This document shows, one piece after another, positions 1 to 64,000 of a stretch of DNA of 64,000 bases. The translations under genes and the position numbers were made by a program. A model generated the notes under the pieces. The model saw only the letters and a program-made list of their open reading frames with translations, was not told where the DNA came from and made no database searches. Position 1 is the stretch's first letter; every line of letters begins with the position of its first letter. The stretch is taken from assembly GCF_011089875.1 (NCBI RefSeq), contig NZ_JAANAS010000105.1:28343-92342 (forward strand), in the 5' to 3' direction. The DNA comes from Psychroflexus maritimus. GTDB lineage: Bacteria > Bacteroidota > Bacteroidia > Flavobacteriales > Flavobacteriaceae.

Positions 1-88
1 ACATCCATTTACAGCGTTAATTTTTATCACGATAGCTAAGGCTATCCTTCAAAAAATTGCCTTGTAACTGAATATCCTTATTGATTTT

Positions 89-115
89 GACTTTGTGATT
101 ATAATCGAACTCAGG
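89..115 (-). repeat. IS-end-like dispersed repeat, copy A
   Basis: Read on the minus strand, this 27-nt segment matches positions 59727-59753 at 26 of 27 bases. A third, weaker relative lies in the opposite orientation at 59888-59918. With the CCTGAGTT end taken as the outer tip, this copy would be the right end of an element whose body lies left of position 89, mostly outside the window. I found no transposase. The element family is not identified. Confidence 0.45.
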
Positions 116-183
116 TTAGGAGTAATCAAACTCATAAAGTAACAACATAAAGTAACTAAATCATTTTATAATTGATTATAAAC

Positions 184-206
184 CACCCTTTATGGGTGTT
201 TTTTTG
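184..206 (+). terminator. Rho-independent terminator
   Basis: A short hairpin (CACCC, loop TTTAT, GGGTG) is followed by a run of T. It would end a transcript entering from the left edge. Its stem resembles the terminator at 12709-12741, which follows the intact relative of the gene fragment just downstream. Confidence 0.6.
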
Positions 207-252
207 TATTTACAAATTATTTGCTTTATGTGTATTTGTAGTACACTTAGAT

Positions 253-317
253 TCAATATCATCTTGATTATTAAGGAGGATATGCGACTTCAAGAAGAGC
301 TTGAATTGCTAAGGTAA
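253..317 (+). pseudogene. truncated copy of the 50-residue small membrane protein gene at 12523-12675
   Basis: Positions 253-340 match 12602-12689 at roughly 78 of 88 bases. Read in the same frame it gives the end of the transmembrane segment and the charged tail of the small protein. The Gln codon near the end is TAA here, so the last three residues are lost. The 5' half of the gene (start codon and most of the membrane segment) is not recognisable upstream. It is best read as a leftover from a duplicated or deleted copy of the 3' end of the surface-protein cassette. The rest of 1-438 shows nothing else I can name. Confidence 0.6.
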
Positions 318-438
318 AGTAGGTAAAGCAACAATCTTTTTTTAATTTGATTGTTCAAAAACTACAAGCAGTATAGCTAAAATTATATTGCGCTAATTAT
401 AAATTCTAGCAATTCAATTTTGTATTAAATAAAAATAA

Positions 439-1974
439 TTAACTTTCTCTATTTTGGTTAGATTCCTGTATAAATTTTAAATACTGCCGAGGTGTTAAAC
501 CGGTAATTTGTTTAAATACCCTGTAAAAATGTGATGTAGAATTAAAACCACTCATGGCAGCAATATCATTAAAATTTAAGTATTCTTGGTCTTGTAATTC
601 CACAATTTTTTCCTTGGTAAAACGTATTCTATTTTTATTGATAAATGTACTAAAGTTATTCCCGGTAAATAAGTTAATGGCTTCAGAAACATAATTAGAA
701 TTGCTATTAACCAGTTGCGCTAGGTAGTTTAAATTAATGTTATGGTCTAAATACAATTGTTTGTCTTTCATTTGTTGCTGAATTTCTTCAAATAAAATTT
801 TACTTTCGGAAGAAATCTTGTCTTTACTTAAGTTAACAGTATTTTCATTTAAACGATTAATTTTAAATAACTTTCGGCGAAAACGGGTTAGTTTAGATTT
901 TAAAAATAAAAAGCCCAGACTAATAAATACAAAAGCGCCCAATAAAGCACTTAGTAGTGTTAAGTGGTTTATTTTTTCTTTTTGTTGCACCAATAATTTA
1001 GAGTTCTTTAAATCTTTTTCGTAGATCTTTATACGTTCATTAAACACATTTATAGCATTAGCCTGGTTTAAGGAATCTAATTTTTCTTTTCTTTTTAAAT
1101 AAAGTTCTAATTCTGCTAAACTTTGCTGGTAGTTATTAATCCGTTTAAATGCCTTATATTTTAACTGATGAAATTTTAACCAAAGGCTTATGTTTTCTGG
1201 AGTACGCTTAATTAATATTTCAGCTTGGTCTAATTCTTTTATAACCTGGTTAATATTTCCTGAAGCTTCATTAAATTCTGCTGATGTTAAATGCGCTTTT
1301 AACAAGCCAATGGAATCATTACTTTGTTTTGCTGCTTGGTAGGCTAAGGATAAATTAGCTTTCCAATCTTGTCCTGCACTATAGTTAATTTCAGACAATA
1401 AACCATTTATTTTGGCAATGCCTGTATAGTTTTTTTCTGAAGTGGCAAGTCGAAGCCCATCATCTAAATAGGTACGCGCAGAATCAATTTCATTTAACCT
1501 AAAAAAAGTAAGCCCCATATTGTAATTGGCAATTATTCTTCTAACTAGATTAGGCTGGGTAGGTGGTAAATTTTGAACAAATTGATAGTGTTTTTTATAA
1601 TGACTTAACGCCTCTTCAGGCCTTCCTATTTGATTAAGCAACATACCTAAATTGGTATTTGCTCTATTTAATACATCCGTATTGTTGGTTGATTTTGCTT
1701 GAGCTATCGTTTTATCTAAATAATACAAGGCACTGTCTTGTACTTTTAACAAACCATACAAGCTAGCTTTTTTTAGTAAAAGATCTAATTTTTTGCCCTC
1801 TACAGGTATGGGGCTTTGTAACAATGAGTCTAATTTACTATTGGCTAATGCATATTTCTCTTTTACAATCAAATCTTGATACTCTGTGTAAAAAAGACTT
1901 AAATCTTGGGCACTAAGACTTAAGGGGCTAAACATTAAACAAAAAAAGATGCCATAAAAATTTTTAAAACCCAT
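439..1974 (-). CDS. membrane-anchored TPR protein with C-terminal AraC-type DNA-binding domain
   Basis: 511 residues. A signal peptide (about 1-22) leads to a helical tetratricopeptide-like sensor region (about 30-330) expected in the periplasm. One transmembrane helix follows (about 338-359), then a cytoplasmic linker and an AraC/XylS helix-turn-helix domain (about 405-505) ending in the typical 'HFYRVFKQITGLTPRQYL' signature. This design, with sensor outside and DNA-binding domain inside on one chain, is common in Bacteroidota regulators of surface or nutrient genes. No kinase or receiver domain is present. The start is supported by a full TTG-N19-TAACTTTG promoter just upstream. It is transcribed away from the HU gene and surface cassette; whether it regulates them is inference. 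Target and ligand are unknown. Confidence 0.88.
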   Translation of the reverse strand: MGFKNFYGIFFCLMFSPLSLSAQDLSLFYTEYQDLIVKEKYALANSKLDSLLQSPIPVEGKKLDLLLKKASLYGLLKVQDSALYYLDKTIAQAKSTNNTDVLNRANTNLGMLLNQIGRPEEALSHYKKHYQFVQNLPPTQPNLVRRIIANYNMGLTFFRLNEIDSARTYLDDGLRLATSEKNYTGIAKINGLLSEINYSAGQDWKANLSLAYQAAKQSNDSIGLLKAHLTSAEFNEASGNINQVIKELDQAEILIKRTPENISLWLKFHQLKYKAFKRINNYQQSLAELELYLKRKEKLDSLNQANAINVFNERIKIYEKDLKNSKLLVQQKEKINHLTLLSALLGAFVFISLGFLFLKSKLTRFRRKLFKINRLNENTVNLSKDKISSESKILFEEIQQQMKDKQLYLDHNINLNYLAQLVNSNSNYVSEAINLFTGNNFSTFINKNRIRFTKEKIVELQDQEYLNFNDIAAMSGFNSTSHFYRVFKQITGLTPRQYLKFIQESNQNRES

Positions 1975-2002
1975 GCTAAAAGATGTAGGTATTATTCTAC
2001 AG

Positions 2003-2032
2003 CAAAGTTAGGGTATTTTTAAAATACTACAA
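2003..2032 (-). promoter_or_regulatory. sigma-ABfr promoter of the TPR/AraC gene
   Basis: Minus strand: TTG at 2032-2030, then 19 bases, then TAACTTTG at 2010-2003. This is an exact match to the Bacteroidota consensus TTG-N19-TAnnTTTG, about 30 bases before the start codon. Confidence 0.75.
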
Positions 2033-2123
2033 AAATTTAATTTTTAAAAACCTAGAAAATTGATGAGCTAGTATTGTATTTAAGCCCACAATTGGTTGAA
2101 AATCGTTATGTAAAAAGACTTTT

Positions 2124-2480
2124 ATGCATCAGTTAAGAATAAAAGCCATGCAGTTATTTATATCATGCAGCAATAAACTTATAAATGTTAGCTTGGCTAT
2201 GGTTTACCTAATCATATCTATTTTAATTATCTGTATTCTTCGTTTATTGTACTTAGATTATAAGGAAGCTAAAAAATTTAAGCATTTAAAGAGGCTTAAA
2301 AAGCAAAAAAAAAAGCTTAAACAAATAGGCAGTGTTCTAGTTTCGCATTTTAGAGTAAGCATTTTTAGTATAAATAAAATACTGAAAATCAATAATTTAA
2401 ATCATATTATTGTACTTGATATTTTTGAAATTGTTGAAAACTATGTTGAAAACTATGTTGAAAACCTTTTGCGGTTTTAG
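2124..2480 (+). CDS. hypothetical small membrane protein
   Basis: 118 residues, not recognised. One strong hydrophobic segment (about residues 22-43) is followed by a very lysine-rich stretch (about 47-67), giving a membrane anchor with a basic cytoplasmic face. The 3' end carries a 12-bp tandem repeat (about 2.8 units, 2433-2466) that encodes a repeated ENYV motif. Base composition is more AT-rich than in neighbouring genes, and no ribosome-binding site or promoter box is clear. It may be a real but fast-evolving gene or a chance reading frame. Confidence 0.3.
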   Translation: MHQLRIKAMQLFISCSNKLINVSLAMVYLIISILIICILRLLYLDYKEAKKFKHLKRLKKQKKKLKQIGSVLVSHFRVSIFSINKILKINNLNHIIVLDIFEIVENYVENYVENLLRF

Positions 2481-2559
2481 CCATATCATTTTACTTTTCA
2501 GTATATTTTTGTTAATGCAGCCGCAATAGTGCAGTTGTTTAACTTAAATATTTTATATT

Positions 2560-2940
2560 ATGGTACATTTAAAACCATTGAAAAGGAGTAACCCACAAGA
2601 TGCGGAAGTTCCAGACAAGTACTACGCAAAGGCCGTAGGAAATGGCGTAACCGACTTACATAGGTTAGCGCATTTAATCGCTAACCAGTCTACCGTGCGA
2701 AAGGCTGATTGTTTGGCTGTATTGCAAGCCTTGCAACACAACATCTCAGACGAGCTAGGGCAAGGTAGAATTGTTAAGTTAGGAGATTTTGGTACATTTC
2801 AAGTAGGTGTGCGCTCTAATGGAGTTGACACCGAAGAAGAAGTGAGCCAAAACCTGGTTAAAAGTGCACATCTCAACTTTAGACCAGGTAGAGATTTTCA
2901 AAGTTTGCTCAAAACTTTGTCGTACAAGTTAGTCGGTTAG
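2560..2940 (+). CDS. HU-family DNA-binding protein (Bacteroidota HU-related type)
   Basis: 126 residues. It has the HU/IHF fold pattern: an N-terminal helical dimerisation part, then 'GRIVKLGDFGTFQVGVRSNG' at about residues 66-85, a beta arm, and 'NFRPGRDFQSLL' near the end. The N-terminal extension of about 30 residues before the HU core is typical of the HU-related proteins found in many copies in Bacteroidota. It probably binds DNA as a dimer in the nucleoid. It stands alone, followed at 23 bp by a strong terminator, so it is its own transcription unit. Its 3' end and the following bases are partly duplicated 260 bp downstream. Confidence 0.9.
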   Translation: MVHLKPLKRSNPQDAEVPDKYYAKAVGNGVTDLHRLAHLIANQSTVRKADCLAVLQALQHNISDELGQGRIVKLGDFGTFQVGVRSNGVDTEEEVSQNLVKSAHLNFRPGRDFQSLLKTLSYKLVG

Positions 2941-2962
2941 TGAATCGTAATTTTGTACTTTA

Positions 2963-3001
2963 TACGTGCTTTTAACTTCTATTAAAAGCACGTATTTTTT
3001 T
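2963..3001 (+). terminator. Rho-independent terminator of the HU gene
   Basis: A perfect 13-bp stem (2963-2975 with 2982-2994) and 6-base loop are followed by seven T. It starts 22 bases after the HU stop codon. Confidence 0.85.
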
Positions 3002-3037
3002 GCTCTCTACTCATCAAAATCAGTGCAATTCATCTAT

Positions 3038-3109
3038 ATAAATCCATTAATTTATCCTATTAAATGCTTACATTTATACGCATAAATCCATCCACTTATC
3101 CTAATAAAT
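3038..3109 (+). repeat. 28-bp direct repeat pair with 44-bp spacing
   Basis: Copies at 3038-3065 and 3082-3109 share 24 of 28 bases, with ATAAATCCAT at the start and TTATCCTA near the end of both. A 22-bp perfect palindrome follows directly. Function unknown. Confidence 0.5.
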
Positions 3110-3111
3110 TA

Positions 3112-3133
3112 AAAATTTATGCGCATAAATTTT
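3112..3133. repeat. 22-bp perfect palindrome
   Basis: The sequence AAAATTTATGC is followed at once by its exact reverse complement, with no loop. It could be a protein-binding site. It is not a terminator, because no T run follows on either strand. Confidence 0.5.
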
Positions 3134-3640
3134 AGCCTACTGCTTTTTGAATGCATCAATTAAAAATAGCGCATAAAAAAAAGCCCAAAAATGCGGTTAG
3201 TGAATCGTCTTTTTTGAGCTTTATACGTGTTAATTTGATTTTGCTTAATGTCTTCTATCCCACCAAGCTGCAACAAATATATAAACTATGTTGTGTTTTT
3301 TAAACATATACTTATAAATAATTATAAACAATTGTTGTTGTTTTAGTGAATAAAAGATTACCGCTCTACGCCTAACCTGAGTTAAAGAAAACAACAGCCT
3401 AACCTAAAAAGTTAAAGCCTTTAATCCACCATAAGGTATTAGACATCAGCCTTGCTTGTTAAAAGTAACATGATACAAGCGCAAATTGGTATTATTTTGC
3501 AATAAGCTACAAAAATTATACATATCTTTTACAAATACATTAAACCTGCAAGCAACAAATCTGAGTTTATTTTTAAATTTTAGTTGCAACTTCAGCACTT
3601 TTTATTCAAAAAAAACAAGTATTTAATAATCAGCCTATTA

Positions 3641-3709
3641 AAAATTCACAATTCATGAATTGTGAATTTTTTTTTATGATTTGTGAATGAATTTACATGA
3701 TTTGTAAAT
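3641..3709. promoter_or_regulatory. candidate operator: 30-bp palindrome plus two phased direct repeats
   Basis: Positions 3641-3670 are a perfect 30-bp palindrome built from two inverted TGAATTGTGAAT units. The same 12-mer recurs as TGATTTGTGAAT (3677-3688) and TGATTTGTAAAT (3698-3709). The three plus-strand units start exactly 21 bp apart, two turns of the DNA helix, so a protein would bind all on one face. The array ends 93 bp before the first surface-protein gene. The palindrome with its T run could also act as a terminator, but no gene precedes it within 700 bp. The rest of 3230-3640 and 3710-3802 shows nothing I can name. Confidence 0.5.
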
Positions 3710-3802
3710 AATAAAAAGTTTACTTAAGCTTTTTTTGTAATCACATACCAAGATGTAAGTAAAAGGAAATTAGAAATGAGAATTAAGTATTAATTACAAA
3801 AA

Positions 3803-4789
3803 ATGAAAACTAAAATGAACGCCCTTACCAAATGTTTTAGCCTAGGTGTTCTGCTATGTAGCCTTACCAGCCTAAAAGCACAAGTGGGAATAGGAACCAC
3901 CAATCCCGATGCCTCAGCTATCTTGGAGCTAGAAGCAACCGATAAAGGCTTTCTGCCGCCACGCTTATCTACTGCAGAACGGGACGCGATAAGCAACCCT
4001 GCGGAGGGCTTAATGATTTATAATACCGATAACAATTGTCTTGAATTTCGCAATGATACCTTTTGGATAAGTGCTTGCGATGGATCTGTTCAAACTGGTT
4101 CAATATCTGATTGTAATACGCCAGGTTTTATTCCACCATTTCTAGCGGCAGACCAGACTGAAATAGTTGATGTCACCAACCCTGTTACCGGAGACACCTG
4201 GATGGACAGAAACCTAGGGGCTTTTACTGCAGACCGCACAACCCCTAGTGCAGATGGCGGCACCGATTGCTGGGCGTATGGCAACCTATACCAATGGGGT
4301 AGAACTAGCGATGGGCATGAAGACCGCTCTTCTAATACTGCTGCTGGCCCCCTAGCTGCAGGAAGTGAGGGAAGTGATTTTATTACAGTTGCAAGCTCAC
4401 TTAATGATTGGTTATCTAATCCAGACAATACAAGATGGAATGCTGCTACAAAAGGCGTGCACGACCCTTGCCCTGAAGGCTATCGCGTACCAACACAAGC
4501 TGAATGGGAAGCCGAATGGGATTCTTGGGATGGCATTTTAGACAATATAGCGCCTCCTTCCGCTAATAACCACGCTGGTGGTGCTATTGCCTCACCGCTT
4601 AAATTGCCCGTAGCAGGAAGCCGGAGCCTCTCATCAGGTAGTCTCAGCGGTATTAGCTCCGACGGCCGTTATTGGTCTAGTACCGTTTCAGGCAACAATG
4701 CCATAAGGCTCTACTTCGATGGTTCTTCTGCCGATATGTTAACCAGCTTTCGTGCTTACGCTTTCTCCGTCCGCTGTATTAAAGATTAA
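3803..4789 (+). CDS. surface-cassette gene 1: secreted FISUMP-domain protein
   Basis: 328 residues. A signal peptide (about 1-26) ends before 'QVGIGTTNPDASA', the N-terminal module shared by all four cassette genes and by many Bacteroidota surface proteins. A FISUMP domain (Fibrobacter succinogenes major paralogue family, a C-type-lectin-like fold) spans about 115-328: 'GDTWMDRNLGA', 'WAYGNLYQWGR', 'HDPCPEGYRVPT', 'YWSST' and the terminal VRCIKD. It should act outside the cell, perhaps as a binding protein. The closest paralogue is gene 3; their bodies are nearly identical but the last 55 residues differ sharply. The start MKTKM is repeated in all four paralogues. No T9SS tail is present. A role in adhesion or ligand binding is inference. 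Confidence 0.85.
   Translation: MKTKMNALTKCFSLGVLLCSLTSLKAQVGIGTTNPDASAILELEATDKGFLPPRLSTAERDAISNPAEGLMIYNTDNNCLEFRNDTFWISACDGSVQTGSISDCNTPGFIPPFLAADQTEIVDVTNPVTGDTWMDRNLGAFTADRTTPSADGGTDCWAYGNLYQWGRTSDGHEDRSSNTAAGPLAAGSEGSDFITVASSLNDWLSNPDNTRWNAATKGVHDPCPEGYRVPTQAEWEAEWDSWDGILDNIAPPSANNHAGGAIASPLKLPVAGSRSLSSGSLSGISSDGRYWSSTVSGNNAIRLYFDGSSADMLTSFRAYAFSVRCIKD
4615..4786 (+). other. candidate DGR-type variable region, gene 1
   Basis: The 3' end of gene 1, from the codons after LPVAG to the VRCIKD tail. Compared with gene 3 it differs at many codons, most changed at first and/or second position with the third base kept, and it is bracketed by an identical YWSSTVSG core and an identical tail. 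This resembles the lectin-fold variable regions of diversity-generating retroelements, but no template repeat was found here. Confidence 0.45.
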
Positions 4790-4840
4790 GAATTAAGTAT
4801 TAACTAAAAAAAATAAAACCGATAACAAATAAAAACTAAA

Positions 4841-5977
4841 ATGAAAACTAAAATGAACACCACAAACGTAAAAACGCCCTTCCTACAGAGGGGTTGGGGG
4901 AGGCTCTTGCTCATGCTCGCCTTCATCGGCTTAAACACCGCCAACGCCCAAGTGGGAATAGGAACCACCAATCCCGATGCCTCAGCTATTTTAGAGCTAG
5001 AAGCAACCGACAAAGTTTTTTTGCCCCCACGGTTGACAACGGCACAGCGCGATGCTATCGCTTCTCCTGTAGTTGGATCAATGATTTACAATACCGACGA
5101 AAACTGCATGCAATGGTACGATAATAACGGTTGGTATGACGGATGCAGCGGTCCTACTTATGGTACGATTGCCTCACTAGACTGTGCAGGTGCAATTAAC
5201 AATGGTACGCTTACAGATGGAGAAGCAGCAGCTGGTGTAACTACTGTGATAGACTACACCGGCGGTAACGGTTTAAATCATTCTGGTCAAACGGTTAATT
5301 CTACTGGTGTTACGGGGCTTACTGCTACACTAGCCCCAGGAACTTTAGCCACTGGCGCAGGAAGCTTAACCTACACCATAAGCGGCACACCTGCAAGTGA
5401 TGGCACGGCTTCGTTTGCCATTAACATTGGCGGACAGACTTGTAGTTTAGAAAGAACTGTTATTCCACCTCCACCTCAAGTTGGAGATTTTAGAGAAGGC
5501 GGGGTTGTTTTTTACATTTTTGACAGTAATGATCCAGGATATGTGGCTGGAGAAACGCATGGCTTGGTAGCTGCTATAGAAGATCAAAGTTCTAGTGCTG
5601 AATGGGGATGCTACGGAACAAGCATTTCAGGAGCTGACGGTAATGGAATAGGCTCCGGTGCAGCTAATACTAGTGCTATTTTAGCCGATTGCTCACAGCC
5701 TGGCATAGCAGCCGAGCTTTGTGACAATTATACTGGTGGTGGTTATAGCGATTGGTTTCTACCTTCAATTGATGAATTGTCTTTAATGTATCAAAACAAG
5801 ACAACTATTGATGCTACCGCAGTGGCAAACGGAGGCAGCGGTTTTGCTAGTGCCTTCTATTTTAGTTCTACCGAGAGCGATGCCAACAACGCTTCGACTC
5901 AGAAATTCGACAATGGCAACCTGTTCAACTACCTTAAGCTCAACTCTTACAGTGTTCGTGCTGTTCGTGCTTTTTAA
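4841..5977 (+). CDS. surface-cassette gene 2: secreted protein with DUF1566-like C-terminal domain
   Basis: 378 residues. A signal peptide (about 1-36) precedes the shared VGIGTTNPDASA module (about 37-95). A Ser/Thr/Gly-rich beta domain follows (about 105-205), then a DUF1566-like lectin-fold domain (about 212-378) with 'GGVVFYIFDSNDPGYVAGE', 'EWGCYG', 'YSDWFLPSIDELSLM' and the ending VRAVRAF. The N-terminal module DNA is nearly identical to gene 1. The C-terminal domain is near-identical to gene 4 up to about residue 333, then diverges until the last seven residues. It lies 51 bp after gene 1, probably co-transcribed. ATG codons at 4841 and 4853 are both possible; the first matches the paralogues. 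Function beyond secretion is not known. Confidence 0.82.
   Translation: MKTKMNTTNVKTPFLQRGWGRLLLMLAFIGLNTANAQVGIGTTNPDASAILELEATDKVFLPPRLTTAQRDAIASPVVGSMIYNTDENCMQWYDNNGWYDGCSGPTYGTIASLDCAGAINNGTLTDGEAAAGVTTVIDYTGGNGLNHSGQTVNSTGVTGLTATLAPGTLATGAGSLTYTISGTPASDGTASFAINIGGQTCSLERTVIPPPPQVGDFREGGVVFYIFDSNDPGYVAGETHGLVAAIEDQSSSAEWGCYGTSISGADGNGIGSGAANTSAILADCSQPGIAAELCDNYTGGGYSDWFLPSIDELSLMYQNKTTIDATAVANGGSGFASAFYFSSTESDANNASTQKFDNGNLFNYLKLNSYSVRAVRAF
5841..5974 (+). other. candidate DGR-type variable region, gene 2
   Basis: The final 44 codons of gene 2. Of the 24 codons before the VRAVRAF tail, 18 end in C or T, and Asn, Tyr, Ser, Leu and Phe codons alternate with fixed Gln, Lys and Gly. This is the pattern expected if AAY codons in a template were randomised at their adenines. 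A hairpin follows directly (5977-6007). Confidence 0.5.
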
Positions 5978-6007
5978 ACCCAGTGAAACAAAAAGATTTC
6001 ACGGGTT
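5977..6007 (+). other. hairpin immediately after the gene 2 variable end
   Basis: An 11-bp stem (5977-5988 with 5997-6007, one bulged A) and an 8-base loop start at the stop codon of gene 2. No T run follows, so it is a poor terminator. In the Bordetella phage DGR a hairpin directly behind the variable region is needed for efficient targeting; that parallel is inference. Confidence 0.5.
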
Positions 6008-6073
6008 AAACCATTTATCCCGTTAGATATAAGTTATTTCTACCTATATGTTTTAAAGAGCGAAATAGTACAA

Positions 6074-6307
6074 AGTACAAAGAATAAAGAGTGAGTTATG
6101 AGATGTGAAGCGTAAAGAGTGAGAAATGATAAAAAATAAGAAATTACCTATGGGATGTTTTATACTAGATGGAAATCAGCTTTGCATTGCGAGAGGCATT
6201 CCACCTAAAATTTGAAATAACTCTGGTTAAGAGTCGGCAAACGACAGATTCACAGTTCACGCTTAACAGTTCAAAACAGATCACTGAAAACCGATAACAA
6301 ATAAAAA
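6074..6307 (+). repeat. duplicated intergenic segment, copy 1
   Basis: About 234 bp before gene 3 recur almost unchanged before gene 4 (7285-7519). The copies differ by scattered single bases. Both hold a 29-codon open frame (6126-6215 and 7338-7427; Ile/Val is the only change), but the duplication is too recent for this to prove coding. It probably carries the leader or promoter of gene 3 and is a substrate for recombination. I see no TAnnTTTG box in it. The preceding 6008-6073 holds nothing recognised. Confidence 0.8.
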
Positions 6308-7273
6308 ATGAAAACTAAAATGAAAACAAAACTATTAACCCTAGTAACGCTCGCCTTCATCGGCTTAAACACCGCCAACGCCCAAGTGGGAATAGGAACC
6401 ACCAATCCCGATGCCTCAGCAGCATTAGATGTAGTGGCAACCGATAAAGGTCTTTTGCCACCAAGGATGACGGAAGCCGAGCGCGATGCCATAAGCAACC
6501 CTGCGGAAGGCTTAATGATTTACAATACCGACGAAAACTGCATACAATTTTTTAAAGGTGTATGGTATGACACTTGTTCAGGTAGTCTAGTTATACCACC
6601 ATCAACAACTCAAAATTGTGATAATGTTCCTTTTCTAAGTGCTGATGAAACAGAGATTGTTGACGTCACCAACCCTGTTACCGGCGACACCTGGATGGAC
6701 AGAAACCTCGGAGCTTTTACAGCCGACCGATCTACGCCTAGTGCAGATGGCGGGACCGATTGCTGGGCGTATGGTAATCTATATCAATGGGGTAGAAATA
6801 GCGATGGGCATGAAGACCGTACTTCTAATACTAATGCTGGCCCTGTAGCTGCAGGAACTGAGGGAAGTGATTTTATTACAGTTGCAAGCTCTCCTTATGA
6901 TTGGTTATCTACTCAAGACGATACAAGATGGGGTAACCCAACCGATGCAGACAAAGGCGTGCACGACCCTTGCCCTGCTGGCTACCGCGTACCAACAGAA
7001 GCTGAATTGAACAATGAGCGTAGTTCCTGGACACAATCACCAATTAATAGCACTAACAACAGAGAAGGCGCCATTACCTCGCCACTTAAGTTGCCCGTAG
7101 CAGGCTACCGCAGCCGTACTGGTGGGCTCGGCGGTGTTGGCTCCAGCGGCTTCTATTGGTCTAGTACCGTTTCAGGCGCCAATGGCAGTCGCCTCAACTT
7201 CCCTAGTTCCGGTGCCAATATGGGCACTGGCGTTCGTGCTGGCGGTTTCCCTGTCCGTTGTATTAAAGATTAA
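6308..7273 (+). CDS. surface-cassette gene 3: secreted FISUMP-domain protein
   Basis: 321 residues. The layout is that of gene 1: signal peptide (about 1-25, ending NANA), VGIGTTNPDASA module (about 26-90), then a FISUMP domain (about 105-321) with 'TWMDRNLGA', 'WAYGNLYQWGR', 'HDPCPAGYRVPT', 'YWSST' and VRCIKD. The centre is almost the same as gene 1, the N-terminal module is closer to gene 4 (identical DNA across about 80 bases), and the C-terminal 55 residues are unlike gene 1. The gene is therefore a mosaic, consistent with module exchange between paralogues. It has an N-terminal double Met start like the others. Exported lectin-fold binding protein is the most that can be inferred. Confidence 0.85.
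   Translation: MKTKMKTKLLTLVTLAFIGLNTANAQVGIGTTNPDASAALDVVATDKGLLPPRMTEAERDAISNPAEGLMIYNTDENCIQFFKGVWYDTCSGSLVIPPSTTQNCDNVPFLSADETEIVDVTNPVTGDTWMDRNLGAFTADRSTPSADGGTDCWAYGNLYQWGRNSDGHEDRTSNTNAGPVAAGTEGSDFITVASSPYDWLSTQDDTRWGNPTDADKGVHDPCPAGYRVPTEAELNNERSSWTQSPINSTNNREGAITSPLKLPVAGYRSRTGGLGGVGSSGFYWSSTVSGANGSRLNFPSSGANMGTGVRAGGFPVRCIKD
7100..7270 (+). other. candidate DGR-type variable region, gene 3
   Basis: Counterpart of 4615-4786. Between the two, about 16 codons differ only at first or second positions (for example TAC/GGC, GAT/CCT, AAC/GCC, TCT/GGT), against about three purely synonymous changes. Gly and Asn residues dominate the changed sites here. Confidence 0.45.
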
Positions 7274-7284
7274 GAATAGTATTA

Positions 7285-7519
7285 AGTACAAAGAATAAAG
7301 AAGTGAATTATGAGATGTGAAGCGTAAAGAGTGAGAAATGATAAAAAATAAGAAATTACCTATGGGATGTTTTATACTAGATGGAAATCAGCTTTGCGTT
7401 GCGAGAGGCATTCCACCTAAAATTTGAAATAACTCTGGTTAAGAGTCGGCAAACGACAGATTCACAGTTCACGGTTGACAGTTCAGAACAGATCACTGAA
7501 AACCGATAACAAATAAAAA
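7285..7519 (+). repeat. duplicated intergenic segment, copy 2
   Basis: Near-identical to 6074-6307 and running into the same ATGAAAACTAAAATG start context. Its position between genes 3 and 4 shows that the unit 'leader plus gene start' was duplicated as a block. Confidence 0.8.
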
Positions 7520-8887
7520 ATGAAAACTAAAATGAAAACTAAAACTACTTTATTAAGCCTTTTATTGGTATTGATAGGATTAAATTTAGCAATAGCCCAA
7601 GTTGGAATTGGCACTACAACCCCAGATGCTTCAGCAGCATTAGATGTAGTGGCAACCGATAAAGGTCTTTTGCCACCAAGGATGACGGAAGCCGAGCGCG
7701 ATGCCATAAGCAACCCTACGGTTGGTTTGATGCTTTGGTGTAGCAATTGTGGTAGTAATGGAGAGATGCAGGCATATAATGGTAATGGATGGATGAGTAT
7801 GATTAGCGGAACAGCAAATCAACCATGGACGGTACCTGATGCGCCATTAATAGCTGGTGTAACCCCTGGAGTGGGTCAAGTAGAAATAACTTTTACGGCT
7901 CCCACTAATAATGGAGGAACACCTATCACATCTTATACCGCTACATCAAATCCTGGGGGTATTACTGCTTCGGTACAGCAGGCAGGAGGCGGCACAATTA
8001 CAGTAACCGGCCTTACCAATGGTACAGCCTACACCTTTACCCTAACCGCCACCAATAGCATAGGAACAAGCGCTGCTAGCGCGGCTTCCAATGCTGTAAC
8101 ACCGGGTAATGTTCCAGATACACCAAATATAACAAATGTAACAGCAAGTAATGCTCAGGCAGAAATAACTTTTACGGCTCCCGCTAATAATGGAGGAACA
8201 CCTATCACATCTTATACCGCTACATCAAATCCTGAGGGTATTACTGCTTCGGTACAGCAGGCAGGAGGCGGTACAATTACAGTAACCGGCCTTACCAATG
8301 GCACAGCCTACACTTTTACCCTAACCGCCACCAATAGCATAGGAACAAGCGCTGCTAGTATGCCTTCCAATGCTGTAACACCTAATTTATCGGTTGGAGA
8401 TTACCATGAAGGTGGAGTTGTTTTTTATATTTTTGACAGTAATGATCCAGGATATGTGGCTGGAGAAACGCATGGTTTGGTAGCTGCTATAGAAGATCAA
8501 AGTTCAGGAGCTGAATGGGGATGCTACAATACAAGTATTTCAGGAGCTGATGGTAATGGAATAGGCTCCGGTGCAGCTAATACTAGTGCTATTTTAGCCG
8601 ATTGCTCAGAGTCTGGCATAGCAGCCGAGCTTTGTGACAATTATACTGGTGGTGGTTACAGCGATTGGTTTCTACCTTCAATAGATGAATTGTCTTTAAT
8701 GTCTCAAAACAGGACAACTATTAACACCACCGCCGTGGCAAACGGAGGTACCGATGTTAGTGGAGAATATTGGAGTAGTACGCAGCAAAATGCCGAGTTC
8801 GGGTACATCAGAAACTTATCCGGTGGCGGTCAGAGCTCAAACTACAAGTCATATTATAAAAAGGTTCGTGCGGTTCGTGCTTTTTAA
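7520..8887 (+). CDS. surface-cassette gene 4: secreted protein with two FnIII domains and DUF1566-like C-terminal domain
   Basis: 455 residues. A signal peptide (about 1-26) and the VGIGTTTPDASA module (about 27-75) are followed by two fibronectin type III domains (about 103-195 and 196-290), almost identical to each other. A DUF1566-like domain follows (about 293-455) with 'GGVVFYIFDSNDPGYVAGE', 'YSDWFLPSIDELSLM', 'EYWSST' and the tail VRAVRAF. The C-terminal domain is a close copy of gene 2 until about residue 410, then unlike it. FnIII domains probably act as spacers holding the lectin-like domain away from the cell. It lies 20 bp before the thioredoxin-like gene. Exported; ligand unknown. 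Confidence 0.85.
   Translation: MKTKMKTKTTLLSLLLVLIGLNLAIAQVGIGTTTPDASAALDVVATDKGLLPPRMTEAERDAISNPTVGLMLWCSNCGSNGEMQAYNGNGWMSMISGTANQPWTVPDAPLIAGVTPGVGQVEITFTAPTNNGGTPITSYTATSNPGGITASVQQAGGGTITVTGLTNGTAYTFTLTATNSIGTSAASAASNAVTPGNVPDTPNITNVTASNAQAEITFTAPANNGGTPITSYTATSNPEGITASVQQAGGGTITVTGLTNGTAYTFTLTATNSIGTSAASMPSNAVTPNLSVGDYHEGGVVFYIFDSNDPGYVAGETHGLVAAIEDQSSGAEWGCYNTSISGADGNGIGSGAANTSAILADCSESGIAAELCDNYTGGGYSDWFLPSIDELSLMSQNRTTINTTAVANGGTDVSGEYWSSTQQNAEFGYIRNLSGGGQSSNYKSYYKKVRAVRAF
7882..8382 (+). repeat. tandem duplication encoding the two FnIII domains
   Basis: Positions 7882-8103 and 8161-8382 are 222-bp copies at a 279-bp offset, differing at only a few bases. The duplication is recent and can expand or contract by recombination. 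Confidence 0.85.
8743..8884 (+). other. candidate DGR-type variable region, gene 4
   Basis: Counterpart of 5841-5974, bounded by the same VRAVRAF-coding tail. Unlike gene 2, several third positions here are A or G (CAA, TCA, GGA, AGA), so it fits the adenine-mutagenesis model less well. It may be an ancestral or differently templated version. Confidence 0.35.
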
Positions 8888-8907
8888 AAAAACCAAAAAA
8901 CAACAAC

Positions 8908-10302
8908 ATGAACAGCATAAACGTACTTAACCTTAAACCATTATTTGCTCTTGCACTGCTTTTTATTTTCTCAAAAAGTTTTGCGCAAGAAATTAGTGGT
9001 CAATTAACGGCAGTACCTAATCAAAGCATCCTGCTTAAGGGGTTTAATGGTTTAGACACCTATGTTATAGACAGCACACAAACCGATGCAGATGGGCGTT
9101 TTGTGCTTGAGTTTGCTCCCAAAGATTACGGCATGGGCTTATTAATTCCCGAAAATAACAAGTCGTTTCTAGCTGTTTTAGGGAAAGAAATGGTTAAACT
9201 AAACGGAGAAAACACAAGCTTACCTGAAAGTATTCAAATCAGTAAAGGTGCTCAAAACAAAGCGTTTATGCAATATGCTAGGCAACAGCCCAAACGTGAG
9301 CAAGCCTTAAGTGCTTGGGAGTATTTGCAAAAAATCTATACAGAAGAAGCTATTTTCAAAAAAGAAAAAGCAGCCCTAAGCGCTATAGAAAAAGAAATAC
9401 AACACATCTACAGTAGTGAGCAAGAATTCTTGGATAAATTACCCTCAGATAGTTACCTAAGTTGGTACATCCCGGTACGTAAATTACTAAGCAGTGTAGC
9501 TCAAGTTGCGCAATACCGCCCAGAAGAAATTCCAGCCACACGCCAAGCGCTCCAAAACTTAGATTATGCCGATGAACGTTTGTACACAAGTGGTTTGTTG
9601 AAAGAGGCTATAGAAAACCACGTGTGGTTCATCGAAAACAGTAGTGGTGCATTGGATCAGGTTTTTGCCGATTTAAATGAATCGATTGACCTTATGCTTG
9701 CGCAGTTAATACATGATGAAGCCAAGTACAATACGCTAACCGAATACCTCTTTAACCTACTCGAAAAAAGAAGCCTATTTACCTCAGCTGAATATCTGGC
9801 GTTAAAAGTATTAAACGAGCAAAGCTGCAGCTTAAATGACGATGTGGCTAAGCAATTGGAAAGCTACCGCCAAATGAAAAAAGGCAATACGGCACCTGAT
9901 ATTCGTTTTGGCCAATACACCTACTTCCCGGAAGGGATGAAGGCTGCTTCCTTAAAAGAAATTGACGCCACCTATAAAGTAGTAGTCTTTGCTGCCGGTT
10001 GGTGTGGGCACTGCAGAGAACAAACTCCACAATTAGTGGAGCATTACACCGCTTGGAAAGACAAAGCTGTTGAAGTGGTGTTGGTTTCGCTAGACGAAAA
10101 CACCACTGATTTCGTTAATTTTACAGGCGCTTTGCCCTTTGTATCGACTACTACATTAAAGAAATGGGACACCAAAGCAGCACAAGATTATCACATCTAT
10201 GCCACGCCCTCCTACTTCTTACTTGATAAAGATTTGAAAATAATTTTAAAACCTAAAAACTTAGCACACTTAAACGCTTATATACAACAACTCAAAAATT
10301 AA
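8908..10302 (+). CDS. exported thioredoxin-like (TlpA/ResA-type) protein with N-terminal DUF4369-like domain
   Basis: 464 residues. A signal peptide (about 1-26) is followed by a DUF4369-like beta domain (about 28-125), a long helical region (about 125-325) and a C-terminal thioredoxin fold (about 328-464). The redox motif is WCGHC (Cys366 and Cys369), and the cis-proline is in 'YATPSYFLLD'. Such proteins reduce or oxidise disulfides of exported proteins in the periplasm. CGHC is the motif of disulfide isomerases rather than of ordinary thioredoxin. It sits between the Cys-containing FISUMP/DUF1566 proteins and a T9SS substrate with 10-20 bp gaps, so folding of those surface proteins is a reasonable but unproven role. 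Confidence 0.85.
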   Translation: MNSINVLNLKPLFALALLFIFSKSFAQEISGQLTAVPNQSILLKGFNGLDTYVIDSTQTDADGRFVLEFAPKDYGMGLLIPENNKSFLAVLGKEMVKLNGENTSLPESIQISKGAQNKAFMQYARQQPKREQALSAWEYLQKIYTEEAIFKKEKAALSAIEKEIQHIYSSEQEFLDKLPSDSYLSWYIPVRKLLSSVAQVAQYRPEEIPATRQALQNLDYADERLYTSGLLKEAIENHVWFIENSSGALDQVFADLNESIDLMLAQLIHDEAKYNTLTEYLFNLLEKRSLFTSAEYLALKVLNEQSCSLNDDVAKQLESYRQMKKGNTAPDIRFGQYTYFPEGMKAASLKEIDATYKVVVFAAGWCGHCREQTPQLVEHYTAWKDKAVEVVLVSLDENTTDFVNFTGALPFVSTTTLKKWDTKAAQDYHIYATPSYFLLDKDLKIILKPKNLAHLNAYIQQLKN

Positions 10303-10312
10303 TTTAAACACA

Positions 10313-12217
10313 ATGAACATGAAACATTTACTCAAATTAACACTATTACTTGCTGTTTCAGCGAGTTACGCCCAGCTGCATATTAGCAGTAGTACAGAAC
10401 TTTACGTCGCAGGTGATGACGCTTTTTACACCAACGAAGATGTAAATAACCAAGGAACATTAACCTTTAAGCCAGCCACTGAAGTCAACTTTACCCTTGA
10501 TGCTGGATTAGACAATAGCGCTGGCAGCATTGCTTTTGAAGATGCTACTCTAGTAATAGGTAGCGGTACAACCAATGCCAATAGCACCGATGATTTTATA
10601 TTTGGAGCTAACGACGAAGTAAAACACGTAGTGCTAGACAAAAGCTCAGGAACCACCAACGTTATTGACGGACATTTAGGCATTAGTGAAACCTTGAAGC
10701 TAACCAGCGGTACGCTAACTGCAGGAGACAAGATTACCATGCTTAATCCAAGTGTGGGTCAAGAAGCTTATGTAGTAGAATCCACCGGAGGAACAGCCAA
10801 CCTTAGTGTAGAGAAGTTCTACCCTGCCAAACGCGCCTTTAGAATGGTAGCTAGTCCCGTAGATGGTGGTAGCATCTTTGACAACTGGCAAAACGGCGGT
10901 GATAATGAACCGGGTATTGGAACCCATATTACGGGCGAAGTAGGGACAGTAGGAGAACACAATAGTACAACAGGATTAGATTATACAATTTCAGGGAATC
11001 CGTCGATGTTTTACTTCGATAGTGGCTGGCAGGCAGTTGCTGACAGCAAAAACAGAGACCTAGAAGCAGGCGTGCCTTATCGTTTGATGGTACGTGGCGA
11101 TCGTGGAATTGATTTGTCAGATAACGACTCTGAGGGAGCTACCACTTTACTCTCAACAGGAACCTTAGAGGTAGGGACTAAAGATTTCACTTTCCCAAGT
11201 GCAACCGCAGGTAGCAATACCTTTGCTTTTATTGCGAATCCTTATCAATCAAGGATTGATGTGAGTGAAGTTCTTGCTGCAAATTCAAATACTGACAGCA
11301 ACCAATTATGGGTGTGGGACCCGATGGTGAATACACGTGGAGCTTTTATAACAATAGATGAATTAACAGGAAATGGTGATACCACTCCTAGCTCGGATGC
11401 TACTAAATTTATTGAACCTGGACAAGCCTTCTTTATTCAGTTAACAGGTGGAGATTCTAATATTTCTTTTACTGAAGATGTAAAAGATGTGACTACTACA
11501 CTTGACAAATCAGCGCCATTCAGCGATAATCAGATGAGTTTGTTATTTGAGTTGCAAAATGAAGGAAATCAAACTATTGACGCGATTCGATTACGCTTTG
11601 CTGCCGATGGAATTACTGAGGTAGATGCAGCAGATATTGCTAAAATGGGGAATATCGATGAAAACCTAGCTTCAGTCAATGAAAACAGCTTGTTTACTAT
11701 TCAGCGAAGAAACTTCCCAGAAAATGATGAGGTCATTCCGCTGTTCACCAACAACTGGAGAAATCAAGACTACAGCTTTGTGGCTAACTTAAACAATTTT
11801 GGAACAACAGCAGTTTATTTAGTTGATGCTTATTTAGGCACGGAAACTTTGTTAGAAGACGGCGAGACCTACTCGTTTAATGTTGATGAAAGTATTAGCG
11901 AATCGGTAGATAGTCAACGTTTTTCCTTAAAGTTTGATGCAGAAACCATGAGCATGGAAGATGTGGACAAGAAGTTGTTTAGCCTCTACCCTAACCCCGC
12001 CAAGGAAATGGTAAACATTCAAACAAGCCTAACTTTAGGCACATCAGTAGAAGTTGAAATCTACAACATGTTAGGTCAGCAAGTATATACCGCAAAACAA
12101 GAATTGAAATCGCCTAGTTTAGAAGTCGATGTCAGTGCGTTTAACAGTGGCGTATATAGTGTAAAGCTAACCGACGAAGCAGGAAACCAACAAAGCACAC
12201 AGTTAATAAAAGAGTAA
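10313..12217 (+). CDS. secreted protein with T9SS type A sorting domain
   Basis: 634 residues. A signal peptide (about 1-20, ending SYAQ) is followed by a large Asp/Asn/Thr-rich beta region with no named domain and a C-terminal type IX sorting domain (about 555-634): 'LFSLYPNPAKEMVNI', 'EIYNMLGQQVY', 'FNSGVYSVKLTD', ending QLIKE. The tail directs export through the outer membrane and attachment or release at the surface. Starts at 10313 (MNMKHLL) or 10319 (MKHLL) are both possible. It lies 10 bp after the thioredoxin-like gene in the same orientation. Probably a surface or adhesin-like protein; no catalytic motif seen. Confidence 0.85.
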   Translation: MNMKHLLKLTLLLAVSASYAQLHISSSTELYVAGDDAFYTNEDVNNQGTLTFKPATEVNFTLDAGLDNSAGSIAFEDATLVIGSGTTNANSTDDFIFGANDEVKHVVLDKSSGTTNVIDGHLGISETLKLTSGTLTAGDKITMLNPSVGQEAYVVESTGGTANLSVEKFYPAKRAFRMVASPVDGGSIFDNWQNGGDNEPGIGTHITGEVGTVGEHNSTTGLDYTISGNPSMFYFDSGWQAVADSKNRDLEAGVPYRLMVRGDRGIDLSDNDSEGATTLLSTGTLEVGTKDFTFPSATAGSNTFAFIANPYQSRIDVSEVLAANSNTDSNQLWVWDPMVNTRGAFITIDELTGNGDTTPSSDATKFIEPGQAFFIQLTGGDSNISFTEDVKDVTTTLDKSAPFSDNQMSLLFELQNEGNQTIDAIRLRFAADGITEVDAADIAKMGNIDENLASVNENSLFTIQRRNFPENDEVIPLFTNNWRNQDYSFVANLNNFGTTAVYLVDAYLGTETLLEDGETYSFNVDESISESVDSQRFSLKFDAETMSMEDVDKKLFSLYPNPAKEMVNIQTSLTLGTSVEVEIYNMLGQQVYTAKQELKSPSLEVDVSAFNSGVYSVKLTDEAGNQQSTQLIKE

Positions 12218-12218
12218 G

Positions 12219-12281
12219 CAGATGAAACACGCATGTATAAAGCTTCTACACACAGGAGAATGATTATACGTGTCGCATCTG
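12219..12281 (+). other. long interrupted hairpin between the T9SS gene and the PID-CTERM-like gene
   Basis: CAGATG, ACACG and TATAA (12219-12240) pair with TTATA, CGTGT and CATCTG (12264-12281), with a 2-base mismatch and a 4-base bulge. The loop is 23 bases. There is no T run, so it is more likely an RNA processing or stability element than a terminator. Confidence 0.4.
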
Positions 12282-12309
12282 ACCACTAAAAAACAATAAA
12301 TATAAACAG

Positions 12310-12519
12310 ATGAAAAAATCACAACTAATATTTACCGTAATCCTACTAAGTTTTTTTACCATAACAAACATCCACGCTCAAGGTCTTGAGGATGCTCAAG
12401 GTCTTGAGGATGCTATGGGTGGTTTTGAAGATAACGTTAATGATGTACCCATCAATTTCCTTATTCCCTTAGCTTTACTCGTTGGAGCTTACTTTGGCGT
12501 AAAAAAAATAAAAAAATAA
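12310..12519 (+). CDS. small exported protein with PID-CTERM-like sorting tail
   Basis: 69 residues. A signal peptide (about 1-24, ending HAQ) is followed by a short acidic segment with a tandem GLEDAQ repeat. The end is 'VPINFLIPLALLVGAYFGVKKIKK' split as motif VPIN, a hydrophobic helix and a basic tail. That three-part ending resembles the PID-CTERM sorting signal of Bacteroidota small proteins, which usually reads PIDGG followed by a helix with a GxxYGxKK ending; here PIN replaces PID. It would be anchored in a membrane with a very short mature part. It lies 92 bp after the T9SS gene. Role unknown. Confidence 0.65.
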   Translation: MKKSQLIFTVILLSFFTITNIHAQGLEDAQGLEDAMGGFEDNVNDVPINFLIPLALLVGAYFGVKKIKK

Positions 12520-12522
12520 GTC

Positions 12523-12675
12523 ATGATTAAACGATTAAAAAAATTGACGTGGATTGATATTGTGCTGTATCTATTGTACCTTATCATTGCCATTATTCTA
12601 GTCAATATTGTCTTGCTAGTTAAGGAGGAAATGCGACTTCAAGAAGAGCTTGAATTGCTAAGGCAAAGCAGGTAA
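12523..12675 (+). CDS. 50-residue small membrane protein
   Basis: ATG at 12523, three bases after the stop of the preceding small gene, TAA at 12673-12675. The product has a basic N-terminus (KRLKK), one transmembrane helix (about 11-34) and a charged amphipathic tail (EEMRLQEELELLRQ), so it should sit with the tail on one membrane face. A truncated copy with 78 of 88 matching bases at 253-340 argues that the reading frame is a real gene. It is followed by a strong terminator, making it the last gene of the surface cassette. Family not recognised; it may assist the PID-CTERM-like neighbour, which is inference. Confidence 0.6.
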   Translation: MIKRLKKLTWIDIVLYLLYLIIAIILVNIVLLVKEEMRLQEELELLRQSR

Positions 12676-12708
12676 AGCAACAATTTGTTTTAATTTGGTT
12701 TTCAGAAG

Positions 12709-12741
12709 CCACCCTTTAAATTTTTAAGGGTGGTTTTTTTT
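12709..12741 (+). terminator. Rho-independent terminator of the surface cassette
   Basis: CCACCCTT (12709-12716) pairs with AAGGGTGG (12726-12733), followed by eight T. It lies 34 bases after the last small gene and closes the 3803-12675 gene row. Confidence 0.85.
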
Positions 12742-12913
12742 GTTGTTGGGTATAAAAATTTAGCTAAAGTTTTAAGATCATTGCAAGAAAAAAAACGGCT
12801 AAAAATCAAAAATTAAGCAATAAAAGAAAGGAAAAGAAACCACGTTAATTATGCAACGGTCTTAAACTGTATATTCTTTAAATACCTAAATAGGCTATAA
12901 TTTAAACTTCAAC

Positions 12914-12948
12914 AAAAAAGCTTGCACAAGTTGCTTATTGAGCAAGCT
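12914..12948 (-). terminator. Rho-independent terminator of the M56 peptidase gene
   Basis: On the minus strand AGCTTGC (12948-12942) pairs with GCAAGCT (12925-12919), followed by a T run. It lies 23 bases after the stop codon. Nothing else was recognised between 12742 and 12970. Confidence 0.7.
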
Positions 12949-12970
12949 AAATTGACTAATTCTACCTTTA

Positions 12971-15514
12971 TTAAGGCTTTTCTGGACTGGGCGGTGTTGG
13001 TGGGCTTGGTGGTTCAGGAACAACTGTATTTTGTTTGGTTTTAATTTTAATTGTATTGGTTTTTTCTACTTTTTTTATGGAAAGAATGTCTTTGTAATCT
13101 AAGTTTTTAAGTTCATTTTCATCTGTTAATTGGTTGTTTCTAAAAATTTTAAACGCGTCCTTGTTTTGTAATAAATCATTGTAAAAATCACTTTTTATTT
13201 GATCATCTAAAAGATTGAAGTATTTCATTAAACCTTGCAAATCTTCTTTTTGGTCTAAAAGCTCCCAAGGGATTTTATTATTTTTCTGAAGTAAAAGACT
13301 TGCATCATTACTTTCATCTTTTTTGGTTGTAATGAATATAATGCCGTCCACATCTTTGTTGGGAAATGAAGAAGAATCTTTTTCCACTCTTATTTCGCTA
13401 ATTTCTGAAGGATTTAATTTTTTAAAATACTCTTCTGAAACTTCTTTTCCATCAACTACATATAAAATGATCTGTGGTTTTGATAAAGTAGGGGTGATTT
13501 TTACGTAAGCATTGATGTCTTCTTGATCCGGGTCAATTTCAATATCTTGCTCAGTTATGTAAATGACTTTTCTTTCTTTTTCAGTTTTTCTCTCTTTAGT
13601 TCCTCTAATCACGAAAATATCTTTACCTCCTTTATTTTTCTTTTCAAGCAATATAGGAGTTATTCCTTTGTTGGATTCCTGTTTATGAACAGTTTCAGAA
13701 TTTGTATTATCATCTGTTAACTTAATTTTAATAGAAGTGATTTCTCCGTTTTTATTTCTTTTCAAGTTTTCAACATTAAGATTTACATTAGCTTCTTCAT
13801 TAAAATGTTGAGCAAAAACTTGAATGTCTTCTTCAGAGGAATCTTTAGTAATGCTCTCTAAAATTTTAATTCTTGGAATAGATTGAAGTTCCTCATCTGT
13901 TGAAAGTTCATTATCTTTTTTTTGCGTAGAATGTGATGAGGTTGTAATAGAATTTCTAGTCACAGTCATTAATTTATATTTTTCATTTTCCTCATCACTT
14001 TCTTTTAGCACATAATACTTTCCAGTATCATTTTTGTCTTTTGCGTTTAGAATATTGTTAGAAACAAAGTGTTTTATAGCATTTGGCACTTTTTCAATAT
14101 CACCTTCAAGATATGCCACACCATCATCAAAATCTTTGATGCTTAAATTTTTTATTAGATATTCCTCTTTAAAAGAAAGCTCTTTCTTATTAAAAACAAC
14201 CTTGTTAACTTCATTTCTAATTGCTTTCCACTCTTCGTAAACCTTATCTTTACTGGCTTTATTGATGTTAGCTTTCTTAGAGCTAATTTCAAATTCTTTT
14301 TCATTCGAATTTTGAGGCATAAAGACTTTCAATTCTATAGGAGAAATAGGTTTGTTCCCTTTTACATGCTTTTGAGTATTTATACTTTTATCGGCATTAT
14401 TCATTTTGATTTTAATTCCTTTTATTTCTCCTTTTTTAGTTCGCCTAACTTTTGAGAATTTAATATTGATATCATCTTTCTTGAAAGTCTCAACAAGTTG
14501 GTCTAATTCCTCCTCTGTTGTTAAAGCGGTTACTAAAACACTAAAACTATAGGAAGTTGAAATGTTGTTTTTTTGAGTTTCAGCTACTTTTTCCTCTTCC
14601 ACCTGCATAGCCACCGTTTCTACTTGAAAAAAGGCAATAAAAGTAATTAGGATAGGGATAATCACAACCGATTTCAACCGGTAAATACTTGGGGATTTTT
14701 GCTTGTTTAACATCATAATTCTTGTTTTAATCGTTGAGTTTTTAAAAAAATAATGACCTACCAAAGCAGCTTGGTCGGGTTGAATAAAATTAAGTAAGGT
14801 GTATTGGTAGTGTTTTTTGTTTTCCAAACGCGAAACAGTTTCTTGATCGGCAATAAATTCTAAATTTTCATCCAACATTTTTCGGTAGAAATACATCAAT
14901 GGATTAAACCAAAGTATAATTTGAGCTAAATTGGCTAGCATTAAATCAATAGAATGTCTTTGCTTAATATGCACATATTCATGTGCTAACACACTGTTTA
15001 ACGTCTTTTCATTCAATGCATCCGGACAATAAATAACTACATTAAAAAACGAAAAAACATTAATTGGTTGTTTGCATTGGTAATGGACAATGCCGTTCTT
15101 TTTAAACTTGGCAGCCGTTTGAAGCAGCTTCCTTAAAGTATAAAATTGCTTACTTAATTTCAGCGTCATAAAAATAACGCCAAGTAGGTAAATAGCAAAG
15201 AAAATAAAGCTCCACGGAATTTCCTTGGCGGGTTTTATAGAAGAAGTTGCTTTGTTTTGTTCTACTGAATTTAACTGAAAATTAGCCGCTTCATCTATGG
15301 TAGATTCAACAATTAAAGCTTCTTTGGGGTCAGGCTTAACAAACTCTATCGTTGTTACCTGAAGCAAAGGCAAGGAAAAACTAAGAAGTAAACCAAAAAG
15401 CAAGAATTTTCTGTTGAAATTTTTAAAGCTTTCATTACGCAATAAAAACCAATAACTCAAGCCAAATAAAGCTAATAATCCACTGACTTTAATTAAGTAG
15501 ATGAAAAATTCCAT
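12971..15514 (-). CDS. BlaR1-type M56 family membrane metallopeptidase
   Basis: 847 residues. Four N-terminal hydrophobic segments (about 4-24, 36-54, 100-120, 275-297) enclose a zinc-peptidase domain with HEYVH at 178-182 and the downstream E(x)nD helix 'ENLEFIADQE'. This is the antirepressor peptidase that cleaves or inactivates BlaI-type repressors. The large periplasmic part (about 300-847) is unlike beta-lactam sensors. It holds two repeats of about 100 residues (each with a 'TxEELD..ISxFxEEDINI/VNLNVxNLKRNKNGEI' theme) and, at about 690-730, a segment like a TonB-receptor plug ('YVVDGKEV', 'IIFITTK'). The end is proline-rich (PEPPSPP). It overlaps the BlaI gene by one base. Signal sensed is unknown. 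Confidence 0.88.
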   Translation of the reverse strand: MEFFIYLIKVSGLLALFGLSYWFLLRNESFKNFNRKFLLFGLLLSFSLPLLQVTTIEFVKPDPKEALIVESTIDEAANFQLNSVEQNKATSSIKPAKEIPWSFIFFAIYLLGVIFMTLKLSKQFYTLRKLLQTAAKFKKNGIVHYQCKQPINVFSFFNVVIYCPDALNEKTLNSVLAHEYVHIKQRHSIDLMLANLAQIILWFNPLMYFYRKMLDENLEFIADQETVSRLENKKHYQYTLLNFIQPDQAALVGHYFFKNSTIKTRIMMLNKQKSPSIYRLKSVVIIPILITFIAFFQVETVAMQVEEEKVAETQKNNISTSYSFSVLVTALTTEEELDQLVETFKKDDINIKFSKVRRTKKGEIKGIKIKMNNADKSINTQKHVKGNKPISPIELKVFMPQNSNEKEFEISSKKANINKASKDKVYEEWKAIRNEVNKVVFNKKELSFKEEYLIKNLSIKDFDDGVAYLEGDIEKVPNAIKHFVSNNILNAKDKNDTGKYYVLKESDEENEKYKLMTVTRNSITTSSHSTQKKDNELSTDEELQSIPRIKILESITKDSSEEDIQVFAQHFNEEANVNLNVENLKRNKNGEITSIKIKLTDDNTNSETVHKQESNKGITPILLEKKNKGGKDIFVIRGTKERKTEKERKVIYITEQDIEIDPDQEDINAYVKITPTLSKPQIILYVVDGKEVSEEYFKKLNPSEISEIRVEKDSSSFPNKDVDGIIFITTKKDESNDASLLLQKNNKIPWELLDQKEDLQGLMKYFNLLDDQIKSDFYNDLLQNKDAFKIFRNNQLTDENELKNLDYKDILSIKKVEKTNTIKIKTKQNTVVPEPPSPPTPPSPEKP

Positions 15515-15873
15515 TAGCTTTTGTTTTTTTCAATTAAATCAATAATTTCTCTAAGCTCTTTGGTGCTAATTTTCTCTTCCTTAGCAAAAAACGAAACCAA
15601 ATTTTTATACGAACCTTCAAAAAACTTTTGAGTAGTAGAATTAACCACCGTTTTAGAATATTCCTCTTGATTAATCAACGGGAAATATTGATGTGTCTTT
15701 CCAAAAGCTTGATGACTCACAAAGTTCTTTTCCTCTAAATTTCTAACTATGGTAGAAACAGTATTGTAATGCAATTCTTCCTCTAATTCAGGTAAAATTT
15801 CTTTTACAAAAGCCTTCTCTAACTTCCATAAAGCGCGCATTACTTCTTCTTCCTTTGAGGTTAATTTTTGCAT
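15514..15873 (-). CDS. BlaI/MecI/CopY family transcriptional repressor
   Basis: 119 residues, the normal length. A winged-helix DNA-binding domain (about 1-75) contains 'LTSKEEEVMRALWKLEKAFVKEILPEL' in pieces typical of the family and 'YNTVSTIVRNLEEKNFV' as the recognition region. The C-terminal dimerisation helices end in 'ELREIIDLIEKNKS'. It represses its own operon until the M56 partner, whose start codon overlaps its stop codon, removes it. A full promoter with three dyads lies upstream, the first covering the -33 element, which fits autoregulation. Regulated genes beyond this pair are unknown. Confidence 0.93.
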   Translation of the reverse strand: MQKLTSKEEEVMRALWKLEKAFVKEILPELEEELHYNTVSTIVRNLEEKNFVSHQAFGKTHQYFPLINQEEYSKTVVNSTTQKFFEGSYKNLVSFFAKEEKISTKELREIIDLIEKNKS

Positions 15874-15890
15874 ATCAAATTCATTTTTAG

Positions 15891-15954
15891 CAAATGTAAA
15901 CTATTTTTTTAGTTATGCAACTACTTAATTAGTTAAATAACTATAATTATAGTT
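15891..15954 (-). promoter_or_regulatory. blaI-type promoter with three operator dyads
   Basis: Minus strand: TTG at 15920-15918, 19 bases, TACATTTG at 15898-15891, an exact Bacteroidota promoter. Three dyads overlap or abut it: TAGTTATGCAACTA (15910-15923, covering the -33 TTG), TAGTTAAATAACTA (15930-15943) and AACTATAATTATAGTT (15939-15954). The TAGTT/AACTA half-sites recall the TACTA/TAGTA half-sites of BlaI/MecI operators. Confidence 0.75.
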
Positions 15955-16027
15955 TTATAAAATTGATTTAGCATGTTTAAATTTTAATAAATGCTGAAGA
16001 AAAAACCAAATCAATAAGGATTAACTT

Positions 16028-16035
16028 TACCTTTG
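16028..16035 (+). promoter_or_regulatory. -7 box of tamB
   Basis: TACCTTTG, 36 bases before the GTG start. No good -33 TTG at the standard spacing. Confidence 0.5.
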
Positions 16036-16070
16036 CAGGTAAATTAACAAAAGTTGATTAGTTTGCCAAA

Positions 16071-19000
16071 GTGGAAACAAAAAAGAAAAGTTTATATAAA
16101 AAAACACGAAGAATCCTTTTTAGGACTTTCTTGTTTTTAATTTTGATTTTTGTTGCTTTAGTTTTGCTAATTAGAAGTCCGTGGGGTCAAGATAAAATAA
16201 TCAACCAAGTAACTCAGTATGTGAGCAGTAAAACCTCTGCCCCATTTAATATTGAGAAATTCTTTCTTACTTTTGATGGTAACCTCAATATACAAGGACT
16301 TTCTTTAAAAGACCAACAAGATAAAACCTTAGTTTATTTTGAGGAATTAGAACTTAACATCCCCCTATTTAGCATTTTTAAAGAGCAGAAAATTCACCTT
16401 AAAAACATCGAGTTAAAGGGATTAGAATCTTCGGTTTACCGTCTTAAAAACAAGGATTTTAATTATCAGTTTTTAATTGATGCTTTTGCTTCAACAACCG
16501 AAAAAGAAGAGAAGGCTAGTAATGCTGAATATGATTTTTTTCTTGGTGCAATTGACTTAAAAAATTGTCAACTAACTTACCTAGATGAAGAAGAAGCGCT
16601 AGAGGCTGAGCTTGTTCTTGGTCATTTATTGGTTCAAATGAAAACCTTCGATTTAAAAAATCTAAATGTTGAAATCGATGAGTTTTTCATCCTTCAATCA
16701 GATTTCACATATTCCCAAAAACAAACTGAAGATAAGCGTATTGAAACCGATGAACAAAAAGATGATTTAGCCACTAACGGGCCTGATTTAAATTTAAAAA
16801 TCAATGATTTTAGTCTTGTAGAATTAGCCACTGAAATCAATTATTATGAAGATGATTACACGGCATTTTTAGAACAATTTAATTGGAAAGACCTTGAGCT
16901 TGATTTGAAAGAAAAACAGCTAACTTGGAAACTTTTAAACATTGAAGAATCTAAAGTTGATTTAGATTTAGCCCAAAAAGAAGTTTCCAAAAACTCTGCT
17001 AATAAAGCTGAAGATTTTGTTGTTGAATGGCCAGCTTGGGAAATTGCTTTTGATCAATTAAGTATTAAAAATCAAAAATTTACACAAACCACCAAAGGAG
17101 AAAAGTTAAACAAAAATACGTTTGATGCTTCACCTGTTGAATTTAATCAGCTTCATCTTGACCTATCAGATTTGAGCTACTCTCCTTCAGAAAAAAACCT
17201 AAAGTTAAAGCTGAAGCAATTTCATTTTCAGGAATATACAGGCTTAGCTTTAAAAAACTTGAATTTTAATTTAAAAGTAAATCAACAAGCTATAGATCTT
17301 GACCAACTTCAACTTAACACCCTTCAAAACGAATTGAAAGGCAATGCTAGAATTCAATTTACAAGCTTAACAAACTTCATTAATCATCCGGAAGAATTTA
17401 CTGACTTGCAACTTGATGTAGCGGGAAATTTTCAGCTGAAAGAATTTAAGTCATTTCTACCTAATTTTAAGCAAAATGAGGCCTTGGTTAACTTAGCAAA
17501 ACATCCTATTCAAACTAAAATTAAGGCCAATGGAAAAAAAGGAAACATCAACTTACAGCCGTCTTTTGTTCATTGGAATACAACCAAAATCAATTTTGCA
17601 GGCACACTTCATAACCTGATGAAAACTAATCAGAGTTTAACTTTAGATACTTATCATTTGAGCACCAAAAAGGAGGATTTGTTGTTGTGGCTTCCAACAG
17701 AAACGATAGCCAAAATAGATTTGCCTGATGGAATGTCGTTGACAGGGAGTTTAACAAACAAACAGAATTTATGGACTACCAAATCTAGCTTAAAAAGCGA
17801 TTTTGGTTCCGTGAGCCTAGAAGGAAAAATTGATTTAGACCAAGAAATAAGCTTTGATTTTTCAACAACTGCTTCAGATTTAGCCTTAGCAAAAATCCTT
17901 CAAAACAAAGATTTAAGCCCCTTGAATATGCATTTCAACCTTAAAGGCAAGTACAAAGACTTAAGCAACATCGATGTAGATTTTAATTCAGAAATCACTA
18001 AATTCACTGCCTTTAACCAAAATTTTAACGGACTTCAACTAAGCCTTCAACTCAAAGAAAGTGAAGGAGATTTATCGCTCAACTTTGAAAATGAAAACAT
18101 TGATTTAAATCTACATTCTCACGTAGAATTAGCCGATAATTTCTATGTTTTTCAGCCTAAACTAGAAGTGAAAGGCGTTGATTTTTATAGCTTAGGCTGG
18201 TTAAAGGAAGACATTAGAGCAAGGTTTATTGTTGATGCGGCATTTAGCGGTAACCCAGAAGAATTTGACTTCAGTTTAAGCATTCCCGAGTTTGTAAGTG
18301 TTTATGAAAAAAAATCTTACCGTCTAAAGGGTTTTGACTTAGAAGCGCAAATAGGTACAAATAAAACAAACCTACAAACAAAAAGTAAGTTTCTAAACTC
18401 CCAACTCAAAGCGAACAAACACCCTAGAGATTTAGTTGACGCAAGCCTAAAATACCTCCAAAAATACCTCACTGATTTTAAAGCAGAAGAAAATGAAAGT
18501 GAAGGCGCTGAAGTTGATTTAGAATGGGGCGTGCAGTTAACTAACATTCCTTTACTAAGCGAGGTCTATTTGGAAGATTTAGATAAAATGGATACCCTAA
18601 AATTAAGCTTAGATTTTAAAGAAGAAAAAAATGAAATACGAATAAATAGTACTTTACCAGAATTAATTTACAAGGATATTCAGCTAAACGATTTTGCTAT
18701 AACAGCCAACGCAAACCCACAAAAAGCTGATTTTAGTATTGGTTTTGAAAGCTTAGAAAATGCAGGTTTTAAATTAGCAAAAACGCAATTGTTTGGAAAT
18801 TATGAAGACCAAGCCTGGAAAGTTGCCTTTGAAGCTTACCAAGATGACGAAGCTTTTTTCTTGATTCGCTCTTTTATTGAAAAAGACAAAAACCTGTGGA
18901 GGTTTAGCTTGGACGAAAACGAGTTTATTTTAAACCGACAACAATGGAAAGTTCACCCCCAAAATTACATAAAATTTGGAAACCGAAGTATAAGGATTAA

Positions 19001-21143
19001 GGATTTTCAATTAGAACACAAACAACAAAAGCTTTCTATTCAAAATGATTTAGAAATACCTGAAGAACATGTTGCTGTTTTGTTTAAAGATTTTAAACTA
19101 GCTACGCTAAGCAGTTATTTTCATCCAGATGCACTATTTGCAAGCGGAGACATAAACGGAAGTTTAGCAGTAGTAAAACCCTATGAACAAATGGGTTTTT
19201 TAGCCGATTTAAACATTGATGATTTAGCTATAAAAAATCAACATATAGGAAAATTTGAATTGAATGCCTCCGCCAACGGAAACAACACCTACAAGACAAA
19301 AATCCAATTAAAAGGAGCGCAAATTGATTTTTTTGCTGAAGGAAAATATTTTTATGAAGAGCAAGAGCCAAAGCTTGCTATTTCCGCTCAGTTAAAAAAA
19401 TTAAATTTAGACCTTATTGCCTTTTACTTGCCAGAATTAATTGACGAAGCTGAAGGAGAAATACGTTCAGATTTTGAATTAAAAGGCTCCACCAACAAGC
19501 TTTCTTACGCGGGTAATTTGCAAATGAATGAAATTGGCTTTAGAGCTCAACCTGTAAACACCAAGTTTTATTTTGGAGAGGAATTCATTCAATTTAACCA
19601 AAATGAAATCGAATTTAAAAATTTCACTATTGCAGATGCTCAAAAAAATAAGTTTAATACCAGCGGTAAAGTATTTATTGAAAACCTTAGCAATCCTAGA
19701 TTTAACCTGAATTTTAAAGCAGAAAACTTCCAACTTTTAGACGCTAAGCGCAACGAAACCACAGCTTATTTTGGTCAAGCAAATTTTGATTTAAACGCTC
19801 AACTTACGGGCAATTTAAATGTTCCAGTAGTAAACCTAGATTTTACATTGAATAAATCTTCTAATATTAGCTATATCATTCCAGAAGCGCAAGCCGATGT
19901 AGTTGATCGAGAAGGGGTGGTTTTATTTGTCAATAAATCAAATCCAAATGATATTCTCACTAGAGCTACTGAAAAAGAATTTAACGATTTAATTAAAGGT
20001 TTTGAAATTGATGCAAAGATAAAAGTTGATCCAGAAGCAAAAATCACAGTTATTTTCAACCCACGCACAGGAGATCAAATTCAATTACAAGGAAACGCCG
20101 ACTTATTAGCGCAAGTAAAACGCAATGGAAATATAGACTTAAGTGGTACCTATCAAGTAAAAAAAGGCTTTTTTGAGATTAACCTCTACAACTTAGTTAC
20201 CCGAAGATTTCGTCTAGCAGAAGGCAGCAAAGTAAGTTGGTATGGCGATCCTTACAATGCAGATCTTGATATTAGAGCCGTTTATCAAATAGAAACTTCG
20301 CCTTCGGCCTTAATGGCTTCTCAAATTGCTTCAGAAGCAAGTTCAATTCAAAATCAGTACCGAAGATTACTTCCGTTTCTTGTTTATTTAGATGTTGATG
20401 GAAACCTTAGTGCTCCTTTATTAAATTTTGCTTTAGACATGCCAGAAGATCAACGAGCAGCGATTAATGGAACGGTTTATACAAGAATTAACCAACTTAA
20501 TCAACAAGAAGACGAACTCAACAAACAAGTTTTTTCGTTACTAGTGCTCAATCGTTTTTACCCAGAATTAGGCAGTGATGGAAGCCAAGGAGGGGCAGCT
20601 ACACTGGCTAGAAACAATTTAAATCAAGCCTTAGCAGATCAACTCAACGCCTTTTCTAATAAATTAACTGGAAACACAGGTATTCAATTAAATTTTGATA
20701 TCAACTCTTATACCGATTTTGAAACAGGCGTAGGTCAAGAACGAACAGACTTAGATGTGAGTGCGCAAAAAAAACTCTTTAACGACCGGCTTGTGGTTGA
20801 AGCAGGAAGCCAGGTAAACGTTCAAGGCGAACAACGTCCTGGTGAATCTAACGTAGCCGTAGGAAATGTAAGTGTAGAGTACTTAATAACGCAAGATGGC
20901 AGATGGAAAGCAAGAGGCTTTCGAAAAAGTGAGTATGAAAACGTGATTGACGGCCAAGTATTCATTAGCGGAATTGCCCTTATTTTTACACGCGAATTTA
21001 ATGAGTTTAACGAACTTTGGAAATCGCTTTTTAATTCTACTGAAACCCTAGAAGAAGAAGAAAAAGAAAAGAAAGAATTAGAAGAAACAGAAAAGAAAAA
21101 ACCTAAAGAGAAAATAAAAAGACTAAATCACAAGCAAGAATAG
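16071..21143 (+). CDS. tamB: TamB-like translocation and assembly module protein
   Basis: 1690 residues. An N-terminal transmembrane anchor (about 16-40, after a basic start) is followed by 'WGQDKIINQVTQYVSSKT', the typical beginning of TamB/AsmA-type proteins. A very long stretch of repeating beta segments spans the periplasm, and the TamB domain (DUF490) fills about 1250-1650 ('GDQIQLQGNADLLAQVKRNGNIDLSGTYQVKKGFFEINLYNL' in its central part). Such proteins form a hydrophobic groove that bridges inner and outer membranes, for outer-membrane protein assembly or lipid transport. The C-terminus is an extra charged Glu/Lys tail. The start is GTG at 16071. Three bases separate it from tamL, its outer-membrane partner. 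Confidence 0.93.
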   Translation: METKKKSLYKKTRRILFRTFLFLILIFVALVLLIRSPWGQDKIINQVTQYVSSKTSAPFNIEKFFLTFDGNLNIQGLSLKDQQDKTLVYFEELELNIPLFSIFKEQKIHLKNIELKGLESSVYRLKNKDFNYQFLIDAFASTTEKEEKASNAEYDFFLGAIDLKNCQLTYLDEEEALEAELVLGHLLVQMKTFDLKNLNVEIDEFFILQSDFTYSQKQTEDKRIETDEQKDDLATNGPDLNLKINDFSLVELATEINYYEDDYTAFLEQFNWKDLELDLKEKQLTWKLLNIEESKVDLDLAQKEVSKNSANKAEDFVVEWPAWEIAFDQLSIKNQKFTQTTKGEKLNKNTFDASPVEFNQLHLDLSDLSYSPSEKNLKLKLKQFHFQEYTGLALKNLNFNLKVNQQAIDLDQLQLNTLQNELKGNARIQFTSLTNFINHPEEFTDLQLDVAGNFQLKEFKSFLPNFKQNEALVNLAKHPIQTKIKANGKKGNINLQPSFVHWNTTKINFAGTLHNLMKTNQSLTLDTYHLSTKKEDLLLWLPTETIAKIDLPDGMSLTGSLTNKQNLWTTKSSLKSDFGSVSLEGKIDLDQEISFDFSTTASDLALAKILQNKDLSPLNMHFNLKGKYKDLSNIDVDFNSEITKFTAFNQNFNGLQLSLQLKESEGDLSLNFENENIDLNLHSHVELADNFYVFQPKLEVKGVDFYSLGWLKEDIRARFIVDAAFSGNPEEFDFSLSIPEFVSVYEKKSYRLKGFDLEAQIGTNKTNLQTKSKFLNSQLKANKHPRDLVDASLKYLQKYLTDFKAEENESEGAEVDLEWGVQLTNIPLLSEVYLEDLDKMDTLKLSLDFKEEKNEIRINSTLPELIYKDIQLNDFAITANANPQKADFSIGFESLENAGFKLAKTQLFGNYEDQAWKVAFEAYQDDEAFFLIRSFIEKDKNLWRFSLDENEFILNRQQWKVHPQNYIKFGNRSIRIKDFQLEHKQQKLSIQNDLEIPEEHVAVLFKDFKLATLSSYFHPDALFASGDINGSLAVVKPYEQMGFLADLNIDDLAIKNQHIGKFELNASANGNNTYKTKIQLKGAQIDFFAEGKYFYEEQEPKLAISAQLKKLNLDLIAFYLPELIDEAEGEIRSDFELKGSTNKLSYAGNLQMNEIGFRAQPVNTKFYFGEEFIQFNQNEIEFKNFTIADAQKNKFNTSGKVFIENLSNPRFNLNFKAENFQLLDAKRNETTAYFGQANFDLNAQLTGNLNVPVVNLDFTLNKSSNISYIIPEAQADVVDREGVVLFVNKSNPNDILTRATEKEFNDLIKGFEIDAKIKVDPEAKITVIFNPRTGDQIQLQGNADLLAQVKRNGNIDLSGTYQVKKGFFEINLYNLVTRRFRLAEGSKVSWYGDPYNADLDIRAVYQIETSPSALMASQIASEASSIQNQYRRLLPFLVYLDVDGNLSAPLLNFALDMPEDQRAAINGTVYTRINQLNQQEDELNKQVFSLLVLNRFYPELGSDGSQGGAATLARNNLNQALADQLNAFSNKLTGNTGIQLNFDINSYTDFETGVGQERTDLDVSAQKKLFNDRLVVEAGSQVNVQGEQRPGESNVAVGNVSVEYLITQDGRWKARGFRKSEYENVIDGQVFISGIALIFTREFNEFNELWKSLFNSTETLEEEEKEKKELEETEKKKPKEKIKRLNHKQE

Positions 21144-21146
21144 AAA

Positions 21147-23399
21147 ATGAAAATTAAATTTATACATGGCTATTTACTCCTGTTTTTAGGACTGAATTTT
21201 TCTTGTTCAGTAAATAAATATATTCCTGAAGATGAAGTTTTGTATAAAGGTGCTTCGGTGGTTTATCAAGGTGCTTCAATTGAAAAAGCTGCACGAGGAA
21301 AAATAAAAGAAGTCCTTTTTCCCAATCCAAATACAAAACTACTTTGGATGAGACCAGGAGTGTATTTTTATTTCAAGGCACAACAAGAAAAACCAGGCTT
21401 TATTAATCGTTGGATGAACAAACAAATTGGAGAAAAGCCTGTTTATCTTTCTCAAGTAAATGTAGAAACCACTGAAGAAGTCATGAAAAACCGATTAGAA
21501 AACACTGGGTTTTTTTCCTCTGAAATTGCTTCTGAAGTGAGTATCGATACTGCTAAACAAAGCGCAGAAGTAACCTATAAAATTAACTTGCAAAAGCCTT
21601 ACCGCCTTGCTGAAATAGAAGTAGAAAAAAATCTAAAAGACAGTCTGCCTGTATGGCAAGAAATCGATTCCTACCTAAAAACCTCTTCACTTGAAAAAGG
21701 AAGTAGATTTAGCTTAGACCAATTAAAAACTGAACGCGGAAATATTGACCGTTACCTAAAAGACAGAGGCTATTATAACTTTAATTCAAACTTCCTTATT
21801 TTTGAAGCCGATACCAACGCTTACGCCAACAAGAAATTTAATCTTTATCTCAAGCTTAAAAGCGAAACGCCAACGAAAGCACTTTATCCTTTTCGCCTTG
21901 ATAAAATCAATGTTTTTCCAAATTCAAGTTTAGAAACTGAGGACCTGCAAAAAGATACGCTTACTATAGGCCAAATTAAATTTATTCAAAATGAGGTGTT
22001 TTTCAAACCTGAGCGTTTACAGCCATTTTTTAAAATTAAACCAGGTGATCTGTACAACCCACAAAATTCACGGTTTACTAGCAGGCGTCTAAACGCAATG
22101 CAAACCTACAAATTTGTTAATATTGACTATGAAGAACATGCGTTTGACTCTACCCAAAGCGTTCAAAAACTAACAGGTAATGTTTATCTCTCTCCAGCGA
22201 ATAAACGCTCGGTAAGATTTGAAATGCAAGGGGTAACTAAATCAAATAACTTTACCGGTCCTAACTTAAATTTAACTTACATTAATCGGAATATCTTTCA
22301 AGGCGGAGAGCAGTTTAAAGCAAGTATTAACGCAGGATATGAACGCCAATTTTTGGGCGGTGACCAAGGTGGTTTAAACTCATTGCAATTAGGTTTAAGA
22401 AACACGTTAAGCTTCCCAAGGTTACTATTTCCAATCAATTTAAATGAAAAATTTGATTATTCCATACCCAAAACCAATATTAATTTAGGTTTTGATTACT
22501 TGAACCGAACAGGCTTATACACCTTAACTTCAGTTTCTACAAGCTTTGGTTATCACTGGGATCAAAATAGATTTGTTACCCATACCATCAACCCCATTAA
22601 TATTGAGGTAGTTCAATTAGGAAATACCAGCAATGAATTTGAAGAAATATTAGATAACAACCCGTTTTTAAGGCGTAGTTTTGACCAACAGTTTATTGCT
22701 GGTTTGGTTTATTCGTTTACTTATAGCGAATTAAAAGAAGACCGCGTTTGGAGAAATTTTTTCAATTTCAATTTTGAATCGGCTGGAAATACAATTGATT
22801 TATTCGCCCAGGAAGAAGACGAAACCCGAAAAGTATTTGGTACCGAATTTGCCCAATTTGTGAAAGCTGATATCGATTTACGATTTAATCTAGACTTAGC
22901 TACTAACGAACAACAATTGGTAGGAAGAATATTTGCCGGTATGGGCTTACCTTATGGAAATTCTGAAGCACTTCCTTTTGTGAAACAATATTTTGCCGGC
23001 GGGCCTTACAGCATAAGAGCGTTTAGAATACGCTCACTTGGCCCCGGAAGTTATGTTCCTGAAACAGGAAGTCAATCCTTTTTTGATCAAGCGGGAGACA
23101 TTCGCTTAGAAGCTAATCTAGAATACCGATTTCCTTTAATTAGTTACTTAAAAGGAGCTGTTTTTTACGATGCTGGTAATGTTTGGCTACTCAATGAAAA
23201 TCAAGCCTTACCAGGAGGAAAATTTGCTAGCAACTTCCTTGACGAGTTAGGAATGGGAACGGGTGTAGGATTAAGAGTAGATGTTCAAGGCTTTGTGATT
23301 CGTTTCGATTTTGCGGCACCATTAAAAAGACCCGCTAAAAGCTTTAAATTTGAACCTAACAAAACCCTGCTTAATTTTGCCATAGGTTATCCGTTTTAG
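21147..23399 (+). CDS. tamL: translocation and assembly module lipoprotein TamL (BamA/TamA family)
   Basis: 750 residues. A lipoprotein signal with lipobox LNFSC (Cys20) is followed by POTRA-like domains (about 95-330; 'YRLAEIEVEK', 'SRFSLDQLKTERGNIDRYLKDRGYYNF') and a 16-strand surface-antigen barrel (about 350-750) with 'GGPYSIRAFRIRSLGPGSY', the conserved lid-lock region. Lipidation is the Bacteroidota variant of TamA. With TamB it helps insert or transport material at the outer membrane. The gap to tamB is 3 bp, so the two are surely co-transcribed. Confidence 0.93.
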   Translation: MKIKFIHGYLLLFLGLNFSCSVNKYIPEDEVLYKGASVVYQGASIEKAARGKIKEVLFPNPNTKLLWMRPGVYFYFKAQQEKPGFINRWMNKQIGEKPVYLSQVNVETTEEVMKNRLENTGFFSSEIASEVSIDTAKQSAEVTYKINLQKPYRLAEIEVEKNLKDSLPVWQEIDSYLKTSSLEKGSRFSLDQLKTERGNIDRYLKDRGYYNFNSNFLIFEADTNAYANKKFNLYLKLKSETPTKALYPFRLDKINVFPNSSLETEDLQKDTLTIGQIKFIQNEVFFKPERLQPFFKIKPGDLYNPQNSRFTSRRLNAMQTYKFVNIDYEEHAFDSTQSVQKLTGNVYLSPANKRSVRFEMQGVTKSNNFTGPNLNLTYINRNIFQGGEQFKASINAGYERQFLGGDQGGLNSLQLGLRNTLSFPRLLFPINLNEKFDYSIPKTNINLGFDYLNRTGLYTLTSVSTSFGYHWDQNRFVTHTINPINIEVVQLGNTSNEFEEILDNNPFLRRSFDQQFIAGLVYSFTYSELKEDRVWRNFFNFNFESAGNTIDLFAQEEDETRKVFGTEFAQFVKADIDLRFNLDLATNEQQLVGRIFAGMGLPYGNSEALPFVKQYFAGGPYSIRAFRIRSLGPGSYVPETGSQSFFDQAGDIRLEANLEYRFPLISYLKGAVFYDAGNVWLLNENQALPGGKFASNFLDELGMGTGVGLRVDVQGFVIRFDFAAPLKRPAKSFKFEPNKTLLNFAIGYPF

Positions 23400-23581
23400 C
23401 AATTGCTTAATTAACTGAGATTATAAATTTATACGCTAAAAACCCTACTTACTTAACTTAAAAAAATAATAAATTGAAAACTTAAGTAAAATAAATCTAG
23501 TATCTAGCAACTTTAAGCATTTGCAGTAGTTATTTCAATTGATAAATGCTATTATAGAGATGTAATCAACCTCAACGACCT

Positions 23582-24355
23582 ATGAAACTATTAATTTCTA
23601 GTATTTTTTTACTCGTTCAGTTTAGCCTTTTTAGTCAAGCTTCCTCTTTTAAAGACGGAGAAATTTTGAAATTTAAGATCAACTATGGGTGGTTTAAGGC
23701 TTCAGAAGCTACACTAAGTGTTACCGCTTCAGAACTAAGAGGCGAAAAAATGTATCACTTGGTGGGAGAAGGCCGCACTACAGGTATGTTAGACGTTTTT
23801 TTTAAAGTAAGAAATAGATTTGAAAGCTACTTAGGAATGAACGATGGATACAGTCATCGGTTTATCCGAAATACTTCAGAAGGAGGACACATTAAAAACA
23901 AAATGATTGATTTTTTTCAGAATGAAAGTCGTGCTGTTGTCCATAACTACAAGAAAGATACTGTTTCAGAACATCAATTAACTAGTTATACACAAGATAT
24001 GATTTCGTCTTATTATCATTTACGTGAAATTGTAGATATCAATGATATTCAAGCAGGAGATGAATTTGTTTTAAATATGTTTTTTGATGAAGAAAATTAT
24101 CCATTTAAAGTAAAGTACGAGGGTGATGAAATTTTACAAACTGATTTTGGCACAGTAAAAACAATGATTTTTAAACCCTATGTTCAAGCCGACCGAGTGT
24201 TTAAAGAAAAAGAAAGTGTAACTATTTGGGTTTCCAAAGACAAGAATAAAATTCCTATAAAAATGGAAGCTAAACTCGCCGTAGGTTCACTCACGGCTCA
24301 TCTTTTTGAATATAGAGGCTTAGCTAATTCATTCCAGTTGATTTTTAATAATTAA
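23582..24355 (+). CDS. DUF3108 domain-containing exported protein
   Basis: 257 residues. A signal peptide (about 1-20, ending SQA) is followed by one DUF3108 domain: 'GEILKFKINYGWFKASEATLSV', 'RTTGMLDVFFKVRNRFESYL', 'SVTIWVSKDKNKIPIKMEAK' in fragments typical of the family. It probably folds as a periplasmic beta barrel. Function is not established, although the family is often near envelope genes, as here after tamB-tamL (182 bp gap). No lipobox. Nothing recognised in the gap. Confidence 0.85.
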   Translation: MKLLISSIFLLVQFSLFSQASSFKDGEILKFKINYGWFKASEATLSVTASELRGEKMYHLVGEGRTTGMLDVFFKVRNRFESYLGMNDGYSHRFIRNTSEGGHIKNKMIDFFQNESRAVVHNYKKDTVSEHQLTSYTQDMISSYYHLREIVDINDIQAGDEFVLNMFFDEENYPFKVKYEGDEILQTDFGTVKTMIFKPYVQADRVFKEKESVTIWVSKDKNKIPIKMEAKLAVGSLTAHLFEYRGLANSFQLIFNN

Positions 24356-24419
24356 CGCTATAACAACCAACCAATTTGATTTCATTTTCAGTAATTAGTA
24401 ACGATAAATTTTTTTCTAG

Positions 24420-25178
24420 ATGGCAGGACATAGTAAGTGGGCTAACATCAAGCACAGAAAAGGAGCCCAAGACAAAAAACGAGCTAAACAATTTACACGA
24501 GCTATTAAAGAAATTAGTGTAGCCGTTAAAGAAAGCGGAAGCCCAGACCCCGAAACTAATCCAACACTAAGAAATGCAATAGCCAATGCCAAAGGTGTAA
24601 ACATGCCTAAAGATACTATTCAACGGGCTATTAAAAAAGCCTCTGGTGAAGATGCCGACAATTACGAGTTGGTTACTTTTGAAGGATATGGTCCCGAAGG
24701 AATAGCTTTTTTTGTTGAATGCACTACCGACAACACCAACCGAACAGTTGCTTCAGTACGCTCTATTTTCAGTAAAAATGGAGGAAGCCTAGGCACCAAC
24801 GGGTCTTTAGAGTTTTTGTTTGATCGATTAGGAGTCTTTTACTTGAAAAAAGAAAAAATTGAACTCCCCAAAGAAGAAGTAGAATTGCATTTAATTGAAG
24901 GAGGAGCTATTGAAATTGAACAAGATGAACATCAGTTTATTGTTTATACCGCTTTTGAAGATTTTGGAAACAGGCAATCTAAACTGGAGGAATTAAAACT
25001 AGAAACAGCAACTGCCGAGGTGCAAAGAATTCCTAAAAATACCATTGAGTTGGACCTACAAAAAGCAAAAAAAATTATTGATTTAATTGAAAAGTTTGAA
25101 GACGATGACGATGTACAAAACCTTTATCATAATCTTGAACTCACAGACGAATTAATGCAGGAATTAGCCAAAGACTAA
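24420..25178 (+). CDS. yebC: YebC/PmpR family protein
   Basis: 252 residues, normal for the family. It begins with the signature 'MAGHSKWANIKHRKGAQD' and has three domains, with 'NMPKDTIQRAIKKASG' and 'YEGYGPEGIAF'-like 'FEGYGPEGIAFFVE' motifs. YebC proteins were described as DNA-binding regulators and more recently as factors that help ribosomes through proline stretches; which applies here cannot be read from the sequence. Acidic insertions near the end ('FEDDDDVQ') are common in Bacteroidota. Probably its own unit, 64 bp after the DUF3108 gene. Confidence 0.93.
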   Translation: MAGHSKWANIKHRKGAQDKKRAKQFTRAIKEISVAVKESGSPDPETNPTLRNAIANAKGVNMPKDTIQRAIKKASGEDADNYELVTFEGYGPEGIAFFVECTTDNTNRTVASVRSIFSKNGGSLGTNGSLEFLFDRLGVFYLKKEKIELPKEEVELHLIEGGAIEIEQDEHQFIVYTAFEDFGNRQSKLEELKLETATAEVQRIPKNTIELDLQKAKKIIDLIEKFEDDDDVQNLYHNLELTDELMQELAKD

Positions 25179-25192
25179 TCTCTGAAAAGAAG

Positions 25193-25200
25193 TATATTTG
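25193..25200 (+). promoter_or_regulatory. -7 box of the HMG-CoA reductase gene
   Basis: TATATTTG ends 20 bases before the ATG at 25220; a very short leader is expected. Confidence 0.6.
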
Positions 25201-25219
25201 CCACTTATTAAATAATTTT

Positions 25220-26515
25220 ATGAAGCTAGTAGAAGGTTTTTCAAAACTAAGTAAAAAGGAAAAAATTGAATTTTTAACCAGCAATTACCTGAATGAATTT
25301 TCGGAGGCTGAACAAATTCTTAAGCAATACCTTAATCAAGATGGTAAATTACAGCGTTTACACGACGAGTTTATAGAAAATACGTTAACCAATTTTTACT
25401 TGCCTTTTGGAGTAGCTCCTAACTTTACAATCAATAATAAGAACTTTGTAATTCCAATGGCTATTGAAGAAAGTTCTGTGGTTGCTGCCGCTGCCAAAGC
25501 AGCTAAATTTTGGGGGCAACGAGGTGGATTTAAAGCTCAAGTTTTAGGAACACAAAAAGTTGGTCAAGTTCATTTCACCTACGCAGGTAATGAAACCGAT
25601 TTAACTAAGTTGATTAAACAAATTCAACCCGACTTTAAAGCGGCGGTGAAGTCCATTACTAAAAACATGGAAAAAAGAGGAGGTGGAATTAATGAAATTA
25701 GCCTTCGCAACAAAACCACTGAATTAGCCAATTATTACCAATTGCATTGCACTTTTGAAACAAAAGACGCAATGGGCGCTAATTTTATCAATTCTTGTCT
25801 AGAAGAGTTTGCACAGGTTTTAAAGGAAAAAGCCGCCTTATTATTACCCGGAAAGCTTGAAGTAATTATGAGTATTCTATCTAATTATGTGCCTAATTGC
25901 TTAGTTAAAGCAGAAGTAAGCTGCCCCGTTATTGAGCTAGGAAAAAATCGAGATGAAGCAGAAAAATATGCACATAAATTTATACAAGCTATACAAATTG
26001 CAGAAATAGAACCCTACCGAGCCGTAACCCACAACAAAGGCATCATGAATGGTATTGATGCTGTTGTTTTAGCTACCGGCAACGACTTTAGAGCTGTAGA
26101 AGCTGGCGTGCATGCATTTGCCTCAAAAGAAGGGAGATATAAAAGCTTGACCCATGCTAAAATTGAAAATGACGAGTTTAAATTTTGGATTGAAATTCCC
26201 CTAGCTTTAGGAACCGTAGGTGGACTTACAAGTTTACACCCCTTAGTGAAATTAGCATTAGCTTTATTGCAGCACCCAAGCGCAGAAGAATTAATGAAAA
26301 TTGTAGCGGTTGCCGGCTTAGCACAAAATTTTGGCGCGGTAAATTCACTAGTTACCACAGGAATACAGCAAGGCCACATGAAAATGCATTTAATGAATAT
26401 TCTCAACCAGTTTGAGGCTAATTTAGAAGAACGCCAACAAGCTGTTGACTATTTTAAATCGAATACCGTTACGCATTCTTCTGTGGTAGATTTTTTACAT
26501 TCCATAAGAAGCTAG
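25220..26515 (+). CDS. mvaA: hydroxymethylglutaryl-CoA reductase, class II type
   Basis: 431 residues, the usual length of class II (bacterial) enzymes. Motifs seen: 'IPMAIEESSVVAAAAKAAKFW' (catalytic Glu and HMG-CoA site, in two parts), 'DAMGANFINSCLE' (nicotinamide cofactor site) and 'ALGTVGGLTSLHP'. A catalytic His near the C-terminus fits 'QQGHMKMHL'. It interconverts HMG-CoA and mevalonate in the cytoplasm; in Flavobacteria this feeds the mevalonate route to isoprenoids. No other mevalonate gene is nearby. A strong -7 box supports this start. Confidence 0.93.
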   Translation: MKLVEGFSKLSKKEKIEFLTSNYLNEFSEAEQILKQYLNQDGKLQRLHDEFIENTLTNFYLPFGVAPNFTINNKNFVIPMAIEESSVVAAAAKAAKFWGQRGGFKAQVLGTQKVGQVHFTYAGNETDLTKLIKQIQPDFKAAVKSITKNMEKRGGGINEISLRNKTTELANYYQLHCTFETKDAMGANFINSCLEEFAQVLKEKAALLLPGKLEVIMSILSNYVPNCLVKAEVSCPVIELGKNRDEAEKYAHKFIQAIQIAEIEPYRAVTHNKGIMNGIDAVVLATGNDFRAVEAGVHAFASKEGRYKSLTHAKIENDEFKFWIEIPLALGTVGGLTSLHPLVKLALALLQHPSAEELMKIVAVAGLAQNFGAVNSLVTTGIQQGHMKMHLMNILNQFEANLEERQQAVDYFKSNTVTHSSVVDFLHSIRS

Positions 26516-26637
26516 TATTTCAGTATTTTAACGGCTAATTAATTAATAATTGAACAGCCCGTTAAATAAGATATTTTTATGGTAAGCATTTAAGTAATTT
26601 ATAACATCGATAGTTATCGTAAAACTATTTATTTTTA

Positions 26638-26645
26638 TAATTTTG
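26638..26645 (+). promoter_or_regulatory. -7 box of the superoxide dismutase gene
   Basis: TAATTTTG, 38 bases before the ATG. No clear -33 TTG. Confidence 0.5.
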
Positions 26646-26682
26646 AACAAATTAGAATTAATCATATTAAAAATAAATAGTT

Positions 26683-27291
26683 ATGGCTTTTGAATTACCA
26701 AAATTAGACTACGCGCACGACGCTTTAGAACCACATATTGATGCAAAAACAATGGAAATACACCACGGTAAGCATCATGCTGGATACACCAATAAATTAA
26801 ATGCAGCTGTTGAAGGAACCGATTTAGAAGGAAAATCTATCGAAGATATTCTTCAGAATTTAGATTTATCTAATTCAGCAGTAAGAAATAATGGTGGTGG
26901 ATTTTACAATCACCGTTTATTCTGGCAAGTAATGAGCCCAAAAGGAGGTGGAAACCCAAAAGATAATGTAGCCAAAGCCATTGATGATGCTTTTGGTTCG
27001 TTTGATCAATTTAAGGATGCCTTTTCTAAAGCAGCAGCTACTCAATTTGGATCAGGTTGGGCTTGGCTTTGTGTACACGAAGGTGGTAAAGTAGAAGTTT
27101 GTTCTACACCAAACCAAGATAACCCAGTAATGCCAAACGTAAGCTGTGGTGGCACTCCAATCTTAGGTTTAGATGTATGGGAACATGCCTATTACTTAAA
27201 TTACCAAAACAGAAGACCTGATTATATTGAAGCTTTCTTTAATGTCATTAATTGGGATAAAGTAGAAGAATTATACAACGCGAATAAGTAA
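26683..27291 (+). CDS. iron/manganese superoxide dismutase
   Basis: 202 residues, full length. Metal ligands are visible as the first His in '[14 protein letters not shown]', a second in 'FYNHRLFW', and Asp and His in '[11 protein letters not shown]'. It converts superoxide to oxygen and hydrogen peroxide in the cytoplasm; there is no signal peptide. The sequence does not settle Fe versus Mn. It has its own promoter box and a strong bidirectional terminator behind it, so it is monocistronic. Confidence 0.95.
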
Positions 27292-27307
27292 TTAATTTAC
27301 TTGTTAC

Positions 27308-27345
27308 ATAAAAAAACAGCCTTGAAATTCAAGGCTGTTTTTTTG
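27308..27345. terminator. bidirectional Rho-independent terminator between sod and pgk
   Basis: ACAGCCTTGAA pairs with TTCAAGGCTGT around 27327, with A and T runs outside, so it works for both converging genes. Confidence 0.9.
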
Positions 27346-27364
27346 TATGTGAAATATTGCTAAA

Positions 27365-28546
27365 TTACTCCAATGCCTTAATTCCAGGCAGCGTTTTTCC
27401 TTCAAGCATTTCAAGCATAGCTCCTCCTCCTGTAGAAACATAGCTTACTTGTTGATCAAAACCAAACTTCTTAGCAGCTGAAACAGAATCACCTCCACCT
27501 ACTAAAGAAAATGCTCCTTTAGCAGTAGCTTCAGCAATAGCTTTTCCTAAAGCAATGGTGCCGTTGGCATAATTTTCCATTTCAAAAACACCCAGCGGGC
27601 CATTCCATAAAATGATTTTTGATTGAGCAATGACGGCAGCAAACTTTTCTCTAGTTTCAGGACCTGCATCCAAGCCCATTAAATGCTCAGGAATAGCTTT
27701 GATGTCTGTTACCTTATTTTCGCCTTCATTAGAAAAATCTTGAGTTGCTACGGTGTCTATTGGCAAGTGGATTTCAACATTATGTGCTTTTGCTTTTTCT
27801 ATAATGCTTAACGCCAATTCTTGCTTGTCGTCTTCTACTAAAGAAGTGCCAATGTTACCGCCTTGCGCTTTAATAAAAGTAAAAGCCATACCTCCACCAA
27901 TAATCAAATGATCTATTTTAGGCAAAATGTTTTCTATTACTGTAATTTTAGAAGAAACTTTAGCTCCTCCAATTACGGCAGTTACAGGTTTTTCTTTAGA
28001 ATTTAGTACTTTATCTAAACTTTCTACTTCCTTTTGAAGTAAGTAACCCATGCATTTATCTTCAAAAAATTCAGCTACCACTGTAGTTGAGGCATGCGCT
28101 CTATGCGCCGTTCCAAAAGCATCATTAACGTAAATATCTCCTAATTTTGATAAAGCTTCAGCAAAATTTTTGTCGCCTTGCTTTTCTTCATTATGAAACC
28201 TAAGGTTTTCCAGGAGTAAAATCTCACCAGGTTGAAGCGCTTCAGCCATGCTTTCTGCATTTGCACCTATGCAGTCTTCAGCAAATTTTACGCGCACGCC
28301 AATTACATCGCTAATTGTACTTGCTATATGCTTCAAAGAATATTTTTCCTCATTTCCTTCAGGTCTTCCTAAGTGAGACATCAACACAGGCGCGCCTCCG
28401 TCTTCTAAAATCTTTAGTATAGTGGGTTTAGCAGCTAATATTCTACTAATATCAGTAACTTTTCGTTCTGCATTTAAAGGCACATTAAAATCAACACGAA
28501 TTATTGCTTGTTTTCCTTTAAAATTATAGTCGTCTATAGTTTTCAT
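27365..28546 (-). CDS. pgk: phosphoglycerate kinase
   Basis: 393 residues from the ATG at 28546. This start is chosen because the product then begins MKTIDDYNFKGK and runs straight into 'IIRVDFNVPLN', the family signature. An upstream in-frame ATG would add 35 residues that read across the promoter. Other motifs: 'LMSHLGRPEG', 'GAKVSSKI', 'GGGMAFTF', 'WNGPLGVFE' and 'GGGDSVSAAKKFG'. It transfers phosphate from 1,3-bisphosphoglycerate to ADP in glycolysis, and the reverse in gluconeogenesis. Monocistronic. Confidence 0.97.
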   Translation of the reverse strand: MKTIDDYNFKGKQAIIRVDFNVPLNAERKVTDISRILAAKPTILKILEDGGAPVLMSHLGRPEGNEEKYSLKHIASTISDVIGVRVKFAEDCIGANAESMAEALQPGEILLLENLRFHNEEKQGDKNFAEALSKLGDIYVNDAFGTAHRAHASTTVVAEFFEDKCMGYLLQKEVESLDKVLNSKEKPVTAVIGGAKVSSKITVIENILPKIDHLIIGGGMAFTFIKAQGGNIGTSLVEDDKQELALSIIEKAKAHNVEIHLPIDTVATQDFSNEGENKVTDIKAIPEHLMGLDAGPETREKFAAVIAQSKIILWNGPLGVFEMENYANGTIALGKAIAEATAKGAFSLVGGGDSVSAAKKFGFDQQVSYVSTGGGAMLEMLEGKTLPGIKALE

Positions 28547-28575
28547 AGTTGTTTTTTTTAAAAAAATCCTAAAGG

Positions 28576-28583
28576 TCAAAAAT
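28576..28583 (-). promoter_or_regulatory. -7 box of pgk
   Basis: TATTTTTG on the minus strand, 29 bases before the ATG at 28546. Confidence 0.5.
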
Positions 28584-28664
28584 AAGTAATTATTTGGGAA
28601 AAGTACTTCAGAAAAGACTTTTATTAAACCTTGAAGTTTGATAAAAAACAATTATTTTCGCTTT

Positions 28665-29804
28665 ATGAATTTTGATGATATTCCTGGATTACCGCACTTA
28701 AAAAATCACCTTAAAACTACAGTAGAGCGAGGAAGAATTGCTCATGCGCAATTGTTTGTAGGAGAACACGGCTACGGCACACTGCCTACAGCTATTGCTT
28801 TTGCTAGTGAAATTGTGAGCCGAAATCTAAGTGGTGAAGCTAAGCGAATTTGTAGGAAAAAAATAGAAGCGCTCAATCACCCTGATTTACATTTTGTCTA
28901 TCCAGTGAATACAAACGAAGAAATAAAATCAAATCCTGTTGCAAAAGATTTTTACCTCCACTGGAGAAAGTTTGTAAGCGAACAACCTTATGGGGAGCTC
29001 TATCATTGGCTTAAAGAATTAGGAATTGAAAAAAAGCAAGGCAATATTAATGTAAGAGAAGCTGCTGAAATCTCCAAAGCAATCGCATTGAAATCTTACG
29101 AAGGAGCCGCCAAGATTATGATTATTTGGTGCGCTGATAAAATGAACACCGCTGCCAGCAACAAACTTTTAAAACTCATTGAAGAACCCCCAAAAGACAC
29201 TTACTTTATTTTAATTACTGATGCAGAGGAGCAGCTTTTAGAAACCATCAAATCAAGATGTCAAAAAATTAATTTTCCGCCTTTAAGCGAAGAGCAAATA
29301 GCTCAACACCTTCAAAATAAACATCAATTAAGTAAGGAACAAGCCTTGCCAATTGCCGCGCAAGCCGATGGCAACCTGAGCAAAGCTTTAGAGCTTTTAG
29401 ATCAAAATTCTGATAACCAAGTATTTGAAAAGCTTTTTATAGCTTGGGTAAGAACCGCTTTTAGGGCCAAAGGAAATAAAAGTGTTGTGCAAGATTTATC
29501 GCAGTGGGCGCAAACCTTAGCCAAAGAAAACCGAGAAACACAAACGCGATTTATTAACTTTAGCATCCAATTTTTTAGACAAGCCTTGCTACAAAACTAC
29601 AAAGCAAAGCCCTTGGTATTCATGAAAACTTACGATGAACAATTCAAGTTTGATAAGTTTGCCAGTTTTATTCACGGAGGAAATATTGAGCCTATTTTTA
29701 ACGCTCTACAAGAAGCTCACTTTCACATTCAAAGAAATGCTAACGCTAAGATTGTCTTTACCGATTTATCTATGCAACTTACACGCTATATCCATAAAAA
29801 ATAA
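28665..29804 (+). CDS. holB: DNA polymerase III subunit delta'
   Basis: 379 residues from the ATG at 28665. The clamp-loader ATPase domain starts at once ('MNFDDIPGLPHLKNHLKTTV'). 'HAQLFVGEHGYGT' replaces the Walker A lysine loop of the tau subunit, as usual for delta', which does not bind ATP. 'MNTAASNKLLKLIEEPPKDTYFILIT' in two parts and 'LLETIKSRCQKINF' carry the SRC arginine-finger motif. No zinc-binding Cys cluster of the typical kind is obvious. It is part of the complex that loads the sliding clamp. It is followed at 48 bp by mfd. Confidence 0.9.
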   Translation: MNFDDIPGLPHLKNHLKTTVERGRIAHAQLFVGEHGYGTLPTAIAFASEIVSRNLSGEAKRICRKKIEALNHPDLHFVYPVNTNEEIKSNPVAKDFYLHWRKFVSEQPYGELYHWLKELGIEKKQGNINVREAAEISKAIALKSYEGAAKIMIIWCADKMNTAASNKLLKLIEEPPKDTYFILITDAEEQLLETIKSRCQKINFPPLSEEQIAQHLQNKHQLSKEQALPIAAQADGNLSKALELLDQNSDNQVFEKLFIAWVRTAFRAKGNKSVVQDLSQWAQTLAKENRETQTRFINFSIQFFRQALLQNYKAKPLVFMKTYDEQFKFDKFASFIHGGNIEPIFNALQEAHFHIQRNANAKIVFTDLSMQLTRYIHKK

Positions 29805-29839
29805 GCCTTTAGGAACAAGTAAACTAAGTCAAATTCTCC

Positions 29840-29847
29840 TATATTTG
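29840..29847 (+). promoter_or_regulatory. -7 box of mfd
   Basis: TATATTTG ends five bases before the ATG at 29853, so the transcript should be leaderless or nearly so. Confidence 0.55.
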
Positions 29848-29852
29848 CGCCC

Positions 29853-32800
29853 ATGAGTAAAGCACAAATACAAGCTAAGTTTGCTGATTCGCAACAACTT
29901 AGACAATTCTTAAAAAAAGCTTCTACTAATGCAGAAGCGACCAAGTTTCACCTCCACAATATCTGGGGAAGTGCATTGAGTTTTTTCTTTGCAGAAGCTT
30001 ACAAAAAAAGCGACAACACATTTTTACTTATTTGCAACGACAAAGAAGAAGCGGCTTATCACCTCAATGATTTAGAAAGTTTTTTAGAAGAAAAAAACGT
30101 GCTTTTTTATCCTGGAAGCTACCGAAGAGCTTATCATCCTGAAGCGATCTCTGGAGAGGAAACCGATAACGCAAATGTACTGCTTCGCTCAGAAGTGCTT
30201 AACCGAATCAATTCAAGAAAAAAACCTTCAGTTATAGTTACTTATCCCGAAGCCCTTTTTGAAAAAGTGGTGACTAAAAAAGAGCTTAACCAAAGTATTT
30301 TAAAACTGAAAATTGAAGATGAATTGTCTATCGACTTTGTGAATGAAGTGCTTTTTGAATACCATTTTAAACGGGTTGATTTTGTTACCGAACCAGGCGA
30401 ATTTTCTGTGCGCGGTGGAATTATTGATGTTTTTTCTTATGCCAATGATGAACCTTACCGAATAGAATTTTTTGGCGATGAGGTAGAAAGCATCCGTACT
30501 TTTGATGTAGAAACGCAGCTTTCTAAAGAACAAAAGAAAAAAATTTCCATTATGCCTAATATGGAAAACAAACAACACACCGAGTTAAGGCAGTCTTTTT
30601 TAGATTACATTCCATCAGAAACCCTCGTTTTTGTAAAAAGCCTAGACTTGCTTTGTGGTCAACTTACGCGCTTATTTACAAAAGCTAACGAAACTTTTCA
30701 AACACTTTCTAAGGAGGTAAATCACGCCAATCCTGAGGCTTTGTTTTTAAATGAAGAAGAAATTAAAAAACAACTGCAAGGCATGCAAGTTGTTGAATTT
30801 GGAACAGGACATTTTTTTAAAGCCGAAGAAGTAATTCGCTTTGCCACAGAACCTCAACCTTCTTTCAACAAGCAATTTAATTTACTTATTGACCACCTTA
30901 ACCAATATCATCAAAAGGGGTTTACTAATTATATTGCCTGCGTAAGTCAGCAACAAGCCAAGCGATTTAAAGATATTTTTGAAGACATGGAAACCCAAGT
31001 GGCCTATCAGCCCATTGTGCTTCCTATTCATCAAGGATTTATAGACCAAGAACTTAAAATTCTTGTCTATACCGATCATCAAATTTTTGATCGCTACCAC
31101 AAATTTCAGCTAAAAAGTGGCTATGCTAAAAAAGAAGCCATTACTCTGAAAGAACTCACTAGCCTTGAGGTAGGCGACTATGTAACCCATATTGACCACG
31201 GAATAGGAAAGTTTGGCGGACTTCAAAAAATAGACGTAGAAGGCAAAAAACAAGAAGCTATTAAATTAGTTTATGGTGAACGCGATATTTTATACTTAAG
31301 CATTCATTCGCTTCATAAAATTTCTAAATATAATGGCAAAGATGGTAAACCACCAAAAATTTACAAACTTGGAAGCAAAGCCTGGAAATCGCTTAAGCAA
31401 AAAACAAAAACAAAAGTCAAAAAAATTGCCTTTGATTTAATTCAACTATATGCTAAAAGACGATTGGAAGAAGGTTTCCAATTTGCGCCCGATTCTTATT
31501 TGCAACACGAATTAGAAGCTTCCTTTATTTACGAAGACACCCCCGACCAAAGTTCGGCAACGGAAGCCGTGAAAAAAGACATGGAAAGTCCACAGCCTAT
31601 GGACAGATTAGTCTGCGGAGACGTAGGCTTTGGAAAAACAGAAGTAGCTATTCGCGCAGCCTTTAAAGCAGTTGATAATGGAAAACAAGTAGCTGTTTTA
31701 GTACCCACAACCATCTTGGCTTTTCAACATCATCAATCCTTTACTGAACGCTTAAAAGATTTGCCGGTAAGTGTAGATTATTTAAATCGGTTTAGAACAG
31801 CAAAAGAACGCAGACAAGTTCTAGAAGAATTAGAAAATGGACGAATAGATATTGTTATTGGAACGCATCAATTGGTTAATAAAAACATTAAGTTTAAAGA
31901 CTTGGGCTTACTCATTATAGACGAAGAACAAAAGTTTGGCGTAGCTGTAAAAGACAAGCTTAAAACCATCAAAGCCAATGTAGATACGTTAACCTTAACC
32001 GCTACGCCAATTCCTAGAACACTACAGTTTAGCTTAATGGCTGCCCGAGATTTATCTACCATAACTACCCCACCTCCCAATCGTTATCCCATAGAAACTC
32101 ATGTAGTAAGGTTTAATGAGGAATTAATTAGAGATGCCGTTACTTATGAAATTCAACGAGGCGGACAGGTGTTTTTTATCAACAACCGAATTGAAAATAT
32201 TAATGAAGTTGCAGGAATGATTCAGCGGCTTGTACCAGATGCTAAAGTTGGTATTGGCCACGGGCAAATGGAAGGAAAAAAACTTGAAAAACTAATGTTG
32301 AGCTTCATTAATAACGAATTTGATGTTTTAGTGGCTACAACTATTATTGAAAGTGGTTTGGACGTCACCAATGCCAACACCATTTTTATTAATAACGCCA
32401 ATAATTTTGGGGTTTCAGATTTACACCAAATGCGCGGTAGAGTTGGCCGAAGTAATAAAAAAGCATTTTGCTACTTAATTACTCCACACCCAACACTTAT
32501 GACTGTAGATGCAAGAAAACGCATCAATGCGCTTGAACAATTTTCTGAACTAGGCAGTGGTTTTAAAATCGCTATGAAAGATCTAGAAATTAGAGGGGCA
32601 GGCGATTTACTAGGTGGTGAACAATCAGGGTTTATTAATGATATAGGTTTTGATACTTATCAAAAAATTCTCAATGAGGCAATTGATGAATTAAAAGAAA
32701 ATGAATTTAAAGAACTTTATCAGGAAGAAAATCAAAATGAAGAAAAGGTCTTTGTAAAAGATGCACAAATTGACACCGACTTTGAAATTCTTTTCCCAGA

Positions 32801-33233
32801 TGATTACATTAATAATATTACCGAGCGACTTAACCTTTACACCAAATTAAATCAATTAAAAAACGAAGAAGAATTACAGGCTTTTGAAAACGAATTGAAA
32901 GATCGTTTTGGCGATTTACCCATTCAGGTTATTGATTTACTTAATAGCTTGCGGATTAAATGGATAGCTGCATCAATTGGTTTGGAAAAAATTGTGATGA
33001 AGCAAGCTAAAATGATAGGTTATTTCATAGCTGATCAACATTCAGGTTTTTATCAAAGTAAGCGTTTTAGCGAAGTACTTCAAACGGTACAGCAACATCC
33101 TCATGTTTGTAGAATGAAAGAAAAACAAACGAGAAATGGACTTCGGTTACTCCTTGTCTTTGATCAAGTGAAAAACCTAGCCACTGGCTTAGAACGTTTA
33201 CAAATTTTTGAAGCCACAGAGGAGGCTAGGTAG
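29853..33233 (+). CDS. mfd: transcription-repair coupling factor Mfd
   Basis: 1126 residues. In order: UvrB-homology part (about 1-330), an RNA-polymerase-interacting domain beginning 'LEVGDYVTHIDHGIGKFGGL' (about 440-510), a RecG-like translocase with Walker A 'GDVGFGKTEVAIRA', DEEQ box 'IIDEEQKFGV', 'TLTLTATPIPRTLQ', 'ATTIIESGLDV' and 'QMRGRVGRS', and the C-terminal TRCF domain (about 970-1090). It pushes stalled RNA polymerase off DNA damage and recruits UvrA. Length is normal for Bacteroidota. Confidence 0.97.
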   Translation: MSKAQIQAKFADSQQLRQFLKKASTNAEATKFHLHNIWGSALSFFFAEAYKKSDNTFLLICNDKEEAAYHLNDLESFLEEKNVLFYPGSYRRAYHPEAISGEETDNANVLLRSEVLNRINSRKKPSVIVTYPEALFEKVVTKKELNQSILKLKIEDELSIDFVNEVLFEYHFKRVDFVTEPGEFSVRGGIIDVFSYANDEPYRIEFFGDEVESIRTFDVETQLSKEQKKKISIMPNMENKQHTELRQSFLDYIPSETLVFVKSLDLLCGQLTRLFTKANETFQTLSKEVNHANPEALFLNEEEIKKQLQGMQVVEFGTGHFFKAEEVIRFATEPQPSFNKQFNLLIDHLNQYHQKGFTNYIACVSQQQAKRFKDIFEDMETQVAYQPIVLPIHQGFIDQELKILVYTDHQIFDRYHKFQLKSGYAKKEAITLKELTSLEVGDYVTHIDHGIGKFGGLQKIDVEGKKQEAIKLVYGERDILYLSIHSLHKISKYNGKDGKPPKIYKLGSKAWKSLKQKTKTKVKKIAFDLIQLYAKRRLEEGFQFAPDSYLQHELEASFIYEDTPDQSSATEAVKKDMESPQPMDRLVCGDVGFGKTEVAIRAAFKAVDNGKQVAVLVPTTILAFQHHQSFTERLKDLPVSVDYLNRFRTAKERRQVLEELENGRIDIVIGTHQLVNKNIKFKDLGLLIIDEEQKFGVAVKDKLKTIKANVDTLTLTATPIPRTLQFSLMAARDLSTITTPPPNRYPIETHVVRFNEELIRDAVTYEIQRGGQVFFINNRIENINEVAGMIQRLVPDAKVGIGHGQMEGKKLEKLMLSFINNEFDVLVATTIIESGLDVTNANTIFINNANNFGVSDLHQMRGRVGRSNKKAFCYLITPHPTLMTVDARKRINALEQFSELGSGFKIAMKDLEIRGAGDLLGGEQSGFINDIGFDTYQKILNEAIDELKENEFKELYQEENQNEEKVFVKDAQIDTDFEILFPDDYINNITERLNLYTKLNQLKNEEELQAFENELKDRFGDLPIQVIDLLNSLRIKWIAASIGLEKIVMKQAKMIGYFIADQHSGFYQSKRFSEVLQTVQQHPHVCRMKEKQTRNGLRLLLVFDQVKNLATGLERLQIFEATEEAR

Positions 33234-33275
33234 CGGGTCACACAAAATATGTCCGAACTCAATTCCCTTAGCCAA

Positions 33276-34001
33276 TTAATACCCCCAATCCGTATGGGCT
33301 ACTGGTAATTTATTGAGTTCATCTCGATGAAAACGCCATTTAGGCATGTACGTATCCATGTGCTTGATGAACACATCATTGTGGTATCGTTCTAGTAAAT
33401 GAACCAGCTCGTGGACGATAATATACTCTAGGCAAATCACAGGCTTTTTAGCTAATTCTAGATTTAATACAATGCACTTGTCTTCAATATTGCAGGCTCC
33501 CCATTTGGTTCGCATTAACCTTACCTGCCAATCTTTGGTTTGTACACCGATAATCTTTTCCCATTTTTGAATCAGTTCAGGCAAAATACTTTTAAGATGT
33601 GCTCTATACCATTCACGGACAATTTTTTCTCGCTTTTCAATGGGCTGGTTATTTTTTAAAAAGAGAATTAACTTCTTTCCGTCCAGCTCTATTTTGTTGC
33701 TTTTTGCTTGCTCCTTAATTTCCAAAAGATAACGTTTGCCTTTAAAATAATGGCTTTCACCAGATTTAAATATACGTTTGGACTCCCTAGGTTGTGCTTT
33801 AAAATTCTTGATATGCTTTTTTATCCAGCCTAATTTTGAAATAGCGAACAGGCGTATAACTTCCGGGTCAGTTTGTTGCGGTGCTGAAAGTCTAACCCTG
33901 CCTTTAGGTGGATATACGCCTAAATGCATATTCTTGATATCTTTCCTAACCACATCTACTTCGATGTTTGCAACTGAAATCACCTCTGTACTAGTACTCA
34001 T
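33276..34001 (-). CDS. YgjP-type (SprT-like) zinc metallopeptidase
   Basis: 241 residues. The C-terminal half holds the zinc site HELVH followed by 'LERYHNDVF', and 'WGACN' before it, as in YgjP/DUF45 proteins. The N-terminal half is a small beta-rich domain. There is no signal peptide or membrane segment, so it is cytoplasmic. It is the last gene of the restriction-modification row and overlaps hsdR by 11 bp; such peptidases are repeatedly found next to type I hsdR genes, but their role there is not known. Its substrate is unknown. Confidence 0.87.
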   Translation of the reverse strand: MSTSTEVISVANIEVDVVRKDIKNMHLGVYPPKGRVRLSAPQQTDPEVIRLFAISKLGWIKKHIKNFKAQPRESKRIFKSGESHYFKGKRYLLEIKEQAKSNKIELDGKKLILFLKNNQPIEKREKIVREWYRAHLKSILPELIQKWEKIIGVQTKDWQVRLMRTKWGACNIEDKCIVLNLELAKKPVICLEYIIVHELVHLLERYHNDVFIKHMDTYMPKWRFHRDELNKLPVAHTDWGY

Positions 34002-37000
34002 TTTGGGCTTTTATAATTTCCATTATCTCGCTTGTCTTCTCCTTATCTTTTAATAAACCAAAAACAGCTAAACGTAATTTTTTCTCCCGAATACCACCAT
34101 CTCGCCAAGCATCCAGTTTGTTGGCGTTTATCACATTGTCTAATGCCAAAGCAAGTACTTCATTTTGTTCCAAGTTATCGTACAAGGCTCTTTTAGCCTG
34201 ACTATCCAGTGAATTTGGGTAATTTTTGACGCCTGTTGGTTCAGATACTTGCTGCGCCAATTCCTTTATCTTTTTGAGATACGCTTCATAGTCCAACATT
34301 TCATCTTTTCGCTGCTGGATTAAATCATCCAAAAGCTGAGACATCTTTTCGTAGTACTTTGGATTTGTGGGCTGTTCTTCAATGATCACTTTCCTCACAT
34401 TATTCTCAATAGTTTCTGCTACTGCTTCTTTGTGTTTTTTGCTTTGATATTCTTCTTTTGGTTCAGAAACATTAACTACCAAATCGACTAAACTTTGGTT
34501 ATCAAAATCTAATATTTTTTTACTGCTCTTGGCATCGATATACATATCCATAAGCATTCGCATACCTGGCTCGTAAGTTTTCAAATCAATTTGCTCACCA
34601 CTGGCTATTTTAATGGTATCTCTTAAATCTGAATAGTATTTCACTTCATTCTTTATCTCTAATGACTCTTTTTCGCTGTACCCTAACTTATACATTTCGT
34701 TGGCAACTTCTGCATAAGCTCTAATTAAAGCTACTACTGCTTTATACAATTCAACCCGCTTAGGCTCTCTGGTTTTTAAGTCATTTTTATTTTCTGTATT
34801 CCCACAAAAGAATCTAATAAACTGATGTTCTTCTTTAGGAAAAACGGGTTCACACAAAGCCCTAAGCGTTTCTAGTGCGGTTTCCAGTCTTTCTTTTGAT
34901 TTTTCAACCCTGTCCACCAATAACCCTTTGACGTCTTCAGAATCGTATTGGTCAAAGGCTTCAGAGGTATAATCACTAATTGACTTCTCCAAACTTTTAA
35001 ATAAATCCTTGTAATCAATGATATAACCGTATTTTTTACTTTCGTCTGCTACACGATTCACACGACATACAGCTTGAAAAAGTCCATGATCTTGCATTTT
35101 TTTATCAATGTATAAATAGGTGGCTGATGGCGCATCAAAACCAGTCAAGAGCTTATCGACAACAATCAATAATTGCATTTTTTGTGGTTCATGAATAAAC
35201 TTGTGCTTTGCGACTGCCTCAAATTCTTCAGTAGATTTTCCATTCAACATTTTAGTGTAAATGTCGTATTTCAATGCCTTTTCTGTAGGAGTTTCTACTC
35301 CAGTTGATTCACCTTTGATATCAGCATGATGGGGTTGGTATGAGGTGATTATTGCACATTTCTTTAATCCAGCATTTTGAAATAATTCATAATAACGGCA
35401 AGCCTGATAGACTGAACCTGAGACGAGCATAGCGTTTCCTTCTCCACTGGCTAATCTTGGTTTGAGTTTAAAATCCTTAACAATGTCAAATACAATATGT
35501 TCCAGTCTTGATTTTGAACCCAAAACCTTCTGCATGGTTCCCCATTTCTTTTTCAGTTCTATTTTGGCTACGTCCATCAAGCCTTTTGTTTCTGCTTCAA
35601 ACCAGTCGTCTATAGATTGTTGATCGGTGACAAACTGTTCTACATCTCTTGCTTCGTATAGTAAATCTAGCACTACGCCATCTTCTACGGCCTCATCAAA
35701 TTTGTAAGGATTGCCAATAAAAGGACCAAATACTTCAATACTTTTCTGCTTGTCTTTTTTGAACAAAGGCGTGCCTGTAAAACCAATAAATAAGGCATCA
35801 GGCAATATGGTTTTCATGGCGTCGTGCAACTTTCCAGATTGTGTTCTGTGACATTCATCTACAAAAACGGTGATATTTCCTTTGGCTACAAAATCACTGG
35901 GCAGTTCTTTTTTGAGTTCCTTGATGTAGCTTTCAAAGTCACCTTCTTCGCTATTGCGCCCAAATTTGTGAACCAAGCTGGCGATAAGCATTTCTTTTTT
36001 TTCATTTAAAACGCTTAATAAATCTCTGCCGCTTTTTGTTCTGTAAATAGATTCACCTACGCCATCGTATAATTTTTCAATCTGATCGTCCAGCTCTTCC
36101 CGGTCGGTGATGATGAGGACTCGACTATCTTCTATATGTTCTCTAATCCATTTGGTCAGCCAGACCATAGTCAAACTTTTGCCTGAACCCTGCGTATGCC
36201 AGATGATTCCACCTTTGTTATCCCGAACATTATCATGAGCAGCTTTTACACCAAAATACTGATTGGGGCGACAAAGTTTTTTTGTGCCTTTATCAAATAC
36301 CACAAAATCATGTATAAGTTCCAGAAAACGCTCTTTTTTACAAAGCTGACAAATGTGTTTGTCTAATACATAATCATAATTTTCTGAGGTTTCTTCTTTC
36401 CAGGTCAGGTAATATTTCTCTGGAGTTTCTATGGTTCCATAAACCAAACCTTGCGTATCATTCCCAGCCATAACCAACTGTTGAGTCGTGAAAAAACTCT
36501 GAATAAATTTAGCGTTTTGATTATCTAGATTTTGGCGAATGCCTTCAGACACATCAACACGGCTATTTTTTAATTCAATAACCCCGAGTGCAATACCATT
36601 GATATATAAAACAACATCGGGACGTTTATCGTGATTTCCTCCTAAAACGCTGACTTCTTCTGCAATAGCGAAATTATTGTTGGTAGGATTTTCCCAATCT
36701 ATAAGCTGAATGTTCTCTTTGGCTTCCCCTTGTTCTTTACGAATGTTGACGCCGTAACGCAACAAGGAATATACCTTTTTATTGGCATCATACAGACCAT
36801 CTGCCAGTTTAACTACAGCCTTCATAAATTTACTGACTGCTTTCTTGGCTTCAGTTTCTGAATAGCCTTGCGCAGTTAAATAGTTTTTAAGTAAACCTTC
36901 TTCTACAGGTTGGTTTCTTACTTCTTGTTCCCAATTCCCTAGATAGGTATAACCCAGCTTATCCTGAAATAGCTGAACTATCCGGTTTTGGGTGCTGCGT

Positions 37001-37023
37001 TCTGATTTGCCGATTGTGTTCAT
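33991..37023 (-). CDS. hsdR: type I restriction enzyme subunit R
   Basis: 1010 residues. An N-terminal PD-(D/E)xK nuclease core (Asp136 in 'KRPDVVLYING' and Glu150-Leu-Lys152) is followed by a superfamily 2 motor: Walker A 'TQGSGKSLTMVWL' (about 277-289), DEAH-type 'VDECHRTQ', 'GFTGTPL', 'VDKLLTGFDAP' and 'QAVCRVNRV'. A C-terminal helical domain binds the modification complex. It translocates and cuts unmodified DNA. It starts directly after the fic stop codon (no gap) and overlaps the metallopeptidase gene. All key residues are present, so it looks active. Confidence 0.95.
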   Translation of the reverse strand: MNTIGKSERSTQNRIVQLFQDKLGYTYLGNWEQEVRNQPVEEGLLKNYLTAQGYSETEAKKAVSKFMKAVVKLADGLYDANKKVYSLLRYGVNIRKEQGEAKENIQLIDWENPTNNNFAIAEEVSVLGGNHDKRPDVVLYINGIALGVIELKNSRVDVSEGIRQNLDNQNAKFIQSFFTTQQLVMAGNDTQGLVYGTIETPEKYYLTWKEETSENYDYVLDKHICQLCKKERFLELIHDFVVFDKGTKKLCRPNQYFGVKAAHDNVRDNKGGIIWHTQGSGKSLTMVWLTKWIREHIEDSRVLIITDREELDDQIEKLYDGVGESIYRTKSGRDLLSVLNEKKEMLIASLVHKFGRNSEEGDFESYIKELKKELPSDFVAKGNITVFVDECHRTQSGKLHDAMKTILPDALFIGFTGTPLFKKDKQKSIEVFGPFIGNPYKFDEAVEDGVVLDLLYEARDVEQFVTDQQSIDDWFEAETKGLMDVAKIELKKKWGTMQKVLGSKSRLEHIVFDIVKDFKLKPRLASGEGNAMLVSGSVYQACRYYELFQNAGLKKCAIITSYQPHHADIKGESTGVETPTEKALKYDIYTKMLNGKSTEEFEAVAKHKFIHEPQKMQLLIVVDKLLTGFDAPSATYLYIDKKMQDHGLFQAVCRVNRVADESKKYGYIIDYKDLFKSLEKSISDYTSEAFDQYDSEDVKGLLVDRVEKSKERLETALETLRALCEPVFPKEEHQFIRFFCGNTENKNDLKTREPKRVELYKAVVALIRAYAEVANEMYKLGYSEKESLEIKNEVKYYSDLRDTIKIASGEQIDLKTYEPGMRMLMDMYIDAKSSKKILDFDNQSLVDLVVNVSEPKEEYQSKKHKEAVAETIENNVRKVIIEEQPTNPKYYEKMSQLLDDLIQQRKDEMLDYEAYLKKIKELAQQVSEPTGVKNYPNSLDSQAKRALYDNLEQNEVLALALDNVINANKLDAWRDGGIREKKLRLAVFGLLKDKEKTSEIMEIIKAQNEY

Positions 37024-38151
37024 TTAGTCAATTTTAAAAAGGTTTATGTATTCGTTGAAAACATAGAGTTTATTTCGCTGTGCTCCGGAAACTTCCTTTA
37101 GTATTTCTTTTTCTTCTAAGGTATTTAGCAATTTGTATGCGGTTACATTTGACTTTTGAATAATTTTCTCCACACGTGCTACTTCTATAACCGGTTGGGT
37201 ATATAAATAATCGATTACCTTTTTGGCATCGCCACTCCTACTTCCCATACTTTCAATTTTAAGTTCCAGTGTTTTTTGAAGCTGCATTATTCCGTCAAAT
37301 GTAGTTACTCCTTTTTTGGCTGTTTCAATAATCCCTGTAAGGAAAAACTTAAGCCATTGATTGATGTCGTTGTTGGTTCTTACACGCATCAAGTTATCAT
37401 AATACAATAATCTGTTTCGCTCGAAAAAATCCGAGAGGTAAAGTATAGGTTGTTTAAGAATCCCCTTATCCACCAGATAAAGTGTGATTAAAAGTCGTCC
37501 TACTCTTCCGTTACCATCCAGAAAAGGATGAATGGTTTCAAATTGATAATGAATGACTGCTATTTTAATCAAGTCGGGTAAATGATTCAGTTCATTGTTC
37601 GCAAAATGTTCAAGATCTGACATTAACTCACCAATAGAAGTATGTACCGGAGGAATAAACGATGCATCATTAATCGACGCTCCGCCTATCCAGTTTTGAG
37701 ATTTTCGAAACTCTCCAGGAAGTTTGTTTGTACCACGAACGCCTTGTAATAAGGTCTGATGTGTTTTTTTAATTAAACGTGAAGAAAACGGCAAGGTATG
37801 TAATGATTTCACCGCTTCGTTCATGGCTTGAATATAATTTTGTACCTCCTCCCAATCGTCTCGTTTTTCCAGCGCCACTTCATCCTTAGTGAGAAAAGCC
37901 TCTTCCATGTTGGTTTGAGTGCCTTCTATTTTTGAAGACTGCGTGGCTTCTTTGGCGATGTGCATGCGGATAAATAAATCAATATTTACATATTCAGAAT
38001 ACATATCCAACCGACCTAACTGCCGATCTGCCTTACTCAATAAGCCAATGATTTCCATATCAGACAGCTCCCAATCTCTGTTGATGCGATGAGGCTGAAA
38101 GCTTTTATAGTAGCCTTGATTAATATATTGCCCTGCTGTAAATTTATCCAT
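37024..38151 (-). CDS. Fic family protein (class II, with N-terminal inhibitory motif)
   Basis: 375 residues. A Fic_N-type region contains the inhibitory helix motif S-x-x-x-E-G at 72-77 (SSKIEG). The Fic core has the complete active site HPFLDGNGRVGR (208-219, His208 catalytic), and a C-terminal winged helix follows (about 305-375; 'VTAYKLLNTLEEKEIL'). Fic enzymes usually transfer AMP to a target hydroxyl; here the own inhibitory helix should hold the enzyme back. It has its own promoter box and sits between hsdS and hsdR, touching hsdR. Target unknown; a toxin-like or regulatory role in the island is inference. Confidence 0.92.
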   Translation of the reverse strand: MDKFTAGQYINQGYYKSFQPHRINRDWELSDMEIIGLLSKADRQLGRLDMYSEYVNIDLFIRMHIAKEATQSSKIEGTQTNMEEAFLTKDEVALEKRDDWEEVQNYIQAMNEAVKSLHTLPFSSRLIKKTHQTLLQGVRGTNKLPGEFRKSQNWIGGASINDASFIPPVHTSIGELMSDLEHFANNELNHLPDLIKIAVIHYQFETIHPFLDGNGRVGRLLITLYLVDKGILKQPILYLSDFFERNRLLYYDNLMRVRTNNDINQWLKFFLTGIIETAKKGVTTFDGIMQLQKTLELKIESMGSRSGDAKKVIDYLYTQPVIEVARVEKIIQKSNVTAYKLLNTLEEKEILKEVSGAQRNKLYVFNEYINLFKID

Positions 38152-38169
38152 GTTGTATATTTACTTAAA

Positions 38170-38177
38170 CAAATATA
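38170..38177 (-). promoter_or_regulatory. -7 box of the fic-hsdR-metallopeptidase unit
   Basis: TATATTTG on the minus strand, 19 bases before the fic ATG. Inverted CTTAAA/TTTAAG hexamers flank it (about 38164-38189). This gives hsdR a promoter separate from hsdM and hsdS. Confidence 0.55.
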
Positions 38178-38271
38178 GTCTTATTTAAGGAAATCACCTA
38201 AAAACTTAAATAATGAATTAGTTAATTAAGTGATTCTTTGTTTTGGTTAATTAGTTTTACATTTTGCTTTC

Positions 38272-39573
38272 TCATACCAACCTAATTTTCCCCGTTAATA
38301 ACTCCTGAATCATGCCTTGTTTGATTTGCTGGTATTTGGCTTTTTTAATCGCTAAAAATTTAATATCATTTTCCATATCTGATAAAACTTCTGCAATTGC
38401 ATTTTGCTCTTTTATAGGAGGAAGTGTAAATACTCCATTTTTAATATCTGTCGTACCAATATTAGCTTGCACTCCGAGTGAGGCAATAGCTTTTGAATAC
38501 ATCCTCCATTCTCTCATGTTTGACAATTGCTTCAAAATAATTGGATTGACTAAATCTTTATTTATACGAAGATGACCTACTCGTTGATTAAGAAAAAAAG
38601 GTCCATTTCTTTCAATTATAGTCATTCTTCCAATTAAATTTTTATCGGGTGTTACGTCCGTCATGGACATTATTAAATCTCCTTTTTCTAAGACGAAATC
38701 TTTTAAGTTTTTCAATTCATTTTTGTCCCAATAATTAATTTTATTCTCATTAAATTGAAATTGACCTTGCAAACCAATCTGAGCCATAGTTAATATTGGC
38801 ACACCATTATCTTGGTAGCCTTGAGCAGAAAAACCATATCCATTTTGAAAATCATGAATCAGTTCCCCCAATCTCTTCTCCTCCCACTCCCCATCAAACC
38901 CTGGCAAACGCTTACCGCCTTCAACAGGCGGCGTCAACAACTCCTGCATGGCGCCTTGTTTGTTGGCTTTCTTTTTGGTGATGAGCTGGTCTAAACTACT
39001 AATCAACGCATCAACATCACTTAAGGCCGTGGCTATGGCTTTTTGTTCTTCTTTAGATGATGGTAATTGAATGAATATATTTTTAACTTTTCTAGGACTT
39101 ATTTCCAAAAATGTACTACCACTAGCGTTTTCAATTAACTCTTTATGTTTAGTCTGCATTAAATAGTACAAGTAATTTTTTTCAATACTTATTGGAACTA
39201 AAGACTGGAAACCTTGATTTGTTGTTGCTGGTAATGTAGTAATTGCAAGGTCCCCAATTGTAGCTCTTGTTGTCATTAATATACTTCCAATTGGTAAAAT
39301 TTGAGCGGAGGAGTTTTTGAGTCCTTCCTCTGATATTTTTCTTCTGCTCTTACTTACATATTTCAATCCTCCTATTTCAGTTGGCGTAAACCAATTTACT
39401 GCACCATTCCAATACTTCGGAATTGTCGTACTCGGTGTTCCTCCGCCAACCACTTTACAAACTGACTCAATTTTTTCGACGTTCCAATCTTCAGGAATCA
39501 AACCAGCTTCAGTTTGTTTATAGCCCTTTGGTAAGCTCTGGGCATCGCCTATGTTATTATTTGCTACCTTCAT
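38272..39573 (-). CDS. hsdS: type I restriction-modification specificity subunit S
   Basis: 433 residues from the ATG at 39573, chosen because it overlaps the RhuM stop codon as ATGA; an upstream in-frame start would lie inside that gene. Two target-recognition domains (about 20-170 and 230-390) alternate with two conserved helices ('QKAIATALSDVDALISSLDQ' and 'QNAIAEVLSDMENDIK'). Each half ends with a 'QELLT' motif, the usual repeat structure that measures the bipartite recognition site. It guides both methylation and cutting. The recognition sequence cannot be read from this. Confidence 0.93.
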   Translation of the reverse strand: MKVANNNIGDAQSLPKGYKQTEAGLIPEDWNVEKIESVCKVVGGGTPSTTIPKYWNGAVNWFTPTEIGGLKYVSKSRRKISEEGLKNSSAQILPIGSILMTTRATIGDLAITTLPATTNQGFQSLVPISIEKNYLYYLMQTKHKELIENASGSTFLEISPRKVKNIFIQLPSSKEEQKAIATALSDVDALISSLDQLITKKKANKQGAMQELLTPPVEGGKRLPGFDGEWEEKRLGELIHDFQNGYGFSAQGYQDNGVPILTMAQIGLQGQFQFNENKINYWDKNELKNLKDFVLEKGDLIMSMTDVTPDKNLIGRMTIIERNGPFFLNQRVGHLRINKDLVNPIILKQLSNMREWRMYSKAIASLGVQANIGTTDIKNGVFTLPPIKEQNAIAEVLSDMENDIKFLAIKKAKYQQIKQGMIQELLTGKIRLV

Positions 39574-40271
39574 GCTATCTCTAATTTTTCTAGTAGTGCG
39601 GCACAAAGGCTATCCATACGTGAAAAGGCAAACCATTTCTTTCCCAAGTCTTTAATAGAAGCTCCCAAATGATAGAGTTCCTTTTGGTCGATAATCAGAA
39701 AACGGTCGTGGCTTGTTTTGTGTTCGTGCAGTTCAAAAGTGTTGTTGTATTGTTGGTTGGCTTTTTTAATGATGTTTGAGGTAAAGGTGTAGGCATCAAA
39801 AATTTGCCCATCGAAGAAAATGCCTTGTGTGGGTAGTTCTTGCGTTTTGAGTTGCAGGGAGATTTGCTTTACTTCTTTGCTCAGGTCTTCGTAATTGTTT
39901 TCTATTCTGTTCATTCGTTGGTTAAGTGCATAACCTTTCAGCAAATAATCCCTAAGTACATTTGTTGCCCAAATACGGAATTGGGTACCTTGTTTTGATT
40001 TTACGCGATAGCCAACTGAGATGATGACATCGAGGTTGTAAAATGCTACAGGCTTATCAGAATTTGGAATATGCATTTTTTGCATATTGCTTTTTTCATC
40101 CAGTTCACCTTCTTTAAAAACATTTCTAATGTGTCGCGAGATAACTGATTGGTCTCTATGAAAAAGTTGAGACAACTGTTCTTGGCTTAACCAGACCGTA
40201 TCCTCTTTGAGTCTAACTTCAATATGCTCAGCGAGTTCATCTGGACGATATAATACTATTTCGTTATTCAT
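39570..40271 (-). CDS. RhuM family protein, apparently shortened internally
   Basis: 233 residues. The N-terminal RhuM domain (about 1-118) has 'TVWLSQEQLSQLFHRDQSVISRHI', 'PVAFYNLDVIISVGYRVKS' and 'GTQFRIWATNVLRDYLLKGY'. After a coiled linker the protein reads 'FFDGQIFDAYTFTSNIIKKA' and then jumps to 'HDRFLIIDQKELYHLGASIKDLGKKWFAFS'. In related proteins a block of some 35-45 residues with an IDNY...VLTLL motif normally lies between these; here it is missing in frame. Such proteins are common inside type I restriction loci; function unclear. It overlaps both neighbours by 4 bp. Confidence 0.8.
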   Translation of the reverse strand: MNNEIVLYRPDELAEHIEVRLKEDTVWLSQEQLSQLFHRDQSVISRHIRNVFKEGELDEKSNMQKMHIPNSDKPVAFYNLDVIISVGYRVKSKQGTQFRIWATNVLRDYLLKGYALNQRMNRIENNYEDLSKEVKQISLQLKTQELPTQGIFFDGQIFDAYTFTSNIIKKANQQYNNTFELHEHKTSHDRFLIIDQKELYHLGASIKDLGKKWFAFSRMDSLCAALLEKLEIA

Positions 40272-40684
40272 CGCAGTGGATAGGTAAAGTGTGAATAATT
40301 ATTTTTCAGTAAGGAAAAGGCTTTAAAAATTTGTTCTAGCTTTTCATCTGTTTTATGTTGTTTGAGTTCCATTTGGTCGAGGTGCTGAAATACAGAGGCG
40401 ACGTTCAATAGAAAATTGCGCATGGCAACGAAAGCTCTAGCTATAGCCACACTAACTTCATCTGCTTTTTCGTTTTTAATCACCCCTGAAACTGCTGCCA
40501 CAGCTTGCTCTGTCAATACAAACACAAAATCATCAGGAAAACGGTTGGGGTTTCTTTTTACTTGCTCACGAAGTCCAATTGGTTTAACACCATAGAATGA
40601 CACTAAGGCCTTGTCTAGCATTACTTGAAAACTTCTTATGGTGAATATTTTTTCTTGTCTATGGTCTTGTTGTATTAACTCCAT
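40268..40684 (-). CDS. ORF6N domain protein, apparently shortened internally
   Basis: 138 residues. The N-terminal ORF6N pattern is clear ('FTIRSFQVMLDKALVSFYGV', 'LREQVKRNPNRFPDDFVF'), then 'VLTEQAVAAVSGVIKNEKADEVSVAIARAF' in continuous order. In usual ORF6N proteins about 25 residues (ending in a PYAFTEQG-like motif) lie between the DFMFQLT and TEQG parts; here the two T-E-like edges are fused, which suggests an in-frame deletion. ORF6N domains occur in phage and restriction-island proteins thought to bind DNA. Overlaps hsdM by 10 bp and the RhuM gene by 4 bp. Function not known. Confidence 0.75.
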   Translation of the reverse strand: MELIQQDHRQEKIFTIRSFQVMLDKALVSFYGVKPIGLREQVKRNPNRFPDDFVFVLTEQAVAAVSGVIKNEKADEVSVAIARAFVAMRNFLLNVASVFQHLDQMELKQHKTDEKLEQIFKAFSLLKNNYSHFTYPLR

Positions 40685-43128
40685 ACCAATCCCATTTTTT
40701 TCAGGTGTTTAGAAACTTTGTCTTCTAGTGTTTTGTTTTCCTGGTCCAGTTCATCTAAGGTATGTGCATAACGCTCGGCTAGTTCTTTAATTCTGCCTGT
40801 TAGGCGTTGGGAAATAGCATCAATTTCAGACTGGATGTCAGTTTGTAATCTGCTCATCCATTTATCTTCAATCACTAATTGCCTAACCTCATCTTCGGTT
40901 AGCTTAGCATAGTGTTCAAAGGTTTTATGATCTAAGGTTTTTTCCTGTACCTTGATGTCTTTTTTGAGTTGAAGTTTTTTGGTGTAAAGTTTTATCCATT
41001 TTTCAGCAATAGCTAAAGGATTGGCGTTTTCTGTGTCGTACTCTTCGCTTGGCTCTGCCGCTAGGGGCATTTGCTTTTCTTCTTTTTTAAGTGTTTTGAT
41101 GAGGTTATTAACTTCAGTTTTATTGATTTTATCCAATTCCCCAAAAGCGGCTTCTTCAGCAGAATGTTCTTCTTCCAAACTGGATAAGTCGGCTTCAACC
41201 TGTTCAAGTTCAGTTTCTAAACTGGTTAACTTATCTTTTTCGTCCTTTACATACCGATTAATTACTAATGCTTTCGGAATTAAATCACAGGTCCAGCCTT
41301 TGTCTTTTTCTTTTCCAGTTTTTCCTTTCTCTATAATACGTCTGGTTTTAGCTACCCAACCGTCTTCAATAAGAATATAAACATCATCTTTTAAGGTTTC
41401 TGCCCAGTAATTCATGATGTGCTGATAAACTTCATAGCGGTTAATCAAGGGCTTTTCAGCATATTTAAGCAATAAATCTTCAGACAACTCGTGTATAAAT
41501 TGCTTAGGCTTGGTTTGCTTGTTAATGCTGTGAAGTCGTTTTAAATTATCAGATTTAAATTCATTAAAAATCAGATTGATTTTCTCGTTGTAGCTCACGA
41601 AATCGGAGTGGTTCAAAATATGTGCTTTTACCTCTTCTTTTGGCACGGATAGTTTCATGTAGCCTTCCCGAAGCGGCTGGAATAATTCCTTCCGCATAGT
41701 TGGGTAAACCGTCCAGTATTCAGATAATTCGTCAATATCTGCTTTGGGGATACCGCCGCTGAGGTGCGCATTCAGGTCCTGAATATCTTCCTTTTCCTGG
41801 GTGTCTATATATCTGGGGATATTGAGATTAAATTCATTTTTCTCTATTTCTTCAAAAGACACAAAGCGTGAAAATTTATCAATTTCCCACTGTCGGTTAA
41901 AGGCATCTACAATTTTATGGATATCCTGTTCACGCAGACGGTTTTTGTTGCCGTCCTTGATAAACCCTTTGCTAGCATCAATCATAAATACACCTTTGCG
42001 CTCTTCAGCGTTTTCCTTATCAATGACGATAATACAGGCGGGAATCCCGGTGCCATAAAACAAGTTTGCTGGCAAACCAATAATGCCTTTGATCCACTTA
42101 CGCTCTAGTATATTTTGTCTGATTTCAGCTTCTGCATTTCCTCTAAACAAGACACCATGCGGTAGAATAACCGCCGCTTTTCCTGTGCTTTTTAGTGAAG
42201 CTATGATGTGCAGCAAGAAGGCATAATCTCCATTTTTATCCGGTGGCACACCAAAGCCCTGAAAACGGCGATACTGGTCGTCCATAGGAACAATACCATT
42301 AGACCAGCTCTTTACAGAAAACGGGGGATTGGCGACGACAAAATCAAAACGCTTAAGTTTGTCATTTTCTTTGAATTGCGGATCAGAAATACTGTTTTTA
42401 CCGGCAATTTTCGCTTCAGCTGCATAACCATGCAGCCACATATTCATAATGGCTAAACCTTTGGTGGCGATGTCTTTTTCCTGTCCGTATAGCGAAAGTC
42501 CGTTTGGGGCTTCATCGGCCACTTTCAACAACAGGGAACCCGACCCACAAGTGGGATCATACGCTGTATAAGAAGGTTTGTCTGCTTTGTCAACATCTAT
42601 CACTTTGGAAAGAATACGAGATACTTCTGAAGGCGTATAAAACTGTCCTTTGCTTTTTCCAGATTCGGTAGCAAAGTGACGCATTAAAAATTCGTAGGCA
42701 TCGCCTAAAATATCATCATCTTCAGCACGATTATCTTTAAAGTTTAATGCAGGCGTTTCAAAAATGGCGATGAGTTTTGATAGTCGATCTACTTTTTCTT
42801 TGCCTTCACCCAGTTTATCATCATCATTGAAATCAGCAATCTCCATCGAGCCTTCCAGCTCATTGGCTGCAAATAAGGGCCTAAGAATTTCTTTGTTGAT
42901 GCGGTCGCCAATATCAGTTTGTCCTTTCAGCTTGACCATGTCTTCAAAAGAAGCGCCTTCAGGTACTTCAATCAAACTATAAGGATCACCAGCGTACTTA
43001 TCACTCACGTATTTCACAAATAGCATGGTGAGCACATAATCTTTGTATTGTGAGGCATCCATACCGCCTCTTAGTTCATTACAGCTTTCCCATAAGGAAG
43101 AATATAATTCTGATTTTTTTATGGCCAT
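40675..43128 (-). CDS. hsdM: type I restriction-modification methyltransferase subunit M, long form
   Basis: 817 residues. An HsdM_N helical domain (about 8-130) is followed by an N6-adenine methyltransferase domain with 'DPTCGSGSLLL' (SAM site, 191-201) and NPPF (catalytic, 267-270). A long C-terminal extension (about 470-817) is charged and coiled-coil forming and makes it about 300 residues longer than the common HsdM. It methylates adenine in the recognition site given by HsdS. It starts one base after the rmuC stop, probably in the same transcript, and overlaps the ORF6N gene. Confidence 0.95.
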   Translation of the reverse strand: MAIKKSELYSSLWESCNELRGGMDASQYKDYVLTMLFVKYVSDKYAGDPYSLIEVPEGASFEDMVKLKGQTDIGDRINKEILRPLFAANELEGSMEIADFNDDDKLGEGKEKVDRLSKLIAIFETPALNFKDNRAEDDDILGDAYEFLMRHFATESGKSKGQFYTPSEVSRILSKVIDVDKADKPSYTAYDPTCGSGSLLLKVADEAPNGLSLYGQEKDIATKGLAIMNMWLHGYAAEAKIAGKNSISDPQFKENDKLKRFDFVVANPPFSVKSWSNGIVPMDDQYRRFQGFGVPPDKNGDYAFLLHIIASLKSTGKAAVILPHGVLFRGNAEAEIRQNILERKWIKGIIGLPANLFYGTGIPACIIVIDKENAEERKGVFMIDASKGFIKDGNKNRLREQDIHKIVDAFNRQWEIDKFSRFVSFEEIEKNEFNLNIPRYIDTQEKEDIQDLNAHLSGGIPKADIDELSEYWTVYPTMRKELFQPLREGYMKLSVPKEEVKAHILNHSDFVSYNEKINLIFNEFKSDNLKRLHSINKQTKPKQFIHELSEDLLLKYAEKPLINRYEVYQHIMNYWAETLKDDVYILIEDGWVAKTRRIIEKGKTGKEKDKGWTCDLIPKALVINRYVKDEKDKLTSLETELEQVEADLSSLEEEHSAEEAAFGELDKINKTEVNNLIKTLKKEEKQMPLAAEPSEEYDTENANPLAIAEKWIKLYTKKLQLKKDIKVQEKTLDHKTFEHYAKLTEDEVRQLVIEDKWMSRLQTDIQSEIDAISQRLTGRIKELAERYAHTLDELDQENKTLEDKVSKHLKKMGLVWS

Positions 43129-43129
43129 T

Positions 43130-44467
43130 TTATTTTTCTTCGTTATTATCGTCTTCTATTTCTAGTGTTTCTCCCAGCAAATCAACACTTTCAGCCGTTG
43201 GTAGTTCTTCAATTTTTTTCAATTTAGAGAACATCATTCGGGTCCGCGTACCTACCAATGCATCTAATTCTTTATTGGCTTCGTTTAGTTTCTTTTGTGC
43301 TTTTTCCAACACCCCACCAAACTTACCAAATTCTGTTTTAACCGCACCTAAAATTTGCCACACTTCACTGCTTCGTTTTTGAATAGCTAAAGTTTTAAAG
43401 CCCATTTGTAGGCTATTTAGCATAGCAGCCAAAGTAGTTGGCCCAGTTACTATGATTTTATACTCACGTTGAAGCATAGCCACAACTTCAGGTTGGCGAA
43501 CGACTTCGGCAAACAAGCCCTCAATTGGCAAAAACATAATACCAAAATCGGTAGTATTTGGTGGGTCAATGTATTTATCTCGAATATCTTTTGCGAATTT
43601 TTTAATGCTTTGTACCAAGGCACGGTTGGCAGCATCAACACCCGCAACATCACCTTCATCGTAAGCCGTTTGTAATCGTACATAAGCTTCTTGTGGAAAT
43701 TTGGCATCCACAGGCAGATAGACCTCTTTACCATGCTCGTCTTTGCCGGGAAGTTTTATTGCAAACTCCACATGGTCGTTAGAGCCTTTTTTGGTTTTTA
43801 CGTTAGCCTCATATTGCTCAGGCGCCATAATTTGCTCCAAGATGTTACCCAATTGGATTTCACCCAATACGCCACGTGTTTTCACATTGCTCAATACCTT
43901 TTTAAGGTCGCCCACACCATTAGCTAGGTTTTGCATTTCACCCAGTCCTTTTTGCACCGCTTCTAAACGTTCACTTACTAGTTTAAAGGATTGTCCAAGG
44001 CGTTCCTCCAGTGTTTTATGCAGTTTTTCATCTACCGTTTCACGCATTTTCTCCAGCTTTAATTCGGTAGATGTTACCAACTCATCTTGTTTGATCGCCA
44101 TAGCATCAAACTTCTGCTTTTGCAGGTCGTTGAAGTCCTTAACGTTTTTGGTGAAAATAGTACTAAAATCTTTGAGTGAATTGGTGAGTTCCTCACGGTT
44201 TGCTTTGGCGTTTGTATTGAGTCCTTCGCTAATTTGGGTGAGCTTTTCATCAAGCTTTAGCGTGAGTTTATCTAATCCGTCTGATAGTTCTTGACGATTT
44301 TCTTTTAAGGCAGCAGAAAGCTCGGTTCTGTTTTCTTTCAATTCGTTTTGTAACAGACTACGCATTGCTTCAATGATAGGGGAAGTATCGGTTTTACTAC
44401 TTTTGAGGAGTAAAATGACTAAGAGAATAAGCGATAAAGCTGATAAAATGATAGCAATAATTTCCAT
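43130..44467 (-). CDS. rmuC: DNA recombination protein RmuC
   Basis: 445 residues. An N-terminal membrane anchor (about 3-23) is followed by a long coiled coil (about 35-185) and the RmuC nuclease-like domain (about 195-395; 'RGVLGEIQLGNILEQIM', 'LPVDAKFP', 'FGIMFLPIEGLFAEV'). RmuC limits DNA inversions between short inverted repeats. It is the first gene of the restriction row and only one base from hsdM, which suggests it travels with the island; rmuC next to type I systems is seen elsewhere. Confidence 0.93.
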   Translation of the reverse strand: MEIIAIILSALSLILLVILLLKSSKTDTSPIIEAMRSLLQNELKENRTELSAALKENRQELSDGLDKLTLKLDEKLTQISEGLNTNAKANREELTNSLKDFSTIFTKNVKDFNDLQKQKFDAMAIKQDELVTSTELKLEKMRETVDEKLHKTLEERLGQSFKLVSERLEAVQKGLGEMQNLANGVGDLKKVLSNVKTRGVLGEIQLGNILEQIMAPEQYEANVKTKKGSNDHVEFAIKLPGKDEHGKEVYLPVDAKFPQEAYVRLQTAYDEGDVAGVDAANRALVQSIKKFAKDIRDKYIDPPNTTDFGIMFLPIEGLFAEVVRQPEVVAMLQREYKIIVTGPTTLAAMLNSLQMGFKTLAIQKRSSEVWQILGAVKTEFGKFGGVLEKAQKKLNEANKELDALVGTRTRMMFSKLKKIEELPTAESVDLLGETLEIEDDNNEEK

Positions 44468-44613
44468 TGTTGTTTATTTTTTTCCAAATGTCTGTAAACG
44501 ATTTGTCAAATAATGTCAAGATTAGAAAATGTTAATTACACCTATTTTAATACAAGAGGTTAATTAGTAATAGATGAGTAATGAGTTATTTAATCATTAA
44601 AATCTTTCAAAAT

Positions 44614-45144
44614 CTACTTCGCATATTCACTAATTTTACTTCCAATTCTCTGATCTAAATAAGCATTTCTGCCCTTTAATTCAGTAGCTATTAGTTTTGC
44701 TGCTTCTTTATACTTTTCTATCTTTTCTATATTCCATGTATGGGGTGGAGGCTGTAGGTTTGTTATACGGTCAGCTAATTTTACAATGCCTACTTCTTTA
44801 TAGCTGCCCTTTATACGTTCTAAGCTATCCTTCATTTTAGCCAATTTATCGGAGATGCTTTTATCTTTGGTTAAAGCAGCAACGCCTTCAGCAATTTGAG
44901 GCGAAAAGTTTTCTTCAATTTCTTTAGGAGATGTTTCTGTATCTTCAATGGTATCGTGTAATAAGGCTAGTTGTATGGCTAGGTTGAGGTCGAAATCAGG
45001 TTCATGCATATAAGCTGTAATCACCTCCATGGCCACATTAGATAAGTGTAACAAGTAATTTGCTTGGCTGCCCGGTACTCTTTGCTGATGGTGCTTTTCT
45101 CCGGCAAACTTGATGGCTTTTTGATAAATAGATTGATCTAACAT
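44614..45144 (-). CDS. HD-domain phosphohydrolase, (p)ppGpp hydrolase-like
   Basis: 176 residues, a single HD domain of the SpoT/MESH1 type: 'AIKFAGEKHHQQRVPG' (HxxQxR), 'YLLHLSNVAM' (HLSNV), 'LALLHDTIEDT' (HD-xxED) and 'IVKLADRITNLQPPP' (KLADRxxN). The synthetase, TGS and ACT domains of full-length SpoT are absent. It should hydrolyse alarmones or a related 3'-phosphorylated nucleotide in the cytoplasm, using a metal ion. It has its own promoter box and lies 147 bp upstream of rmuC; nothing was recognised in that gap. Confidence 0.87.
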   Translation of the reverse strand: MLDQSIYQKAIKFAGEKHHQQRVPGSQANYLLHLSNVAMEVITAYMHEPDFDLNLAIQLALLHDTIEDTETSPKEIEENFSPQIAEGVAALTKDKSISDKLAKMKDSLERIKGSYKEVGIVKLADRITNLQPPPHTWNIEKIEKYKEAAKLIATELKGRNAYLDQRIGSKISEYAK

Positions 45145-45170
45145 AAGTTTTATTGTTTATCTATGGTAGC

Positions 45171-45178
45171 CAAAGTTA
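45171..45178 (-). promoter_or_regulatory. -7 box of the HD-domain gene
   Basis: TAACTTTG on the minus strand, 26 bases before the ATG at 45144. Confidence 0.5.
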
Positions 45179-45269
45179 TGATTTTATTTTTAGTTAAGAA
45201 GTATTCCATCTTAGTTTTTAAATAGTAGAGTCATGATTTATTTATCAGTCAATTTAGTAAGAATAGATT

Positions 45270-45428
45270 TTAAACGCTATACTTTACTTCAATACACCAA
45301 GTGCTGTTTGGATTTAGTTTTCCAACCAACATAATTCTCAAGATGATTTTAATGTAGTCTTTTGCAGTCTCTACGATCCCATTCAACACGAACACTATCC
45401 AGTCGTTATAGCTTTTAAAGTCTATTAC
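45270..45428 (-). pseudogene. fragment of a second Fic-family gene (C-terminal part)
   Basis: A 52-codon open segment on the minus strand, without a start and bounded upstream by a stop, reads 'NDWIVFVLNGIVETAKDYI'. The intact Fic protein in this window has 'NQWLKFFLTGIIETAKKGV' at the equivalent place, just after the Fic core. The catalytic motif is not present. It looks like the decayed tail of another fic gene, consistent with turnover in the island. Confidence is limited by the short length. Confidence 0.45.
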
Positions 45429-45490
45429 CGTTTAAATCTTTTTACAATAGTCACTTTTATTTGATATATAGGTGATTATGTATAAAAAAA

Positions 45491-45589
45491 CAGATTTTCT
45501 TTACAAAAGAAAATGCTTATGATAAGGAAACAGGTGAATTCTTATCAAAAGCCTTTGACTCCAAACAAATTCTTGATGAGGTAAATTGA
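45491..45589 (+). other. open segment of unknown origin, possible gene remnant
   Basis: A 32-codon stretch without a start codon reads like real protein (charged, balanced composition, 'NAYDKETGEFLSKAFDSKQI') and ends at TGA. Family not recognised. The rest of 45179-45749 shows nothing else. Confidence 0.25.
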
Positions 45590-45749
45590 AACAGAATCAA
45601 TACAGCAACTGAAGTAATTACATCATTTACTTATAGAATGTTTTTCATGTTTTGCTTTATCTTACAAATAAATAAGGCTTCACTTGAGTCATTACAATTA
45701 CTCTCCTTATTTTAATTTATAAAATTTAGGCAAAAAAAATTTAAAACCT

Positions 45750-45757
45750 TAAATTTG
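45750..45757 (+). promoter_or_regulatory. -7 box of the AddB-like nuclease gene
   Basis: TAAATTTG lies over a possible upstream TTG start at 45755, which argues that translation starts at the ATG 45782 instead. Confidence 0.55.
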
Positions 45758-45781
45758 AACTTCACAATTACCCGCCGAGAT

Positions 45782-48502
45782 ATGCAAAGCTTTATTGATT
45801 ATTACATTGAAAAACACGCTCCAAAACTTGATGATTTACAGCACTATACTTTTGTTTTGCCAAGTAGAAGGGCTATTGGTTTTTTTAAACGTAGATTACT
45901 CACGCATTTTAACGCGCCTTTTTTAATGCCTAATATCTTCAGTATTGAAGATTTTATTGAAGAAATTGCCGAAGTACAAATTATCGATTCGCTGAAAACT
46001 AGTTTTGCTTTTTTTGAAGTTTACCAAGATTTAACCCCCCCTAATAAACAAGAAACTTTTGATGTAGTTTATAATTGGAGTCAATCACTTTTAGGCGATT
46101 TCAATGAGATAGACCGATTTAACATTGATGCTTCTCAGTTTTTTGGCAATCTAAAAGCCATTAAAGAAATTGAACGTTTTGGCGGAAACAATGCTACTGA
46201 ATTAGTTAAAAACTACTACGAATTCTGGAATCAACTTCCCACATATTACCACAGTTTACGAAAGAACCTCAGCGAAAAAAATCAGGCTTATCAAGGTATG
46301 GCTTATCAGTTAGCGCTGCAAAAACTTCCTGATTATTTAAAACAACGTACAGAAAAAATTCATTTTATTGGTTTCAACGCGTTAAATCAGTGTGAGGAGG
46401 AAATTTTTAAAACGGCTATGCAAGACCAAAAAGCAGAAGTATTTTGGGATATTGATCAGTATTTTTGGGAAAATAAAAACTTTCCCGTGCATTATTTTAT
46501 GCAGCAGCATCAAGAACGATGGCTCTCTAAGCTTGGTCGTAATATCCAGGCTTCAAGCAATTTGTTTGTTCAAAAAAAAGCAATTAGTATTGTTGGAACT
46601 CCACGTAAAGTTGGGCAAGTAAAATTTGTAGGGCAAATTTTAAACGAATTAAATCAAGAAGAACTTGGTAAAACAGCTATTGTATTGGCTGATGAAAACT
46701 TACTCCAACCGCTACTCAACGCTATACCAGATCACATCAAAGAGGTGAATATTACTATGGGGCAAGCTTTAGGTCAAACTCCGTTAGCTAGTTTTTTTGA
46801 AATTCTACTTAAGATTCATCAACAAGACCAAACACAACTTTTTTATAAAGATGTACTTCAATTATTGGCACATCCTATTTTAAAACAAGCATTCTCCAAA
46901 GATTTTCAAATTGTTGAGACTCATTTTAAAAATGAAAATGTGTTGGTCATTTCAAGCAAGGAACTACTTCAGCTTTCAGCAAAAACTTCAGCCGCTTATC
47001 AAAAGTTAATAAGATTACTCTTTAATCAATTAGCAACTTCGCCAGCTTCTTTTTTAAAAATGACTACCGATGTGTGTTTGTTTTTAAAAGCATTTCAGCA
47101 AGAAAACAAGCTTCAATTAGCGTATTTATTTTCCTTTTATAGTTTGTTTCAGAAGCTAATAAATGTTACCGAAGAGCATGATTATATTGATAATTTAGGA
47201 AGTTTAAAGCAAATTTATCAGGATGCACTTCAGTCAGAAACCCTAGATTTTAAAGGCTATCCTGATCGTGGTTTGCAAATTATGGGGGTTTTAGAAACAC
47301 GGGTTTTAGATTTTGAAAACCTTATTTTTATAGGCGTAAATGAAGGCGTGCTGCCCGCAGGAAAATCGCAAAATTCCTTTATTCCATTCGATTTAAAAAT
47401 CAGCTACAAGCTTCCTACTTACAAAGAAAAAGATGCTATTTATGCCTACCACTTTTTTAGGTTATTGCAGCGCGCTAAAAAAGTATATCTCACTTATAAT
47501 AATGATAATGCTGGAATGGAAAAATCGGAAGCCAGTAGATTTATTAAGCAATTAGAAATTTACTCCCAAGAAATTCATGCTATTTCGCATCAAGTTGAGG
47601 GCATGAAAGCGCAGGTGTTTCCAAAAAAACTTCAGCAAGTAGAAAAAAGTCCAGCAATAATCAGTCAACTAAAAGATTTATTTGCTCACGGAATTTCGCC
47701 TTCAGCACTAACCACCTACATCAGAAATCCCATTGATTTTTATCAAAAATACGTACTTAAAATTCGCGAATCCGAAGAAATTGAAGAAGAAGTTTCTTAT
47801 CGTGTTTACGGTAATGTGGTTCATCAAACTTTAGAAAATCTTTACAAGAACTACATCGGGAAGCATATTACTGCAGAAATGGTACAACGCATTCAGAAAA
47901 ACCTGGACCAAGAATTATTGCTTCAGTTTCAAAAGCAATTTAATGAAGAGGCCATTTTTAGAGGGAAAAATTTACTGGTTTTTGAAATGGCTAAAAATCA
48001 ATGTCAGCGGTTTTTAAAAAACGAACTAAAGTTGGTTGAAAAATCGGAAGTCAAGTTGGTGAGTTTAGAAGAAAAAGCGCAAATCAATTTCCAAATAAAA
48101 GGCTTGAATACGCAACTACAACTTCGAGGAACAGCCGATAGAATTGACCAAGTAGATGGCGTTTTTAGAATTATTGACTATAAAACGGGAAATGTACAAG
48201 CCGCCGATTTACGTATTTCGGATTTCGATTTATTAATTGAAGACTTCAGTAAAAGTAAAGTTTTTCAGGTGTTATTTTACAGTTTAATTATGGAAAATAA
48301 ACTTCAAGGTGAAATTAAAAGCGGCATTATTTCGTTTAAAAACCTTAAGGAAGGTTTTATGAATTACCAACTGAAGTCAGGAAGAAAAACTCTTTCCGAT
48401 AGTTTTGATGAACATACCAAAACAACGTTCACCACTCTTTTAAAGAGTTTAATTTGCGAAATCTTAAATCCTGAAATTCCATTCACTGAAAAAGAACTAT
48501 AA
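45782..48502 (+). CDS. AddB-like PD-(D/E)XK nuclease family protein
   Basis: 906 residues from the ATG at 45782. The N-terminal two thirds are helicase-like but degenerate ('YTFVLPSRRAIGFFKRRLL' near the start, 'LENLIFIGVNEGVLP' resembling an inactive UvrD-type motif). The C-terminal Cas4/RecB-type nuclease (about 650-900) has 'ALTTYIRNPIDFYQKYVL', 'YGNVVHQTLENLY' and the catalytic 'GTADRIDQ..FRIIDYKTG'. It is expected to act with an AddA helicase in double-strand break end processing; no AddA lies in the window. A TTG 27 bases upstream could add 9 residues. It is 2 bp from recJ, another exonuclease of recombination. Confidence 0.85.
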   Translation: MQSFIDYYIEKHAPKLDDLQHYTFVLPSRRAIGFFKRRLLTHFNAPFLMPNIFSIEDFIEEIAEVQIIDSLKTSFAFFEVYQDLTPPNKQETFDVVYNWSQSLLGDFNEIDRFNIDASQFFGNLKAIKEIERFGGNNATELVKNYYEFWNQLPTYYHSLRKNLSEKNQAYQGMAYQLALQKLPDYLKQRTEKIHFIGFNALNQCEEEIFKTAMQDQKAEVFWDIDQYFWENKNFPVHYFMQQHQERWLSKLGRNIQASSNLFVQKKAISIVGTPRKVGQVKFVGQILNELNQEELGKTAIVLADENLLQPLLNAIPDHIKEVNITMGQALGQTPLASFFEILLKIHQQDQTQLFYKDVLQLLAHPILKQAFSKDFQIVETHFKNENVLVISSKELLQLSAKTSAAYQKLIRLLFNQLATSPASFLKMTTDVCLFLKAFQQENKLQLAYLFSFYSLFQKLINVTEEHDYIDNLGSLKQIYQDALQSETLDFKGYPDRGLQIMGVLETRVLDFENLIFIGVNEGVLPAGKSQNSFIPFDLKISYKLPTYKEKDAIYAYHFFRLLQRAKKVYLTYNNDNAGMEKSEASRFIKQLEIYSQEIHAISHQVEGMKAQVFPKKLQQVEKSPAIISQLKDLFAHGISPSALTTYIRNPIDFYQKYVLKIRESEEIEEEVSYRVYGNVVHQTLENLYKNYIGKHITAEMVQRIQKNLDQELLLQFQKQFNEEAIFRGKNLLVFEMAKNQCQRFLKNELKLVEKSEVKLVSLEEKAQINFQIKGLNTQLQLRGTADRIDQVDGVFRIIDYKTGNVQAADLRISDFDLLIEDFSKSKVFQVLFYSLIMENKLQGEIKSGIISFKNLKEGFMNYQLKSGRKTLSDSFDEHTKTTFTTLLKSLICEILNPEIPFTEKEL

Positions 48503-48504
48503 TT

Positions 48505-50208
48505 ATGCGTTGGACTTCCCAAACTAAAGCTCATCCAGAAACAGTTCAGCACTTGCAAAAAGTGTTGAACGTAGATCAAAACATTGCTCAACTTTTAGCT
48601 CAACGAGGCATTTCAACTTTTGAAGAAGCCAAAAGTTTCTTTCGGCCTGACTTAGATGAATTGCATTCACCTTGGCTAATGAAAGACATGCAACTAGCGG
48701 TAAATCGTATTCTCAAAGCGATTCAAAATCACGAAAAAATCATGATTTATGGCGATTATGACGTGGATGGAACCACCAGTGTTGCCTTAATGGATCGCTT
48801 TTTTACGCAATTTTACCAAAATTTGGTACTTTATATTCCCGATCGTTATGCAGAAGGTTACGGGGTTTCTTTTCAAGGCATTGATTTTGCTTCAGAAAAT
48901 GAAGTAAGCCTCATCATTGCCTTAGATTGTGGTATTAAAGCCATTGATAAAATAGCTTATGCCAAAGAAAAAAACATCGATTTCATTATTTGTGATCATC
49001 ACCGTCCAGGCAACGAAATTCCAGATGCCGTGGCCGTTTTAGACCCTAAACAAAGTGATTGTGAATACCCTTACAAAGAACTTTGTGGTTGTGGTGTAGG
49101 CTTTAAATTAGCACAAGCCATTCAAGAAAAACGAGGAGAAAAATTTGAAGATTTACTTCCTTTATTAGACTTAGTAGCTACGGCTATTGGTTCGGATATT
49201 GTACCCATTACTGGAGAAAATAGAATTTTAGCTAGTTACGGACTTCAGCTTTTGAATACGCGACCCAGAGCGGGTTTCAAAGCCATTATTGCCCAATCTA
49301 AAAAGAAAGAATTTAGCATTACCGATGTGGTGTTTATTATTGGCCCAAGAATTAACGCCGCAGGGCGAATGAAACATGCCTTGCACGCAGTTGAATTACT
49401 CATTGAAAAAGACGAAGAAAAAGCGCTAAAAATGGCTAAAGACATTGAGCTTTTTAACAATGAACGAAGAACAGCCGATAAAAGCATCACGCAAGAAGCC
49501 TTGCTTCAAATTGAAGAAAACAACGAACAAAAACGCTTTACAAGCGTAGTTTATCAAGAAGATTGGCACAAAGGTGTAATTGGTATTGTGGCTAGTAGAT
49601 TAACAGAAACTTACTATCGTCCAACTTTGGTTTTTACGAAGTCGGGTGAGAAGTTAGCCGCTTCGGCACGTTCGGTTAAAGGCTTTGATGTCTATAATGC
49701 CTTAGAAGAAAGTGCTGAATTTATTGAACAATTTGGAGGTCATAAATACGCTGCAGGATTAACCCTGAAAGAAGAAAATTACGTTGCTTTTAAAAATAAA
49801 TTTGAAGAAGTTGTTAAAGACCAAATTGACCCGAAGCTTTTAGAACCTGAACTGAATTACGATTTATGCATTAATTTAGAAGACATTACGCCTAAATTCT
49901 TCCGAATCTTGAAGCAATTTGGCCCCTTTGGCCCAGGAAATTTAAGTCCTAATTTTTTGATTAAAGGCCTTAAAGATACGGGTTACGCTAAAGCTGTAGG
50001 AAAGGAAATGGAACATTTGAAATGCAACTTATTTCAAAGCCAAACAGGCCCCAGAATGGGTGGAATAGGATTTGGTTTAGGTGACCAGCTCAAGTATCTG
50101 AGTAATTACCAACCGGTTGATATCATCTGTTGTTTAGATGAAAATGAATGGAATGGGAATACTAGTATTCAGTTACGAATTAAAGATTTGAGGCCCAATT
50201 TAGATTAG
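48505..50208 (+). CDS. recJ: single-stranded-DNA-specific exonuclease RecJ
   Basis: 567 residues, normal length. DHH-family motifs: 'YGDYDVDGTTS' (about 85), 'ALDCGI', 'ICDHHRPG' (DHH) and 'LDLVATAIGSDIV'. The DHHA1 domain has 'GGHKYAAGLTL' (about 412-422) and an OB fold finishes the protein. It degrades single-stranded DNA 5' to 3' in recombination and repair. It is sandwiched between the AddB-like gene (2 bp) and the AEC transporter gene (3 bp), so all three are probably one transcript. Confidence 0.96.
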   Translation: MRWTSQTKAHPETVQHLQKVLNVDQNIAQLLAQRGISTFEEAKSFFRPDLDELHSPWLMKDMQLAVNRILKAIQNHEKIMIYGDYDVDGTTSVALMDRFFTQFYQNLVLYIPDRYAEGYGVSFQGIDFASENEVSLIIALDCGIKAIDKIAYAKEKNIDFIICDHHRPGNEIPDAVAVLDPKQSDCEYPYKELCGCGVGFKLAQAIQEKRGEKFEDLLPLLDLVATAIGSDIVPITGENRILASYGLQLLNTRPRAGFKAIIAQSKKKEFSITDVVFIIGPRINAAGRMKHALHAVELLIEKDEEKALKMAKDIELFNNERRTADKSITQEALLQIEENNEQKRFTSVVYQEDWHKGVIGIVASRLTETYYRPTLVFTKSGEKLAASARSVKGFDVYNALEESAEFIEQFGGHKYAAGLTLKEENYVAFKNKFEEVVKDQIDPKLLEPELNYDLCINLEDITPKFFRILKQFGPFGPGNLSPNFLIKGLKDTGYAKAVGKEMEHLKCNLFQSQTGPRMGGIGFGLGDQLKYLSNYQPVDIICCLDENEWNGNTSIQLRIKDLRPNLD

Positions 50209-50211
50209 TGT

Positions 50212-51114
50212 ATGGGAAATTTTTTACTTATTGTATTGTGTTTGGTAGGCGGGATTTTATTGAGCAAAACCAAAAACTTTCCTGCCAAAGCACACCTAGG
50301 AATAAACGCTTTTATTTTTTATGTTTCACTACCTGCATTATCTTTACGCTACATTCCTAATATTGACTACAACTTTGAAATTCTTTATCCCGCTTTAATG
50401 CCGTGGATGGTTTTCTTATTAGCCGCTGTTTTGTTTATTAGTCTCGGTAAACTATTGGGTTGGCATAAACACTTGGTAGGTTGTTTGATTTTATGTTGTG
50501 GATTGGGAAACACTTCCTTTTTAGGCTTCCCACTTCTTACCTTTTTTTATGGCGAAGAATCACTTAAATACGGGATTTTAGCCGATCAAGCTGGCTCGTT
50601 TATGGTGATGTCCACCTTAGGAATTTTTACGGCCTTATATTTTCAATATGGAAAAGGAAATTCAAAAGAAATTGGTGCTAAAATACTTCGGTTTCCGCCA
50701 TTTATTGCATTTATAATTGCATTGGGATTGACCTTTATAGAGGTTCCCGATGGCTTAAATATTGCTTTTGAAAAACTTGGCTCTACCTTGAGTCCACTGG
50801 CTCTGTTTTCCATTGGCACACAACTGACTTGGAAAACCAAAAACTTTGAATTTTTACCTTTTAGTATTGGTTTGACGTATAAACTATTAATCGCACCATT
50901 ACTGATTTACTTACTGTATTTACAATTAATTGGTGAAATCAATTTGGTGCTACAAGTTTCTGTTGTAGAAGCCGCTATGGCACCCATGATTACAGGAGTT
51001 TTATTAGCCACTGAATACAAATTACGACCCAATTTAGCCAGTATGTTTGCTGCTATTGGCATACCGCTTTCTCTGCTTACCACCTACTTATGGTTTTTTT
51101 ATTTAGGGGGGTAA
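50212..51114 (+). CDS. AEC family transporter
   Basis: 300 residues with about ten hydrophobic segments arranged as two inverted halves, the architecture of auxin-efflux-carrier-type permeases. Seen: 'HLGINAFIFYVSLPALSLRYI' in the first half and 'EAAMAPMITGVLLATEY' in the second. It sits in the inner membrane; substrates of the family are organic acids and similar small molecules, not assignable here. It is the third gene of the unit with recJ, apparently by genome compaction rather than function. Confidence 0.88.
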   Translation: MGNFLLIVLCLVGGILLSKTKNFPAKAHLGINAFIFYVSLPALSLRYIPNIDYNFEILYPALMPWMVFLLAAVLFISLGKLLGWHKHLVGCLILCCGLGNTSFLGFPLLTFFYGEESLKYGILADQAGSFMVMSTLGIFTALYFQYGKGNSKEIGAKILRFPPFIAFIIALGLTFIEVPDGLNIAFEKLGSTLSPLALFSIGTQLTWKTKNFEFLPFSIGLTYKLLIAPLLIYLLYLQLIGEINLVLQVSVVEAAMAPMITGVLLATEYKLRPNLASMFAAIGIPLSLLTTYLWFFYLGG

Positions 51115-51215
51115 TACCATTTATCAATTAAAATTACCGTAATAAAACGCCCTTTTGTTTCCAGTAACTTCAAATAATAACTGGTATAATCCATTGTATT
51201 TGAGGAAATATAATT

Positions 51216-51302
51216 TTGATTATCATACGGTTAATAAGAACTACAAACCATTCATCAGGAGTTTATTTTGTAGAACTCAACAGCAGAGAAGGAGAGGTTT
51301 GA
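51216..51302 (+). pseudogene. remnant of a T9SS C-terminal sorting domain
   Basis: The open segment ends '...HSSGVYFVELNSREGEV' then TGA; shifting frame by one gives LTKEVN and a stop. 'SGVYFVEL...G' followed by a Lys-rich end is the typical last strand pair of type IX sorting domains (compare FNSGVYSVKLTDEAG in the protein at 10313-12217). It has no start or upstream body, so it is a decayed gene end. The rest of the gap 51115-51431 holds nothing recognised. Confidence 0.4.
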
Positions 51303-51431
51303 CGAAAGAAGTTAATTAAGAAGTAAAAAAAATCTGTAAGCTGAAGTTTGCAATTATTTACTTAATACATTATAACTTCCCCTTAACGCAAGTTTATTTA
51401 TTATCTATTAACTTTAAACAAAAAAGTTTCT

Positions 51432-51659
51432 ATGAAAAATACAGCTATGTTTTTGGTAGTTTTAACTACACTTGTTTTGATTACAGTGACCATAATGGCA
51501 GTTATGAATTTACCTTTTAACTGGGTTTTTTACTTGAGCATTCTTGGTCAAGGACTGGTTTTATTGATGGTTTATAAAGTATTAACAGACGATTATAAAA
51601 CTCAAAAAACATTTGATGATTGGTATGAAGATGCGCCTAATCAAGCTGAAATTAACTAA
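51432..51659 (+). CDS. small membrane protein
   Basis: 75 residues: two transmembrane helices (about 5-26 and 30-49) and a charged, Asp/Tyr-rich tail (about 50-75). The family is not recognised, though small two-helix proteins of this shape are common in Flavobacteria. A start at 51432 is supported by a tight fit to the hydrophobic beginning and an AT-rich leader. It stands alone and converges on the tolC-like gene with a 23-bp gap. Confidence 0.65.
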   Translation: MKNTAMFLVVLTTLVLITVTIMAVMNLPFNWVFYLSILGQGLVLLMVYKVLTDDYKTQKTFDDWYEDAPNQAEIN

Positions 51660-51682
51660 ACACTACTAAAACTTTTATACAC

Positions 51683-53098
51683 TTAATCGTTATTATCTTC
51701 AACTAAGTCGTTAGCCAAAAGATTAAAAATTCTAGCTTTGGATTTAAGCAGTCTTGCAGTAGCCTTAATTAGTTTAAGTTGGGCATCGATAAGTTTTTGT
51801 TCTCTCGCGTTTATCAAGAAAACTGAGCTTTCACCCAGTTGAAATTTTCGTTCTTCTGCGCTTAGTAAACCTGAAAAATTGTTGCTAATGTCTTCAATTT
51901 GATTTCTTTGTTTGCCAAACGAGATTATTTCTTGCTGTGCTGCTTCCAATTTATTTTTCAACTGCAAAGTTTGGAAGTCTAGCTCCATTTCTGCATCTTG
52001 TTTTCTAATTTTTGCTAGCTTAAGTTCTCCCCTTTCTTTTCTTAAAAAAATAGGAATACTAAAACTTATTCCTGCTTGGTAATTACTTGTAGTAAACGTA
52101 TCATATTGATCGGGTTGTGCGCTTAAAAACTGGTACTGTACATCCAAAACAGGTTTTAAATTTTCTGCTGCTAACCGGCGTTCAATAGCTAAAGACTCTA
52201 CATTGGTAGAAAGAAACTCTAACAAAGGGTGCCCATCTAAATTCACATCATCAATTTGAATCAGGTTAGTTCCTAAAATTTCATCAACTTCTACTTGTGT
52301 AAGTGGTTCAGGAAGAACGTCTTTATTAACTTCTAAAGGAGTGTTGTTCTCAAACCAAAGAAAATTTGAAAGTTCAAGACGCGACTGGTTTCGTTTCAGG
52401 TTAGCCTGTTCAAGACTTAACGCTCTATTTTGTACTATTATTTTAGCCTCTAAGGTATCTATGCTAGGCAAATCACCTTGTAAGGCGCGTTCTTTAATTC
52501 CGTTGAATCTAATTTTAGCATTAGCTACAAATTCAGAAAAAATTTCAACCTCCTGACTAGCCATGTACCAATCTACGTAAGCCTGTGTAGCTAGGTAAAG
52601 GATATCATTTATTTGTAAGTCGCGCTCTGCCTTATTTAACTTTTGAATCAATTTAGCTTGCTTCACAGCTGCCATTCTATCATTAATAAACAGGCCTTGC
52701 CCCAGAGGTAATGAAACACCTGCTTTATATAAACCATCTGCAGGAACGTTTCTTTCTGGGTTTAAAAAGACTCCTTCGTTTCTTTCAAAACCAGCATTAA
52801 TGTCTAAACCAAACCACACAGGAATAGAGAGGCCTGCATTAAAGATACTGTAATATTCACTATCTTTAAATTCTTTTTCTTTGTAATCGGCTTTTAATTT
52901 TGGATCAAAAAAACCTTTTGCTTTTAAGCGTTCTGCTTGGGCTTCAGAAAGGCGTAATTCTGCTTGTCTAGCCACTGGGTGATAGAGTTTTACATAAGCT
53001 AGGTATTCATCTAATGACAAACTAAGGCCTACTTGTTCGTTTTGTGATAAACCTAGTTGACAACTCAATACTAAAAACAAAAAAACGTACTTTTTCAT
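51683..53098 (-). CDS. TolC family outer membrane efflux protein
   Basis: 471 residues. A signal peptide (about 1-18) is followed by two outer-membrane-efflux repeats, each with long helices (for example 'AELRLSEAQAERLKAKGFFDPKL' in pieces, 'QAGISFSIPIFLRKERGELKLAKI' likewise). It should form the trimeric outer-membrane channel of the export system whose adaptor and ATPase genes lie directly upstream. Eight base pairs separate it from the HlyD gene. It is the last gene of the TetR-ABC-HlyD-TolC row. Confidence 0.9.
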   Translation of the reverse strand: MKKYVFLFLVLSCQLGLSQNEQVGLSLSLDEYLAYVKLYHPVARQAELRLSEAQAERLKAKGFFDPKLKADYKEKEFKDSEYYSIFNAGLSIPVWFGLDINAGFERNEGVFLNPERNVPADGLYKAGVSLPLGQGLFINDRMAAVKQAKLIQKLNKAERDLQINDILYLATQAYVDWYMASQEVEIFSEFVANAKIRFNGIKERALQGDLPSIDTLEAKIIVQNRALSLEQANLKRNQSRLELSNFLWFENNTPLEVNKDVLPEPLTQVEVDEILGTNLIQIDDVNLDGHPLLEFLSTNVESLAIERRLAAENLKPVLDVQYQFLSAQPDQYDTFTTSNYQAGISFSIPIFLRKERGELKLAKIRKQDAEMELDFQTLQLKNKLEAAQQEIISFGKQRNQIEDISNNFSGLLSAEERKFQLGESSVFLINAREQKLIDAQLKLIKATARLLKSKARIFNLLANDLVEDNND

Positions 53099-53105
53099 AA
53101 GGGTA

Positions 53106-54473
53106 TTATTGCAGGTCTGGTTTCATATCTCTAGGTTGTTCTTTCATTCTTTGTTCAGGGCCATAATAATCTTGCGGGAAGCCGTTAATTTGACGCCATA
53201 ACTCATACCAAACAGGAACATTATTTAATAAGGCAAAGGTTCTTGCTCCGGTTCCGGCACGAAGAGGTTCTGGCCATACTTCCCCCGTTTCAGGGGCAAT
53301 CAATACTCGGTATTTTCCATTTTTAGAAATAAACTGTTCTACGGCAACAACTTCACCGCCAAAGGTACCGTAAGAAAGGTTAGGCCATCCAGAGAAAAAG
53401 ATATAAGGCCAGCCATCAAATATAATTCTAACGCTTTCACCAACGTGAACTAAGGGTAAATCAATAGGATCTACAAACATCTCTACGGCTAAATCAACAT
53501 TGGAGGGCATAATACTAACAATTTGTGCACCTTCTTTAAAGGTTTCTCCTACACCACGTTGAATAGCTCGGTTGATAAATCCACTTTGTGGAGCGGTAAT
53601 CCAATTTAAGTTGCTCCTCACTTGAATATTGGATCTTTTATTTTCTAAATTAGCTAACTTAGATTCAGCAGAAAACTGATTTGATAAGGTAGAAAAACGT
53701 TCGCTTTGTGCTTTTGAAATTTTATCTTGATATTCTGCTTTTAATCTAGACAATTCAATTCTTGCGTTCAAAACTTGGTTTCTACTAGCTAATAATTGGT
53801 TTTCTTGAGAAATTAAATTAGCTAAATTTCGCTGGTAATTTACTTGTTTAGTTTCTAAATCAGACAATGCTTTTAATCCTTCGCTTTCTAGACTTTCAAA
53901 ACGTCTAAGTTGACGTTTTGCTATTCGCACATCTGTTCTAGCAGCTTCCAGGTCTATGCTGTCGCTTTCTACAGCTAAAAAGGCTTGCAATAATTTGTTA
54001 TTGGCTTGTTCTAATTTAAGGTCACGTTCTTCATTAAGTGCTTCAATTTGGAACTCTAATGCGGTTACTTTTTCTTGATAAGATTGATACGACATTTCAT
54101 GAGCTTGCACTTGGATGTCTGTTCGTTCTAAAAGCAAGGGATCAAAAAATGCATCTTTAATTTCTGAAATATAGACAATCGTATCGCCTTTATTTACAAA
54201 ATCTCCTTCTTGAATAAACCACTGTTCTACTCTACCTGCAATAGGCGATTGAATAGTTTGTGGGCGTTGATCGGGGCGCAAGGTGGTTATTGTACCATTT
54301 CCTCTCACAAACTGGGTCCAAGGCAGAAACATCATGACTAAAATGATGATGAGTAAGGCTACAATGAAGTGATTAAACTTAAAAAAACGTTTCTTAACAT
54401 CGGTAAATTGGTAGGACTTAAACGAATTAAGGTCTTCTTTTATCTTTATTTTATCTTTAGAAATGTGTAACAT
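53106..54473 (-). CDS. HlyD family membrane fusion protein
   Basis: 455 residues. One N-terminal membrane anchor (about 34-51) is followed by a lipoyl-like half motif 'IQSPIAGRVEQWFIQEGDFVNKGDTIVYI' (about 74-102, shown by its SPIAGRVE and EGDFVNKGD parts), a long helical hairpin (about 125-285) and the second lipoyl half plus beta barrel (about 290-430). It links the inner-membrane ABC component with the TolC channel. It lies 5 bp after the ABC gene. Cargo of the system cannot be told from the sequence. Confidence 0.9.
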   Translation of the reverse strand: MLHISKDKIKIKEDLNSFKSYQFTDVKKRFFKFNHFIVALLIIILVMMFLPWTQFVRGNGTITTLRPDQRPQTIQSPIAGRVEQWFIQEGDFVNKGDTIVYISEIKDAFFDPLLLERTDIQVQAHEMSYQSYQEKVTALEFQIEALNEERDLKLEQANNKLLQAFLAVESDSIDLEAARTDVRIAKRQLRRFESLESEGLKALSDLETKQVNYQRNLANLISQENQLLASRNQVLNARIELSRLKAEYQDKISKAQSERFSTLSNQFSAESKLANLENKRSNIQVRSNLNWITAPQSGFINRAIQRGVGETFKEGAQIVSIMPSNVDLAVEMFVDPIDLPLVHVGESVRIIFDGWPYIFFSGWPNLSYGTFGGEVVAVEQFISKNGKYRVLIAPETGEVWPEPLRAGTGARTFALLNNVPVWYELWRQINGFPQDYYGPEQRMKEQPRDMKPDLQ

Positions 54474-54478
54474 AGCCC

Positions 54479-56152
54479 TTAATTTTTGTTGATGATTTCA
54501 CCATTTTCTAAATAAATAATTCGCTTACACTTTTGTTTCCAGAGCTTATTTCTGCTTACCACAATGAGTGTCCAAGGGTGAGATTCTTCAAAAAGATAAT
54601 CAATAATACCTTCTACTTCATCTTCTTGAAACTCAACCAAAGGGTCTTTTAATAATAAGAGTTTTGGTTTAGTAATAATCGCTCTTGCCAGCATTATTTT
54701 CTTAGCAACGGTGTAAGGAATATTTCTTCCAGCTGTAGCAATTGGCGTATCAACGCCAAGTTCTTGAGTATTCACAAAGGATTTAAGCTTTAGTTTTTCA
54801 ATTATTACTGCTAGTTCTTTATCAGTAACATCAGGATTATTGAAACAGATATTTTCTCTAATGCTTGCTTCAAAAGGCAAGTTTCCTATTAAAGAGTGAC
54901 CTATAAAGCTTCTATAGTGGTCAATTTGAATAGTTTTTAAAGAGTAATTATTAACGTATAAGTTACCTTCCGTATATTTTTCTAATCCTCCAATAACCTT
55001 TAGAAGCGTTGTTTTTCCAGAACCAGAGCTACCATCAATAAAGATCGATTCGTTAGATTTTACATTTAATTGAATGTTTCTAAGCGCTTTATGTTCTGCA
55101 TTGGGATAAGTAATACCAATGTCTTTAAGTTCCCAAACAAAATCGTCTTCAATGTTAAGCGGAGAAGTACCTTCTGAATTTTCCAATTTTTTATCGGTTA
55201 CATAACCTATCTTTTCTAGGCCAGCTAAAACATCATATACATTTTCAAGCCCTTTAATAAGTTTTTCAACAGAGCTAGTCATTAACAAAACCACCACCTC
55301 TGCTGCTACAAATTGGCCTATATTCATTTGTTGATTAATAACCAAAAAGCCCCCTATAATAAGTAAAGCACCAACTACAAGCACTTTAAATCCTATCATT
55401 TTAAAGTATTGAAGTCGCAATATTTTAAAATGATCTTCTCTGGCGTGCAGGTAATCATGTACAATTTTATCTTGCTTAGAAGAGGCTAATTTAGAGCTTC
55501 CTGAAACTTTAAAGCTGTCAGTGTTTCTAGCAACTTCTTGAATCCAATGGGCGGTATCATACTTGTATTTTGAAACCACTAGATTGGTGGATAAACCTAC
55601 CGGTGCACTAAACTGAAAAACAATGTAAAACAAGACAATAAGCAGAATACCAAATAAAATAAAGAAAGGATGATAAAACGAAAGCAGCGTTAAACCAAAT
55701 AGAATTTGGAGTGTACTGGTTGAAAAATCAATAATCATCTTAGGAATTCCTTTTTGAATGGTCATTGTATCAAAAAATCGGTTGGCTAATTCGGGGGGGT
55801 ATTTTCTTCCAAATTGTGATGTAATAATTCTGGGGAAACGATAGATAAACTCAAAAGAAGATTTCGTAAATAAGCGCTGTTGAATATCTTCCGCTATTCG
55901 CATTTGCATGTAGTTTAACAATCCTGCAAAAACCACCCCTATCAAAACCAAAGTAATTAAAACAATCATTGTTACACGTAGCTGCCCTGCCTGAACAAAA
56001 TTAATAATGGCTTGAATACCAAGTGGAAGTGATAGTGATACTATTCCAGCAAATGCAGCATAGCCTAAAATTAAATAGATAGCTTTGGTTTCTCCGCCAA
56101 GTACTTTCCAAAGCCTTTTTAGTGGGCTTATCTTGCTATTTAGTTCTTCCAT
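54479..56152 (-). CDS. ABC exporter (membrane plus ATPase domain) with degenerate ATPase motifs
   Basis: 557 residues: five to six transmembrane helices (about 24-300) fused to a nucleotide-binding domain (about 335-557), as in HlyB-type exporters but without the N-terminal peptidase domain. Walker A is good (GSSGSGKTT, 374-382). The Q-loop reads FIGHS without Gln, the LSGGQ signature is replaced by 'IPYTVAKK' (478-485), Walker B is LLLLKD-P (498-504) lacking the usual Asp-Glu pair, and the H-loop His is Arg534. ATP binding is plausible, but ATP hydrolysis is doubtful. It overlaps the TetR gene by 17 bp. Confidence 0.85.
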   Translation of the reverse strand: MEELNSKISPLKRLWKVLGGETKAIYLILGYAAFAGIVSLSLPLGIQAIINFVQAGQLRVTMIVLITLVLIGVVFAGLLNYMQMRIAEDIQQRLFTKSSFEFIYRFPRIITSQFGRKYPPELANRFFDTMTIQKGIPKMIIDFSTSTLQILFGLTLLSFYHPFFILFGILLIVLFYIVFQFSAPVGLSTNLVVSKYKYDTAHWIQEVARNTDSFKVSGSSKLASSKQDKIVHDYLHAREDHFKILRLQYFKMIGFKVLVVGALLIIGGFLVINQQMNIGQFVAAEVVVLLMTSSVEKLIKGLENVYDVLAGLEKIGYVTDKKLENSEGTSPLNIEDDFVWELKDIGITYPNAEHKALRNIQLNVKSNESIFIDGSSGSGKTTLLKVIGGLEKYTEGNLYVNNYSLKTIQIDHYRSFIGHSLIGNLPFEASIRENICFNNPDVTDKELAVIIEKLKLKSFVNTQELGVDTPIATAGRNIPYTVAKKIMLARAIITKPKLLLLKDPLVEFQEDEVEGIIDYLFEESHPWTLIVVSRNKLWKQKCKRIIYLENGEIINKN

Positions 56153-56831
56153 TGGTGTCTATTTTTAATTGATTAATTACCATATCCTTAAAAAACAAAG
56201 AAGGAGTAGAATTGTCTCCATCGGTAATCTTTTTAAAATGTTCTTTTAAATAATGTTGATGTAAAGCTCCATCTATGATAGTGGAGGCTAAACTATTAGG
56301 ATATGCGTAATTAGGGTTTACTTGCTTAATCATTTCTACAACTCGTAAAATTAAACGTTTGTAAATTTGAAAAAAACCTGATTTATTTTCATCATCTACC
56401 ATTTTATTGTGGTAAGCTTTTGTAAACTCTGAAACAACAATATTTCTCAACAACAGCTGGTTTACTTTTGTTAAGGTGTTTATGTTTTCTGGTGGGCCTG
56501 TAATTAAATCTACGGCTTTTAGCAATCTTTTGGTATCAGATTCTATAGAATTTGTAGCTAAAACTAGCCTATATTCTAGCATTCCCCAATACAAGGCACA
56601 TAAATATAAAAGCAACTTATGTTTGTTTTCGAAATAGCGATATATAGAACTCTCTGTCGATTTAATTTTTTGAGCAAGCTTTTTAAAGGTAAACTGCTCA
56701 AATCCAAGCTCATCTAATAGAACTACCGAGTTGAAGAGAATTTCAATACCTAGCTCTGAAGATTCAGGGTCTTTTAAAAAAAGACCTTCATTAATATTTA
56801 TTTTAATCTCAGACAGAAGTGTATCTAACAT
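56136..56831 (-). CDS. TetR/AcrR family transcriptional regulator
   Basis: 231 residues from the ATG at 56831; an upstream in-frame ATG would add 18 residues that run into the promoter region. An N-terminal helix-turn-helix ('FTFKKLAQKIKSTESSIYRYFENKHKLLLYL' in order, about 46-75) follows a long leader helix. The C-terminal ligand domain is not recognisable beyond the family. It probably controls the ABC-HlyD-TolC operon that it heads; a 20-bp dyad lies 57 bp upstream. Signal unknown. Confidence 0.85.
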   Translation of the reverse strand: MLDTLLSEIKININEGLFLKDPESSELGIEILFNSVVLLDELGFEQFTFKKLAQKIKSTESSIYRYFENKHKLLLYLCALYWGMLEYRLVLATNSIESDTKRLLKAVDLITGPPENINTLTKVNQLLLRNIVVSEFTKAYHNKMVDDENKSGFFQIYKRLILRVVEMIKQVNPNYAYPNSLASTIIDGALHQHYLKEHFKKITDGDNSTPSLFFKDMVINQLKIDTNGRTK

Positions 56832-56887
56832 TACTTTTATTTTAGCGTGTAAAACTATCGCTTTTGGGTTGAAAATAAACATCAATT

Positions 56888-56907
56888 AACTTAAAATTAA
56901 TTAAGTT
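56888..56907. promoter_or_regulatory. candidate TetR operator dyad
   Basis: AACTTAA and TTAAGTT, seven-base perfect arms with a 6-base spacer, in the region before the TetR gene. The size fits TetR-family operators. No clear TAnnTTTG box overlaps it. Confidence 0.4.
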
Positions 56908-57051
56908 TTAGGTTTCATGAAATAAAATCAAAGATTTTCTAAGTATTTTAAATGATGTACAAAGTTAAAACCAAAATGTTTATATTTTAGTAATCGTCAA
57001 AAAACATGAAAAAGCAAAGCCAACTACACTTAAATTGAGCATCGATTTTCT

Positions 57052-57636
57052 TTAAGTAGCCGAGTTGTTTTTTTCTGGAATCCACTTAACTTCTTCGGCA
57101 TTTAAATCTTTGCTTAGTTTTCGGGCTAACACAAATAAGTAGTCAGATAGCCGGTTAAGGTATTGTAGAACTTCTTGGTCAAACTTCTCTAAATTGTAAA
57201 GCGCCGTAGCTAAGCGCTCTGCTCTCCTGCAAACGCATCTTGCAATATGGCAATAAGAGACCGTAGGATGGCCGCCAGGTAGCACAAAATGGGTCATTGG
57301 TGGCAAATTCTCATTCATGGCGTCAATATTAACTTCTAAAGCGGAAATATTTTCTTGGCTAATTCGCGGTATATCTAGTCGGTCTTTTCCATTTTTCATC
57401 CTTGCTTTTTCTGGGTCAGTAGCTAAAATGGCTCCTACGGTAAAAAGTCGATCTTGAATATGGTTCATAAACTTAGTTACTTCTGCGTTTTGACAAGTAT
57501 CTTTGACTAAACCTAAATGAGAATTAAGCTCATCTACTGTACCATAAGCATCAATTCTAATATGAGATTTAGGAACACGTGTACCACCAAATAAAGCGGT
57601 AGTGCCTTTATCTCCTGTTTTGGTATATATTTTCAT
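57052..57636 (-). CDS. ATP:cob(I)alamin adenosyltransferase, PduO type
   Basis: 194 residues, full length. It begins 'MKIYTKTGDKGTTALFGGTRV' in two parts (ATP-binding loop), then 'DAYGTVDELNSHLG', and later 'CHIARCVCRRAERL' and 'YLNRLSDYLFVLAR', all family signatures. It transfers adenosyl from ATP to reduced cobalamin, giving adenosylcobalamin for mutases such as methylmalonyl-CoA mutase. It acts as a cytoplasmic trimer. No other cobalamin gene is in the window. Nothing recognised between 56908 and 57051. Confidence 0.95.
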   Translation of the reverse strand: MKIYTKTGDKGTTALFGGTRVPKSHIRIDAYGTVDELNSHLGLVKDTCQNAEVTKFMNHIQDRLFTVGAILATDPEKARMKNGKDRLDIPRISQENISALEVNIDAMNENLPPMTHFVLPGGHPTVSYCHIARCVCRRAERLATALYNLEKFDQEVLQYLNRLSDYLFVLARKLSKDLNAEEVKWIPEKNNSAT

Positions 57637-57685
57637 AGCAAGTTTTGTGTTAAATTAGTGTTTTTATGCGTTTATAAAAGCTTTG

Positions 57686-57850
57686 TTATTTTTTCTTTTT
57701 TTCTAAATAATTTTTTCTGAAATTGCGTTTTTCTCTATTGTATTGCTTTTTTGTATTTCTTCTGTGATTAAAAACGACCAACAGAAACATAAGCGCTAAA
57801 AAGATAACAATAGCAATAATTTGATTTTCAGCTGAAATACTTTCTAACAT
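57686..57850 (-). CDS. 54-residue small membrane protein
   Basis: ATG at 57850, TAA at 57688-57686. A short acidic N-terminus is followed by one transmembrane helix (about 10-27) and a very basic tail rich in Lys, Arg and Asn (about 29-54). It lies 49 bp upstream of the adenosyltransferase gene in the same direction and could be its operon partner. The family is not recognised and it is too short for similarity arguments; the clean membrane-plus-basic-tail design and lack of stops support it. Confidence 0.5.
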   Translation of the reverse strand: MLESISAENQIIAIVIFLALMFLLVVFNHRRNTKKQYNREKRNFRKNYLEKKKK

Positions 57851-57916
57851 AAGAATAAACAATTTTTTAAGTGGTCAAATTTCAGTAAAAAAATACGCAT
57901 TCAAAAAGAAATTGGC

Positions 57917-57924
57917 TAAATTTG
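57917..57924 (+). promoter_or_regulatory. -7 box of the methyltransferase gene
   Basis: TAAATTTG, ending 10 bases before the ATG at 57935, so a very short leader. Confidence 0.5.
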
Positions 57925-57934
57925 AAGAAAAAAC

Positions 57935-58552
57935 ATGAGTAATAGTTCGTCGCAGTTGCATTGGGAGAATGTTTATACCACTAAAGACTTAAGCAAGGTT
58001 AGTTGGGTACAAGAAAAACCGACAAGTTCATTGGAGTTAATTGACTATTTGAACTTAAGTAAGTCGGCACCAATTATTGATATTGCCGGAGGGAATGCTA
58101 ATTTGGTGGACTATCTGTTAAGTGCCTCTTTCACTAATTTGAGTGTTTTAGATATTTCAGCCAAAGCTCTTGAGGTTTCTAAGGAAAGATTAGGCAATAA
58201 AGCAGAGCAAATAAATTGGATAGTGAGTAATGTTTTAAATTTTTCCTCTGAAAAAACATATGAAGTATGGCATGATCGAGCTGGTTTTCATTTTTTAACC
58301 CAAGAAAAAGAGATTAAACAATACCTAGAAGTTTTGGATAAAATTAAGCCAAGCTATCTTATTATTGGCACTTTCTCTGAAAATGGCCCTGAAAAATGCA
58401 GTGGTTTACCCATCAAAAAGTACAGTATTAAAGATTTAACAGAGACCTATGCTTCTAGCTATCAGCTTCTAAAAAGCAGTAATATAAATCATCGCACGCC
58501 AACAGGAGGGGAGCAGAATTTTAATTTTTGTTGCTTCAAGCGAAAAGATTAA
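57935..58552 (+). CDS. class I SAM-dependent methyltransferase
   Basis: 205 residues. Motif I is 'IIDIAGGNANLVDYLL' (about 48-63), with GG-N in place of the usual GxGxG, and motif II is 'LSVLDISAKALEVSKERLG'. A 'WHDRAGFHFL' motif (about 110-119) is typical of a small-molecule or TPMT-like methyltransferase group. Cytoplasmic and monocistronic. The substrate cannot be assigned. Confidence 0.85.
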   Translation: MSNSSSQLHWENVYTTKDLSKVSWVQEKPTSSLELIDYLNLSKSAPIIDIAGGNANLVDYLLSASFTNLSVLDISAKALEVSKERLGNKAEQINWIVSNVLNFSSEKTYEVWHDRAGFHFLTQEKEIKQYLEVLDKIKPSYLIIGTFSENGPEKCSGLPIKKYSIKDLTETYASSYQLLKSSNINHRTPTGGEQNFNFCCFKRKD

Positions 58553-58630
58553 ATGTAGTTGAAGTAAATTATTAAATGTTTATTCGGTTATACGGCCTTA
58601 GCAACTAGAAACCTAAACAATAAAAGCACA

Positions 58631-58667
58631 AAAAGAACCTATTCTTTCAATGAAGAATGGTTCTTTT
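58631..58667. terminator. bidirectional terminator between the methyltransferase gene and rpmF
   Basis: AAAAGAACC-ATTCTT pairs with AAGAAT-GGTTCTTTT around a 6-base loop, with one bulged T. It sits between two converging genes. Confidence 0.8.
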
Positions 58668-58689
58668 AAATGAATTAGTAAAGTAGAAT

Positions 58690-58896
58690 TTAATCTTCTA
58701 CTTCAATCTCTTCTTCAGATTTGTCAATTACAACTTCACCTCTGTAGAATAATTTACCTTCGCTCCAGTGAGCTCTGTGGTAAACGTGCGCTTCTCCAGT
58801 AGTAGGGTCTGTAGCAATTTGAGGAGCTTTTGCTTTGTAGTGCGTTCTCCTTTTATCTCTTCTTGTCTTAGATATTTTTCTCTTTGGATGTGCCAT
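58690..58896 (-). CDS. rpmF: 50S ribosomal protein L32
   Basis: 68 residues. It begins with the invariant '[19 protein letters not shown]' and has a mid-region '[17 protein letters not shown]'. The zinc-binding Cys pairs of the C+ form are absent, so this is the zinc-free form, usual for Bacteroidota. The acidic C-terminal tail is normal in Flavobacteria. It lies 10 bp after the DUF177 gene, the widely conserved yceD-rpmF pair. Confidence 0.97.
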
Positions 58897-58906
58897 TGCT
58901 CAATTA

Positions 58907-59464
58907 TTATTTATCTTTTAGTAAATCCTTTAATTTGTCCCATCGTGGGTCAATTTTTTCTTTTTCTTCCTCAGTTTGTTCTTTCTTATCACTAAGCGAA
59001 GTGGGCTGTAATTCGTCTAATTTATCTAAAATAGGCGAATTTAAAGAGCCATCTTCAACTCCTGGATGTACGCGTTTTGCAGGTAAAGAGAGAACAATTG
59101 CTTCATAAATGTACTGCTGCACTTCAATTTGATGTTCTCCATGAGGAAGTATAATTAATTCTTCATTAACTTCTTCGTAGTCTTGACCAAATTTAACAAC
59201 TAATCTGATTTGATTTGCTATGGGCATATTAAACGACTCCATAGTTACATCACAATCAACATTTACTTCGCCTTTTACCTCAAAGTCTAATTCTAACAAG
59301 TTTGCTTTTTTGGTTAAAACCAAATTTACCTTAACTTGAACTTCATTAAACTCCGTATAATCAAAATGCGAAAAGAACGTATTATCTATAATAAACTCAA
59401 ATTCGTGCTTTCCTAACTTTAACCCCACAAAAGGGATAGCGTATATTTTAAATTCCTTCTTCAC
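58907..59464 (-). CDS. DUF177 (YceD-like) protein
   Basis: 185 residues from a GTG at 59464. This start is preferred because the upstream TTG start at 59494 would lie inside the TATATTTG promoter box, and the product then begins with the family-like 'KEFKIYAIPFVGLKLGKHEF'. A central 'EVNVDCDVTMESFNMPI' holds only one of the two Cys pairs seen in metal-binding relatives. YceD/DUF177 proteins are linked to 23S rRNA accumulation or ribosome assembly, which fits its place before rpmF. Acidic, cytoplasmic. Confidence 0.9.
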   Translation of the reverse strand: MKKEFKIYAIPFVGLKLGKHEFEFIIDNTFFSHFDYTEFNEVQVKVNLVLTKKANLLELDFEVKGEVNVDCDVTMESFNMPIANQIRLVVKFGQDYEEVNEELIILPHGEHQIEVQQYIYEAIVLSLPAKRVHPGVEDGSLNSPILDKLDELQPTSLSDKKEQTEEEKEKIDPRWDKLKDLLKDK

Positions 59465-59483
59465 AACATCAAATTCGAGCCTG

Positions 59484-59512
59484 CAAATATACAAATTAAA
59501 ATCAAACTACAA
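59484..59512 (-). promoter_or_regulatory. promoter of the DUF177-rpmF operon
   Basis: Minus strand: TTG at 59512-59510, 18 bases, TATATTTG at 59491-59484. Close to the consensus, 19 bases before the GTG start. Confidence 0.65.
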
Positions 59513-59726
59513 ACATTATCAACAAAATTAGAACATTAATCTAAAGTCTTAATATAGCAAGAATTGTAAAGGGTAAACTAAACGGTGTTTATTGTTAAAT
59601 AAAATGCTTTATTAACTCTCGCCATGTTTATCTGCTTCTTAACAGCGCTGAGTTAATTTGGCTTCCATCAATTATTTAGTAACATTGCATCAACCTTTCA
59701 ACGAATAAACCTAAAAACCCTTTCGG

Positions 59727-59918
59727 CCTGAGTTTGATTATAATCACAAAGTCAATCGATGTTTTTACGATGTTCTTATAGAACGAAATAGATGGTTCAG
59801 TTTTAACTTTCAATCTACTTACTTTTTTACTCCACACTATCCAACTATTAGTTCATAAAATAGCTTGTAGCCTACTATTTAAAACAGTTTTGACAAAGTG
59901 ACAACAAGCGAACTCAGG
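59727..59918. mobile_element. 192-bp element with imperfect terminal inverted repeats (MITE-like or collapsed IS)
   Basis: The left end (59727-59755) and the reverse complement of the right end (59890-59918) share 21 of 29 bases, both starting CCTGAGTT and containing TCAC and GTCAA at the same spacing. The left end also matches the repeat at 89-115 at 26 of 27 bases. The interior has no long open frame. No target-site duplication is obvious. A decayed insertion sequence reduced to its ends is the simplest reading. Nothing recognised in 59513-59726. Confidence 0.45.
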
Positions 59919-59930
59919 TTAATTAATAAC

Positions 59931-59949
59931 AAACGAAAAATTTTCGTTT
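59931..59949. promoter_or_regulatory. palindrome upstream of the OmpA-family gene
   Basis: AAACGAAAA, one central A, TTTTCGTTT: 9-bp perfect arms. A further half-site AACGAAAATT lies at 59981-59990, right before the -7 box. Possible operator. Confidence 0.4.
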
Positions 59950-59994
59950 AATATAATTCAATAGGTTTAATCCATAAATCAACGAAAATTTACT

Positions 59995-60002
59995 TAAGTT
60001 TG
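59995..60002 (+). promoter_or_regulatory. -7 box of the OmpA-family gene
   Basis: TAAGTTTG, 22 bases before the ATG at 60025. No -33 TTG at standard spacing. Confidence 0.6.
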
Positions 60003-60024
60003 TACATTATTTAAAATTATTTTT

Positions 60025-61425
60025 ATGAAATATCAACATTACTTAGCCTCATTTTTGATTTTGCTTGTCTTTAATACAGGCTTCAGTCAATTAAATGAAG
60101 ACAGAAGATGGTCTATAACAGTAGGTACTAATGTGGTTGATTTTTTTCCTACGGGAAATGGCTCCAACCCAGCTTTTATATCTCCTCAACAATCTAGCGA
60201 AAACTTGTTTCAAGATTTTCTACAAACCGATAACTGGAACTTTTACTCGGCTATGAGTACATTAAAAGTTGGTTATTATGTGGGAGACAACCTAAGCTTT
60301 AGAGGAGGTTTTTCCATGAATAAAATTGAGCGTATTGGGCAAGATGTCCTTCCCGACGATTTATCTTTTTACGCGTTTGATGGAGAGTTAATTTACAGTT
60401 TAAATTCCTTAATGAAAGAAGAGACTTGGTTTGACCCTTATTTTGGTGCCGGACTTGGTCATCATTGGTTAGATTCTTCAAATACTACTACATGGAATGC
60501 TCTAGTAGGTTTTAATTTTTGGATTAAAGAAAATATTGCCCTTACTGTAGAGTCAGGTTACAGAAATACTTTTGAAGAAACAAATTTCGACTATTTTCAA
60601 CATACCGCTGGAGTAACTTTTGGTTTTGGAGGAAATACTGACCGCGATGATGATGGCGTTCCTAATCGTGAAGATGATTGCCCAGATGAAGCAGGTTTAC
60701 CTGAGTTTAATGGATGCCCCGATACCGACGGCGATGGCATTCCAGACCATTTAGATGAATGTCCTGAAGAAGAAGGACCTGAAGAAAATAAGGGCTGCCC
60801 TTGGCCAGACACTGATGGAGACGGAGTTCCAGACCACTTAGATGAATGCCCTGATGAGGCTGGTTTAGCTGAGTTTGATGGTTGTCCAGATGCAGATGCA
60901 GATGGCATTCCAGATTATTTAGACCAATGCCCTGAAGAAGAAGGACCAAAAGAAAACGATGGTTGTCCTTGGCCTGATTCTGATGCAGATGGCGTGCCTG
61001 ATAAAGATGACTTATGTCCAGATGAACCGGGTACAGTTGAAAATCAAGGTTGTCCTGATATTACTGAGGAAGAGCAGAAGCAACTCAATGAGTTCGCAAA
61101 AACATTAAACTTTGAAAGTGGTAAGTCTAGAATTACAGACTACTCCAAAAATATTATAAACACAAAGGTATTACCAAAACTTAAGGAGTTCCCTAATGCT
61201 AAGTTTATTGTTGAAGGTCATACAGATAGCACAGGAAGTAATGCTATAAACCTGAGACTCTCTAAAGAACGAGCGGCCGCAGTAAAAGATTATTTAATTG
61301 AAAATGGTATAGCGAAGTCTAGACTTAGCTCTGAAGGTTATGGTTCTGCTAAACCAATAGCAAGCAATAAAACTAACGATGGAAGGAAAAAGAACAGAAG
61401 GGTTGAAATTAACCTTGTAAAGTAA
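60025..61425 (+). CDS. OmpA-family outer membrane protein with thrombospondin type 3 repeats
   Basis: 466 residues. A signal peptide (about 1-21) is followed by an N-terminal small beta barrel (about 25-200, ending in an aromatic-rich strand), then about five Asp-rich thrombospondin type 3 calcium-binding repeats (about 207-345, pattern DxDxDGxPDxxDxCPxE), and a peptidoglycan-binding OmpA domain (about 355-466) with 'FIVEGHTDSTGSNAINLRLS' in two parts and 'KNRRVEINL'. It tethers the outer membrane to the cell wall. The repeat DNA is recombination-prone. Monocistronic, with a clear terminator. Confidence 0.93.
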   Translation: MKYQHYLASFLILLVFNTGFSQLNEDRRWSITVGTNVVDFFPTGNGSNPAFISPQQSSENLFQDFLQTDNWNFYSAMSTLKVGYYVGDNLSFRGGFSMNKIERIGQDVLPDDLSFYAFDGELIYSLNSLMKEETWFDPYFGAGLGHHWLDSSNTTTWNALVGFNFWIKENIALTVESGYRNTFEETNFDYFQHTAGVTFGFGGNTDRDDDGVPNREDDCPDEAGLPEFNGCPDTDGDGIPDHLDECPEEEGPEENKGCPWPDTDGDGVPDHLDECPDEAGLAEFDGCPDADADGIPDYLDQCPEEEGPKENDGCPWPDSDADGVPDKDDLCPDEPGTVENQGCPDITEEEQKQLNEFAKTLNFESGKSRITDYSKNIINTKVLPKLKEFPNAKFIVEGHTDSTGSNAINLRLSKERAAAVKDYLIENGIAKSRLSSEGYGSAKPIASNKTNDGRKKNRRVEINLVK

Positions 61426-61454
61426 TTCCATTTCCCATTTTATTCAATAACCTA

Positions 61455-61504
61455 GTTAATGTGTCGGTTCAATTTTAAGCAATCGTCACATTAACTTTTT
61501 TTTT
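61455..61504 (+). terminator. Rho-independent terminator of the OmpA-family gene
   Basis: GTTAATGTG (61455-61463) pairs with CACATTAAC (61487-61495) across a 23-base loop, followed by nine T. The remaining 61505-61721 shows nothing recognised. Confidence 0.75.
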
Positions 61505-61721
61505 GCTTATACCTTTCATAAAAAAAAGACTTCACGTCCGTTTTATCCACCATAAACCTTGTCTAAAAATCGAGAATAATTAGGTCTGTTTCTCCTTCTG
61601 CTCACGATTTTCTTTTTAAGCTTGTGCTATTCTAAAAATTTCCCTTAAGATAATTTTAAAAATACAATTGCTTAGTATAACGAATGGACTGAATAGATGT
61701 CTAAATTTAGATTTTATGCCC

Positions 61722-61729
61722 TAATTTTG
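61722..61729 (+). promoter_or_regulatory. -7 box of the CLC channel gene
   Basis: TAATTTTG ends eight bases before the ATG at 61738, so a leaderless or very short-leader transcript; the second ATG at 61747 is then also a possible start. Confidence 0.5.
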
Positions 61730-61737
61730 TAATCTAA

Positions 61738-63540
61738 ATGAAACTAATGAGTACAAAAAAATGGTTGTCTTTTTTTACGCAAGTACAATGGCTAAAAGAC
61801 AAGTACTTGACGCAGCAACAATTTGTTGTGGCCTTGAGTGTTGTTATTGGTTTTTTGGCTGGTTTGGTAGCCTTAGTTTTAAAAAACCTTAGCTATTTCA
61901 TTCAGTGGTTAATTAATGAATCCTCTATTAGCTTTTACACTAACAAGTATTTTTTTGTTTTTCCTCTAATTGGTTTATTATTGGTGTATTTCATTGTAAA
62001 ATACCTATTTAAAAAAGAAGTAGAACAAGGAATTGTAGGGACTCTCCAATCCATTTCTAAGAAAAAGAGTTTAGTAAATCAATTTCATCGGTATGCATCT
62101 TTAGTTACCGCTCCAATTACGGTAGGTTTTGGTGGTTCTGTAGGTTTGGAAGCACCTTCGGTAATTTCTGGAGCCTCTTATGCTTCATTTTTATCTAAAA
62201 CTTTCAGGCTTAATCAGGCTACTCGAACTTTATTAGTGGGCTGTGCCGCTGCAGGAGCAATGGCAAGTATTTTTAAAGCTCCTATTGCTGGTATTATCTT
62301 CGCTATTGAAATTTTCAGCTTAGACTTAACGTTAGCTTCTATGATTCCTTTACTTACGGCTTCTGTAACCGCTATCTTAACCTCGTATTTCTTCTTAGGA
62401 AATGAAACTATATTACAAAGTGTTATTACAGAAGACTTTGATATAAAAGATGCTCCATTCTATATATTATTAGGAGTTTTCGCTGCATTTATTTCAATTT
62501 ACTTTACCAAATTATATTTTTTTGCAGTAAAGCAATTTAAAAGAATAAACCATAAAATTAATCGAATCATTCTAGGAGGAATAAGCATTAGCCTCATGCT
62601 AGCACTATTGCCTGCCCTTTACGGAGAAGGTTATGAAGTAATTAATCAATTAATGAGAAACGATTTTTCAGAAGCCATTTCAGGACCTCTAAACAATTGG
62701 GCTAAAGAAAGTGTTTGGCTTGTAATAGCAACACTGTTGCTTCTTTTACTACTAAAAACATTAGCTACATCACTTACTGTTGCTGCCGGCGGTGTGGGGG
62801 GTATTTTTGCACCTGTATTGTTTATTGGAAGCTTGATGGGGCACACCTTCGGACTTTTCTTATCGCAATTAGGTTTAATCACAAAAGAAACGTCAATAAC
62901 TAACTTTACCTTAGTTGGAATGGCCGGACTTATGGCTGGTGTAATGCACGCTCCATTAACCGCTATTTTTTTAATTGCAGAAATAACCAGTGGTTACGTG
63001 CTTTTTATACCACTAATGATAACTTCAGCTATTTCATTTTTTGTAACTTCACAATTTCAAAAACACTCTGTTTACACCTTAGAACTCGCAGAAAATGACG
63101 AGTTAGTTACTCATAATAAAGACCAAGCAATACTTACCCTAATGGATATTAATAAAGTTGTTGAGCGTAGTTTTATACCAATAAATGTACATAGCAAACT
63201 TAGAGATGTTGTTGAAAAAGGAGTAACCAAATCATCTAGAAATATTTTTCCCGTTGTAGATAACAATAGCAAGTTTCTAGGAATAATACTGCTAGACGAT
63301 ATTCGAGGAATTATGTTTGAGCAATCTATGTATGATCAAGTTTTAGTTAGCGATTTAATGCAGCAAGCTCCAGAAATAATAGATATTGAAAAAAGTAGAA
63401 TGAAAGAGATTATGAATAAGTTTCAGCAAAGTGATGCATGGAATTTACCCGTTGTAAAAAACGGGGTGTACGAAGGCTTTATTTCAAAGTCGAAATTACT
63501 TACTGCATATCGCCAAAAGTTAATTGAAGTTACTGTATAA
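61738..63540 (+). CDS. CLC family chloride channel/antiporter with C-terminal CBS domains
   Basis: 600 residues. About ten to twelve hydrophobic helices (about 28-445) hold the CLC selectivity motifs: 'GFGGSVGLEAPSV' (gating Glu138), 'GAMASIFKAPIAG' and 'GGVGGIFAPVLFIG'. Two CBS domains follow (about 465-525 and 535-595), which usually bind adenine nucleotides and gate transport. GLEAP replaces the common GREGP but keeps the Glu needed for coupling; whether it is a channel or an H+/Cl- exchanger is not settled. The next gene starts on its stop codon (TAATG). Confidence 0.92.
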   Translation: MKLMSTKKWLSFFTQVQWLKDKYLTQQQFVVALSVVIGFLAGLVALVLKNLSYFIQWLINESSISFYTNKYFFVFPLIGLLLVYFIVKYLFKKEVEQGIVGTLQSISKKKSLVNQFHRYASLVTAPITVGFGGSVGLEAPSVISGASYASFLSKTFRLNQATRTLLVGCAAAGAMASIFKAPIAGIIFAIEIFSLDLTLASMIPLLTASVTAILTSYFFLGNETILQSVITEDFDIKDAPFYILLGVFAAFISIYFTKLYFFAVKQFKRINHKINRIILGGISISLMLALLPALYGEGYEVINQLMRNDFSEAISGPLNNWAKESVWLVIATLLLLLLLKTLATSLTVAAGGVGGIFAPVLFIGSLMGHTFGLFLSQLGLITKETSITNFTLVGMAGLMAGVMHAPLTAIFLIAEITSGYVLFIPLMITSAISFFVTSQFQKHSVYTLELAENDELVTHNKDQAILTLMDINKVVERSFIPINVHSKLRDVVEKGVTKSSRNIFPVVDNNSKFLGIILLDDIRGIMFEQSMYDQVLVSDLMQQAPEIIDIEKSRMKEIMNKFQQSDAWNLPVVKNGVYEGFISKSKLLTAYRQKLIEVTV

Positions 63541-64000
63541 TGAATTTAAATCAACTACTTAGTCCACCTCTAACAGCCAACGAAAAAATGGGAAAGTTGA
63601 ATGCGGACTGGATTTTGCAATTGCAAGCCCATAAATATTTCAAGCTATTTGTTCCAAAAGCACTAGGCGGTTTAGAGCTTCAACTAAATGAAGCACAAAG
63701 TTTTTTAGTAGCTACTGCACGATTTAATGGAAGTTTAGGTTGGGTTCATAATTTAGCTGCTGGTGCAAACTTTTTTTGCTCCTACTTTGAAGAAGAGGTG
63801 GCTAAAGAGATTTTTGAAGATCAAAAGGTGATGTGTAGCGGTAGCGGAACTCCAAACGGACAAGTGAAGTTGAACGACCAACAAATGCTTGTTCAAGGTT
63901 GTTGGGATAAATGTACCGGCGCAGAATGGGCTACTCATTTCACTGGAGTTGGCAAAACACAAGATCAAAAACTCGTAACATTTATTTGCCCAGCTAAGTT
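63540..64000 (+). CDS. acyl-CoA dehydrogenase-like protein, 5' part
   Basis: Starts at the ATG overlapping the CLC stop codon by one base and runs off the window after 153 codons. The product begins 'MNLNQLLSPPLTANEKMGKL', then 'FVPKALGGLELQLNEA' and 'DGSLGWVHNLAAG'-like 'NGSLGWVHNLAAGANFF', the N-terminal helical domain of the acyl-CoA dehydrogenase/flavin monooxygenase (HsaA-like) group, followed by the beginning of the beta domain ('GSGTPNGQ...GCWDKCTGAEWATHF'). It would bind a flavin. The catalytic part lies outside the window, so substrate and reaction are open. Confidence 0.7.
   Translation, partial: MNLNQLLSPPLTANEKMGKLNADWILQLQAHKYFKLFVPKALGGLELQLNEAQSFLVATARFNGSLGWVHNLAAGANFFCSYFEEEVAKEIFEDQKVMCSGSGTPNGQVKLNDQQMLVQGCWDKCTGAEWATHFTGVGKTQDQKLVTFICPAK

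Follow-up and report, generated by a model that had tools for sequence, protein, structure and literature searches.

Codon and template footprints of a probable past diversity-generating retroelement in a FISUMP and Lcl_C gene array of Psychroflexus maritimus

Treponema denticola isolates without reverse transcriptase (RT) or template repeat (TR) keep target genes of diversity-generating retroelements (DGRs), and the report on these isolates reads such genes as leftovers of lost DGRs (PMC4891356). In DGRs from gut metagenomes and from Bacteroides phages, DUF1566 and Fib_succ_major are described as target domains (PMC4159848, PMC8143477). RT-anchored surveys miss DGR target genes that lack an adjacent RT, and one study states of its own approach that targets away from the RT would not be detected (PMC8144416). 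Here we describe an array of four genes, g1 to g4, in a stretch of 64,000 nucleotides from Psychroflexus maritimus, the whole of which is called the window. The features of the array and its variable regions (VRs) are as follows.

3803..4789 (+), g1: predicted surface protein with C-terminal FISUMP (Fib_succ_major) domain (ORF; TIGR02145, PF09603)
4511..4600 (+), stretch upstream of the g1 variable region: indels and differences from g3 at every codon position; not DGR-like
about 4616..4765 (+), g1 variable region: NNY codon scar weaker than in g3
4766..4789 (+), g1 tail: near-fixed, VRCIKD-stop
4841..5977 (+), g2: C-terminal Lcl_C (DUF1566) domain (PF07603, 40.0 bits, cut-off 34.9)
5838..5977 (+), g2 variable region: 140-base match to the template of the Mesohalobacter halotolerans DGR, with mismatches falling mainly on its adenines
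6090..6331 (+), 242-base repeat, copy 1: precedes g3 and extends into its start
6308..7273 (+), g3: C-terminal FISUMP domain (ORF; TIGR02145, PF09603)
7103..7249 (+), g3 variable region: strongest NNY scar of the array
7302..7543 (+), 242-base repeat, copy 2: before g4
7520..8887 (+), g4: fn3-like repeats and C-terminal Lcl_C domain
8749..8887 (+), g4 C-terminal stretch: divergent from g2 at every codon position, no NNY scar
8908..10302 (+), downstream gene: thioredoxin-like by eye

Judged from its sequence, the array is probably a tandem-duplicated pair of a FISUMP and an Lcl_C gene, encoding probable surface proteins. The Lcl_C genes g2 and g4 alternate with the FISUMP pair g1 and g3, and 300 bases in the centre of g4 are 93% identical to g2. 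The two copies of the 242-base repeat are 98% identical, and full-length copies are confined to the array. For g1, the TIGR02145 match of 47.7 bits lies above the cut-off of 41.65 and the PF09603 match of 31.5 bits just below the cut-off of 33.9, while g3 remains below both with 37.8 and 21.7 bits.

The g2 variable region carries an adenine-specific DGR footprint. Against the template of the M. halotolerans genome (G006), which served for the comparisons of g2, g4 and the gene on contig C52, mismatches are found at 22 of 53 adenines and at 7 of 86 other bases (p=4e-6). The adenine excess recurs against six templates of other genomes with p from 2.8e-5 to 3.5e-6; all these p-values are indicative, as sites are treated as independent and the places were found by searching with the template. 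At the 126 sites that are invariant across the six templates, g2 differs at 17/46 adenines vs 5/80 non-adenines. Templates compared with their own VR behave in the same way (19/53 adenines vs 0/88 other bases in G006, 16/49 vs 3/79 in G213). Template–template pairs, in contrast, show no significant adenine excess (p of 0.14 or more), and in the negative control the G006 and G213 templates differ at 4/49 adenines and 15/82 other bases. The AAY codons of g2 that are changed at positions 1 or 2 all keep a pyrimidine as third base (9/9). Across 14 places, which are not all independent and one of which lies in the RT-bearing G213, 158 of 162 changed AAY codons keep Y; this sum omits L207, where TR and VR are both present and shown apart, and L218, which has the same places as L213. 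A second gene of P. maritimus, on C52, has the same adenine footprint against the M. halotolerans template (26/53 vs 12/91).

The position at the C-terminus, the fixed tail and the C-type-lectin fold that characterize DGR targets are all found in g2. Its domain is predicted to adopt a C-type-lectin-like fold in a model with pLDDT 96.2, for which the best PDB match is 8q4e, the C-terminal domain of Legionella Lcl (Z 16.1, rmsd 1.7, 116 aligned residues). Lcl and BACOVA_04982 (4eps) are the best matches, followed by Bd2740 and C-type lectins; Mtd and TvpA are absent among the matches listed, which says nothing against kinship. The model of the g3 domain, with pLDDT 38, is too low in confidence to read a fold.

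The C-terminus of g4 shows no adenine-focused footprint against the G006 template (27/53 adenines vs 33/86 non-adenines, p=0.1), while 28/50 adenines vs 32/81 other bases differ from the G213 template (p=0.048). The clearest DGR footprint of the array is that of g2; the preliminary description of this DNA named neither g2 nor g4.

That description had presented g1 and g3 as paralogues that are near-identical in their centres, share the end VRCIKD and diverge heavily in the C-terminal codons between, mainly at codon positions 1 and 2. Sequence comparison bears this out. Positions 1, 2 and 3 of the variable region (C-terminal ~49 codons) differ at 19/48, 12/49 and 11/49 sites (0.40/0.24/0.22), those of the centre (4160-4440) at 7/94, 7/94 and 18/93 (0.07/0.07/0.19) and those of the tail (4766-4789) at 1/8, 0/8 and 2/8. 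The rise from centre to variable region is therefore restricted to positions 1 and 2. Since third positions of the variable region are as diverged as those of the centre, no recent overwriting of both genes from one template has taken place. The amino acid differs in 23 of 56 C-terminal codon pairs; the third base is changed in 7 and kept in 16, in agreement with the about 16 codons said to differ only at positions 1 and 2. Purely synonymous third-base differences amount to five pairs, not about three as first counted, of which the upstream edge and the tail contribute one each; AGG/CGC is a further synonymous pair with two changes. The residues K, E, Q, M and W are missing from all 23 variable positions of both g1 and g3 (p=0.002 each vs the window's genes), but compared to the rest of g1 and g3, which are poor in them too, p is only 0.037 and 0.031. 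Codon-position bias was rejected as proof of a DGR because diversifying selection yields the same bias. Template and third-base tests separate the two processes better.

As a template-free test, we took the last 57 codons and determined their amino-acid-conditioned NNY bias. An NNY scar is present in g1 (z 3.0), g2 (3.0) and g3 (5.2, with 51 of the 57 codons NNY) and absent from g4 (0.9). In the background of 30 ORFs, 0.06% of 14,396 overlapping stretches reach 2.9, with a maximum of 3.11, and none of the 30 C-termini does. Five conserved FISUMP genes used as controls range from -1.4 to 0.4, in a comparison that left out ORFs <200 codons, L174 (contig end) and L077 and L183 (same gene as L018). 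Calibration on the last 48 codons yields z of at least 2 in 17 of 33 FISUMP or Lcl_C ORFs from loci with a DGR-like RT, chosen by location and not by template, vs 3/320 stretches of the same genes and 6/151 other C-termini. The test misses known cases, with five FISUMP copies in the DGR locus L137 giving -0.2 to 1.4. At the third base of g3, both C and T are up and G is down from 0.12 to 0.05, which argues against a mere GC-rich import.

The scar evidence is stronger in g3 than in g1. At TR-Asn columns, 18/19 non-Asn codons of g3 end in Y vs 65/97 in controls (p=0.009), and g1 with 17/22 does not differ from these controls (p=0.25). Among the 23 variable codons, 22 are NNY in g3 (expected 14.9, p=3e-4) and 20 in g1 (expected 17.3, p=0.098). 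In the 33 codons common to g1 and g3, 26 and 29 end in Y where 19.3 are expected; as the bias is equally strong in these shared codons, it is a mark of the region as a whole and not of the changed codons alone. The proposed DGR-type scar holds for the variable regions, in g2 from the six foreign templates and in g1 and g3 from the template-free codon test and from FISUMP being a reported DGR target domain. It does not extend to 4511-4600, where g1 and g3 differ at 11/25, 11/25 and 15/25 of positions 1, 2 and 3, in addition to indels. Divergence of this kind is not explained by a DGR and needs another process.

The retroelement had been expected to act from elsewhere in the genome. In the draft genome (2.59 Mb, 126 contigs, 99.97% complete), RVT_1 matches a single gene, which encodes a group II intron maturase (404 bits to TIGR04416, GIIM domain) with GTPQGG in place of the SQ motif that marks DGR-type reverse transcriptases, and a true DGR RT as query finds only this gene. 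The best match to Avd (NF033474) reaches 18 bits at a cut-off of 80, and Avd matches in the window and in the retrieved stretches of the same genome are at chance level (E 0.9 or more). Queried by blastn with the VRs of g1 and g3 and with the G006 TR, the genome returned only target genes and short chance matches, so the expected template near-copy of the g1 and g3 variable regions was not recovered; the g2 and g4 VRs were themselves compared with the retrieved stretches. An active in-genome DGR was rejected since no DGR-type RT, Avd or template was found in the draft. This absence, seen in 126 contigs and not in a closed genome, bears on an active DGR and not on a past one. We infer that it reflects loss and not an assembly gap.

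A complete DGR with Lcl_C target, Avd-like protein, TR and RT is found in the congener M. halotolerans (L052/L141), the only genome of the genus with a DGR RT (RT query, E<=1e-10). Motif inspection covered 30 of 48 RT matches (G019 and G025 contain the other 18); at five of these 30 loci (L054, L055, L056, L062, L063) no motif could be classified. At the DNA level, no template for g1 and g3 was found in 80 DGR loci plus L052, L080, L083 and L084; FISUMP-type templates exist elsewhere (e.g. L117, L164, L135) and are too distant from g1 and g3 in DNA. The DGR origin of these two genes is therefore indirect, and a separate FISUMP-type template would have served them. Among 397 sampled genomes of the family, 11 contain DNA similar to the M. 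halotolerans template and one of the 11 an RT close to that of M. halotolerans (E<=1e-30, with distant DGR RTs lying beyond this cut), so that for this type, targets left frozen may be more numerous than live cassettes. In viral contigs searched with an RT alignment, 45 stretches fit a pattern and none was confirmed. An RT is present in one of seven viral records searched in full, and annotated phages gave one match to g3, to its N-terminal part.

We conclude that the variable regions of g2 and g3, and less surely of g1, were probably rewritten by a past DGR that has since been lost, leaving the variants frozen. A template rich in AAY (Asn) codons would have been reverse transcribed mutagenically, with adenines turned into any base, and the mutated copy would have been pasted over the C-terminal stretch of g2, g3 and, less surely, g1. 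RT, Avd and template may later have been lost from the lineage; alternatively, a mobile element may have carried them, or their action may predate the arrival of the genes. The frozen variants would now drift as ordinary sequence while duplication and recombination keep reshaping the array. The g1–g4 proteins may bind variable ligands.

Two other readings differ from this in kind. A DGR that still acts in trans and resides on a plasmid, a phage or genomic DNA missing from the assembly would agree with the draft state of the assembly, in which C58 ends inside a FISUMP gene ahead of its variable region and, with 126 contigs, a small contig is possibly missing. It would also agree with the complete DGR in a congener and with viral FISUMP genes, since a search with FISUMP C-termini gave 16 viral loci, two of which (L188, with a stop inside the RT, and L196) contain a DGR-like RT in the stretches examined. 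We consider it highly unlikely given the single maturase match in a nearly complete genome, the third positions of g1 and g3 that are not reset, and the five changes of g2 among 80 non-adenine sites that are invariant in six templates. Ordinary diversifying selection with paralogue gene conversion, in which g1 and g3 were never touched by a retroelement, can by itself raise positions 1 and 2 and leave position 3 at background. The evident tandem duplication, the divergence of g4 and 4511-4600 in a non-DGR manner and the weak third-base evidence at the variable codons of g1 are in line with it. Selection does not, however, predict an amino-acid-conditioned NNY bias in g1 and g3 that is confined to the C-terminal region. 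The missing K, E, Q, M and W also speak against it, less so when measured against the rest of the same genes. For g2 the adenine footprint rules it out in practice, and for the FISUMP pair we regard it as unlikely.

Import of genes already diversified in phages or DGR-bearing Bacteroidota, and never mutated inside the lineage, is a variant of the past-DGR reading and overlaps with it; we hold it possible, if doubtful. Over 75-78 bases, located at and just upstream of its template-match start, the C52 target shares 95-96% identity with DGR targets of Geofilum and of a Marinilabiliaceae MAG. Furthermore, a viral-contig gene that has a similar N-terminal module shares 49% identity with the g3 domain, and the RT of M. 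halotolerans is 84% identical to those of MAGs that belong to other orders. On the other hand, a close relative of the 8908..10302 gene comes after a FISUMP gene in the congener G010 (L013), which suggests that the locus is old in the genus. Going beyond a single past DGR, a rather speculative generalization is that mobile DGRs pass through flavobacteria, rewrite DGR-ready lectin arrays and vanish, with hosts inheriting the frozen variants and the FISUMP and Lcl_C unit served by two templates. If this were true, the template-free codon scar would map ghost diversification in any genome.

As reported for the T. denticola leftovers (PMC4891356), most differences between the VRs described here and the TR of a relative are at adenines, in a genome without RT or TR. 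In contrast to that report, the comparison here is with another species of the same genus, FISUMP and Lcl_C genes in a tandem array serve as targets, and g1 and g3 have no known template. The M. halotolerans template matches g2 and C52 at most non-adenine sites; M. halotolerans has the complete cassette and P. maritimus only the targets. The DGRs of gut metagenomes and Bacteroides phages share the two target domains, but they are reported with RT and TR, neither of which was found here (PMC4159848, PMC8143477). In fold, the g2 domain is predicted to be alike to Legionella Lcl (8q4e) and BACOVA_04982 (4eps), at only 38% and 22% identity over aligned residues. Past DGR action is thus legible in a genome that yielded no machinery, and a regional third-base bias reveals it in part even without a template. 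Frozen targets after DGR loss are a kind already known from T. denticola (PMC4891356), of which the array of P. maritimus is a new instance.

We read g2, g3 and, less surely, g1 as probable frozen targets of a past, now missing diversity-generating retroelement (DGR). The four array genes occupy 3803-8887 on the + strand. A common N-terminal module precedes C-terminal domains that alternate between two types:

3803-4789, + strand, g1, FISUMP
4841-5977, + strand, g2, Lcl_C/DUF1566
6308-7273, + strand, g3, FISUMP
7520-8887, + strand, g4, Lcl_C/DUF1566

The central 300-base stretches paired by a repeat finder are 87% identical between g1 and g3 and 93% between g2 and g4. The 242-base stretches ahead of g3 and g4 are 98% identical, with no further full-length copy elsewhere in the P. 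maritimus genome. Because these centres and 242-base stretches are nearly identical, the array is most likely the product of duplication of a two-gene unit. A close relative of the array's downstream gene adjoins a FISUMP gene in the congener G010. A 100-base repeat (253-352 and 12602-12701, 86% identity) flanks the array on both sides, and 60646-60981 holds a 168-base unit in two tandem copies of 76% identity.

Between g1 and g3, codon positions 1, 2 and 3 differ at 7/94, 7/94 and 18/93 sites in the centre and at 19/48, 12/49 and 11/49 in the variable region. The preliminary description, which counted about 16 codons changed outside the third base, is upheld: 16 of the 23 amino-acid-changing codons keep that base, and 5 codons carry a purely synonymous third-base difference. 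The stretch 4511-4600 is ruled out as part of the DGR-type pattern, since all three positions diverge (11/25, 11/25, 15/25).

An AAY codon with changed adenines is always NNY, and the last 57 codons were therefore tested for NNY excess over the expectation from amino acids and local codon usage, in standard units. This scar score is 3.0 for g1, 3.0 for g2, 5.2 for g3 and 0.9 for g4; outside the last 57 codons it is 0.1, 0.2, -0.1 and -2.2. Because 14,396 overlapping background stretches from 30 other ORFs of the window have a maximum of 3.11 and only 0.06% reach at least 2.9, g3 exceeds all background, and g1 and g2 lie at its extreme edge. None of the 30 background C-termini reaches 2.9. The negative controls, five FISUMP orthologues from the genus that are conserved across species, score -1.4, 0.4, -0.4, 0.1 and -0.4. 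Scores of other genes of the genus are mixed: one FISUMP gene of G010 has 4.9 and one of Mesohalobacter halotolerans (G006) 3.4, the copies of G015 lie between -2.1 and 1.4, and that on P. maritimus contig C71 has 1.4. Scores of at least 2 occur in 17 of 33 FISUMP/Lcl_C ORFs from DGR loci, in 3 of 320 stretches of these same genes and in 6 of 151 other C-termini. The specificity of the test is thus fairly good, but about half of the cases escape it.

Two results make the NNY bias a weaker sign of the changed codons as such: the 33 codons common to g1 and g3 are as NNY-rich as the 23 varying ones, and the variable codons alone give no significant excess in g1 (p=0.098; g3, p=3e-4). In columns where FISUMP-type templates hold Asn, non-Asn codons end in Y in 18/19 cases in g3 (p=0.009 versus the five controls, 65/97) and 17/22 in g1 (p=0.25). 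This evidence is good for g3 and short of decisive for g1. The unscarred C-terminal stretch of g4 (8749-8887) diverges abruptly despite a centre 93% identical to that of g2, and was perhaps swapped in from another source. On a viral contig (IMGVR_UViG_3300007609_000046; L186:3296-4189), a FISUMP gene whose N-terminal module resembles that of g1 and g3 has a strong NNY bias, scoring 4.0 in the last 57 codons and 2.0 in the remainder; this viral record has no DGR reverse transcriptase (RT) match.

M. halotolerans WDS2C27, of the family Flavobacteriaceae, has a complete DGR:

G006, contig C1, 382013-385705 (L052/L141), Lcl_C target, Avd-like protein, template and RT in a row

The RT bears the SQ motif GLPIGNLTSQ, and the template differs from its own variable region at 19/53 adenines and 0/88 other bases. 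It is 84% identical to its counterparts in Chitinophagaceae and Bacteroidales MAGs but 59% identical to the RT of G213 in its own family, which suggests horizontal transfer.

Against this template, g2 mismatches at 22/53 adenines and 7/86 other sites (p=4e-6, indicative because the places compared were located by template search); five further templates give the same outcome. The P. maritimus gene on contig C52 differs from it at 26/53 adenines and 12/91 others, and G021 at 22/53 and 10/93; the template is no fit for g4 (27/53, 33/86). The G006 and G213 templates, compared directly, differ at 4/49 adenines and 15/82 others, and no template-template pair has a significant adenine excess. All 9 AAY codons altered at positions 1 or 2 in g2 remain pyrimidine-ended, as do 158/162 AAY-derived codons summed over 14 places, some of common ancestry and one in RT-bearing G213. 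The template-based choice of places does not explain this third-base result. An apparently broken target in G010, where no RVT_1 match was found, differs at 23/48 adenines and 4/57 others. Adenine-scarred variable residues are identical over the matched stretch between L210 (G344) and L212 (G064), from different genera, and nearly identical between L213 (G149) and L214 (G340), of one genus, as if frozen variants had been inherited or exchanged.

The preliminary description held that the retroelement would have to act from elsewhere in the genome, and this was not borne out. The sole RVT_1 match across the 126 contigs of the draft belongs to a group II intron maturase, which scores 404 bits with TIGR04416 (cut-off 300) and has a GIIM domain. 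A true DGR RT as query retrieved nothing beyond this gene; over the 27 searched genomes of the genus, its single full match is in G006. No Avd was found above cut-off in the P. maritimus genome, and no template with the g1 and g3 variable regions and the G006 template as queries. Contig C58 (2-664, L174) ends within a FISUMP gene, ahead of its variable region; the break may reflect a repeat or variation within the population.

Recent overwriting of both g1 and g3 by one template should leave their third positions in the variable region in agreement. These have diverged to the level of the centre, and g2 has 5 changes at 80 non-adenine sites invariant across six templates; both results indicate that the genes have drifted since they were last rewritten. 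Template-like DNA is present in 11/397 family genomes. RTs close to that of G006 (E<=1e-30) occur in 3/397, with the gene broken into two reading frames in two of the three; only G213 has both template-like DNA and such an RT. More distant DGR RTs may occur in the remaining genomes. The family DGRs L083 (G097) and L084 (G293), with FISUMP-type templates and RT genes split into two frames, are apparently in decay.

The structures most similar to the g2 domain model (pLDDT 96.2) are those of the Legionella Lcl C-terminal domain (Z 16.1, rmsd 1.7, 116 residues), 4eps (Z 14.6, rmsd 2.8, 161 residues) and Bdellovibrio Bd2740 (Z 10.3, rmsd 2.6, 98 residues), followed by C-type lectins. PMC4159848, PMC8143477 and PMC8934634 report FISUMP (Fib_succ_major) and DUF1566 as DGR target domains. 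No report on this genus turned up in the literature searched, though this does not prove that none exists. Leftover targets are already known from Treponema denticola isolates without a DGR, as PMC4891356 describes; beside these, the P. maritimus array is a further instance, and new as such.
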